IMG/VR virus record: IMGVR_UViG_3300023443_001052
Span: 1-36,377 of that record
Length of the DNA: 36,377 nt
Origin: a virus
Direction: 5' to 3' (one strand)
Of this stretch, positions 1 through 36,377 are shown piece after piece (within the stretch, counting starts at the first letter, position 1; every line of letters begins with the position of its first letter). The notes beneath the pieces are model-generated. The model was not told the DNA's origin, did not search any database, and worked only from the letters and a program-made list of their open reading frames with translations. Made by a program: the position numbers and the translations under genes.

Positions 1-180
1 ACACAACACGAAGTCAAAGTGGAGATCGACGATAAAAGTGTCACGAAAACATTAGCACAAGCACTTGCACAATTTTCCTCCAACAACGCGCCGGAAGTCA
101 TACAATTACCTGCCGATCCCTCCTCTCCAAAAGTCATTGATGTTGAGGGTGTAGGTGAGGGTGTAGGTGAGAACGTATGA
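1..180 (+). CDS. Putative terminase small subunit, C-terminal end (partial)
   Basis: Open frame from the first base to the TGA at 178-180, 59 residues. The 5' end lies outside the window. The tail is acidic and glycine-rich, with a short VGEG repeat near the end. The stop overlaps the start of the terminase large subunit gene (ATGA). The call rests only on this position directly upstream of terL, where the small subunit (DNA recognition at packaging) usually sits. No family motif is visible in the fragment, so it could also be another gene of the packaging operon. Confidence 0.4.
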   Translation, partial: TQHEVKVEIDDKSVTKTLAQALAQFSSNNAPEVIQLPADPSSPKVIDVEGVGEGVGENV

Positions 181-1493
181 TTGTGCAGGCTAAAGGCCCG
201 GAGATCGCAAAGCTTGTTCAAGGGAAAACGAAACAAGAGCTCGAAAAATTCGTAGCTAAACTTTCTCCCGCAGAGAGACTCGCCCTAGTATCTGACTGGA
301 AACTCTGGAGATTGCCGTACCAAAAGCTTCCAGAAGGGGATGATTGGCGGCGGGTACTTTGTCGCATGGGTAGGGGCGCGGGGAAAACCTACACAGGATC
401 CGCAGTCACAAATGAAAGGGCGTCCGAACTGGAATCTCACGAGGAGCTCGCCTTGATTGGTCGAACGTTCCGAGACGTGAGACGTACCATGGTCGAAGGT
501 CCGAGTGGCATTCTTGCCACCGCTCCGAGGAACTTCAAACCGATATGGGAACCCGGCAATCAACTTCTCACTTGGCCCAATGGGGTGAGGGGTATTGCAC
601 TTTCGGCAGACCAGCCCGAAGGTATTCGAGGAGGTAACTATTCTTTTGTGTGGGCGGATGAGCCTGCTTTTTGGCCTGATCTGGCCACGACCTGGAATGA
701 ATCGGTAGAGCCCGCTTTGCGTATTGGAAAAGCCCAGGCAATTCTGACCACTACACCTCTGCCTGACCAAGCACTTCGGGATATCGAGAACGACCCGGAC
801 ACGATCACCATTACCGCAAGTACGTATGATAACGTGTATCTCCCTCAAAAAGTGAAGGATTTTTACCGTCGTCGGTATGAAGGTACCAGAATCGGTCTTC
901 AAGAGATATACGGGCAGTACTTAGAGTTCAACGGTCAAGCACTTTGGAAACACGAAGACATCGAAACACGTAGACGAAAAAGATCTCCTTCTATGACTCG
1001 TGTTGTAGTGGCTGTGGACCCTGCGGTGACAAACACAGACAAATCGGACGAGACCGGAATTGTGGTGATCGGAAAAGACGAAAACGATCACGGTTATGTG
1101 TTGGCAGATAGAAGTTTCAAGGGCTCTCCGCACGAATGGGGGAAACGTGTAGCTGCCTGCTATCACAGATTCCAAGCAGATCGTGTCGTAGCTGAGGTGA
1201 ACAACGGAGGGGATTTGGTGGAATCGAACATTCTGGCGGTCGATCCTCGAATACCTGTAACGAAAGTCAATGCATCAAGAGGTAAACGTATTAGAGCCGA
1301 ACCTGTAGCTACCCTTTATGAAAAAGGTTCAATACATCACGTAGGGATGTTTGAGCAACTCGAAAAACAAATGGTCACGTGGGACCCGGATGACAAGAAC
1401 AAGAGTCCTGATCGGATCGATGCTCTTGTGTGGGGGGTAACAGAATTGCTACTAGGAGACAGGCAAGTGGGGCCGTTGTCGGCATACCTTTAG
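177..1493 (+). CDS. terL: Terminase large subunit (packaging ATPase-nuclease)
   Basis: 438 aa, a usual TerL length. It drives ATP-powered DNA translocation into the prohead and cuts the concatemer. The N-terminal ATPase shows a Walker A GRGAGKT at about residues 65-71, a Walker B FVWADEP at about 157-163 and a TTTP coupling motif near 191. The C-terminal RNase H-like nuclease shows VAVDPAVT with Asp281, an acidic residue in VVAEVNNGG near 340, and SPDRIDALVW close to the end. These match Terminase_6-type large subunits. The ATG overlaps the upstream stop, which supports this start. The portal gene follows after 8 bp, the standard packaging order. Confidence 0.95.
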   Translation: MIVQAKGPEIAKLVQGKTKQELEKFVAKLSPAERLALVSDWKLWRLPYQKLPEGDDWRRVLCRMGRGAGKTYTGSAVTNERASELESHEELALIGRTFRDVRRTMVEGPSGILATAPRNFKPIWEPGNQLLTWPNGVRGIALSADQPEGIRGGNYSFVWADEPAFWPDLATTWNESVEPALRIGKAQAILTTTPLPDQALRDIENDPDTITITASTYDNVYLPQKVKDFYRRRYEGTRIGLQEIYGQYLEFNGQALWKHEDIETRRRKRSPSMTRVVVAVDPAVTNTDKSDETGIVVIGKDENDHGYVLADRSFKGSPHEWGKRVAACYHRFQADRVVAEVNNGGDLVESNILAVDPRIPVTKVNASRGKRIRAEPVATLYEKGSIHHVGMFEQLEKQMVTWDPDDKNKSPDRIDALVWGVTELLLGDRQVGPLSAYL

Positions 1494-1501
1494 GAACCAA
1501 C

Positions 1502-2773
1502 ATGAATAGTGAAAAACAAAAAACAAGTATATGGGACGGTTTTTACAACGCTCTTACAGGTTTAGGAAGAACTGCACGCACCAAAAAAGGTAACGCAGGG
1601 TTTGAAGGCGAGTGTCGGTTAACCGACGACGAGCTCACAGAACTGTACGAAGGGAATGCGATCTCAGCGAGGATCGTTGATCGGCTACCGGACGATGCTA
1701 CAAAAGAAGGGTTTTTTCTTTCGGGTATCGAGGATACAGAAGGATCGAAGGCACTCCTCAAACGTATAGAGGATCTAGATCTTTTGACAAACCTCGCGGA
1801 TACTTGGAGGTGGGGCCGGCTATATGGAGGTGCGATTATGTTTCCTCGATTCGAAGAACCTGTTTTGTACGCCGGGAAAATGAACCTAGATACAATAGGA
1901 AAAATCGTAGGATACGACATTTTAGATTCGTCTTCAATAAGCGCAAAGGAGCGAGACACAACGTTCTCAACGCAAGCGATACGGAACCCAAGGAGGTACC
2001 GTACGAAGTCCGAACTAGAGGCTCAATTTATTGACGCTTCTTGGGTGGTGCGATTTGACGGATGCCGAGTTCCGAACAAGAGCCTCAAAGATACAGGTTG
2101 GGGACCGTCTGCACTTCAGCGAATGCATACGGAGATCCAACAACTGGGAGAGGCTTTGGGATATACACGTGACATTCTACACAATGTCAGCACTCTTGTT
2201 TTGAAACTTAAGGGGTTACGTAATGCGGTAAAATCTTCCCAAGACGGACAAGACAAGGTAGACGAAATCGTTTGCAGTTTACGGAACGCGATAAACAATC
2301 TCGACATTCTACCCCTCGATTCCGAAGATGAAATCATCGAAAAAACAAGGTCTTTATCTGGAATCCAAGCGATACTCGATCAATTCATTGCTGCGCTTGT
2401 GCGGGGGACTGACATGCCCCGCACCATCATATTAGGAGAACAGCCCGGAGGATTGAACGCGAGTGGAAACACAGAACTTGAGGCGTGGTACGGGTTTGTT
2501 CAATCGCAACAAAACCTATACCTCACGGCACCTCTCAAAACATCAATTACCATATTGGGCGCGAGCATGCGAAACGAGGGTATCGACATACCCGATCTCT
2601 CAACCATGACCATCAACTATCAACCTCTCTGGCAACCCACGAAGACCGAGGTGGCTACATTACGAGAAGCGCATGCCAGGACTGCACAAATATTGATTCC
2701 TATGCAGATCTCCACACCCGACGAGGAGAGGAAGTTTCTTGAACAGCAAGGACTTCTCGTAACAATTAATTAG
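1502..2773 (+). CDS. Portal protein, DUF1073 / HI1409 family
   Basis: 423 aa from ATG 1502, which has an AGGA about 7 nt upstream. A longer frame to 1430 would run into terL and is not preferred. The portal forms the dodecameric ring at the capsid vertex through which DNA passes. Family-like segments are ARIVDRLPDDATKEGF near the N terminus, GRLYGGAIMF, the helical EIQQLGEALGYTRDILHN segment and GLNASGNTELEAWYGFVQSQ near residue 320. It lies between terL and the minor head gene. Databases sometimes label DUF1073 hits as Acb1 (anti-CBASS) family. Length and context make this one a portal. Confidence 0.9.
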   Translation: MNSEKQKTSIWDGFYNALTGLGRTARTKKGNAGFEGECRLTDDELTELYEGNAISARIVDRLPDDATKEGFFLSGIEDTEGSKALLKRIEDLDLLTNLADTWRWGRLYGGAIMFPRFEEPVLYAGKMNLDTIGKIVGYDILDSSSISAKERDTTFSTQAIRNPRRYRTKSELEAQFIDASWVVRFDGCRVPNKSLKDTGWGPSALQRMHTEIQQLGEALGYTRDILHNVSTLVLKLKGLRNAVKSSQDGQDKVDEIVCSLRNAINNLDILPLDSEDEIIEKTRSLSGIQAILDQFIAALVRGTDMPRTIILGEQPGGLNASGNTELEAWYGFVQSQQNLYLTAPLKTSITILGASMRNEGIDIPDLSTMTINYQPLWQPTKTEVATLREAHARTAQILIPMQISTPDEERKFLEQQGLLVTIN

Positions 2774-3685
2774 ATGCCAGAACTTATCCAGCCATATCCG
2801 CAACTCCTTGCTGATGATCTTTCAAGGTTTTACGGACAAATCCAACCTCTCGCGCTGTCGGCAATCAACCAACATTTGGTACCTGCGGCCGAATTGGGGG
2901 ACCGGACCAAAATAGAAGCGGCCGCGGTGATCGTTGGGGAAGAGCTGGCCGAAGGTGAGTTAAGTGACGACAACATAGAAAAAGCTGCTACGAAAACAGC
3001 AACCCAACACGACGATAGTCACAGAACTTTTTTCTTGACTTCTCTGGCCGGTCTCTTGGGCATCAGTATCTTGGGTACAGACAAACCCGGAGATCCTCGC
3101 GAGTTCCACGGTGGGGGGGATCCCAAAGCACCGGGCCGGTTACGGTTCACACCCACCATTGGATTCTCTTCCGAGTTCTTTGTGGACGATTTTGTGAGAC
3201 AAAACACGAGTCTCGTGTCGGTTCTGCGCAACAACATACCAAGGTCAATCGCCGACCAAACAATCAGAAGCGTAGTGCTTGAATCGGGCGACCCAAAAGT
3301 CCTCACCCAAAATCTCCTCAAAGAATGGAAAAAGAACGGGGTTCCTTCACATCTACCTATTCAAAGATTTAAAGCCAACGGTGAACCGTTCAAGGTCAGA
3401 GCAGATTTGCATGCGCAGTTTATTGCAGAGGACCAACTCGCAAAATTGGACTCAGATCTCACAAGATTGCGTCACACGTCCGCGGGGATTGTAGAAAGCA
3501 GATGGAAGATTAGAGGAGACGGCAAAGAGAGAGACGAACACAAGGCCCTCAAGGACATGATCTACAAGACAGCCCAAGGAGTCAGAGGACTTTTTCCTGG
3601 AAAGCCCCCTAGATGTAGGTGTCTAGCTGCGGGGATCGCTACACAAGAACAGTTAATCGCCGCCGAGGGGTTTGTCGCTGTTTGA
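2774..3685 (+). CDS. Minor head protein, phage Mu F / SPP1 gp7-like
   Basis: 303 aa starting directly after the portal stop with no gap. The C-terminal third carries the family signature: a segment like ESRWKIRGDGKERDEHKAL followed by LFPGKPPRCRCLAAG, which matches the W..rgD...H and PG..p.CRC pattern of Mu F-type proteins. The N-terminal two thirds are helical and unrecognised. These proteins are present in few copies in the head and are thought to assist DNA injection or prohead assembly. The TGA at 3683-3685 directly abuts the stop of the convergent gene at 3686, so the late and early operons collide tail to tail with no spacer and no visible terminator. Confidence 0.8.
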   Translation: MPELIQPYPQLLADDLSRFYGQIQPLALSAINQHLVPAAELGDRTKIEAAAVIVGEELAEGELSDDNIEKAATKTATQHDDSHRTFFLTSLAGLLGISILGTDKPGDPREFHGGGDPKAPGRLRFTPTIGFSSEFFVDDFVRQNTSLVSVLRNNIPRSIADQTIRSVVLESGDPKVLTQNLLKEWKKNGVPSHLPIQRFKANGEPFKVRADLHAQFIAEDQLAKLDSDLTRLRHTSAGIVESRWKIRGDGKERDEHKALKDMIYKTAQGVRGLFPGKPPRCRCLAAGIATQEQLIAAEGFVAV

Positions 3686-4060
3686 TTAGAAATCGGGTTT
3701 TCCGACGTCTCTCATAATAAAGTCCAATCGAGCTAAAGCGTTCCATGCGGTATGTGCTGCATGTAAAAGCCCTGATTCGGGGTCTATTTCTTCACCTTGG
3801 CCTTCTTTGAGAACATGCCTAAGCATGGCTGCGGTATAGCGTGATGTACCATTCTCCACAGCTTGCCAGCCATTTTCTGTGTATTTTTTGGCTCCAAAAG
3901 TAGAAACTTTACCAACCTCTTCCAACGCCTTTGCGAAACCTAAAATCAGCAGATCAGCCCGTATTTTCTCCGCATCTAGTTTTGCTCCCGGTTCGTGTTG
4001 GAAAGAAGATGCTTGCTCTCGTAATTTTCCACAACGTGAGCAAGCAAATAAACTAGGCAC
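3686..4060 (-). CDS. dATP/dGTP diphosphohydrolase-type domain protein (DUF5664-like)
   Basis: 124 aa, starting at GTG 4060 with a strong GGAGG 5 nt upstream and overlapping the previous gene by 8 nt. After an N-terminal CSRCGKL segment that could hold a metal comes a domain with GAKLDAEKIR, EVGKVSTFGAKKYTENGW, RYTAAMLRH and DPESGLLHAAHTAWNALARLDF. This pattern is typical of the phage family annotated as dATP/dGTP diphosphohydrolase N-terminal domain, all-alpha MazG-like. It probably hydrolyses purine dNTPs to the monophosphate and so tunes the nucleotide pool. It is the last gene of the leftward replication operon. Enzyme activity is inferred from the family. Confidence 0.7.
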   Translation of the reverse strand: MPSLFACSRCGKLREQASSFQHEPGAKLDAEKIRADLLILGFAKALEEVGKVSTFGAKKYTENGWQAVENGTSRYTAAMLRHVLKEGQGEEIDPESGLLHAAHTAWNALARLDFIMRDVGKPDF

Positions 4061-4313
4061 AAATGCCTCCTAGTTCGGAAAATATCCGCCGAGCTTCGGT
4101 CTCTGGATCGACAAACAAAAGACCTCTCGTGCTGTTTTTAGTTACGAAAAAGATTCTCGGGTGACTCCCTCGTGCAGAAAGCAGCAGAGAAACAATTGAC
4201 GGAAGAGCTTCCGTCAAGAGATTCATAACAGCCTCAAAGGTAAAAGTTTCAAATTCGTGTGTACAAAGCGGATAACTTCCGTCTTCGTCTGCCCATATGA
4301 TTGATGTTTCCAT
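4053..4313 (-). CDS. Unknown small protein, 86 aa
   Basis: Not recognised. ATG 4313 is preceded by AAGGA about 9 nt upstream, and the TAG overlaps the next gene by 8 nt, so it is translationally embedded in the operon. The protein is acidic at the N terminus (a WADEDGSYP segment) and contains a hydrophobic central helix plus a beta-rich second half. It lies between a RusA-type resolvase and a nucleotide hydrolase, so a role in replication or nucleotide metabolism is possible but not shown. Confidence 0.65.
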   Translation of the reverse strand: METSIIWADEDGSYPLCTHEFETFTFEAVMNLLTEALPSIVSLLLSARGSHPRIFFVTKNSTRGLLFVDPETEARRIFSELGGICA

Positions 4314-4316
4314 GTT

Positions 4317-4784
4317 CTAAGATCCTTCTTTACTTGCTCGTGCTTTGAGTTGTGTTAGTGCTGTATCGTTATCTGAATAGAAATTCTCCCTCTTCTCGAT
4401 AAACAACTCGATCGACGGAGAATCGGCTACGTTCTTAAAAACTTCGAGATGTGTACATTGTGTATCATTTTCGACGATTCCCGATTGTTCTAAAGCGTCT
4501 AAAACGCCTTTGATAAAGGCGTCTATATCTCCCCAAGGGATGTCTTTTAAATGCCCTTTTTGGTTCTGTCGAGTCCAATTTGAGACGAGAGTAACAGAAA
4601 CAGAACCTTTGAGTTGAGGGGAGTCTCCCCATTCTCCTCTTAAATAATTCGCAACGGCCAAAACCGTGTGTTTGTATTCGTCTGATTTTTTTACATAGAT
4701 TCTCCGTCCTGCCTTATGTGCCCTGTATGCGCGGTTGATGGCCAACGATCCGGGGGACACGTCTAGGACGAAGTGGTGGATCAC
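4317..4784 (-). CDS. rusA: RusA-family Holliday junction resolvase
   Basis: 155 aa. RusA enzymes are dimeric Mg-dependent nucleases that cut four-way junctions. The diagnostic segment is GDIDAFIKGVLDALEQSGIV followed by ENDTQ. Aspartates at 86, 88 and 107 reproduce the D-x-D-x18-D spacing of the RusA catalytic triad (E. coli Asp70, 72 and 91). An upstream basic stretch, RQNQKGHLKDIPWG, fits the DNA-binding face. The start overlaps the HTH gene stop (ATGA), so the two are coupled. In this phage it probably debranches replication intermediates before packaging. Confidence 0.88.
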   Translation of the reverse strand: MIHHFVLDVSPGSLAINRAYRAHKAGRRIYVKKSDEYKHTVLAVANYLRGEWGDSPQLKGSVSVTLVSNWTRQNQKGHLKDIPWGDIDAFIKGVLDALEQSGIVENDTQCTHLEVFKNVADSPSIELFIEKRENFYSDNDTALTQLKARASKEGS

Positions 4785-5035
4785 CGAGACTCCAAGACGA
4801 AGAATGTAGCAAGCTCTTGATCGTTGTTCACCCGTTCTGTGATATCAACCATAAACCCTAAAGTCTCGACCATCGCAACGATCCTCTCGACTGACGCTGA
4901 ACAATGACCAGAACGGTAATGATAGAGAGTGGTCGGGGATATTTTAAGTTTTTTGGCGATTTGCTTGTGCGTGAGCTCTGTATGGTTCTTGATAATATCA
5001 TCAAGAACCTCATGAAAATTTGTTTTAGACTGCAT
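4781..5035 (-). CDS. Helix-turn-helix DNA-binding regulator, Cro/CI type
   Basis: 84 aa from ATG 5035 with an extended AGGAAGGAAAG purine tract upstream. Residues about 20-45 form a clear HTH: LTHKQIAKKLKISPTTLYHY, with the usual A-K-K-L, S-P-T-T-L and Y layout. The rest looks helical. Such small proteins are phage transcription regulators. A TTGACA hexamer 40 bp upstream (5074-5069) may give it its own promoter inside the long operon. Targets are unknown; the twin early promoters near 19300 and 21300 are candidates. Confidence 0.8.
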   Translation of the reverse strand: MQSKTNFHEVLDDIIKNHTELTHKQIAKKLKISPTTLYHYRSGHCSASVERIVAMVETLGFMVDITERVNNDQELATFFVLESR

Positions 5036-5045
5036 TTATCTTTCC

Positions 5046-5074
5046 TTCCTACATAAATAAAGAAGATTTGTCAA
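5046..5074 (-). promoter_or_regulatory. Possible internal promoter for the HTH-rusA genes
   Basis: A perfect TTGACA at 5074-5069 with a 17-bp AT-rich spacer to TAGGAA (5051-5046), which is a poor -10. It lies in the 39-bp gap between the Gp157-like gene and the HTH gene, one of the few leftward intergenic gaps. The -10 overlaps the purine-rich Shine-Dalgarno tract, which weakens the case. Confidence 0.3.
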
Positions 5075-5620
5075 CTAGACTTCACTTATTGTAACGGTTG
5101 GCTCTCCTCGTTTGACTTCGAAACCTTTAGGTAAAACGTTTTTCTTTTGTCCTGATTCTTTCCAGACCGAGAGCAAAGCTTTTTTATCCAGACTCTCGGT
5201 TGTTTTTACCCGAACGTACTTTTTTGGTATCTTAGTAAAGTCGAGAGTCTCGGGTTCAAAGACCTTAAATACACCTTGTCTCAACTTCACGAGGAAAGTC
5301 CCTACCAACTTTTTCTTTTCCCCCAAGGAGACAAGGACCCGAGAGATGCCTAAATTTGCATATTCGATATCTTGTTCACACTTTTTTTGTAGTGCGGATA
5401 TCCTTGTTTTTTCTGCTTTACACATTTCTATGCGCAATTCTTTCCCACGCCTGAACCGAGCAAGATCTTCTAGATGTTCTTCTTTTAGTTGTTTTAAGAA
5501 CTTTTCGGCATCCTCTACATCGTCTGTTACCTCTCCTTCGAGAGCCTCAAGGAGATTCTCGAACTCCTGTGAAAAATTATAAAGGTCCCAAGACTGTTCA
5601 TTGATTGTTGATTTTTCCAT
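5075..5620 (-). CDS. Siphovirus Gp157-like protein
   Basis: 181 aa from ATG 5620, which overlaps the upstream TAA by 1 nt (TAATG). A longer reading to 5632 would run further into the upstream gene. An N-terminal helical, acidic, probably coiled-coil half (LLEALEGEV...AEKFLKQL) is followed by a C-terminal part with FTKIPKKYVRVKTTESLDKKALL and VLPKGFEVKRGEPTVTI. This matches the Gp157 family layout (IP.ey.....k.dkk.i...lk.g..i.G......). Gp157 was linked to phage resistance in Streptococcus thermophilus, but its biochemical role is unclear. It usually sits in replication/recombination modules, as here. Confidence 0.75.
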   Translation of the reverse strand: MEKSTINEQSWDLYNFSQEFENLLEALEGEVTDDVEDAEKFLKQLKEEHLEDLARFRRGKELRIEMCKAEKTRISALQKKCEQDIEYANLGISRVLVSLGEKKKLVGTFLVKLRQGVFKVFEPETLDFTKIPKKYVRVKTTESLDKKALLSVWKESGQKKNVLPKGFEVKRGEPTVTISEV

Positions 5621-5976
5621 TATGTTTCCCAAGTTTCTTTCTTCTGTTCGTAACAGAACGTTTTACGGACATCTGGTGTCAGTTCATTGAATCTCCATTC
5701 CTTCTCGTATGCACCATGGTTCATGTTCATGTTTACATCTGCCATAGACACTAAGTCCCAAATTCTCACCTCAGAATGATCTGAAAATTTTACATATAAA
5801 GTCGTTGTTTTTAGTATGAGTACTCTGCTGTTTATCACCTCAAACGAGAATTCGGTGGTGTGGAAAACCGGTATTGATAATACCCAAGATATTGCTACAC
5901 CTCTCGTTACTGGGGTTAGTTTTTCTAGGTTTATGAGCTCAGTTATTAAAGCTTTTCTGTCTAGTCTTTTTTCCAT
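5620..5976 (-). CDS. Unknown protein, 118 aa
   Basis: Not recognised. It sits between the DNA polymerase gene (stop 5994) and the Gp157-like gene, overlapping the latter by 1 nt. An amphipathic N-terminal helix is followed by a hydrophobic beta-rich centre (VINSRVLILKTTTLYVKF) and a charged aromatic C-terminal half with HGAYEKEWRFNELTPDVRKTF. There is no signal peptide, and the hydrophobic segment looks like beta-strands rather than a membrane helix. Coupling suggests co-expression with replication proteins. Confidence 0.65.
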   Translation of the reverse strand: MEKRLDRKALITELINLEKLTPVTRGVAISWVLSIPVFHTTEFSFEVINSRVLILKTTTLYVKFSDHSEVRIWDLVSMADVNMNMNHGAYEKEWRFNELTPDVRKTFCYEQKKETWET

Positions 5977-5993
5977 TATGTTTTCGTTTCCTG

Positions 5994-7793
5994 TTAGTAT
6001 GAAGCTAGGAAATTATTTTCGTCTTTAGTCCAGTATTCCATCACGGAAGCTTCGGCTCGCACCGGAACATCTGGAGTGAATTTATTAAAGGCATTCACCA
6101 TGATGTTTTTAAGTGCATATGCGCATGTCTTATAGTTTGCTGTTTTAGGCACTTCAATAATGATTTCGTCATGTACAAAATTCACGGTAGGGGTTCCAAA
6201 AAGGGGCGATGAACGATCAAGCATCTGAGCTTTCTGGACTTGGAACAATGCGTTTTTAGCACCGTCTGCCGCGCCCCCTTGAAAAGTACAGTTACATGCG
6301 GCTGTAAAACTACACCCGGTCCTCATACGTTCTGAAAATATTTGCTTGATCTGGTAAGACCCTGGATCGCTTGGCATTTCGCAATCTCTAATGAACTGAA
6401 AAAACAGGCAGGTCTCCGGCCAAGCTAGGACCCATGCTTTTTTAGCTGCGTAGCACTCGTCCAATGTAAGAACGACCCCCCGTCCTTTGGCCTGTTTCTG
6501 CAAAGTGGCCGCTGAACATCCTCCCGGAAAACCGAAGTTCGCGATCTTCGCAACGTCTCTAGCCCTCTTTACATCGGGCGTTTTTTTTCTAGCCAAAGCT
6601 TCTTCATAGGAGATACGCAGTAACTGACTTGCGACCAATAAATGAACGTCTGTTTTTTTGTTGAGTTCTTCCCTCAGTTTCGATTCTCCGAAAACCGTAT
6701 AACAAAACTGAGCGAAGGTATGTAGTTCAGCCCCCGCATAATCACACGCAATAAATACATTCCCTTTTCTCGGAACAAAACACTCACGGACCCCTGAACC
6801 GCCCCGTAAGTTTTGTAGATTAGGTTTCTCACATGAAGTACGTCCCGTCTCTTTGAGCACATCAAATCTAGCATGGATAGGTACAATTCCACCTACCTCT
6901 AAATCTTTCAAAGTCCCGGACAACATGCTTTGAAAATGTGAATAATCTACGTAATTTTGAAAGTTCGGGTCGTTGATCTCCGCACACACCTCTTTGCTGG
7001 TAGCAATAGCCCCCTTTTTAGTCCGGGCCGGCTCTCTGCCTACTGCTTTGAAATAGGCTTCGATCTCCTGTCGAAACTTTTTCACGTTCCTTGTTCCGTC
7101 TCCTCTGACCACCCCCCATTTAATGAGTCGTGCTTTGTTTTTCTCAAATTCTTTTCTAGCCACGCACTTGAGGTCAAATACTTTTTTCGCATCGGTAAGA
7201 ATCCCCCACGAAGAAATAAGATGTAGCGCCCAATCTGCGCGTATTTGTGCGGCATAATCAGGTATTTTACATCCTTTTCGATAACCTAAAACGTCTGTTT
7301 GTTTTTTTGCGATGTCGTACGTCACCCTTGCATCTAGGTTTGCGTATGTGACGGCCTCCTTGGGCCACAAAACTAGTGGTGTATTGGAGAGTTCCGAGTA
7401 TCTTAACCTCCATGTATCCTCTTTCTCAAGTTCTACATCTAAATACTCTTTTGCAAGAACTTGTAGGGAGATCCACTTACTGTATTCTCCCGCATGTAAG
7501 GCGGCGATTCTGTGACATAGAAGTACATCCCAAATCCTCCCTTCCTCAAGTGCGGTGAATGCTGTTTGCGTAATATCTGGCCATTGTTGACAAAGGACCC
7601 CTAAATCAAACGGAGCATTTGCAAAAGCAATCAGAGGTTCTTCTTGGAGTATTCTTCGGGTAATTTCTAGGGTTGTTCCTGCCATGCGATGATTCAAGGA
7701 CTCTGAATTACCGTTTGCGATAGACACCGAAACGAGCTTAGGCGCCTTTTTTCGGGGCTCAAATAAATGTGTCTCTGTATCTATCGCAAGCAT
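5994..7793 (-). CDS. DNA polymerase, family A, with 3'-5' exonuclease
   Basis: 599 aa. It lacks the 5'-3' exonuclease domain of bacterial Pol I, as usual for phage replicases. The proofreading domain is intact: Exo I Asp5/Glu7 (AIDTETHLF), Exo II Asp63 (ANAPFDLGVL), Exo III Tyr150/Asp154 (YANLDARVTYD). The polymerase domain has GRTSCEKPNLQNLRG near 317, motif A ACDYAGAELHTFAQF with Asp351, motif B RARDVAKIANFGFPGG with Lys416 and Phe420, and motif C VNFVHDEIIIEV with His541-Asp542-Glu543. In motif B the position of E. coli Tyr766 is Gly424 and motif A has AGAEL in place of SQIEL, so the nucleotide pocket differs from Pol I. It is the phage replicase. Confidence 0.95.
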   Translation of the reverse strand: MLAIDTETHLFEPRKKAPKLVSVSIANGNSESLNHRMAGTTLEITRRILQEEPLIAFANAPFDLGVLCQQWPDITQTAFTALEEGRIWDVLLCHRIAALHAGEYSKWISLQVLAKEYLDVELEKEDTWRLRYSELSNTPLVLWPKEAVTYANLDARVTYDIAKKQTDVLGYRKGCKIPDYAAQIRADWALHLISSWGILTDAKKVFDLKCVARKEFEKNKARLIKWGVVRGDGTRNVKKFRQEIEAYFKAVGREPARTKKGAIATSKEVCAEINDPNFQNYVDYSHFQSMLSGTLKDLEVGGIVPIHARFDVLKETGRTSCEKPNLQNLRGGSGVRECFVPRKGNVFIACDYAGAELHTFAQFCYTVFGESKLREELNKKTDVHLLVASQLLRISYEEALARKKTPDVKRARDVAKIANFGFPGGCSAATLQKQAKGRGVVLTLDECYAAKKAWVLAWPETCLFFQFIRDCEMPSDPGSYQIKQIFSERMRTGCSFTAACNCTFQGGAADGAKNALFQVQKAQMLDRSSPLFGTPTVNFVHDEIIIEVPKTANYKTCAYALKNIMVNAFNKFTPDVPVRAEASVMEYWTKDENNFLASY

Positions 7794-7798
7794 TTTAT

Positions 7799-8347
7799 TT
7801 ACTCTGAGTCCTTGGGATCGTCCTCGGTTTCGTCACGATCCTCTGCGGAAAGGTCCCAATAGTGGTTTGTGAAAAACTCACCCGGATTATTTTTCATTTC
7901 TTTGTTTACGGTTTCCAACGAAAGAATCCGACCCGAAAAAGGTTTGAGTTCATCGCAAGCATCTTCTAGTACTTCTTCACCGATGCCCCTGGCCTCCTCT
8001 TCGTCCTCCGCTTTCCTGATGTTCAATCCCAAACATGCGGCGAAAAATCGCTGAAAATCACGTTGGAACATTTCCAAAAACTCGGGCTTTCCTCCGGGCT
8101 GTGGGATTTTCAAACACCAAGTGAAAACTTTCCCTTTTTCAAGTGGAATGTCCCCTACTTTTTTGTGGATAGATGAGATCTCGTACTCTATGAAAATGAG
8201 ATTGTTTCCTCCTCTACCGCTGTGTAGACGTATGTCTCTGATTTTGACATCAAAAATACCTTCGATATTCAAATACGGATGTCTCGCAGATGATTGGGGC
8301 GATTGGTTGGGATCGAATGCCCCGAAAATGTTTCCTAATAATGACAT
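7799..8347 (-). CDS. Putative single-stranded DNA-binding or replication accessory protein
   Basis: 182 aa from ATG 8347, which has AAGGA about 9 nt upstream. An alternative ATG at 8398 overlaps the helicase stop (ATGA) and adds 17 polar residues. A beta-rich core (YLNIEGIFDVKIRDIRLHSG, NLIFIEYEI, KGKVFTWCLKIP) ends in a strongly acidic tail (EDRDETEDDPKDSE). An OB-like core with an acidic tail directly upstream of the polymerase is the usual plan of phage ssDNA-binding proteins, whose tail recruits partners. The family match is by architecture only. Confidence 0.5.
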   Translation of the reverse strand: MSLLGNIFGAFDPNQSPQSSARHPYLNIEGIFDVKIRDIRLHSGRGGNNLIFIEYEISSIHKKVGDIPLEKGKVFTWCLKIPQPGGKPEFLEMFQRDFQRFFAACLGLNIRKAEDEEEARGIGEEVLEDACDELKPFSGRILSLETVNKEMKNNPGEFFTNHYWDLSAEDRDETEDDPKDSE

Positions 8348-8394
8348 TGTGTTTTTCCTTTGTTCGGTGTTAATAATTGTTCTGTTTTCTTTGT

Positions 8395-10101
8395 TCATCG
8401 TTTCATAGTTAAAAAATCTCCTTCAGCTCCACACAATAGTAATTTCTGATCTTGTCCTAAAAGTTCTCGTAAATACTTTGCACTCTTATACACCTTAGCC
8501 CACTGGTTCTTGATCTCCCCGTTAGGAACAAACGCAAAAACCCTCACCTCTTCTGACATTTGCCCCGGTCTATGGGTGCGGCCTAAAAGCTGTTCGCATG
8601 CTTCTCCGTTTGGTGGAGGGAGAGTTAAGATGTTGGTATCCCAATTTTGTAAATTATAACCCGTCCTGACAGCATCCACCGACGCGATCACAATACTATC
8701 AGACACTGTAGAAATCAACCGGCCTTTTTTATCTTTTCCGTGATTCTGGAAATACGACCACCCGGTCATTTTCTCCAACTCATTACCAAAGGCGATCGAA
8801 TCCACCCAAACAATAGACCCTTTTTCAACAGTACTTTTTAAGTGATACAGCACATTGCGGGTGACGAATACCGCTTCAGGCTCTAGTCTCAAACCTCGGT
8901 GCTCGTCCCACTCTGCAAGGATATCTAATCCAGGTCCAGCCAATCTTCCTTCACGTAAAGCATCCTCTACCTGCTCAGGTGAATCAAGACCTCGCTCGAT
9001 TTTTTCAATAATCCTTTGTGTATAACCGAACCATGCAGATCTAGCCTCTCGGTATGCCCTAGGTGGTTCGTCTTTGAACTTCTGATAAAACCCCAGACTC
9101 AAACACCTAGACAGTCGGTAGATATCGGTATCCTCTATTTCTCTACCCCTTGGATCGACCTTCTCGCTACGTAATCGTGTGATGTGTCGGTCTATCTCCG
9201 AACTCCTAGGAGAAGCCAAGAGCTTATGTATTGATAGACTTGCGCCAACTCCTCCCCCTCCCCCCTGGACAATGCCTGGAGTGTTAACAATGAACTTACC
9301 TACTGCTCCACGTGCCGTCTCTTTAGGTACCGCCCGCAATGATTCACGGGTCCCGTTCTTTTCTCGAACCTTGCAAAAGTGGGCCAAGCTCCCGATCCCG
9401 ACTCGATAATCACTTTTTTCATCGAGGGCGTTTCCCCAATTCTCACATTCTACACGTGTCACGGGTAAGGGCGTTTTTTCTGCTCCTAGTGTAATCAAAA
9501 GATGGTGATGAAAGTCGCATATCGACCTACCCACCGCGGTTCCAGTCAAAGACATGATCTTCGTTTGGGGGTTGTCGTTCATATATCGCAACCACGCCCT
9601 TGTTCTAGACGCGTTTATATTCTTCATATAATGCGCTTCGTCTAGAATGATAAGATCGGGAGCATGCTGCGTGAGTATCCCTAATCCTCTTTTACTCCCT
9701 AACATTTGATACGAAAGTTTTTTAGTGGAATATATCGGTGCTTTCCAGTCCTTGCCATAGTCCCAAAACTCTTGCTCCGTCTTCTCGATAAGATGTGCAG
9801 GGAGGAGTAACAACGGTCTGTTTGATCTGAACACGTGCGGCGCAAGAAATGTGATGAGTGTTTTCCCCGCACCCACTTTTAAATCCCCAAAACACCCCCC
9901 GTATTGCTCGAACGTTTCGAGTGTCTCTTCTTGACAAGGACGTAATAGAACCTTCTTGCCTCGTTTTCTAAGCTTCCTACTCCACTTACCTAGTAGGGGG
10001 GACACGTCATCACGTACTCTACGTTCTAATTGCAAGATTCTATGCACTTCTTCTGTGTATTGCACAGAATCTAGGGGATATTTGGGGAACTCTGATCTCA
10101 T
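8395..10101 (-). CDS. SNF2-type superfamily II DNA helicase/translocase
   Basis: 568 aa; the ATG overlaps the nuclease stop (ATGA). N-terminal lobe: a RPCQEETLETF Q-motif-like segment, Walker A KVGAGKT (Lys80), Walker B ILDEAHYMKN (154-160), motif III SLTGTAVG. C-terminal lobe: a long insert, then DSIVIASVDAVRTGYNLQ and motif VI QLLGRTHRPGQ, the SNF2-style arginine finger. The insert contains a polyglycine run (QGGGGGVG) encoded by a C/T-rich tract near 9250-9270 that could vary in length. It probably unwinds or remodels DNA at replication forks or recombination intermediates beside the nuclease gene. Confidence 0.88.
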   Translation of the reverse strand: MRSEFPKYPLDSVQYTEEVHRILQLERRVRDDVSPLLGKWSRKLRKRGKKVLLRPCQEETLETFEQYGGCFGDLKVGAGKTLITFLAPHVFRSNRPLLLLPAHLIEKTEQEFWDYGKDWKAPIYSTKKLSYQMLGSKRGLGILTQHAPDLIILDEAHYMKNINASRTRAWLRYMNDNPQTKIMSLTGTAVGRSICDFHHHLLITLGAEKTPLPVTRVECENWGNALDEKSDYRVGIGSLAHFCKVREKNGTRESLRAVPKETARGAVGKFIVNTPGIVQGGGGGVGASLSIHKLLASPRSSEIDRHITRLRSEKVDPRGREIEDTDIYRLSRCLSLGFYQKFKDEPPRAYREARSAWFGYTQRIIEKIERGLDSPEQVEDALREGRLAGPGLDILAEWDEHRGLRLEPEAVFVTRNVLYHLKSTVEKGSIVWVDSIAFGNELEKMTGWSYFQNHGKDKKGRLISTVSDSIVIASVDAVRTGYNLQNWDTNILTLPPPNGEACEQLLGRTHRPGQMSEEVRVFAFVPNGEIKNQWAKVYKSAKYLRELLGQDQKLLLCGAEGDFLTMKR

Positions 10102-11258
10102 TTGCTTTTTGGGTATGTGATCTTGAGCGAAACGTCTACCGTGAGACCCCTCTTTTCCAATTCCTCTTCGGTTAAAGTCACGACGCTTTCGAGATACGTG
10201 TCCAGATCCTCTTCGTTAAGCGCTTCTTTTTTCACCGCTACCTGCGTGTCAGGGGTTGTTGGGGGTGTCTTTTTTTCTATTTTCTTTGCTACTTTTTTCT
10301 TTACAGATTTCTTCTTAGGTGCTTTTTCTCGTACTACTGTCTTCTCTTCTTCGGGCTGTTCAGGTTCCGTAAACGGTTCACGCTCTTCTACATGGGGGTT
10401 TACCAGCCTCCCTTGAAGTTGTTGTTTGCCTTGTTCTGCGGCCTTCTTTTCTTTAATTTTTGCCATACGTGCTCGTATTCCAGTTGCCATCTTTTTTATT
10501 CTTTCGTCGTTGTTAAGGGTTGTAAAAATATGTGAAATCGATTGTGGTTTTGGTTTGCAACGTCCTATGTGAGGACATCCACCGAACGCAGAACAGGCTT
10601 CGGATTTCTGCTCTAGATCGTCAACTACGTTGAGATGGTACGCCTCTTGAATCTTGATCGCGTGCGGTACTACGTTTTTACGAAATAAGAATCTCTCATG
10701 GTGATGGTTACATTCGTGAGATACTGTATAAGGTTTTGGTTTACCTTTAGTGTTGTAATATATCCAAGACGTAATCACTCTCATAAGATCTGGGTCATGT
10801 CCCAAGGTACTGTGCATCCCGTATATGTTTCTTTGGATATCTGATATGAAACTTTTTGGGGTCAACCCCCACTTATGGGGATTCGATGATGTTTTGTGAT
10901 CGAAAACGTATTGGATGTTGTTTTGTTCATCACACTGCTGAAGATCTATGTAACCTCCATATCTTATTCCTTCAAATGTGAATTCAAACTTTTCCTCTAC
11001 CTGGGTAATAACTGAATTCGGATTTAGATAGAGATGCAAACCACTTGAGGCCAACTTCCCTGCATTTGTACCTAGGTTAGGTGCTGTCCCGTCCCTGAAA
11101 TAGTCCTCTAGTACAGCATGTACTTCCGTACCAAATACCGCGGACTTGTGAGGAGGTTCCTTGATCCCCAAAAGGTACTGGTACCCCCATTTACGGGGGC
11201 ACATCTTCCACATCTTGATCTGCGAAGCACTGAGTTTAGGTTTTTTGGCCCTAGTCAA
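10098..11258 (-). CDS. PD-(D/E)XK nuclease with Fe-S cysteines, Cas4/AddB-like
   Basis: 386 aa starting at TTG 11258, chosen because AGGGGTGG lies about 12 nt upstream and the start overlaps the previous stop by 8 nt (11258-11251). A longer frame to 11555 is only a shadow of the 118-aa gene. It begins KLSASQIKMWKMCPRKWGYQY, like RecB/AddB nucleases. Catalytic elements are His47 (GTEVHAVLEDYF), Asp105 (GGYIDL) and Asp120-x-Lys122 (VFDHKTS). Cys20 plus Cys222, Cys228 and Cys234 (ACSAFGGCPHIGRC) fit a 4Fe-4S cluster. The C-terminal third is a Lys/Glu-rich low-complexity tail. It likely resects DNA ends for recombination. Confidence 0.85.
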   Translation of the reverse strand: MTRAKKPKLSASQIKMWKMCPRKWGYQYLLGIKEPPHKSAVFGTEVHAVLEDYFRDGTAPNLGTNAGKLASSGLHLYLNPNSVITQVEEKFEFTFEGIRYGGYIDLQQCDEQNNIQYVFDHKTSSNPHKWGLTPKSFISDIQRNIYGMHSTLGHDPDLMRVITSWIYYNTKGKPKPYTVSHECNHHHERFLFRKNVVPHAIKIQEAYHLNVVDDLEQKSEACSAFGGCPHIGRCKPKPQSISHIFTTLNNDERIKKMATGIRARMAKIKEKKAAEQGKQQLQGRLVNPHVEEREPFTEPEQPEEEKTVVREKAPKKKSVKKKVAKKIEKKTPPTTPDTQVAVKKEALNEEDLDTYLESVVTLTEEELEKRGLTVDVSLKITYPKSK

Positions 11259-11607
11259 CGACTTGCCGCCACCCCTGCGGTGTATATTCTTCCTGTCGCT
11301 GGATTTTATACTTGCCGACAGGAAGCCCGATCGGCTCATGAGTATCGAAGTTTCGCTCGTGGATAAGGTCGGCCACGTTCGGCAAAGCCTCCTCTCCGTG
11401 AACCTCAAGCCATGCGACAAGAGGGTCTGTCTTGTCGTCAAACATGTCCACGCCTTGACGCTCAATAACATGATGGTGCCCCGTCTCGCTATGAGTGACA
11501 ATGAGTTTTCCTTTTTGTCGTTCGACCTTTTTGCCAATTGAGTCAAACTTCTCAACCCTGATTATGATCATATCACCTTGCGCTGCGACTTTTTTTACAG
11601 TTTTCAT
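11251..11607 (-). CDS. Conserved small phage protein with a SETGHHH motif
   Basis: 118 aa. The layout is a beta-rich start (QGDMIIIRVEKF), KGKLIVTHSETGHHHVIE at about residues 33-50, and a C-terminal GLPVGKYKIQRQEEYTPQGWRQV. It matches from memory a frequent phage and actinobacterial family of unknown function with EGE.TGHxH and (R/Q)QREY.P.GWR segments. The histidine cluster suggests metal binding. It is coupled by an 8-nt overlap to the TTG-started nuclease, so the two may be used together. Confidence 0.65.
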   Translation of the reverse strand: MKTVKKVAAQGDMIIIRVEKFDSIGKKVERQKGKLIVTHSETGHHHVIERQGVDMFDDKTDPLVAWLEVHGEEALPNVADLIHERNFDTHEPIGLPVGKYKIQRQEEYTPQGWRQVVD

Positions 11608-11611
11608 TTGA

Positions 11612-12796
11612 TTACGTTCTCACTTCTATTGCTCGTATGATTTCTTCGGAGACATTGTAGGTGCGAGCGTTCGCCTCAATAGCCGTTTTCATTTCTCGTG
11701 ATACTGGTATCGTAAAATCGCGACCGGTGCCGCATTTTACTTGCAAAAATCTCTCTCTACCCGAGTCTGGCAAATCGACTTCAATCAACGTTCCTACATG
11801 GGGATTCCAATCTGTATCGATGACGGAACATGATAATTGCGACAGAATTTTGTCCCATCCCACTATCTCCGCAATAACCCTTCTTTGTTCCACATTTTCC
11901 CAAGTCAACGCCATCTCCGGCGTAAGAGATTCAGGCTTCTCGATCCACTCAGCTGGAACCCTGACCCCGTGCCACGCATGCACGCCCCATCCGTCTCTAT
12001 ATTTCACTGCTGGGCCCGTTTCGCAATGTAGACGACCTTCAGGGTCTAGGTTCAGTTCAGAATGGCGATGCTGCAAAATAACAGCGTTTTCGTACGGAAT
12101 CCACCATCCGCACGATTCCGTAATCTCCCACAATCCTCGCAACGCTTCACAGTCAACGCCTAACTCGTCATGCATAAACCTATAAAACGATAACCATCCC
12201 GCATCGTGCGAGCCGTAGATTGATGCATCAACGGCTCGCACGACTTGGCCCTCGACTTGGTCCCGGACTTGGTCCCGGACTTGGTCCCCGACTTGGTCCC
12301 CGACTTGGCCCCAGACTTGGTCCCGGACTTGGTCCCGGACTTGGTCCCGGACTTGGTCCCGGACTTGGTCCCGGACTTGGTCCCGGACTTGGTCCCGGAC
12401 TTGGCCCCCGACTTGGCCCCCGACTTGGTCCCAGACTTGGCCCCAGACTTGGTCCCAGACTTGGCCCCAGACTTGGCCCCCGACTTGGTCCCGGACTTGG
12501 TCCCGGACTTGGTCCCAGACTTGGTCCCGGACTTGGTCCCGGACTTGGTCCCGGACTTGGTCCCGGACGTTGGCTTTTAGAAGTGCAGCGGTGAGGCACC
12601 CGCCCAATGGGCTATCTGCAACGAAGACTCTCGCGGGGGGGTGCAGACCTGCGGCTTTATACGCCAATCGTACTCCTTTTTTCGCTCTCCCCAAATCCAA
12701 AGGTTCGCATGACAACCCAATACTCGTCCAACGTTCTACGTATTCGGGAAATTTGGCTTTTTGTTCGTCTGTAAGTGTTTCAATTTTCCTGTCCAT
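11612..12796 (-). CDS. DUF6745-like protein with 27 tandem [RWGE][DG]QV repeats
   Basis: 394 aa from ATG 12796, with AAAGGA 6 nt upstream. ATG 12802 is also possible, and a longer frame to 12892 would overlap the primase gene. N-terminal domain: [20 protein letters not shown] and [20 protein letters not shown]. It is followed by 27 tetrapeptides (about residues 78-185), then the second domain with [49 protein letters not shown] and [11 protein letters not shown]. Both ends match the DUF6745 family of unknown function, with the repeat array placed between its two halves. It lies between primase-helicase and nuclease. The evenly spaced valines suggest an oligomerising rod, which is inference. 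Confidence 0.7.
12242..12565. repeat. Minisatellite: 27 x 12 bp in-frame tandem repeat
   Basis: Unit GACTTGGTCCCG on the given strand, 27 copies, exactly 324 bp, read on the minus strand as [R/W/G/E][D/G]-Q-V. Variation is confined to the codons for the first two residues; the CAAGTC (QV) half is invariant. Since 12 is a multiple of 3, copy-number change would not shift the frame, and all six frames stay open across it, which creates false ORFs on the other strand. Confidence 0.97.
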
Positions 12797-12816
12797 ATTC
12801 ATCCTTTGTTCAAAGT

Positions 12817-15800
12817 TTAGGTTTTCCAAGACACTCGCCACGTTTCGGCCTTGAGCATCCTGTTTCCCTTTTCCATTTTCTGTAAGTAACACGGTGCATA
12901 GTTCCTTACAAGAGAAAAAGAAAAAAAACTTTTCCTTTGCGCGGAACCTCCGGCATTTTTAATCTCCGCTCCCAAACTTCGGAGACGGTAACCCAACCAC
13001 TGCGCTTCAAGAGATTCTTTAGGGGAAAAGATTTTAGGAAAGAAAACATTCATCTTTGCGTAGTTCTCGTCCCACCACACACGAACCTTTTCACGTACCT
13101 TATGAACTTCAAAAACACCTCCTTCTAGATACTCCCCACCTATCGTAAAAACCATCAAATCGTGCATCAGGAGGGCTTGAATGTATTTGTTTTGTGTTTG
13201 TGACTTTTGCCTTCCTTTGTTCCGTCTGTGGTCTCCGTACAGCACTTGATCGCCTTCACCTTCAAACACCCGCAACACGTGCGAAAATAATATTATTTTT
13301 TTTCTATACTTCCCTCCGTTATCCAATAACACCAAATCGTGCGAAACGTTTTCCACCCCATAAAATTCCTTAATGCGCGCTTTTAGTAGTTTTGTTTTTT
13401 CTCCTGATTGTAAAACAGGTTTTTTTTCAATCTCATCTACCTCTTCTTCCGAAATATCTGGAGCTATCGCTACGAAATGTGCGTATTTCTTGTTTCGGTA
13501 CTTCCCCGCATGCTTCACGATTCTCTGAAAAGATTTTGATGCCTGTGTGTCCTTCGTAACCGCTCCCGTTTGATCTAAAACCTCAAATTTCTGCCGTCTA
13601 CACACAGTTTTCAATTGTCCAAGAGGATTGGCACTCGATTCTAGATTTCGTCTTATGAAGATCCTCCAACTCAGCAAAAAACCTTCGTGCTCTTCCGTTT
13701 CATGTTCAGACATGAACGCAGAAGGGAAACGCGCAGCAAAAGCCCGAAGCGTACACTCGTTTTTTGCTTTGAGCATATCCATCAAAAACACCTTATCCGT
13801 TCGGGTCTCGATCGGGGTCCAATTTTTCATTCCTACAAGAATCTCGTCATCTAAAACATTTCTGGCCCTTCGGGCAATTTGTATAACAGTGTTTGCGGGG
13901 ACCTCACGGAACTCATGTAACACAATTACTTTTTGTATTGCAGGAACCAGGCTCACTCCCGATTGAACCGCGGGAGTCATAACAACCAGATCATGGCTAT
14001 TTACGAGATAATCTGTGTCTTCAAGCCATTTCACGGTCTCTGTAAATCTGTTGTTTTCACCAGAAACGAAAAAAGAATTTTCTACGGCTGTGTCATGAAA
14101 TATCTGTAGATCTTCTCCAGACTCCTCTGATAGATCCACCATCACCTGTGCTACCGCTTTGGGGGAGGGGGTCTCTAGACTCTCGGGGATTACGTTCTCG
14201 TCGTCAATCAGGGCAGTTCTTTTCCTAGACACTGTTTGGTATCCGTGGGCGATCTCCCCTGCAAGTTTTCTCGCCGTAAGCCCTACGAAAAGAGGTTTCC
14301 TGTTTTCTTCACTAAGTGCTTCGTGTATTGCGGCTTTAGCTGTTTTCGAAGGCACGAGCCGTACCTTTTGTTTTTTCGATTCAGGTACTCGCACCGCACA
14401 AACGATATGTCTGCACGGATCGATCTTCCGTATCTCTTGTACAAACAACGCAACATCTTCATAAAGTAAATCCGCCGAAGCGATTAAACATCTCCTTGAG
14501 TATGTTGCAAAATTAATGAGTTTTTCCCAACACGCAAGCGGTGCTTTTACTTTTCCTGAATGTAAAAAACAATGGACTGCATCCGCTTCGTCAACATGGA
14601 AAAACTCAGGCGCTTTCATGTACCTCACAATCGAAGGTATGCACACCGAGGCGTGAGGCTCTTCTTGCTCGATACCTTCATAGATTGCTTTAAGGTTCAA
14701 TACCGAGGCGTTTGATATTGTAAGGGCTTGCGTATTACATACCGAAATAGACGACGAAGCCTTTTCATGTTCAGATCTCGCAACAATCGTTTTACCCGTT
14801 CCGTGCGGTGCAATGAGAAAAGTCGTCGTGTGTTCTTCTAATGCTCCAAGATGATCGGATACCCACCCCACGCTCGGCAATAGCCTAACCCCAATACCAA
14901 GAGTTCTTTCCAAAACTTCAGGCAGCTCTTCAAAATATTTTTCAGGCGTAGAGGCCGTAAAAAATGGATCGTTCTCTCCCTCTTGAGGTTCTAACATGGT
15001 CCATTGCCTCGGTGGGGTCGTCGACCAGTCCCAAAACCTCCGCCGACCTTTGAAGTCGGACACTTCCGCAGAGGGCCGGGAGTCGGCCCGGTACGTAGCA
15101 AAGACCCGTTCCCCTGGCCCCAACTCACAAATGGCTTTTTTTGTGTGGCCATCTTCTAGAATTATCTGTGTGGCCGGGTGAACCCAACCGCACCAGAGAG
15201 ATCCTCTTCTCTCCACAGGTTTTTTCGTATGGATGAACCCTTCTAATGCACCCTCGGGGGGTGCGGGGTATTCCGCAAGCTCCTGAGCTACCGACTTCTT
15301 CGCGGATTTTATCTCTACAAATCTCTCATGATTGAAAAAAGGTACGTTCTCAAGAACCCATTTCTCAGTCCATTGTTCAAAGGATATCGACAAATCGTAA
15401 ACTTCGCCGTCTTTATGAATAGATCCCGGTAACACGGCCCCGGTGCTACCCACAACATCCACAGTACCTCTCCCGTACAGTTGGGTATGCGTAGAGACCG
15501 GAATTTTAGAAATGTAGTACCTGTGCCTTATCCTCCCTCCTCGCGTCACACATAAAGGGGTAAGTCCAAAATCTTCAAGTGCTTTTTTTTCACACTCCGG
15601 GTTATCTACATCTACAACCACGTAAAAAAACCGTTTCCCTGAACTGGGTAATATGTAGCTCCCTACGAGGTTCTCTTCGAATCCCTCCACGTCTTTCGAA
15701 TGTAATGACTCAAGTCTCTTTTTCCATTGATCTCTCACCTGCTCGGACGGGTGGGGTGCCCCGGGTCGGTTGTACCCCCGCCAACGAAATGTGCCTTTAG

Positions 15801-15891
15801 TGCCCTTCTCCCCCGGTAATATCGGCAAAGCAATAAACCCCTGCTTTGCGAGAGTGTCTTTTACCTCGTTGTGGAGTTCCCATATTAACAT
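12817..15891 (-). CDS. PrimPol primase-polymerase fused to a DEAD-box helicase
   Basis: 1024 aa, the largest gene here. Residues about 1-200 are an archaeo-eukaryotic primase (bifunctional primase/polymerase) domain: metal-binding Asp94/Asp96 in VVVDVDNPE, His123 in GGRIRHRYYIS, and Asp145 in VDVVGSTGAVLPGSIH. Residues about 230-300 contain RADSRPSAEVSDF in a zinc-ribbon-like position. From 350 comes a helicase: Walker A APHGTGKT (361-368), Walker B FHVDEADAV (literal DEAD at 434-437), TPAVQSGVSL, and an IQIARRARN arginine-finger segment, as in origin-binding/CyRepA-type replication helicases. One polypeptide thus supplies primase and probably origin-opening helicase functions. Confidence 0.85.
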   Translation of the reverse strand: MLIWELHNEVKDTLAKQGFIALPILPGEKGTKGTFRWRGYNRPGAPHPSEQVRDQWKKRLESLHSKDVEGFEENLVGSYILPSSGKRFFYVVVDVDNPECEKKALEDFGLTPLCVTRGGRIRHRYYISKIPVSTHTQLYGRGTVDVVGSTGAVLPGSIHKDGEVYDLSISFEQWTEKWVLENVPFFNHERFVEIKSAKKSVAQELAEYPAPPEGALEGFIHTKKPVERRGSLWCGWVHPATQIILEDGHTKKAICELGPGERVFATYRADSRPSAEVSDFKGRRRFWDWSTTPPRQWTMLEPQEGENDPFFTASTPEKYFEELPEVLERTLGIGVRLLPSVGWVSDHLGALEEHTTTFLIAPHGTGKTIVARSEHEKASSSISVCNTQALTISNASVLNLKAIYEGIEQEEPHASVCIPSIVRYMKAPEFFHVDEADAVHCFLHSGKVKAPLACWEKLINFATYSRRCLIASADLLYEDVALFVQEIRKIDPCRHIVCAVRVPESKKQKVRLVPSKTAKAAIHEALSEENRKPLFVGLTARKLAGEIAHGYQTVSRKRTALIDDENVIPESLETPSPKAVAQVMVDLSEESGEDLQIFHDTAVENSFFVSGENNRFTETVKWLEDTDYLVNSHDLVVMTPAVQSGVSLVPAIQKVIVLHEFREVPANTVIQIARRARNVLDDEILVGMKNWTPIETRTDKVFLMDMLKAKNECTLRAFAARFPSAFMSEHETEEHEGFLLSWRIFIRRNLESSANPLGQLKTVCRRQKFEVLDQTGAVTKDTQASKSFQRIVKHAGKYRNKKYAHFVAIAPDISEEEVDEIEKKPVLQSGEKTKLLKARIKEFYGVENVSHDLVLLDNGGKYRKKIILFSHVLRVFEGEGDQVLYGDHRRNKGRQKSQTQNKYIQALLMHDLMVFTIGGEYLEGGVFEVHKVREKVRVWWDENYAKMNVFFPKIFSPKESLEAQWLGYRLRSLGAEIKNAGGSAQRKSFFSFSLVRNYAPCYLQKMEKGNRMLKAETWRVSWKT

Positions 15892-16497
15892 TCAGTCAAC
15901 GTGCACTACTTGAATTTGAGGAAGAATTCGTGACGGACTGCAAAGAGAACATTCGCAATGTATAGAACTGTAGACACTTCTTTTTCCTACAGCGCCGAAA
16001 CGTACCGTTTTTTTCATATACCCATGGGATGTCAATTTAGTCATAACTCCTCGTATTGTTTCTTTTGATACATCTTGCCCTTTTCTACTAGAAAATTTTT
16101 CTTGTTTGTCGAAACTAGCCGTTACCAATTGGTGCATGTCCTCTGTCTGAAAATGCTCACCCATAAACTGTAATACTCCGAGAGATGATAAAACAACCTC
16201 TTCCACGTCCCACTGCAAAGACCTGGTATTGAATCGAGTATTGCCCTTTTCTGTACCGTATTCATGGCAAATTAAAGCGTCTATGTATCCCCTAGAGCCC
16301 CTCCACTTGAGGAACATGCGGCCCCCCTCAACTTCACCGCGTATGAAACGTCCTACGATTTCTAGATCTCTGACACCCGATATTTGATACTTGTAACGTC
16401 CCCAAGAACCAGTAATTTCGCATAGAGTGAAACATCCGATCTTCTGGACCATCTCACGTACGTATGTTTTCATTTCAGTTTGTATAGTGTTTTTCAT
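15892..16497 (-). CDS. Unknown protein, possible C-terminal winged helix, 201 aa
   Basis: Not recognised. The frame begins at ATG 16497 immediately after the previous stop and ends immediately before the primase-helicase gene, so all three are contiguous. The N-terminal half mixes helix and strands (REMVQKIGCFTLCEITGSWG). Residues about 145-180 (SKETIRGVMTKLTSHGYMKK, then a basic beta-hairpin) look like a winged-helix unit, and a CECSLCSPSRI cysteine cluster follows. Position next to the primase suggests a DNA-binding replication factor, which is inference only. Confidence 0.6.
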   Translation of the reverse strand: MKNTIQTEMKTYVREMVQKIGCFTLCEITGSWGRYKYQISGVRDLEIVGRFIRGEVEGGRMFLKWRGSRGYIDALICHEYGTEKGNTRFNTRSLQWDVEEVVLSSLGVLQFMGEHFQTEDMHQLVTASFDKQEKFSSRKGQDVSKETIRGVMTKLTSHGYMKKTVRFGAVGKRSVYSSIHCECSLCSPSRILPQIQVVHVD

Positions 16498-16701
16498 TCA
16501 GTCCCATACCTCGGTCAAAAATCTGTGACAGAGCTTCGCCCCTTTTGGGGTTACATCACATGACGTAGTACTGTACAGCTCCTCGTCAATAAACTTCTTT
16601 TGCTGCTCGTGCGTAGGGAAATGGTGGTCTAGTATCTTTTCGTGATTGGAGTTTATCCCCGCGTACATGTAAACAAGCACCCACATTTCCAGTTCAGTCA
16701 T
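16498..16701 (-). CDS. Unknown small protein, 67 aa
   Basis: Not recognised. ATG 16701 overlaps the stop of the 55-aa gene by 8 nt, and its TGA touches the ATG of the next gene. Aromatic N terminus (EMWVLVYMYAG) followed by a charged helical part and a DVTPKGAKLCHRFL segment that resembles the wing of a small winged-helix regulator. No other clue. Confidence 0.55.
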   Translation of the reverse strand: MTELEMWVLVYMYAGINSNHEKILDHHFPTHEQQKKFIDEELYSTTSCDVTPKGAKLCHRFLTEVWD

Positions 16702-16861
16702 TCCTCATGCTCCGTACTGCGTTTAGACATGTTAGAGGATCCCTACCTGCCTCAAGGCACTGTGTTTTTATCTCCTCGTGGTAACGTGTATCCCATAACA
16801 TTGAACATTCGTACTCAAGATGGCCTAGACCTACGCAAGACTGTATCAAGGGTTCTATCAT
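16694..16861 (-). CDS. Unknown small protein, 55 aa, possibly expressed by frameshift
   Basis: Reads MIEPLIQSCVGLGHLE and ends in a LEAGRDPLTCLNAVRSM helix, with three cysteines. It fills the gap between two coupled genes and overlaps both neighbours in the style of this operon (ATGA at the start, 8 nt at the end), which supports its reality. The frame is also open upstream, across a run of nine adenines shared with the 16-aa frame at 16908-16858. A -1 slip there would fuse the two into a product of about 70 aa. Function unknown. Confidence 0.5.
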   Translation of the reverse strand: MIEPLIQSCVGLGHLEYECSMLWDTRYHEEIKTQCLEAGRDPLTCLNAVRSMRND

Positions 16862-16908
16862 CTGTTGCTGGTTTTTTTTTGACTCGGCACGCAGTTAAAA
16901 CCCTTCAT
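16858..16908 (-). CDS. Very short ORF, 16 aa, with an A9 slippery run
   Basis: ATG 16908 overlaps the upstream stop (ATGA) and its TGA overlaps the next ATG (ATGA). It encodes MKGFNCVPSQKKTSNR. The A9 run at 16880-16872 (minus strand) lies in its last third. Either it is the N terminus of a frameshifted 70-aa protein, a sequencing indel in a homopolymer has split one gene, or it is only a coupling peptide. Confidence 0.35.
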   Translation of the reverse strand: MKGFNCVPSQKKTSNR

Positions 16909-17123
16909 GCCTTCTCCTCTACGGTCTCCGGAAATTCGTGCTCTCCGGGTATCCATTCGTGTAGAGGATCGGGAACAAATATAGCGGCTGTAGATGTAGA
17001 TCGTACACCACTCACAGAGTCCTTAGTCGAACACGTATTTTGGACCATCCAGCCACCGAACACACGAACCCTCGTCAGCCGGCCTTTTGATATCTTTTCT
17101 ATTCCAAGGTTGTTTTTAGACAT
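16905..17123 (-). CDS. Unknown small protein, 72 aa
   Basis: Not recognised. The ATG overlaps the preceding TAA by 1 nt (TAATG). Basic N-terminal third (SKGRLTRVRVFGGW), a Ser/Thr-rich middle and a C-terminal part with FVPDPLHEWIPGEHEFPETV. No membrane segment or signal peptide. It belongs to a run of small early genes between the lysis pair and the primase. Confidence 0.55.
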   Translation of the reverse strand: MSKNNLGIEKISKGRLTRVRVFGGWMVQNTCSTKDSVSGVRSTSTAAIFVPDPLHEWIPGEHEFPETVEEKA

Positions 17124-17407
17124 TAAAGCATCCTCCCGTAATCAGGTGTATCTACTTTTTCGAACACCTTAATAAAATTATCATCACTACACGTTACTAC
17201 ATTACCAAAATCATCAATAAAAACTAGATCGTCTCTGGTCATAGAATCGGTCCGTCCTGTGTGCGTGTTTGTAAATATTATGCTTCGTGCTAGCAGATCG
17301 GCCGAAACTTGTGTATGTTTTAAAAAACTCCGTATCTCTTCTATATTATCGCCAGTCCATTGTATTGCTTTTACGAGGCCTGGACGTTTTCGGTATTCAC
17401 TAATCAT
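17123..17407 (-). CDS. Conserved small phage protein, MISEYRKRP type, 94 aa
   Basis: ATG 17407 has a good GGAAGG about 8 nt upstream. The start MISEYRKRPGLVKAIQWTGD followed by NIEEIRSFL and a beta-rich half ending in FIKVFEKVD matches a very common phage hypothetical family (typically M.. YRKKP v.IEAiQ..g.N..ei..F...DIFEKTYE). The function is not known. It is part of the leftward operon. Confidence 0.65.
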   Translation of the reverse strand: MISEYRKRPGLVKAIQWTGDNIEEIRSFLKHTQVSADLLARSIIFTNTHTGRTDSMTRDDLVFIDDFGNVVTCSDDNFIKVFEKVDTPDYGRML

Positions 17408-17411
17408 TTCT

Positions 17412-17708
17412 TTACCTTCCTGATGTCTTAAATTTCCTCAACTCTTCTTCGAGCGTCTCGATTTTTTTCTGGATATACTCACTGGCTTTGGTTTTAGCCT
17501 GTTCTATATTGTCCCCGAAAATCGTCACACATACATCGTCATCGACGGCAATAACATCTCCGTTGAAAAATTCCCATACTGAAGGATCCGGGAAACCGTA
17601 TGCGAAATACCATTCCCCTTTGTCGCACAACTGCAATAAGTACTCAAATGTCCCTACTTCACCTATGCACATTTTCTCTTTTTCGTCATACTTTTCCCAA
17701 GTAATCAT
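17412..17708 (-). CDS. Unknown protein with C-terminal coiled coil, 98 aa
   Basis: Starts at ATG 17708, overlapping the endolysin stop (ATGA); a longer frame to 17990 would lie inside the endolysin gene and is rejected. Acidic, aromatic N-terminal two thirds (KGEWYFAYGFPDPSVWEFF, then DVIAVDDDVCVTI) followed by a heptad-like helix (AKTKASEYIQKKIETLEEEL). Coupling to the endolysin could suggest a lysis role, but nothing in the sequence shows it. Confidence 0.6.
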   Translation of the reverse strand: MITWEKYDEKEKMCIGEVGTFEYLLQLCDKGEWYFAYGFPDPSVWEFFNGDVIAVDDDVCVTIFGDNIEQAKTKASEYIQKKIETLEEELRKFKTSGR

Positions 17709-18244
17709 TGCTTTGCTCTCTTGGTGTAGTATCTCTGTTTTGTGGTTCCACAATCTACACGTTCGTGGGACTTTGGTGGATTGTCCATCCTTCCACCAAA
17801 GTTGATGGGTTTGTGTGGTGCACAAGGATCTTCTACTTTGTAGCGATCTTCCAAAAACGTTTTGGCAAAGCGCATCGCTGCTAGACAATGTTCTCTGTAC
17901 GCATGATTCCACATCTTCAAAGAAAAAGGGGGATTCTCTTTGTCCCCGTATACGGGGTATTCGCATTTCGAGGTTATGACGCGCAACCACTTGGTTCGTC
18001 CCCTGATTTTTTTACGTCTCCATATCGTAGCAAAACGTTTTGCTTTTGATATCACTTTGTTCTTCTTCGCACTCGATGTACGGTGCATCACCCAAGACAT
18101 CGCAGCCCAGTCTTTTTCACTGGTCCACCCCGCCTCTGAGATGAGTGTGATCGCTAAAATCTCTTGGTTCGTTTTCCCTGTCCACGGCGGAAGTGGTTTT
18201 TGTGGAGAAGTGAGTAGTAATAGGCATATGAAAAAAGAGTTCAT
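17705..18244 (-). CDS. Putative secreted endolysin / cell wall hydrolase
   Basis: 179 aa from ATG 18244 with AAGGA about 5 nt upstream. A short hydrophobic N terminus (NSFFICLLLLTSP) is a signal or signal-anchor segment. The core ILAITLISEAGWTSEKDWAAMSWVMHRT, cited here in parts (ISEAGW, then AAMSWVMHR), follows the E-A-x-x...v.wv..nR pattern of SleB-type and lysozyme-like muralytic enzymes, with Glu about 36 as the likely acid. Later NHAYREHCLAAMRFAK and PINFGGRMDN fit the substrate domain. It directly follows a 43-aa membrane peptide, which gives a holin-endolysin arrangement. The exact family is uncertain. Confidence 0.55.
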   Translation of the reverse strand: MNSFFICLLLLTSPQKPLPPWTGKTNQEILAITLISEAGWTSEKDWAAMSWVMHRTSSAKKNKVISKAKRFATIWRRKKIRGRTKWLRVITSKCEYPVYGDKENPPFSLKMWNHAYREHCLAAMRFAKTFLEDRYKVEDPCAPHKPINFGGRMDNPPKSHERVDCGTTKQRYYTKRAKQ

Positions 18245-18253
18245 TAGGTCCTT

Positions 18254-18385
18254 TTAGATGAAAAAGATCATGATGGCCAACACGAGAAAAAGCATAACTG
18301 CTTCTGCTTTTTCTCGTGTTGTTAACCTAGAAACAGGAAAAAGTTCGTCTGGGGTCAGTTCCCTTTCCGTTTGTTTGTCAGTCAT
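18254..18385 (-). CDS. 43-aa membrane peptide, holin candidate
   Basis: ATG 18385 lies directly against the upstream TGA (18386-18388), with a GGAGG about 10 nt upstream. The polar N-terminal half (TDKQTERELTPDELF, then TTREKAE) is followed by one hydrophobic helix at the extreme C terminus (AVMLFLVLAIMIFFI). The stop is followed by AAGGA and the endolysin ATG. A single-helix peptide next to an endolysin is most simply a small holin or pinholin-like protein. A regulator of lysis is the alternative. Confidence 0.55.
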   Translation of the reverse strand: MTDKQTERELTPDELFPVSRLTTREKAEAVMLFLVLAIMIFFI

Positions 18386-18958
18386 TCACATACCTCCTAG
18401 TTTCTTTAACATGTCCGTTATACACTGTGCTTGTTGCGATTGCTCCTCTGCTGTGGTCAACTCAAACTCTCCTTGATCCGAGAGTCCTATTGCGACGTTT
18501 TGAGTATGTAGCGCATATCTGCTCAAAGGTCCGTCATTAATACAGCACGAAGGTGTGTTTTTTGAGTGAAGAATCGAATTCAAAAGACCGTTCTTACCTT
18601 CCTTTGACCAATCTCCTGCATAAGACTCCAGGTACGGTACGGCTTGCTCCAAGGTATTGGTCTCTTTGATAAGAGAAAAGAAATCCTCATCGTGAAAGCG
18701 GTCTTCTGCTGGTTTACTTGTTTTGTAATAGTCGGCTACAGCAATCAAGGGTTTTTTGACCACTCCCACTTTTTGTGAAAACTCTTTTTCACAATCGAAA
18801 AACGTATCTATTTCTACGAGCAGTTTTGCGGATTCTCCCGGGTCTAGGTTTTCTCTGTCCGCAATGTCTTGGACTGTTTTGATAAACTCTTCCACGGTCT
18901 TTGTGTTTAGGATGTCTCTTTTTACTTGTTCTGAGATCAGTTTTGGTTCTTTTTGCAT
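18386..18958 (-). CDS. Unknown acidic helical protein, 190 aa
   Basis: Not recognised. Largely helical and acidic (TKTVEEFIKTVQDIADRENL, then LLVEIDTFFDCEKEF), with a small CC pair (TPSCCINDG) and a C-terminal amphipathic helix (EEQSQQAQCITDMLKKLGGM). No signal peptide or membrane segment. It is one of the first genes of the leftward operon, where early host-takeover or anti-defence proteins are often encoded, and it precedes the lysis pair directly. Confidence 0.6.
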   Translation of the reverse strand: MQKEPKLISEQVKRDILNTKTVEEFIKTVQDIADRENLDPGESAKLLVEIDTFFDCEKEFSQKVGVVKKPLIAVADYYKTSKPAEDRFHDEDFFSLIKETNTLEQAVPYLESYAGDWSKEGKNGLLNSILHSKNTPSCCINDGPLSRYALHTQNVAIGLSDQGEFELTTAEEQSQQAQCITDMLKKLGGM

Positions 18959-19035
18959 GATGATGTTCGTTTTTGGTTGAGTGTTGAAAAAGTCTGGTGC
19001 TTCGAGAAAAACTTTATCCCAAAGGACCCCGGTCT

Positions 19036-19272
19036 CTAGGTATTATCTGAAATCCAAAGAGTTTCTCCGTCTTCCCGAAGAAAATAATCAAAGTCCAATG
19101 CGGTCTTGGGCAACTTTCCGTCTGACATGAGCACAGAGATCGTGTCATTCGCGTCGTCTAATTTTTTGTCGAAAGGAACCGTGAGAACAATTGCAGTCCG
19201 GTTTTTGTGATGTTCCGGTGTCCCACCCGAGCAAAGGAAAATTATTTTTTTGATGATTGGTTTTTTGTCCAT
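19036..19272 (-). CDS. First gene of the leftward operon, 78 aa, leaderless
   Basis: Start chosen at ATG 19272 (MDKKPIIKKIIFLCSGG). It is exactly 6 nt after the -10 of a strong promoter, so the message would begin at the start codon, and no Shine-Dalgarno precedes it. The alternative upstream frame to 19374 would contain the promoter. Lysine-rich start, then TAIVLTVPFDKKLDDANDTI and an acidic C-terminal half. Function unknown. The same promoter-start geometry begins the rightward operon at 21330. Confidence 0.6.
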   Translation of the reverse strand: MDKKPIIKKIIFLCSGGTPEHHKNRTAIVLTVPFDKKLDDANDTISVLMSDGKLPKTALDFDYFLREDGETLWISDNT

Positions 19273-19278
19273 ATGTGT

Positions 19279-19307
19279 CTTGTAACTTTGTTTATGTTCG
19301 GTGTCAA
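19279..19307 (-). promoter_or_regulatory. Early leftward promoter, leaderless type
   Basis: TTGACA at 19307-19302, 17-bp spacer, TACAAG at 19284-19279, 6 nt, then ATG at 19272. The surrounding sequence (ATTTTCCTTGACA..GAACATA.ACA) is shared with the rightward promoter at 21295. It is placed to drive the whole leftward replication/lysis operon. Confidence 0.7.
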
Positions 19308-19335
19308 GGAAAATAACATGTGTTTTTTGAGAGGG

Positions 19336-19364
19336 TTGACGAGGCACAAACGAGCGGCTACTGT
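19336..19364 (+). promoter_or_regulatory. Possible rightward promoter for the metallopeptidase gene
   Basis: TTGACG at 19336-19341, 17-bp spacer, TACTGT at 19359-19364. The -35 is 5/6 and the -10 only 3/6. A transcript starting near 19371 would run directly into the terminator at 19394 before reaching the gene at 19463, which suggests conditional read-through. Confidence 0.35.
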
Positions 19365-19393
19365 GTGGATGCATTTGAGATGTCTTTTAGTTT

Positions 19394-19437
19394 CCGCAGC
19401 GGGGTTTGTCGTCCATAGACCCTGCTGCGGTTTTTTT
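19394..19437 (+). terminator. Intrinsic terminator or attenuator upstream of the metallopeptidase
   Basis: Stem CCGCAGC (19394-19400) with GCTGCGG (19424-19430), extended after one mismatch by GGGT with ACCC, loop of 13 nt, followed by seven T. It reads in the rightward direction. No rightward gene ends upstream. A 12-codon frame from ATG 19379 ends in the loop, so it may be an attenuator with leader peptide. Confidence 0.7.
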
Positions 19438-19462
19438 GTTGTGTATGTGGTAGTTGTGGTGG

Positions 19463-20110
19463 ATGGGTATTTTCAAAAGGTTCATTAAAAAAACAGGATT
19501 CTATAAACTCCGCAGGCGGCACTTTAGGGCAGCTCGGGACTTGGGAACACATGTTCCATTGGTTCGTCGGGATTCGGTCGATCTATCTGGTTCGTACCTG
19601 AATCAGGAAAACGCGATGCGAGCATGGTACAAAAAACACGGAATTGCATTGAAACAGAAACGTGATGCTGCGGTCGATCTGCCTGCGTGGCAAAAATGGG
19701 CCAAAGCGAGCACCACTGTGTTAGTAGCCGGGTTGGATTCGATTTGGTTGTCGTTCGGATTTGAGAGGTTATCTGCGATCGATCGGGTGAGGATTTTAGG
19801 GCATGAGGGGTGCCACGTACTTCAGGATAGGGACGCACCTAGGAAGAGGTTCAGGGGCCATAAGGTCAGTGCGTTTTATTTCAGGTATGCGTTTTCTAAA
19901 TGGAGGTGGGGGTATGAGATCAACTCGAGAGCTTGGGAGGTCCGTTTTTTAGTGAAACAGGGCGAAACGGTGGAGGCCAAAAAACTATTTGACCCCAGAT
20001 CAGTAGATAGGTGGATAGAATACTACTGTTTGGGTCGTATTTCGGACATAAAGGCCCGTAGTACGGGGGTTTTAGAAGAATTCTACCGCAAAGCCCTTGC
20101 TGAACGGTAA
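19463..20110 (+). CDS. Putative zinc metallopeptidase with HEGCH motif
   Basis: 215 aa from ATG 19463; a TTG at 19454 is possible. The motif RVRILGHEGCHVLQDRD gives HExxH (His114, Glu115, His118), and Glu152 in WGYEINSRAWEVRF, 34 residues later, is a candidate third zinc ligand, as in gluzincin-like peptidases. The N terminus is basic and amphipathic (KRFIKKTGFYKLRRRHFRAAR). No clear signal peptide. It is a single rightward gene between two terminators, apart from both operons, so it is separately regulated. Target unknown: host proteins, cell-wall peptides or a domestic peptidase-like role. Confidence 0.6.
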   Translation: MGIFKRFIKKTGFYKLRRRHFRAARDLGTHVPLVRRDSVDLSGSYLNQENAMRAWYKKHGIALKQKRDAAVDLPAWQKWAKASTTVLVAGLDSIWLSFGFERLSAIDRVRILGHEGCHVLQDRDAPRKRFRGHKVSAFYFRYAFSKWRWGYEINSRAWEVRFLVKQGETVEAKKLFDPRSVDRWIEYYCLGRISDIKARSTGVLEEFYRKALAER

Positions 20111-20127
20111 GGTTGCGGCGATCTGGT

Positions 20128-20175
20128 AATCGGGAGTTTCTGGCGAAAGTTTCCAGGTTCTCCTGATTTGTTTTT
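20128..20175 (+). terminator. Intrinsic terminator after the metallopeptidase gene
   Basis: Outer stem AATCGGGAG with CTCCTGATT (one G-T pair), inner stem CTGG with CCAG around a 9-nt loop, then TGTTTTT. It begins 18 bp after the metallopeptidase stop. Confidence 0.75.
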
Positions 20176-20248
20176 AAGTCCTAAGATTCCTGATTCTGGG
20201 GACCTACGAGGTTAGTGGGGGGAGGCACAACAGGCCCTGGTTCTGCGT

Positions 20249-20277
20249 AATTCACCATAACCGGACAGACTTTCTCT
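20249..20277 (+). repeat. Outer core copy S1, left
   Basis: 29 bp containing CCATAACCGGACAGACT. It is the inverse of S2 (21159-21187) with 27 of 29 positions identical, and shares the AATTC-CCATAACCGGACA-ACT core with the palindrome arms. Confidence 0.85.
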
Positions 20278-20298
20278 TAATGATAGGGACTTTGTGGA

Positions 20299-20408
20299 TT
20301 GCGCCAATCACACTGCGAATTCGCCATAACCGGACACACTTTGTTAATATGTATACATATATACAGAGTGTGTCCGGTTATGGCGAATTCGCAGTGTGAT
20401 TGGCGCAA
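20299..20408. repeat. 110-bp near-perfect palindrome P1
   Basis: Two perfect 42-bp arms (20299-20340, 20367-20408) around 26 bp whose middle is itself the perfect palindrome ATATGTATACATAT (20347-20360). All share one centre at 20353.5. Only 3 of 55 pairs mismatch. Each arm contains CCATAACCGGACACACT. No T run follows, so it is not a standard terminator. Confidence 0.95.
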
Positions 20409-20556
20409 AGTACCTATTCTTGATTTAGGTTGGGGTTTTTTAGACCTCCGTTCGGTTTGATGTCTGTGGAAGCAGCAGGATTTGTAACGGTCTGGTTAGA
20501 AATCGGTGGTGTGTGAGAAGGCAGTTTGGGTTCCGGGTATTTGGTCTAGTGCGTAG

Positions 20557-20568
20557 GTCTGTCCGGTT
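20557..20568 (-). repeat. Partial core copy S3
   Basis: GTCTGTCCGGTT, the conserved half of the core seen in S1 and S2, without the GAATTC half. It lies alone between the palindromes, in the orientation of S2. Confidence 0.5.
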
Positions 20569-20786
20569 CAGTGACGACCGACCTCCCCGGACCCGGTATC
20601 GCCATCCCCCTTGGACCAAGGCATTCTTCCTAGGATCGCCTATAAGCAGATAAAAAAGTTCCAGGTACCCTAACAGGCCCCGGACCGATAAAATAAACCA
20701 CGGACGATGCTAGACACCTTAGCTTGTATGTACCGGCTCTATGGGTGGGGAGAATTTTGGTTTCTGGTCAAGGTCCGGTTTTACGC

Positions 20787-20805
20787 AAGACCCGGGTCTT
20801 TTTTT
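20787..20805 (+). terminator. Weak terminator-like hairpin in the noncoding region
   Basis: AAGAC/GTCTT stem with a CCGG tetraloop followed by a T run. The stem is only 5 bp. If functional it implies a short rightward transcript within the noncoding region, but no clear promoter for it is seen. Confidence 0.3.
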
Positions 20806-21013
20806 CGTCCGGGGGTGGTTCATTGAAAATTTTAAGATTTTGAAATTACAAAAACACCGCACCCGGACCAAAAACTCGATATCTGAGTAATTCCCGGACC
20901 GAAGACTCAAAAACCTGTCACCTCGATCTCATCACACACATACCTACATAAAATATTGGTGATCTGACCTCAAATAGTCTGAAATAGGCAAAAACAAGCC
21001 TAAAAACACGATT

Positions 21014-21123
21014 TTGCGCCAATCACACTGCGAATTCACCATAACCGGACACACTCTGTATATATGTATACATATTAACAAAGTGTGTCCGGTTATGGCG
21101 AATTCGCAGTGTGATTGGCGCAA
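21014..21123. repeat. 110-bp near-perfect palindrome P2, inverse of P1
   Basis: Same structure as P1 with centre 21068.5 and the same 14-bp core (21062-21075). Its asymmetric centre equals the reverse complement of the P1 centre, so the two are inverted copies 605 bp apart. The only arm difference is A at 21038 in place of G. Confidence 0.95.
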
Positions 21124-21158
21124 CCCACCCTCACTTAAGATCATACTCCTCCTAATAC

Positions 21159-21187
21159 AGAGAAAGTCTGTCCGGTTCTGGAGAATT
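21159..21187 (-). repeat. Outer core copy S2, right
   Basis: AGAGAAAGTCTGTCCGGTT followed by TGG and GAATT; mirror partner of S1 (27/29). It gives the order S1, P1, P2, S2 with inverted symmetry. Confidence 0.85.
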
Positions 21188-21241
21188 CGAGGACTTTTCA
21201 CCAACCTTCTCAACACATAACGTTCGACACACAAACACTGC

Positions 21242-21312
21242 GTGTATGTTCAAGTAAAAACGCGGCCGTTTCACCAAAGATTCAACTATTTTCCTTGACA
21301 AAGAACATACAC
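21242..21312. promoter_or_regulatory. Inverted 10-mer flanking the rightward -35, operator candidate
   Basis: GTGTATGTTC at 21242-21251 and its exact inverse GAACATACAC at 21303-21312, the latter inside the promoter spacer. The spacer half (GAACATA) is conserved in the leftward promoter. It could bind a regulator, for example the phage HTH protein, with looping. Inference. Confidence 0.4.
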
Positions 21313-21323
21313 AAGTCTAGAAG
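21295..21323 (+). promoter_or_regulatory. Early rightward promoter, leaderless type
   Basis: TTGACA at 21295-21300, 17-bp spacer, TAGAAG at 21318-21323, 6 nt, ATG at 21330. Near-twin of the promoter at 19307-19279. Drives the small early genes and NAD module. Confidence 0.75.
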
Positions 21324-21329
21324 AGGGTT

Positions 21330-21401
21330 ATGGACGAAAATCTTCAGTACATCACACAACAGATCTCAATCGATTTAGGGAGTAGTTGTTCTAATGCATG
21401 A
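21330..21401 (+). CDS. First peptide of the rightward operon, 23 aa, leaderless
   Basis: ATG lies 6 nt after the -10 element, so it should be at or near the transcript 5' end. It encodes a peptide starting MDENLQYITQQISID. Its TGA overlaps the next ATG by 8 nt (ATGCATGA), a coupling style used elsewhere in this phage. The matching promoter-ATGGAC geometry at 19272 supports its reality. It may serve mainly to load ribosomes for the next gene. Confidence 0.5.
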   Translation: MDENLQYITQQISIDLGSSCSNA

Positions 21402-21567
21402 ACTGAAAAACATTAGTAGGGCGGTCGATAAGGCAGTTTCTGAACTAGGTTTTACCAGAGATGAGGTAATCGAACGTTTGGATGGAAATAAACGCGAGCG
21501 GACGGACCTAGAGTCACTGCTCGTAAAAATAGATTCGCTCATTCACCAACGAACGGGGACGGAGTAA
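21394..21567 (+). CDS. Unknown small helical protein, 57 aa
   Basis: ATG 21394 with GGGAG about 10 nt upstream, overlapping the 23-aa peptide. Helical throughout: AVDKAVSELGFTRDEVIERL, then LESLLVKIDSLIHQRTG. Not recognised. Early position in the rightward operon suggests a host-takeover or regulatory role, not shown. Confidence 0.6.
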   Translation: MHELKNISRAVDKAVSELGFTRDEVIERLDGNKRERTDLESLLVKIDSLIHQRTGTE

Positions 21568-21572
21568 TATAT

Positions 21573-21890
21573 ATGGACGACAAGTTATCAGAATCAGAAG
21601 CGTTCGGCGTTTGGAACATTTTCCATGTCCTTCAAGACGATATTGAAGCATCTTTACAACCGACGAACCAAGACCACCACGGAGATTTACAAGATTTTAT
21701 CAGAAAAAAACTAGTCCCGAAGATAAGAAAAGGCGAGCTCATCCCGTTACCTGATCATGAAACCTCGAAACATGTTGTCGACTATTTTGTTTTTGGGTCG
21801 GACACGATCAAGGAGGTGAACAAAATCATTCACGATCATCTAAGGCCGGCAATCACAGCAATGAAGTTTCTCTACAGGTTCGAGTACTAG
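21573..21890 (+). CDS. Unknown acidic protein, 105 aa
   Basis: ATG 21573 has GGAG about 9 nt upstream. Acidic and histidine-containing (MDDKLSESEAFGVW, DDIEASLQPTNQDHHGDL), then PDHETSKHVVDYFVFG and a helical end. No recognisable domain, signal or membrane segment. Second in a run of four small early genes before the NAD module. Confidence 0.6.
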   Translation: MDDKLSESEAFGVWNIFHVLQDDIEASLQPTNQDHHGDLQDFIRKKLVPKIRKGELIPLPDHETSKHVVDYFVFGSDTIKEVNKIIHDHLRPAITAMKFLYRFEY

Positions 21891-21891
21891 A

Positions 21892-22197
21892 ATGATCATC
21901 CATTACGATTTTAGAAACAAAATAAAAACCCGGTTTGTTGTAAATGACACGCAGACTAGATTCTCAGTTCTGTTTAATTACGGAGATCAGGTACCTTGTG
22001 TGAACGGAGGCACGGTACAGTTCAGTATCTCTGAGAGGCCGGGTGAAAAAAAAGTGACTGACTCGATCAATCTACATAGGCCGAGTTCGCTGTCTATGTC
22101 TACATTATTCACTTCTGTGGAGATCGATCAGATTAAAAATAAAATATCCCTGACTTATAAACAAGGGGTAAAGAAATTCTTGAAGGAGAGATTTTAA
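21892..22197 (+). CDS. Unknown basic beta-rich protein, 101 aa
   Basis: Starts 1 nt after the previous stop without a clear Shine-Dalgarno, so probably coupled. Beta-rich first half (HYDFRNKIKTRFVVND, FSVLFNYGDQVP, GGTVQFSISERPGE), then a helical basic end (KQGVKKFLKERF). Not recognised. Confidence 0.6.
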   Translation: MIIHYDFRNKIKTRFVVNDTQTRFSVLFNYGDQVPCVNGGTVQFSISERPGEKKVTDSINLHRPSSLSMSTLFTSVEIDQIKNKISLTYKQGVKKFLKERF

Positions 22198-22198
22198 A

Positions 22199-22405
22199 AT
22201 GATAAGTGAATCGAGAGAACTGAATAGAGCAGTCCGTAGGTTTTATAAAGAAGCTTCTAAAGAGGTTAATTATGATTTTGTGAAAGGGGCAACACTCACG
22301 ATGTTGATATACTTGTTGTTTTTTATCCCATATTACATAGGCGCAATAAACAGATGTAGGACGTTAGATGTTGATGTAGAAATATGTAAGGAAATTTTAA
22401 AATGA
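22199..22405 (+). CDS. Small membrane protein with C-x9-CKEI tail, 68 aa
   Basis: Basic N-terminal helix (SRELNRAVRRFYKEASKE), one membrane helix (TLTMLIYLLFFIPYYIGAI, about residues 32-50) and a tail CRTLDVDVEICKEILK. By the positive-inside rule the tail with its two cysteines would face outward and could form a disulfide. A second small membrane protein at 24855 has the same C-x3-D-x3-E-x-C-K-E-I tail, and the two flank the NAD genes. Stop overlaps the next start (ATGA). Function unknown. Confidence 0.65.
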   Translation: MISESRELNRAVRRFYKEASKEVNYDFVKGATLTMLIYLLFFIPYYIGAINRCRTLDVDVEICKEILK

Positions 22406-23214
22406 ACGATGTATATGTTTTCGATACACTCTTCGAGAAGATCGAATACCCTTCTGGAGAATTTCATATAAAATTGAGAAACGGATCCTACGTAAGACTA
22501 AAAGAGACTTCTTTAAATAAAAAGACAATCACCGCACACATCAGAGATTTCAATGGACTTTGTGAAACAATCACCGCAGACAAAATCTTAAAAAGGGTAG
22601 GTTTAAATGTTCAATGGTTTATTCCGTTTTTCCCTTTTGCGAGAGACGATAGGAGACATTCGAGTAAAGACGGTTCAGAACTTGAACTAGCTTTAGAAAT
22701 GGTCAAAGATCTTGATATAATAGTTGCAGATCCTCACAGTGAAGTATCTGAAACTATTAAACACTCCACACAAGAGACCAGTGTCCAAGTGTTTAAGGAA
22801 CACGGAATATTCAAACCCAACCACCTCGCAATTATACCTGACGCAGGAGCCACAAAAAAAGCAACGACCTGGTTAGGAGGCAAGGACTATGTCCAATGTC
22901 TGAAAAAAAGAGACCCTCTAACAGGTAAACTTTCAGGGTTCCAGGTGTTGACTGAAGACATAAAGAACCGTGACTGCATCATCATCGACGACATATGTGA
23001 CGGAGGAGGTACATTTTTAGGTCTTGCTAAGGAGCTAAAAGAAAAAGGAGCCGGTAGTTTGACGCTTGCAGTTACACACGGGCTTTTTACAAAAGGCACA
23101 AAAGAGCTACGTAGATTTTTCACTAATATCACAGCTTTCGGAGAGAAAGAGAACATCAAAAACGTTTACACCATTCCTTACGAGGAACTTTTACAAAAAG
23201 GGAAATTTGTATGA
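22402..23214 (+). CDS. PRPP-synthetase-like pyrophosphokinase (Prs or Adps-like)
   Basis: 270 aa, shorter than cellular Prs (about 315). Ribose-phosphate pyrophosphokinase fold: ATP-binding FFPFARDDRR (76-85), DPHS (110-113), PDAGATKK (146-153), the catalytic-loop-like KKRDPLTGKL (168-177) and the PRPP-type binding loop IIIDDICDGGGTFLGLA (193-209). Transfers pyrophosphate from ATP to a ribose 5-phosphate moiety. Coupled by ATGA to the NAMPT-like gene. In the described NARP1 system the Prs-like partner (Adps) acts on ADP-ribose, and a true Prs making PRPP for NAMPT is the alternative. Sequence alone does not separate these. Confidence 0.85.
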   Translation: MNDVYVFDTLFEKIEYPSGEFHIKLRNGSYVRLKETSLNKKTITAHIRDFNGLCETITADKILKRVGLNVQWFIPFFPFARDDRRHSSKDGSELELALEMVKDLDIIVADPHSEVSETIKHSTQETSVQVFKEHGIFKPNHLAIIPDAGATKKATTWLGGKDYVQCLKKRDPLTGKLSGFQVLTEDIKNRDCIIIDDICDGGGTFLGLAKELKEKGAGSLTLAVTHGLFTKGTKELRRFFTNITAFGEKENIKNVYTIPYEELLQKGKFV

Positions 23215-24662
23215 ATACACCATTGAACCAAATCGATTTTTATAAAGCAGATCACAGATCACAATACCCTAAAGGGACACAAACAGTATTTTCGAACTGG
23301 ACCCCCCGAGGATCTAGAATCGAAGGTATCGATAAGGTCGTATTTTTTGGATTGCAGTATTTCATCAAGGAATATCTTCAAAAAAGATGGAATGAAGATT
23401 TTTTCAAAAAAGACAAAAACGAAGTTGTTTCCAGATACGCAAGACGTATGAGAAACGCAGGGATAAAAATAGACGTCGATCACATTGAAGCACTCCACGA
23501 CCTAGGATATTTACCTTTAGAATTCTGGGCTCTTCCTGAAGGGAGTAAGGTACCTATCGGTGTTCCTATGTTTGTATTTTGGAACACAGAACCTGAATTT
23601 TTCTGGTTGACAAATTACATTGAGACAAGCCTATCCTCAACAATATGGGGCATGTGTACTTCAGCAACAATAGCCAATCACTACCGGGAGATACTCGAAG
23701 ACGTGGCAGAACGTACAGGAGGCGATAAAGAGATGGTGCCTTGGCAGACACATGATTTCTCGTGCCGAGGTTTATTTGGAATCGAAGCAACGATGCTCTC
23801 AGGAGCCGGTCACCTGCTTAGTTTTACGGGTACTGACACCGTTCCGGCGATCGATTTTCTTGAAGAGTACTATGGCGCGGATTCAGATAAGGAAATCGTG
23901 GGCGGATCTGTTCCTGCAACTGAACATTCTGTGATGTGCATGGGGAAAAAAGAAAGTGAACTAGATACCTACAGAAGACTGATCACAGAGGTTTACCCTT
24001 CAGGTATTGTATCTATCGTGAGCGACACTTGGGATTACTGGAAAGTGTGGACGGAGATTTTACCGAAATTAAAATCCGAAATACTGGGTCGAGAAGGTAA
24101 AGTTGTGATCCGCCCCGATAGCGGAGATCCTGTGAAAATACTTGTAGGTGACCCGGAAGCGGAACCAGGAACACCAGAACACAAAGGGTCGTTCGAAATG
24201 GCGTGGGAAGTGTTCGGAGGACATATAAACGAGAAGGGATTCAAGGTTCTTGATTCGCACATAGGATTGATTTACGGAGACTCGATCACTATCGAACGCT
24301 GTAAAGCAATTTGTGAAGGACTCATCACCAAGGGCTTTGTACCTACGTGCGTTTTTGGAATAGGTTCTTACACGTATCAGTATAACACAAGAGATACTTT
24401 TGGGTTTGCTGTTAAAGCAACTGCGGGAGTAGTCAACGGAGAACTTAGGGAGATATTCAAAGATCCCGAAACAGACAGCGGAGAAAAGAAATCGGCTAAA
24501 GGGCTTCTCAGTGTTCACATAAGCCAAGACGGTGAATATTGGCTTAAGGAAGATTCAACTTGGGAACGCGTGAAGACATGCCATTTCAAACCCGTGTTTA
24601 CAGACGGAAAACTAATAACCGAACAGTCTTTGAGAGAAATACGTGAAAGGATCAGGAAATAA
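23211..24662 (+). CDS. Nicotinamide phosphoribosyltransferase-like enzyme (NAMPT / Namat-like)
   Basis: 483 aa, typical NAMPT length. Signatures: QIDFYKADHRSQYPKGTQTV at the N terminus, HDFSCRGLFGIEATMLSGAG, the catalytic-histidine segment PATEHSVMCMGKKES, SIVSDTWDYWKVW, the phosphate-binding VVIRPDSGDPVKI, and YGDSITIERCKAICEGLITK with FGIGSYTYQYNTRDTFGFAVKA cited in parts. It joins nicotinamide to a pyrophosphorylated ribose: PRPP gives NMN, while in NARP1 the Namat homologue uses ADP-ribose pyrophosphate to give NAD+ directly. The overlap with the Prs-like gene marks a two-gene NAD+ module likely to restore NAD+ during infection. Confidence 0.93.
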   Translation: MNTPLNQIDFYKADHRSQYPKGTQTVFSNWTPRGSRIEGIDKVVFFGLQYFIKEYLQKRWNEDFFKKDKNEVVSRYARRMRNAGIKIDVDHIEALHDLGYLPLEFWALPEGSKVPIGVPMFVFWNTEPEFFWLTNYIETSLSSTIWGMCTSATIANHYREILEDVAERTGGDKEMVPWQTHDFSCRGLFGIEATMLSGAGHLLSFTGTDTVPAIDFLEEYYGADSDKEIVGGSVPATEHSVMCMGKKESELDTYRRLITEVYPSGIVSIVSDTWDYWKVWTEILPKLKSEILGREGKVVIRPDSGDPVKILVGDPEAEPGTPEHKGSFEMAWEVFGGHINEKGFKVLDSHIGLIYGDSITIERCKAICEGLITKGFVPTCVFGIGSYTYQYNTRDTFGFAVKATAGVVNGELREIFKDPETDSGEKKSAKGLLSVHISQDGEYWLKEDSTWERVKTCHFKPVFTDGKLITEQSLREIRERIRK

Positions 24663-24853
24663 TGTCTAGATCAGAATCGATTGACTCCATGCGAACCGTG
24701 AACAGTATCACATACAGGTTTTACCACACGACCGTGACAAGTATCACCGCAACGCTGAGCTGTATGTCATTTCAAGAACTATACATGCATCAAATGCAAG
24801 CACAGATATTGACCCAACAAAAAGCACACAACGACAAACAAAGGAGAGTATGA
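24662..24853 (+). CDS. Unknown small protein, 63 aa
   Basis: ATG overlaps the NAMPT stop by 1 nt (TAATG). Ser/Thr-rich first half (SRSESIDSMRTVNSITYRF) and a Gln/Met-rich helix (YMHQMQAQILTQQKAHNDK). No recognisable domain. Coupling to the NAD module suggests co-expression only. Confidence 0.55.
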   Translation: MSRSESIDSMRTVNSITYRFYHTTVTSITATLSCMSFQELYMHQMQAQILTQQKAHNDKQRRV

Positions 24854-24854
24854 T

Positions 24855-25025
24855 ATGAAATTTATGACAGAAGGTTCATGGTTATCATATACGATAGGTT
24901 TGACGATACTCCTTCTTGCCTTGATGAAGTATGAAGAAAAAAAAGAATTGTGGTGGTTAGAGTGTCTAGACAAAGACCGATCGCTAGAGCAATGTAAAGA
25001 AATAAGAACAGCCATGGACGAGTAG
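24855..25025 (+). CDS. Small membrane protein with C-x9-CKEI tail, 56 aa
   Basis: ATG 24855 with AGGAGAG about 9 nt upstream. One N-terminal membrane helix (WLSYTIGLTILLLALMKY), a charged linker (EEKKELWWLE) and a tail CLDKDRSLEQCKEIRTAM. The tail repeats the C-x3-D-x3-E-x-C-K-E-I pattern of the protein at 22199, although the rest differs. Likely a paralogue or partner. Function unknown. Confidence 0.6.
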   Translation: MKFMTEGSWLSYTIGLTILLLALMKYEEKKELWWLECLDKDRSLEQCKEIRTAMDE

Positions 25026-25027
25026 GA

Positions 25028-25354
25028 ATGTACGATAAAAAAATAACAAATATTTTTAAAAAGGAGGGCGTGGAAGCGGTGCTCGACATCAAAGCCACGT
25101 TCAACGGAACCCCTCCTACCTTTTTCGGAGAAAAGAGATGGAAAAGTCCCTTGTTTTGTGCAGCAAGGATGTGTAATCTTTCTAAAAGAAGATCGGTTCT
25201 TATCAGCCTAGGAAAAAAATACACAGTTCAAGCGTTCGGGAATCAGTTGCGGGTAATTGCTGTGGTATTCATCCCGAACTCAAAAGGAGGCACTCAAGTG
25301 AATAGGGATGTTACGCGGATCTTACGAAATCGACCAAAGAGAGAAGGACTTTAA
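25028..25354 (+). CDS. Unknown basic protein, 108 aa
   Basis: ATG 25028 shortly after the previous stop with AGGA adjacent. Lysine/arginine-rich (YDKKITNIFKKEGVEAVL, CNLSKRRSVLISLGKKYTV, ending RILRNRPKREGL), with a central beta-rich part. The charge would suit nucleic-acid binding, but no motif is recognised. Confidence 0.55.
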   Translation: MYDKKITNIFKKEGVEAVLDIKATFNGTPPTFFGEKRWKSPLFCAARMCNLSKRRSVLISLGKKYTVQAFGNQLRVIAVVFIPNSKGGTQVNRDVTRILRNRPKREGL

Positions 25355-25355
25355 A

Positions 25356-25427
25356 ATGGACATTTATAGAAAATCGGCCCCTCCCGCTAACAAATTCTAC
25401 CGACTCAAGGACGCACTTGCAGATTAG
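25356..25427 (+). CDS. Possible 23-aa peptide
   Basis: ATG 25356 overlaps nothing but follows the previous stop by 1 nt, with GAGAAGGA about 8 nt upstream. Starts MDIYRKSAPPANKFYRL. Only spacing and ribosome-binding site support it. Confidence 0.35.
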   Translation: MDIYRKSAPPANKFYRLKDALAD

Positions 25428-25477
25428 AACTTTCTACTAGGCCGTGCAGTTGGCACTCTGCTCGTTTGGAGTTGTGG

Positions 25478-25696
25478 GTGACGACCGCCTCCGGCTTAGA
25501 GTATGATATAATCACAACATACGATGAAGCGAGAGACAAGCTTTCTTCAGAAGGAGGCACGCTTTTAGGAGGGCCATGTAGAGGTTTTTCTATAAAGAAA
25601 TTGGCATCCTGGGTGGCGGGAGTTGTATTATTCAAGGAAGGTAAGGCTGTGAGAATAAACTACTGTCCGGCGCCAGAGACTTCCAAGAGGCCTTGA
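25478..25696 (+). CDS. Unknown small protein, 72 aa
   Basis: Start set at GTG 25478 because GGAG lies 7 nt upstream; TTG 25466 or 25472 are alternatives. TTASGLEYDIITTYDEARDK, a Gly-rich turn (GGTLLGGPCRGF) and a hydrophobic strand (LASWVAGVVLFKEGKAVRI). Looks like a small soluble alpha-beta fold. Not recognised. Confidence 0.5.
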   Translation: MTTASGLEYDIITTYDEARDKLSSEGGTLLGGPCRGFSIKKLASWVAGVVLFKEGKAVRINYCPAPETSKRP

Positions 25697-25699
25697 TTA

Positions 25700-25759
25700 A
25701 TGTTTGATGATGAATTCCTCTGGCTGCTCTTATTTATAATTTGGATATTTTTCTTTTGA
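25700..25759 (+). CDS. Possible 19-aa hydrophobic peptide
   Basis: ATG 25700 is 3 nt after the previous stop. MFDDEFLWLLLFIIWIFFF is an acidic head plus one very hydrophobic helix, so it would insert in the membrane. Very short; supported by composition and spacing only. Confidence 0.3.
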   Translation: MFDDEFLWLLLFIIWIFFF

Positions 25760-25796
25760 CCGTAGATCTTTTCAACCCTAACCACGAAAGTAAAAA

Positions 25797-26993
25797 ATGA
25801 ACATACTATTACTCACGACCTTACTGGCCTTCACACCCGAAGTTATTGACGTCTCAGAAGAAGTCAACGAAGGGATCACCAAACAAACGCTTACTGTATC
25901 GTTTGGACTCGACCCAATCGAAGAATTCACGCTTCACAACCTGTACAAGGAGGAGTGCCCATATTACATTGATGTTATCTGGCCTATGCCCGTTGGGTTT
26001 GGTATTGAATACCACGAGACATTAGGAGACCCTGAAGCACCGTACACCTCGAACTTCCTGGGGTCCGCAGCCTCATTTTGCCTAAACATGATCGTTGTTG
26101 ACGAGCCCGGAGAAGTTCCTTTAGGCGGTTGCGAAAGCGGTGCGTACGATTGCTCTATTCCCGCCGATTGGGGTTTGTCGTTCCGTGCGGAGGAGATGAT
26201 TGACTTTGCGCGAGGTGAACTCAAGAACCCGAACAAAAAACCGATCATCGCTGGATATGTTGCCGGTGCAATCACTGCCGGTGCGGCCGTCAACGCAAAC
26301 CCGGATTGGTTCTCGGGCCTTGGGCTCATAGGTGGCACACCGTTTGCGGCTCCGGGTTCAGGCATTAAAGAGTACAACGAGTTTGGGTGCAATAACCTCT
26401 TGCCCCCTAACGGCGGGTATGACCCCGGCATGTACTTGTTCAAGTTGCTACTCACTAAAGCAAAAACCAACCCAAACGATTTGGTCGTAGCCCCGGAGGC
26501 ATTTCTTCTGCCGGCAGTGCCACAACTGGCCGTACTCGTAGACCCCACTTACCGCGAAGTGTTCGACGTGCTCATGCTTCAGCACATCGATAATGCTAAC
26601 TGGCCGGGGCCGGAATACACATATTGCACGGATGATGGCGCAGGTGGGATGCTTTATTGTGACGAAGACGAGATGCTTGCGTTAGGTGACACCTTACGTT
26701 ACTACGCCGACCTTTGGATGATTGGTGACATGGCGTGCTCTTTGGGTGACGGATACAGCTCACCTTACATCGCCAATATCGGCGAGTTCGAAGGGCGAAT
26801 ACTGGCAACCGTAGACGCCAAAGCGTTTGGCCCTGCAATGTCCGGTTACCTTGAGCAATTTACGTCTGCAAAGAGTATTAAAACGCTTGAATCAGACCGA
26901 GCCGAATCAGATCGCATGCATTCACCCTCACGCATATTCACCCTCGACGCCCCGTTTATTCTTTGGGCGTGGTGGACGTACTTAACTCAGTAA
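25797..26993 (+). CDS. Secreted moron-like protein, degenerate alpha/beta-hydrolase candidate
   Basis: 398 aa with an N-terminal signal-peptide-like segment (MNILLLTTLLAFT) and about nine cysteines, which suits export. The centre, PIIAGYVAGAITAGAAVNAN followed by PDWFSGLGLIGGTPFA, resembles the nucleophile-elbow region of alpha/beta hydrolases (GxSxG), but the serine position is Val (GYVAG, GTT codon). It is more GC-rich in third positions than its neighbours and stands alone between early and virion genes with gaps of 37 bp and 155 bp. This fits a moron acquired from a bacterium. Function unknown; binding, decoy or a different active site are possible. Confidence 0.55.
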   Translation: MNILLLTTLLAFTPEVIDVSEEVNEGITKQTLTVSFGLDPIEEFTLHNLYKEECPYYIDVIWPMPVGFGIEYHETLGDPEAPYTSNFLGSAASFCLNMIVVDEPGEVPLGGCESGAYDCSIPADWGLSFRAEEMIDFARGELKNPNKKPIIAGYVAGAITAGAAVNANPDWFSGLGLIGGTPFAAPGSGIKEYNEFGCNNLLPPNGGYDPGMYLFKLLLTKAKTNPNDLVVAPEAFLLPAVPQLAVLVDPTYREVFDVLMLQHIDNANWPGPEYTYCTDDGAGGMLYCDEDEMLALGDTLRYYADLWMIGDMACSLGDGYSSPYIANIGEFEGRILATVDAKAFGPAMSGYLEQFTSAKSIKTLESDRAESDRMHSPSRIFTLDAPFILWAWWTYLTQ

Positions 26994-27148
26994 TCGTTGC
27001 AAGGAAGACATGTTGTGACGCCACATGCCCTCTCTTCTTTGAACATAGACTACTGATTACTTGTCAAGGCAAAAGGTAAAATAGAACCGAAATTAAGAGG
27101 ATATGATGGGGGGTTGCTCGCCACGCACTGCGCGGTTATCCTTTTCAT

Positions 27149-27256
27149 GTGGCAGAAAGTCCCGAGCAACTAGATTTACCCTTGGCAGATCGTCCTGAAG
27201 AGAAGAAGGACGGCCAAGAAAACGAACCGGCCCAGCGGCAGGGGGTTTTCTTGTGA
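27149..27256 (+). CDS. Possible 35-aa acidic peptide before the protease gene
   Basis: GTG 27149; its TGA overlaps the following gene start (TGATG). AESPEQLDLPLADRPEEKKD and a Gln/Pro-rich end. No signal or domain. It may be a coupling peptide or a decayed gene end. The rest of 26994-27148 shows no gene, only an AGTAATC/GATTACT inverted pair 60 bp apart. Confidence 0.3.
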   Translation: MAESPEQLDLPLADRPEEKKDGQENEPAQRQGVFL

Positions 27257-28410
27257 TGAATCTGGAGAGGTTTGACTCGTTGGGGGAAATCCACTTCGAC
27301 GAGAACCGGCAAGACGGTATTTTTGCAGAAGAGAAAAAAGAAGATGGACCTAACGCGCAGGGATTTTTAGTTTTTAGAAATGTTCCTTTGACGCGTGTAG
27401 GGGTATTTAAATACTCAGATGGAACTTTGACTTGGGGGGAACTTCGAACCGAGCGCGAAGTATTTGCTGAAGATTCAATGCGTTCGTTTGAGAACGCAGT
27501 GGTTACGGACGATCATCCTGAAAAGTTTGTCACGCCAGACAACGTGAAAGACGTACAGGCGGGCCATGGTGGATCGAAGGTATTTCGAGACGGAGATTTT
27601 TTAAAGATCGACTCTTTAACGATCACCGACCCTCACACAATTCAAAAAATCAGAGATGGGAAACAAGAACTTTCTTGTGGATACACAGTTCAGCACCTCC
27701 TAAATAAAGGGATGCACGAGGACGGTCCACATGAATTTGAACATACTAAAATCAGGGGGAACCATTACGCGGTAGTCGATCGCGGACGTGCGGGACCTCA
27801 TTGTCGTTTACCTACAGAGGATGCCCAACCAATGGATAAAAAAGTGCTAGAACAAGCGCTTGTTGACGCGAAGAAACTCGCCGATGAGCAAATTAAAACC
27901 CTTGAAGAAAAAGATGCTGAGCTGAAAAAAGCCCGCGAAGATCTCGAAGCTCTTCAACCCCTTCCACCAAAAAAAGAAGACGCAGAAGATCCTGAAAAAG
28001 GAAAACTTGCAGCGAAGGTTGACGTATTGGAGACCGAGCTTCAGGAGTTTAAAGACGGTGAAACTTCCCGAGTGAGTGCCCGCGTTGATTTGGTGAGCAA
28101 AGTCTCCCAGGTTTTACAGTCTTGCGACAGCACACAGTCGGACGAAGACTTGAAAAAATCGGTCATTGTTCATGTGTTCCCAAGCAAAAAAGACACGCTC
28201 GATGCGAAGATCGAAGCCAAGGGTGCTGGTTATTTAGATGGACTTTTTGAGGCTGCGTTTGAACGGCACCAGAAAGATCAAAAAGATATCCAGAACGGAC
28301 ATCTTGATGAAATTTCCAGTGGTTCGATGAACGACGATTGGAAAGACACACTTGTGAAAGAATATAACGACCGTGCGAATACTCAGAACACGGAAGGAGA
28401 AGGAAAATAA
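27253..28410 (+). CDS. DUF2213 prohead protease fused to scaffold
   Basis: 385 aa. GTG 27253 has GGGGG 7 nt upstream; ATG 27256 is an equal candidate. Residues about 30-195 are the DUF2213 protease: GFLVFRNVPLTRVGVFKY, FENAVVTDDHPEKFVTPDNV, KQELSCGYTVQHLL (likely Ser) and IRGNHYAVVDRGRAG (likely His). From about 205 it is a long charged coiled coil (DEQIKTLEEKDAELKKARED) that would act as scaffold and be removed on maturation. It heads the capsid cluster, the standard order before cement and major capsid proteins. Confidence 0.88.
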   Translation: MMNLERFDSLGEIHFDENRQDGIFAEEKKEDGPNAQGFLVFRNVPLTRVGVFKYSDGTLTWGELRTEREVFAEDSMRSFENAVVTDDHPEKFVTPDNVKDVQAGHGGSKVFRDGDFLKIDSLTITDPHTIQKIRDGKQELSCGYTVQHLLNKGMHEDGPHEFEHTKIRGNHYAVVDRGRAGPHCRLPTEDAQPMDKKVLEQALVDAKKLADEQIKTLEEKDAELKKAREDLEALQPLPPKKEDAEDPEKGKLAAKVDVLETELQEFKDGETSRVSARVDLVSKVSQVLQSCDSTQSDEDLKKSVIVHVFPSKKDTLDAKIEAKGAGYLDGLFEAAFERHQKDQKDIQNGHLDEISSGSMNDDWKDTLVKEYNDRANTQNTEGEGK

Positions 28411-29225
28411 TGGCGCTAGATCCCCGATACATTCCTACTGACAAGTTGGCAGGAAATCCAGGTACGACCAGATCACAGACTTTGGAATCGTACGTCAACG
28501 AATCATTACCTCAATCGAACACGGTACCTATTGGAGGTACTACGGATGGTGATTACACGATCCGCATTACCGATGTTGAGGAAGACACTTTCTACGATTC
28601 CACTTTCGGTGCGTCTTCAGATACGGCGGATGCCATCGCCGACGGTGTCGCCGCAGCGATTGAAGCCAACGAGGATTTGAATAACGTTGTGGATGCAGCA
28701 GGTACTCCCGGTACTCCATTATTGTTGACTTTTCAACATACCAACCGAGATTACGTGATCACATTTCCATCGAATCCCGGCGGAAATATGACTTTGACCA
28801 CTACTCAGGTAGCGGGAGGTTCTAAAGTAGAGCCCGGTCGTGGTGTGATTCAAGGTTCGTCTGACGAGTTAGCCCGGCATCCTCAAACAGGTGATGTTGA
28901 GCAAAACTTTGTGGGCATCGTGGCACGAGACACCCATACAATCCTTCGAACTGAGGACGTGGCCGGAGCTGTTGATGGTGCTGAGCCGGGCCGTAGTTTC
29001 ACAGTTTGTTCTTCGGGAGACCGTGTAGTGAACATCGAAGATGCAGTTGCCAAAGGTGCAGACGTTTACATGCGCATCATTGCGACGGCAACCAACCCAA
29101 ACACGGGTTATTTTCGCAGTGACGCGGATACAGCAAACGCGATCAAGATCAACAATCTCGTTTTTGGTGAAACATTAACCAGTGGCGGTGTAGGCATCGT
29201 TGTACTGAATCGGCCTCAAACTTAA
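28410..29225 (+). CDS. Head decoration / structural cement protein, Gp24-like with inserted domain
   Basis: 271 aa; ATG overlaps the protease TAA (TAATG). The N-terminal strand (ALDPRYIPTDKLAGNPG) and C-terminal barrel (GRGVIQGSSDELARHPQTGD, FVGIVARDTHT, FTVCSSGDRVVNIEDAVAKG) resemble phage structural cement proteins that stabilise the expanded capsid. Residues about 40-140 look like an extra beta-domain (YTIRITDVEEDTFYDSTFGA, TADAIADGVAAAIEAN, LTTTQVAGGSK). Related segments appear in the proteins at 30626 and 35145. Confidence 0.7.
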   Translation: MALDPRYIPTDKLAGNPGTTRSQTLESYVNESLPQSNTVPIGGTTDGDYTIRITDVEEDTFYDSTFGASSDTADAIADGVAAAIEANEDLNNVVDAAGTPGTPLLLTFQHTNRDYVITFPSNPGGNMTLTTTQVAGGSKVEPGRGVIQGSSDELARHPQTGDVEQNFVGIVARDTHTILRTEDVAGAVDGAEPGRSFTVCSSGDRVVNIEDAVAKGADVYMRIIATATNPNTGYFRSDADTANAIKINNLVFGETLTSGGVGIVVLNRPQT

Positions 29226-29235
29226 GGAACTGACC

Positions 29236-30225
29236 ATGGATAAATTTTATATTGATTCTGTTGAAAAAGCATTCCGCGACCATATCGCAGACGCTGCACG
29301 AACACGAACAACTGACCGCCAAACGGGACTCATCGCCAAGGAGATGACCCAGAACGTTCTACAAGCAGCTTTTCAACGCAGGTACCCTGAACTTCAGTGG
29401 GCCAACGGGGGGCTAATCTCTCGTAGGACTTCGACCGATCCAGGCGCTTTGAGTAACGTGTGGTTTGAGGAAGATCAAACAGGACTTGCGGAAATGATGG
29501 CCCCTGATGCTGAAGATTACCCAATTGCGGACATCAAAGGGAACCGAAAAGAAGCACCGATCGAGGACCTCGGTTTAGCGCTGAAGTTCACTACAAAGGA
29601 GCTCCGAACTGCTCGGTTTGCAGGTGTTGGGGATTTGGTGACAAAAAAAGGCGCTTCGGTACGTCGAGGTACAGATCGCAAGCTCGATCAGCTCATCAAA
29701 ACGGGAGCACCTTCGCAAAATCTTTTTGGAATCTACGCATACCCCGGAGCCGCTTTGTTAAATGCGGTGGTCGGCGATTGGACCGCAGCAACACCTGCGC
29801 AAATCATCTCTGATTTCAATACAGCATTCCAAACGTACCGTTCAAAGTCCAACGGTGTTTTAGGAAACAACATTACAGTGATGTTCGATAACGTTACTGC
29901 GACGCACCTTAAAAAGACCCGTATGGCAACCGACGACCCGACGAAAGTTTGGGACGAACTCTTGAGCATTTACGGAGACGGTCAAATTGTTCGTATGGGT
30001 GTAGATTACGATCTCGCTACAGCGGACGAAGCAGGAACTGGCCCACGGGTACTTTTCTACGAGAACAACCCCGAGGTCATTCTTGCAGAGATTCCTTTGT
30101 ATCTCGAAGGACAGCCACCAGTACGGACTCTAAGAACTACGAAAATCGGATTTGACACCAGTTTCGGTGGAGTTATCTGTTACCAACCAGACACGATTCT
30201 ATATCTAGATGGCGTTGGAGCGTAA
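29236..30225 (+). CDS. Major capsid protein, DUF2184 family
   Basis: 329 aa, AAGGA about 10 nt upstream. HK97-fold shell protein of the DUF2184 type: TGLIAKEMTQNVLQAAFQRR, NVWFEEDQTGLAEMMAPDAE, a conserved LGLALKFTTKELRTARFAG, VTKKGASVRRGTDRKLDQLI and the C-terminal RTTKIGFDTSFGGVICYQPD with LYLDG at the end. No large N-terminal delta domain, consistent with the separate scaffold in the protease gene. The position after protease and cement genes is as expected. Confidence 0.88.
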   Translation: MDKFYIDSVEKAFRDHIADAARTRTTDRQTGLIAKEMTQNVLQAAFQRRYPELQWANGGLISRRTSTDPGALSNVWFEEDQTGLAEMMAPDAEDYPIADIKGNRKEAPIEDLGLALKFTTKELRTARFAGVGDLVTKKGASVRRGTDRKLDQLIKTGAPSQNLFGIYAYPGAALLNAVVGDWTAATPAQIISDFNTAFQTYRSKSNGVLGNNITVMFDNVTATHLKKTRMATDDPTKVWDELLSIYGDGQIVRMGVDYDLATADEAGTGPRVLFYENNPEVILAEIPLYLEGQPPVRTLRTTKIGFDTSFGGVICYQPDTILYLDGVGA

Positions 30226-30230
30226 CTTAG

Positions 30231-30623
30231 ATGCAGGTTGAAAACAAAACCAAGTACACTCTCATTTTCCCGGTCAACCCTTACAGAGTTGTGAGCATAC
30301 GGCCGGGGGAAACAGGAGATGTGGATGAAGGACTTGTTGAAGTTTGGTCAAACACCAATCAAGGCAAGAGGTTTCTAGATCTCAAAATCGTAAAATTAGG
30401 TACCTCTACTTTGGAGGTACCTAATTTTACGCCAGATACCCCCGACGTACCGGAGGATTTATCAGAAGCGGACGTTCTTCTTAAAGAAAAAGCGTCCGAT
30501 TTAGTCCTAAAAGTCACGGGGCTTGAAGATCCCAATGTACTTGAAGAACTGTACGAAAAAGAGCACAGAAGCACGGTGCTTGCTGCGATCGAAACCCGAT
30601 TGGAAGAGCTTACAGAAGCTTAG
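30231..30623 (+). CDS. Unknown virion-cluster protein, 130 aa, possible HeH-like end
   Basis: Starts 5 bp after the capsid gene stop. N-terminal beta part (KYTLIFPVNPYRVVSIRPGE), a Pro/Asp-rich linker (PDTPDVPEDLSEADV) and a C-terminal helical unit (VTGLEDPNVLEELYEKEHRS, then AAIETRLEELTEA) like the helix-extended-helix modules seen in small head proteins. A perfect 18-bp inverted repeat lies in the coding sequence at 30389-30431. Probably an accessory head protein. Confidence 0.55.
   Translation: MQVENKTKYTLIFPVNPYRVVSIRPGETGDVDEGLVEVWSNTNQGKRFLDLKIVKLGTSTLEVPNFTPDTPDVPEDLSEADVLLKEKASDLVLKVTGLEDPNVLEELYEKEHRSTVLAAIETRLEELTEA
30389..30431. repeat. Perfect 18-bp inverted repeat inside a coding gene
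   Basis: Arms CGTAAAATTAGGTACCTC (30389-30406) and its exact inverse (30414-30431), 7-nt loop TACTTTG. In the message this forms a very stable hairpin about 150 nt after the start codon. No T run follows. Confidence 0.9.
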
Positions 30624-30625
30624 TC

Positions 30626-31351
30626 ATGACTTCTTGCGCAACGATAACGGACCTTTTCGAACTAGACCCTAGAGTGAAAACTTTGGGACCAAGTTCGAAA
30701 GGGTCGTTGCAGGTTGTTTCTCTACCGAGTCCGGGGGACACCTTCGGTTTACAGAATCTTTTAGGAGATTTGCCTGCTGAGATTCAACTTGTTGCAGTAG
30801 CGGCTGCACCTACTTCAGGAGCACGTGATTTTGAGATTGGTGCAGACGAGGAAGAGACCGCCCGAAACATCACAACATCAGTGAACGATGCAGCGAACGG
30901 TTTTGGCAGTTGGGCCCAAGCCTCTACGGTTGATGATACGGTCTATTTTTTAACGACCGCCACGGGCCCTTTGTCGGCCTATACTACGATATCGAGTACG
31001 GTTTCTCTTGTGTGGAATGCTGCCACCCTTTCAGGTGGTGCGGACACGATAAATAACATGCTTGCTTCTGCGTGTTGCATGACAAACCTCGATTGTTGGG
31101 GAAAAAAGGCAAATCAAGGAAGTGCATATTTGGCACTTCACTATTTGTACGTTTCTCTTCAAAAAGAATCTACCCCCACGAACAGGAAGAAGATTGACAA
31201 GATAGAGACGTCTTCTGCACCCGTGAACATGGCAGGTCTCGATTCAAGTTACGCGACAACACATTGGGGGAGGCTCTATCTACAGATGAGAGATTCTTTG
31301 ATTGCAGTTCCTACGAGAACACAGGGAGCGTGTCGATCATGGCTGTGTTGA
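30626..31351 (+). CDS. Neck / head-completion protein, DUF4054-like with inserted domain
   Basis: 241 aa. The ends match DUF4054 head-tail connectors: N-terminal ITDLFELDPRVKTLG, then after the insert NNMLASACCMTNLDCWGKKA, SAYLALHYLYVSLQKE and the C-terminal SYATTHWGRLYLQMRDSLIA. Between them (about 35-145) lies an extra beta-domain (QLVAVAAAPTSGARDFEIGA, DEEETARNITTSVNDAANGF, VYFLTTATGP, AATLSGGAD) of the kind found inserted in many phage proteins. The connector sits between portal and tail. Overlaps the next gene by 13 bp. Confidence 0.7.
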   Translation: MTSCATITDLFELDPRVKTLGPSSKGSLQVVSLPSPGDTFGLQNLLGDLPAEIQLVAVAAAPTSGARDFEIGADEEETARNITTSVNDAANGFGSWAQASTVDDTVYFLTTATGPLSAYTTISSTVSLVWNAATLSGGADTINNMLASACCMTNLDCWGKKANQGSAYLALHYLYVSLQKESTPTNRKKIDKIETSSAPVNMAGLDSSYATTHWGRLYLQMRDSLIAVPTRTQGACRSWLC

Positions 31352-31884
31352 AGATCAAGGGACTCGAAATCTTGGAGAAGAACATGGCAGAATCCACGGC
31401 AATGAAAATCACCGTAGGTTTTCAAGGTATTGAGGGTGTTTTGAAATACAAAGGCGGGGCGACGGTCGCGGATGTTGCTCAGTTTATGGAGTTCGGGACA
31501 GAGAACCATCCAGCCAGGGCATTCTTGCGCACCTCGATATTTGAATCCAAAGAGAAAATTATAACGTTGTTCAAGAAAACCATGGGCAAAGTGTACAGAG
31601 GAAAAATGACAGTCCTTTCGGCTTACGAGAAAATAGGGACTTTTCTCGCAGGTGTTGTTTTGAAGAAGATGAAAAAGGCAAATTCTTTTGCTGCGGCGTT
31701 GGCAGATGCGACGACGACAAAAAAAGGACACGGTGTGATTTTTTTGGAATCAGGAATGCTTATGAGTTCGGTCTCGTGGGCTGTTCGAGGTCTAGGAAAC
31801 GCGATCGTAAGTACCGGAAAAGTACAACGCACAGGGCCTAGAAGAAAGTCCACAAAAGGACGAAGACCTAGGAGAGGCCGATAG
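31339..31884 (+). CDS. HK97 gp10-like / tail completion protein
   Basis: 181 aa from ATG 31339 (MAVLKIKGLEILEKNMAES), with GGGAG upstream; a longer frame to 31264 overlaps the previous gene by more. Family signature VAQFMEFGTENHPARAFLRT at about residues 45-65, matching the EfGt..ipaRpFlr pattern of gp10-like neck and tail-completion proteins. It ends in a basic tail (RTGPRRKSTKGRRPRRGR). Helps join or complete the head-tail interface. Confidence 0.75.
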   Translation: MAVLKIKGLEILEKNMAESTAMKITVGFQGIEGVLKYKGGATVADVAQFMEFGTENHPARAFLRTSIFESKEKIITLFKKTMGKVYRGKMTVLSAYEKIGTFLAGVVLKKMKKANSFAAALADATTTKKGHGVIFLESGMLMSSVSWAVRGLGNAIVSTGKVQRTGPRRKSTKGRRPRRGR

Positions 31885-34419
31885 ATGGCAAACACAGTCA
31901 ACAAAGTCGATCTTACCAAACTACTGTCCACGTTTTTAGGAGAGACCGTAGCTGGAGGCACTTACGATGATGTACTTCAGACGCTAAAAAAAGATAAAGC
32001 AGGTTTCGAAGGTTCAGCAACGGATTCCAAGAATTTTGCGATTCAGGTTTGGTCGAATCTGCAAGACGATATGTTTTTGACCACGTGGGATCGATTTTTT
32101 AAGTCAAACAAGGTTTGGAATTTCGCGGACGATACGGAGAGGGACGGCACAGGAACCGATGAAGGTTTGACGGTTGGAGATCTCAGTGTTTCGTTTTCCC
32201 CTACGTTCTCATTTTCTCGGTGCTTAACGGCAGGTACATCTTCAAGTACATGGACTAGCGTGGCCGCTTCTCCCGAGGTAACAGATCGTAATTCTGTGAC
32301 CGGAGTCATCACACCGACGAATCTAATAACTGTAAATGCAGATCCTACAAAATTCGATTTTGCGGGTGGGCTATTTCAATTTGTAGATTCACACACCGAT
32401 CCACTAAACCCCACACGAGACATAATAACACTCGGACCACAATCAGGCTTAACTTCAACTATCCTATTAACATCTCCGGTAACGTCGATATTAATAGACA
32501 AGGACGGAGTTTTTACATATTTAGACAGAACCCCAACCGGTGAAGAGCTGCGAGAAAAAGCAAATCTTGCAGCTATTATCCATCCCACAGGCTCTATTAT
32601 CGCGATAGAGTTTACACCAAGTTTTGCATGGTCTACGACGAATCTTGCAAGGGATATGGCAAGAAGCCAGGGGACAAGGAACGACGCAGGGAATAGATAT
32701 ATTCCGAACCCTGCAGCAGATCTGACGTTCAACAAAACACCAGGTAGAATAAGTGGTGATTGCATAAACGGAGGGGACACAGCAAACCCTAATGTAAAAA
32801 ACACACCTGTCTACGATCCTGTAGGTACAGGAGACAATATCCTATTCTATACGTACCAATCCGCTACCCCCGGTATGTGGATAAACCCTTTACTAACGCA
32901 AATAGATCCAGAATTCTGGGACGACGGTTCGGGTACCTTAGCAGCCGTGCCCCTAGGAATGTTTACGATCCAAACTATATATTTCACAGTACCTGTCAAT
33001 ACGGCAATACACTACGGACAAAAATTATACATTACATTCGAAGATGCTCTAGCAGGGATTACACTTGACGAAGCACTACGTGAAATTAACCCAGCTACGA
33101 ACCCTGCATTACACCAAGAAAATTTGATCGTACAACAAGGGACTTTAAATCTCACAGACCTCGCCAAAGCACAGTTTCTAGAGGCCGGACCCGGAGGCGG
33201 TGGTTCAGGAGGTCCGGGATCAGACACAGACGCAATACACGATAACGTGGATGGAGAGATCTCGGCTATTACCCAAAAGGCTACTCCCATTGGTGCAGAC
33301 CATTTGTTGATTGAAGACTCTGCCGCATCGGATGCTAAGAAGAGAATCCTAATTTCATCATTACCTGGTGGAACCGACGATGACGCAATCCATGACAACG
33401 TCGACGGGGAAATATCCGCTATCACTCAAAAATCAACCCCCGTGGGCGCAGACCACTTGCTCATTGAGGATTCGGCAGCATCCGATGCGAAGAAAAGGGT
33501 TTTGATCTCAGATCTTCCGGGAGGAACAGATGACGATGCGATTCACGATAACGTGGATGGGGAAATTTCTGCTATCGCTCAAAAAGTTACACCTACTGGT
33601 ACAGACTATTTACTCATTGAGGACACAGCGGCATCGAATGCAAAGAAGAGAATCTTAATTTCGTCATTGCCAAGTGGAACCGATGACGATGCAATACATG
33701 ACAACGTAAACGGAGAAATAGCTGCCGTCACTCAGAAAGTTACTCCCATAGGTGCTGATCATCTTCTGATCGAGGATTCATCAGCATCGAATGCCAAGAA
33801 ACGGATCTTAATTTCCTCATTACCGGGAGGAACAGACGAAGACGCAATTCACGATAATATCAACGGAGAAATATCTTCGATTACCCAAAAGGTTACGCCT
33901 GTAGGTGCTGATCATCTACTCATAGAAGATTCAGCCGCGTCCAATGCAAAGAAAAGAGTTTTAGTATCTTCGCTTCCTGCGATCCCTTCAGATCTAACAA
34001 AACACTTCACGTCACATAGTTACGAAGTGAGTAACTCAGGAGATTTCTATCTACTGTTCGGAGGGTCTGATTCAGGATCGGGTAATAAAGCGGACTCCAT
34101 CACACCCAGTAGGAGCTCCACACCGGAAGCATATTTCTTTGCGGGACACGACGGTAGGTTGATTCAAGTAGCGATTTCTACAGAAACGGTGGGCTCTCAA
34201 TCCGATGACGTGAATATTATACTAAGAGCTAACGATCTTACACTAGAGACCATAAACCTGAATTTTTCATCGAACAGAAACCAAACGGCAGTGTTTACAA
34301 GTGCAGCAGAATTTTCAAAATACGATGCTATGACTATCGAGCTCGATCAGGTGAGTGATTTTGACAATTGGGACGAGGTAGTAATTATGTGCACTTGGGA
34401 ATTGGACACCAGTACTTAA
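31885..34419 (+). CDS. Fibre-like virion protein with five 51-aa repeats
   Basis: 844 aa. Start contiguous with the previous stop. Residues 1-430 are beta-rich and unrecognised (VNKVDLTKLLSTFLGETVAG start). A glycine linker (GPGGGGSGGPG) leads into five copies of a 51-aa unit, typical piece TPVGADHLLIEDSAASDAKK, from codon 447. A C-terminal beta-rich domain of about 135 residues follows. AITQK..P.GAD.lLIEDS units are common in phage tail fibres and spikes. It lies inside the neck gene cluster, not after the baseplate, so it may be a capsid or collar fibre. Confidence 0.6.
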   Translation: MANTVNKVDLTKLLSTFLGETVAGGTYDDVLQTLKKDKAGFEGSATDSKNFAIQVWSNLQDDMFLTTWDRFFKSNKVWNFADDTERDGTGTDEGLTVGDLSVSFSPTFSFSRCLTAGTSSSTWTSVAASPEVTDRNSVTGVITPTNLITVNADPTKFDFAGGLFQFVDSHTDPLNPTRDIITLGPQSGLTSTILLTSPVTSILIDKDGVFTYLDRTPTGEELREKANLAAIIHPTGSIIAIEFTPSFAWSTTNLARDMARSQGTRNDAGNRYIPNPAADLTFNKTPGRISGDCINGGDTANPNVKNTPVYDPVGTGDNILFYTYQSATPGMWINPLLTQIDPEFWDDGSGTLAAVPLGMFTIQTIYFTVPVNTAIHYGQKLYITFEDALAGITLDEALREINPATNPALHQENLIVQQGTLNLTDLAKAQFLEAGPGGGGSGGPGSDTDAIHDNVDGEISAITQKATPIGADHLLIEDSAASDAKKRILISSLPGGTDDDAIHDNVDGEISAITQKSTPVGADHLLIEDSAASDAKKRVLISDLPGGTDDDAIHDNVDGEISAIAQKVTPTGTDYLLIEDTAASNAKKRILISSLPSGTDDDAIHDNVNGEIAAVTQKVTPIGADHLLIEDSSASNAKKRILISSLPGGTDEDAIHDNINGEISSITQKVTPVGADHLLIEDSAASNAKKRVLVSSLPAIPSDLTKHFTSHSYEVSNSGDFYLLFGGSDSGSGNKADSITPSRSSTPEAYFFAGHDGRLIQVAISTETVGSQSDDVNIILRANDLTLETINLNFSSNRNQTAVFTSAAEFSKYDAMTIELDQVSDFDNWDEVVIMCTWELDTST
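33223..33987 (+). repeat. Five tandem 153-bp coding repeats
   Basis: Units begin at 33223, 33376, 33529, 33682 and 33835, with exact 153-bp spacing. Protein identity between units is high, while synonymous positions differ (for example GACGCAATA, GACGCAATC, GATGCGATT), so they are older duplications kept by selection. Confidence 0.92.
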
Positions 34420-34465
34420 GCAACACCCTATTTCTAGGCATACAAATTTCTAGAAAAAGAACAAA

Positions 34466-34774
34466 ATGAACGAAAACATCACAACAGATTTCTCAACTAT
34501 GACACAAAAAGAAGCAATTTCTACAGCGGGAAAAAACGGACATTTCACGAAACCTTTCGCGATGTTATTGGGGATACTCTTGACCACAGGTACAGGTGCA
34601 ACCGCGACTGTGGTGTCGAATATCGATCGGCTAGAGACGGATGTAGAACATATGCAGGCTGTACAAACGTATCAATTAGGTTTGATTATTTGGCATGGCC
34701 AAATGTTAGAACCGATGCCAGAAAAACCTTTCACTCTCATCGAAAGAGAAAGAGCTTTGAAGATCCTGAAATGA
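34466..34774 (+). CDS. Small membrane protein in the neck cluster, 102 aa
   Basis: ATG 34466; only a weak AGAAAAAGAAC upstream. Polar N terminus, one membrane helix (FAMLLGILLTTGTGATATVV, about 32-51), then a short coiled coil (DRLETDVEHMQAVQTY). The type is like small spanin or holin-class proteins placed in structural operons, but no motif decides. Stop overlaps the next ATG (ATGA). Confidence 0.6.
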   Translation: MNENITTDFSTMTQKEAISTAGKNGHFTKPFAMLLGILLTTGTGATATVVSNIDRLETDVEHMQAVQTYQLGLIIWHGQMLEPMPEKPFTLIERERALKILK

Positions 34775-35148
34775 TTGAACTTTTACCAGAACTCAAAGAG
34801 ATTCTTTTTGAGTGCAACATGGGACCTTTGACGGTAACACGACGAGGACAGAAGACCCAAGACGATCACGGTCGTTTTATAAGGGCCGATGCTTCTACGT
34901 TTAGTCTCGATCCTGTAACAATACACTCACTGAGTGGGGCGGAGATTTCCAAAGTTCCTGGGTCCGATCGGTATCATGAAACGATTCAATTACACACCAC
35001 GCAAGAACTGCGTGCGAACACCGATGCTGGAGACGCGGATGCAGTGGCGTACCAAGACGACACTTTTAAAGTCTATTACAGAGACGACTACAACCCCCAT
35101 GCGGGGGTCTGGATTTTTTACGCAGGTTCGAAAGAGGTTACATCATGA
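34771..35148 (+). CDS. Putative head-tail joining (neck) protein, 125 aa
   Basis: Start at ATG 34771, overlapping the previous stop; a longer frame to 34690 lies in the membrane gene. Beta-rich: CNMGPLTVTRRGQKTQDDHG, a KVPGSDRYHETIQLHTTQEL segment and FKVYYRDDYNPHAGVWIFYA. It resembles phage neck proteins of gpFII-like class in size, strand pattern and position before the tail terminator gene. The assignment is by context. Confidence 0.5.
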   Translation: MIELLPELKEILFECNMGPLTVTRRGQKTQDDHGRFIRADASTFSLDPVTIHSLSGAEISKVPGSDRYHETIQLHTTQELRANTDAGDADAVAYQDDTFKVYYRDDYNPHAGVWIFYAGSKEVTS

Positions 35149-36011
35149 CCACTGTTTTCGATTCACCGGCACGGTTAGACCTCGTTGAGAAAGGGCTATA
35201 TGATGCATTCACGGAATCTCTTGGGGGGGATTTGGTGTCTTGGGGTAATTTCGAACCTTCGAGAGGACAACTTCCTTCTCGCTACGTATCTTTGAGAGTC
35301 ATCTCTCCGTTTTCTCCCGAATCGCTACCGAATCCAAAGACAAGAAAAACAGCCAGTGAGATAGATTCGATTGACATCAAGTTCTTGTCACCTACAGCGA
35401 ATGAGAGGAACACTTTTCGTTTGAACGGGGTTTCGTACGTGAATACGAATGGAGGGACAGAAACACCCGAGACCGTTCGCGATACTTTTTTAGCTTTGGT
35501 CGTTGGAGATACACTCGTAACATCCACTGCCGTAGCAATATCTACAGATAAGATAAGGCTTACACCTAGCGTTTCGGGAGGCCTCTGGGAACTAAATCTC
35601 CGAGGAGAAATGGTTGTAGATGCGAAGACCGAAACAGGCAACATATTGAGCATTGCTACAGTTCTGGATATAGGACTTTTGGAGATTTCCTGTTTTTCAC
35701 AAGATACGTCTCTTCAAAATGGGGCGCAAAACCTATCTTCCAAGTGCTCTTCGTCATTACGTTCGCCCGCTTTTGCTGAGAATCTTTGGCACAATGGAAT
35801 TTCTATTTTAGGAGTCGACAAGCCTCAAGGCCTTGATGCTATTTCGGGTCGTGAATGGGAGACCCGAACCTCCCAAACAGTAACTCTAGGTATCCTTTCC
35901 ACTGTGGTGGAGATAGACACACCAGTTACTTCGATCACAATAACACCCGACCTTAAAAACCTTCTAGGGGACACGGAACATTCCGAACCTCTAACAATTG
36001 CTTTACCGTAA
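35145..36011 (+). CDS. Tail terminator / neck protein, LIC_12616-like with inserted domain
   Basis: 288 aa; ATG overlaps the previous TGA (ATGA). N-terminal half: a terminator-like fold start (RLDLVEKGLYDAFTESLGGD, SRYVSLRVISPF). Middle: an extra beta-domain (FRLNGVSYVNTNGGTETPET, TAVAISTDKIRLTPSVSGG). C-terminal: LEISCFSQDTSL, SSSLRSPAFAENLWHNGISI and GREWETRTSQTVTLGI, which match the short LIC_12616-type proteins found just before sheath genes. It caps the tail tube end. Confidence 0.65.
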   Translation: MTTVFDSPARLDLVEKGLYDAFTESLGGDLVSWGNFEPSRGQLPSRYVSLRVISPFSPESLPNPKTRKTASEIDSIDIKFLSPTANERNTFRLNGVSYVNTNGGTETPETVRDTFLALVVGDTLVTSTAVAISTDKIRLTPSVSGGLWELNLRGEMVVDAKTETGNILSIATVLDIGLLEISCFSQDTSLQNGAQNLSSKCSSSLRSPAFAENLWHNGISILGVDKPQGLDAISGREWETRTSQTVTLGILSTVVEIDTPVTSITITPDLKNLLGDTEHSEPLTIALP

Positions 36012-36023
36012 AGGAAAAAATAC

Positions 36024-36377
36024 ATGTCCGTAGTCAATCTTTTGTTCGATATCAATATCTTAGTTGCCGGTGCGGCTGCTCAAAAAGTATCTTTCGGTTC
36101 TCAGTTGGGGGCATTCACGCACGTAATTACTGCGAACCGTCAAGACGGTCCTTACTTCGATATTACCGAAGCCGAAGCAGCAGGGTTTACGTTGGGGGCA
36201 ACCCCTGCGATCCACGCGTGGGTCACCGCAGCGCTTGCGCAGGAAAACGGGATCGACAAGGTCCTTGTTGGTAGAATCGACGCAGGCGATGCTTCACTCA
36301 CCGTAACCCTAAACGCAATTGAGGCAGAGAATCCAGGTTCATTTTTCTTTTTGAATATCGAATCAAGAACCGATGCC
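36024..36377 (+). CDS. DUF3383-like tail sheath protein (partial, N-terminal 118 aa)
   Basis: ATG 36024 with AAGGAAAAA about 7 nt upstream; runs off the end of the window. The start VVNLLFDINILVAGAAAQKV and FTHVITANRQDGPYFDITEA, then NAIEAENPGSFFFLNIESRT, follow the DUF3383 / sheath-like pattern (strand, anchor, then ALnaIeaenp..Fyfl..esR). Sheath monomers contract to drive injection, so this marks a myovirus. Confidence 0.75.
   Translation, partial: MSVVNLLFDINILVAGAAAQKVSFGSQLGAFTHVITANRQDGPYFDITEAEAAGFTLGATPAIHAWVTAALAQENGIDKVLVGRIDAGDASLTVTLNAIEAENPGSFFFLNIESRTDA

Follow-up and report, generated by a model that had tools for sequence, protein, structure and literature searches.

The noncoding island at 20.25-21.19 kb of the viral DNA analysed here is probably a phage replication origin (we put the probability at about 0.6) of the iteron type, with its boxes arranged pairwise as palindromes that enclose an AT-rich centre. 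The window, that is, the whole stretch of DNA that was analysed, is a complete IMG/VR record of 36,377 bases that is classed as a linear virus. Because end repeats are absent from the window and neither tape-measure nor distal tail genes were identified, the record is probably a fragment of a previously undescribed tailed-phage genome. The features that bear on the origin reading are listed in Table 1.

Table 1. Features of the candidate origin and of replication-related genes in the window (positions are those of the window).
Feature	Position	Strand	Remarks
Noncoding island enclosing the whole structure	20111..21572		largest gap between likely genes
Half-site H1 (AATTCACCATAACCGGACAGACTTTCTCT...)	20249..20282	+	repeat families D3/I4; 2 mismatches to the 25-nt arm consensus
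Palindrome P1, a pair of inverted AACCGGACAC boxes flanking an AT-rich centre	20299..20408		52/55 pairs
Lone AACCGGACA box between the palindromes	20560..20568	-	exact match
Six further CCGGAC boxes	20587..20899		at 20587, 20680, 20773 rev, 20807 rev, 20863, 20894; five are CCGGACC
Palindrome P2, reverse complement of P1 bar one base	21014..21123		51/55 pairs
Half-site H2, mirror image of H1	21155..21189	-	I4/I5; 4 mismatches to the arm consensus
Family A DNA polymerase, same replication operon	5994..7793	-	PF00476 E=6e-33; phrog_17
1024-aa protein with Prim-Pol and CyRepA1-like helicase regions, candidate initiator or helicase	12817..15891	-	PF09250, NF042913
201-aa protein adjoining the 1024-aa gene	15892..16497	-	possible box-binding protein, speculative

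The window starts with terminase, portal, and head genes. Proteins of replication and DNA metabolism are encoded in a leftward operon that runs from ~18.96 kb to 3.69 kb; they comprise the 1024-aa Prim-Pol/CyRepA1-like protein, a PD-(D/E)XK nuclease, a DEAD/SNF2-type helicase, the family A DNA polymerase, RusA, and a dATP/dGTP diphosphohydrolase-like protein. The genes of a rightward operon, from 21.57 kb onward, are those for small proteins, PRPP-synthetase-like and NAMPT-like proteins, and then structural proteins. The PRPP-synthetase-like and NAMPT-like genes lie side by side at 22402-24662 (+) as a phage NAD-salvage pair, and an 844-aa structural-looking protein contains 153-bp (51-aa) repeats at 33217-33975. 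The GC skew flips with gene direction and was uninformative on the origin.

The island adjoins the junction of these two divergently transcribed arms. It is 1462 bp long, compared to 442 bp for the second-largest intergenic gap in the window, and contains no convincing gene, in agreement with the noncoding setting given in a preliminary description of this DNA. That the only large noncoding gap adjoins the junction between the leftward replication genes and the rightward genes counts in favour of an origin. The palindrome site is flanked by a 218-aa ORF and a 112-aa ORF, the former of which (19454-20110, +) carries HEGCH, an HExxH zinc-metalloprotease-like motif, and has no family match. A 54-nt inverted pair at 19262-19315 and 21287-21340 was also found, the copies of which are 78% alike with an ATGGAC start about 30 nt downstream of each; these are divergent promoter-like or start-site elements.

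The preliminary description had reported two near-perfect palindromes in inverted orientation, and rechecking reproduced their coordinates, sequence, and length of 110 bp, with 3 and 4 mismatched pairs in 55. In P1, the 42 outer pairs are perfect and the mismatches fall at pairs 43, 47, and 48, whereas P2 has one additional mismatch, at pair 25; hence, of the 42-bp arms described as perfect or near-perfect, those of P1 are perfect and those of P2 only near-perfect. The common 14-bp core, ATATGTATACATAT, occurs only twice in the window, at 20347-20360 and 21062-21075. The relationship of P2 to P1 was likewise as described: of 110 positions, 1 differs between P1 and the reverse complement of P2, compared to 7 when P2 is taken directly. 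Taken to its full extent, the inverted similarity gives arms of 116 nt that are 98% complementary and separated by 603 nt. Because the arms are so similar, a short-read assembly leaves it ambiguous which way round the intervening segment of roughly 600 bp lies, and its orientation may be an assembly choice.

When palindromes with 40-bp arms were sought throughout the window, P1 and P2 had 37 and 36 of 40 pairs, respectively, whereas the third-best had only 26, and each palindrome folds 19.5 standard deviations below shuffled sequences (the P1 DNA fold is -61.8 kcal/mol, z -19.5). Therefore, chance is ruled out, and P1 and P2 with their surroundings are a real and unusual structure. The 30-mer at the P1 centre (20338-20367) is more easily melted than all but 22 of the 36,347 in the window, an easily melted AT-rich element of the kind expected of an origin; it stands out in 30-mers and not in 60- or 100-bp windows. 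A search against Rfam gave only microRNA hairpins below the gathering score, as is expected of any long perfect hairpin. A terminator or RNA reading was rejected: the island has only short terminator-like sites, and P1 and P2 do not form the stem of any of them. The earlier argument that the retention of two long palindromes implies strong function is reasonable, and it is weaker than was claimed because 110 bp falls short of the palindrome length that is usually regarded as inviable in E. coli.

The preliminary description had missed two features, the mirror-image half-sites outside of the palindromes and a cluster of CCGGAC boxes. The palindrome arm carries TTCRCCATAACCGGACACACT, and H1 and H2 are the same half-site standing alone in opposite orientations. 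Seven of the eight copies of AACCGGACA in the window are within the island: four in the palindromes, two in the flanking half-sites in mirror orientation, and one single. The shorter word CCGGAC occurs 13 times in the island compared to the 0.47 occurrences that its frequency in the rest of the window predicts (Poisson P about 5e-15), a figure that leaves out a 12-bp coding repeat at 12.2-12.6 kb; such a cluster, far above chance, is what an iteron-type origin should contain. The coding repeat is an in-frame array (12245-12580, DQVR/GQVW units) in a 426-aa ORF at 11612-12892 (-), a DUF6745 protein. The layout H1-P1-...-P2-H2 is a near-mirror, with the dyad centre at 20711 for P1/P2 and at 20718 for H1/H2. 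Symmetry evaluated from box positions alone, without the P1/P2 homology, was not significant (p = 0.17), and the mirror layout is considered real because of the 116-bp homology and not because of the box positions.

These features suggest how such an origin might work. A phage-encoded initiator would recognise AACCGGACA within a half-site of about 30 bp, two of which face one another in each palindrome across the AT-rich, easily melted centre. Two initiator units per palindrome could bend and melt the centre or extrude a cruciform, the latter being possible and not required, and the opened centre would then admit the helicase, primase, and DNA polymerase of the leftward operon. The near-mirror layout could let assembly proceed from either side and the origin fire in both directions, or might represent two adjacent origins.

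The likeliest helicase-primase of the phage, judging from its sequence, is the 1024-aa Prim-Pol/CyRepA1-like protein, which matched PF09250 at E=1.4e-4, at the family cut-off, and CyRepA1 (NF042913) at E=4e-23 with 82 bits, below the curated cut-off of 200. There is experimental support for CyRepA1 as an initiator of plasmid replication (PMC9978351). The resemblance of the window to the cyanobacterial plasmid pSYSA CyRepA1 replicon lies in this helicase region, itself a match below the curated cut-off; in contrast, small RNAs beside the rep gene take part in replication control in pSYSA, and PMC9978351 nowhere uses the words "palindrome", "iteron", or "inverted repeat". Against the origin reading, the 1024-aa gene is 4.4 kb from the island and not adjacent to it. 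The C terminus of the 201-aa protein resembles a winged helix by eye, which makes this protein a speculative candidate for the box binder; a Pfam scan of it gave nothing above the cut-off, and its structure model (pLDDT 32) was unusable.

A functional parallel is herpes simplex virus (HSV) oriS, in which inverted initiator boxes, bound by the origin-binding protein UL9, flank an AT-rich spacer that melts (PMC12543377). The island resembles oriS in having inverted boxes around a melting AT-rich centre and two copies in inverted repeats (PMC12543377), but the virus and sequence are unrelated, and the island has 42-bp perfect arms and solitary boxes outside of them. The UL9 family (PF02399) was not found in the window, and the likeness to oriS is best regarded as a functional analogy only. 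A narrower version of the origin reading, in which the two 110-bp palindromes are twin oriS-like sites with face-to-face initiator sites, a gene-free core, a Prim-Pol/CyRepA1-like initiator, and perhaps cruciform extrusion, is a tentative possibility. The origin of the PLE satellite, which is noncoding and is bound by RepA_N at 13-bp inverted sub-repeats that act as iterons, is similar to the island in its noncoding location and long inverted sub-repeats (PMC7145576). However, it consists of direct repeats of semi-palindromes and uses a RepA_N initiator (PMC7145576), a family absent from the Pfam scans of the window.

Similar boxes were found in other phages. A scan of IMG/VR for the pattern AACCGGACA-N20..49-TGTCCGGTT yielded 39 stretches, about eight of which are dense CCGGACA arrays, several beside D5-type, Prim-Pol/AAA_25, or AAA_25 genes. 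A further scan, for three successive copies of TGTCCGG, gave among the matches listed 33 iteron-like contigs that were split from 15-bp-period coding repeats of the same word, 16 contigs of which served as controls in the search for helicase genes. Among these listed matches, an AAA_25 helicase gene was present in 18 of the 33 iteron-like contigs, always within 1.11 kb of the array and most often with the array at the 3′ end of the gene, and two more contigs had a D5-type gene 28-37 bp from the array, giving a primase-helicase context in 20 of 33. In contrast, AAA_25 was present in 4 of the 16 controls, at a distance of 9-14 kb from the array in the three that were measured. Some array contigs are related to one another, and the counts are not all independent. 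In three arrays (L101:8221-8502, L123:2580-2872, and L156:10826-11118), all 12 TGTCCGG/CCGGACA boxes are in dyad symmetry, and those of L101 and L123 lie 28-37 bp from D5_N/DUF5906 helicase genes. These three arrays look like phage origins, and the position of the TGTCCGG arrays in general suggests that they are origins. Literature searches for arrays of this type found none, and those for GTCCGG or CCGGACA iterons gave nothing relevant. The analysis also brought up a recurrent AACCGGACA-N27-TGTCCGGTT family around ATCCTATA/TTATAGC (L099:3283, L107:12354, L114:831, L120:1738, L128:7170, and others), which lies upstream of terminase-looking genes and is probably a regulatory element common to these contigs.

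Isolate phages with RepA-type helicases have arrays of other words in the same place, 3′ of the helicase gene. Of the six isolate records that were looked at, the L251-L254 set has ACTACAAA arrays in Roseobacter phages CRP-811/823 and GCGTGACA arrays in Rhizobium phages 16-3 and RHph_X2_25, in each case just downstream of the helicase gene, and a CCCTTTAGGG-type palindrome accompanies these lineage-specific arrays (L251, L252, L253, and L254). The other two (L255 and L256) have no obvious array of this kind. Because the RepA-type helicases of these phages adjoin ACTACAAA and GCGTGACA arrays, iteron words are lineage-specific, and the sharing of CCGGACA between the window and the arrays may be coincidence.

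The arrays and the island are alike in their clusters of CCGGACA/TGTCCGG in both orientations, in some palindromic centres, and in a replication-gene context. They differ in that the arrays adjoin a helicase gene with boxes often every 9-10 bp, whereas the island has a half-site of about 30 bp located 4.4 kb from its candidate helicase, which belongs to a different family from the AAA_25 and D5-type genes. By profile comparison, no DNA-binding domain was shared between two proteins of the window and the helicases beside TGTCCGG arrays. Therefore, the primase-helicase context of the arrays gives moderate support, by analogy, to the origin reading, in a search that was seeded with the window's own motif; the common CCGGACA plausibly indicates that such a box can be an origin iteron, without proving that the window's box is one.

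No close relatives of the phage were found. In IMG/VR, searches with the 218-aa protein, the polymerase, the 1024-aa protein, and a single-sequence terminase query gave no confirmed locus. A search with a terminase alignment brought up 80 distant loci, the best at 50% identity; in 51 records, neither a CyRepA1-like protein nor a homologue of the 1024-aa protein was present. With the 1024-aa protein as tblastn query, phages and plasmids yielded no hit and genomes a single match of 22 residues, and the island DNA had no match in phages or plasmids.

An alternative is that the boxes are bound by a phage regulator that governs the two divergent transcription units, with the palindromes as high-affinity or looping operators in an operator or silencer region. 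The location of the island between the leftward and rightward operons, the promoter-like 54-nt inverted pair with its TTGACA, and an 84-aa HTH protein encoded at 4781-5035 (HTH_3) are consistent with this explanation. However, usual operators are far shorter than 110-bp palindromes with 42-bp arms, most of the boxes are hundreds of bp from the promoter-like sites, and a promoter scan showed no excess (2 sites compared to 4.4 in shuffles). We regard operator function as unlikely in place of an origin; it is possible that the boxes serve in both origin function and regulation.

It is improbable that the island is instead a partition, packaging (pac), or recombination-switch site, in which the boxes would bind a segregation or packaging protein or P1 x P2 recombination would invert the roughly 600-bp segment. 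The inverted 116-bp arms could readily recombine, but the segment between them contains no convincing gene, and the large-terminase gene is 19 kb distant. Clustered boxes are also found at parS-like sites, and a partition site had been among the earlier suggestions; this lost ground when Pfam scans of nearly all likely genes in the fragment detected neither ParA nor ParB.

The preliminary description had also likened the palindromes to telRL, where a protelomerase would turn each into two hairpin ends, and had noted that no protelomerase was visible in the window. The large near-perfect palindromes, with a nested perfect core and near the junction of two arms, share the macro-layout of telomere phages such as N15 and PY54, in which a protelomerase gene lies immediately upstream of a telRL that separates the genome arms (PMC10612081). 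Those phages have one site and a protelomerase gene, whereas the window has two sites with half-sites outside of them and no large gene beside the site. Searches of the 36-kb fragment with the ResT/TelK family (PF16684) and tyrosine recombinase (PF00589) profiles gave no match even at E = 10, which bears out the earlier remark on protelomerase and counts against the likeness itself, although a divergent gene, or one lying beyond the fragment, may have escaped these searches. In addition, resolution at two sites 715 bp apart would cut out a mini-fragment, and lone half-sites and other boxes would be left unexplained. Telomere resolution is thus very improbable.

Equally doubtful is a repeat of mobile or host origin (a MITE-like element whose 116-bp terminal inverted repeats enclose a gene-free core) or an assembly artefact: an arm 22-mer (one N) had no copy in 84,980 species genomes, which makes unlikely the dispersed host repeat that had been named as a refutation, phage and plasmid collections showed no similarity, three 16-mer matches in IMG/VR were isolated and look like chance, no target-site duplication was visible, the box half-sites reach beyond the arms, and the two copies, which are set in unlike flanks, are not identical but have a one-base difference.

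Taken together, the box clustering, the dyad layout, the melting centre, the position, and the replication-gene context of similar boxes elsewhere support the replication origin proposed in the preliminary description, and do not demonstrate a hairpin origin in the literal sense. If the island is a true origin, it would be a clear natural case of paired long palindromes retained as replication-start machinery in a bacterial virus, and a testable system consisting of a 1-kb DNA fragment plus one operon. It would bear on the ways in which viruses retain palindromes despite replication and nucleases, which should destroy them, and on whether inverted boxes around a melting centre emerged separately in phages and herpesviruses. 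Noncoding TGTCCGG arrays, often beside the primase-helicase genes of unrelated phages, may also be an aid for spotting phage origins in metagenomes.
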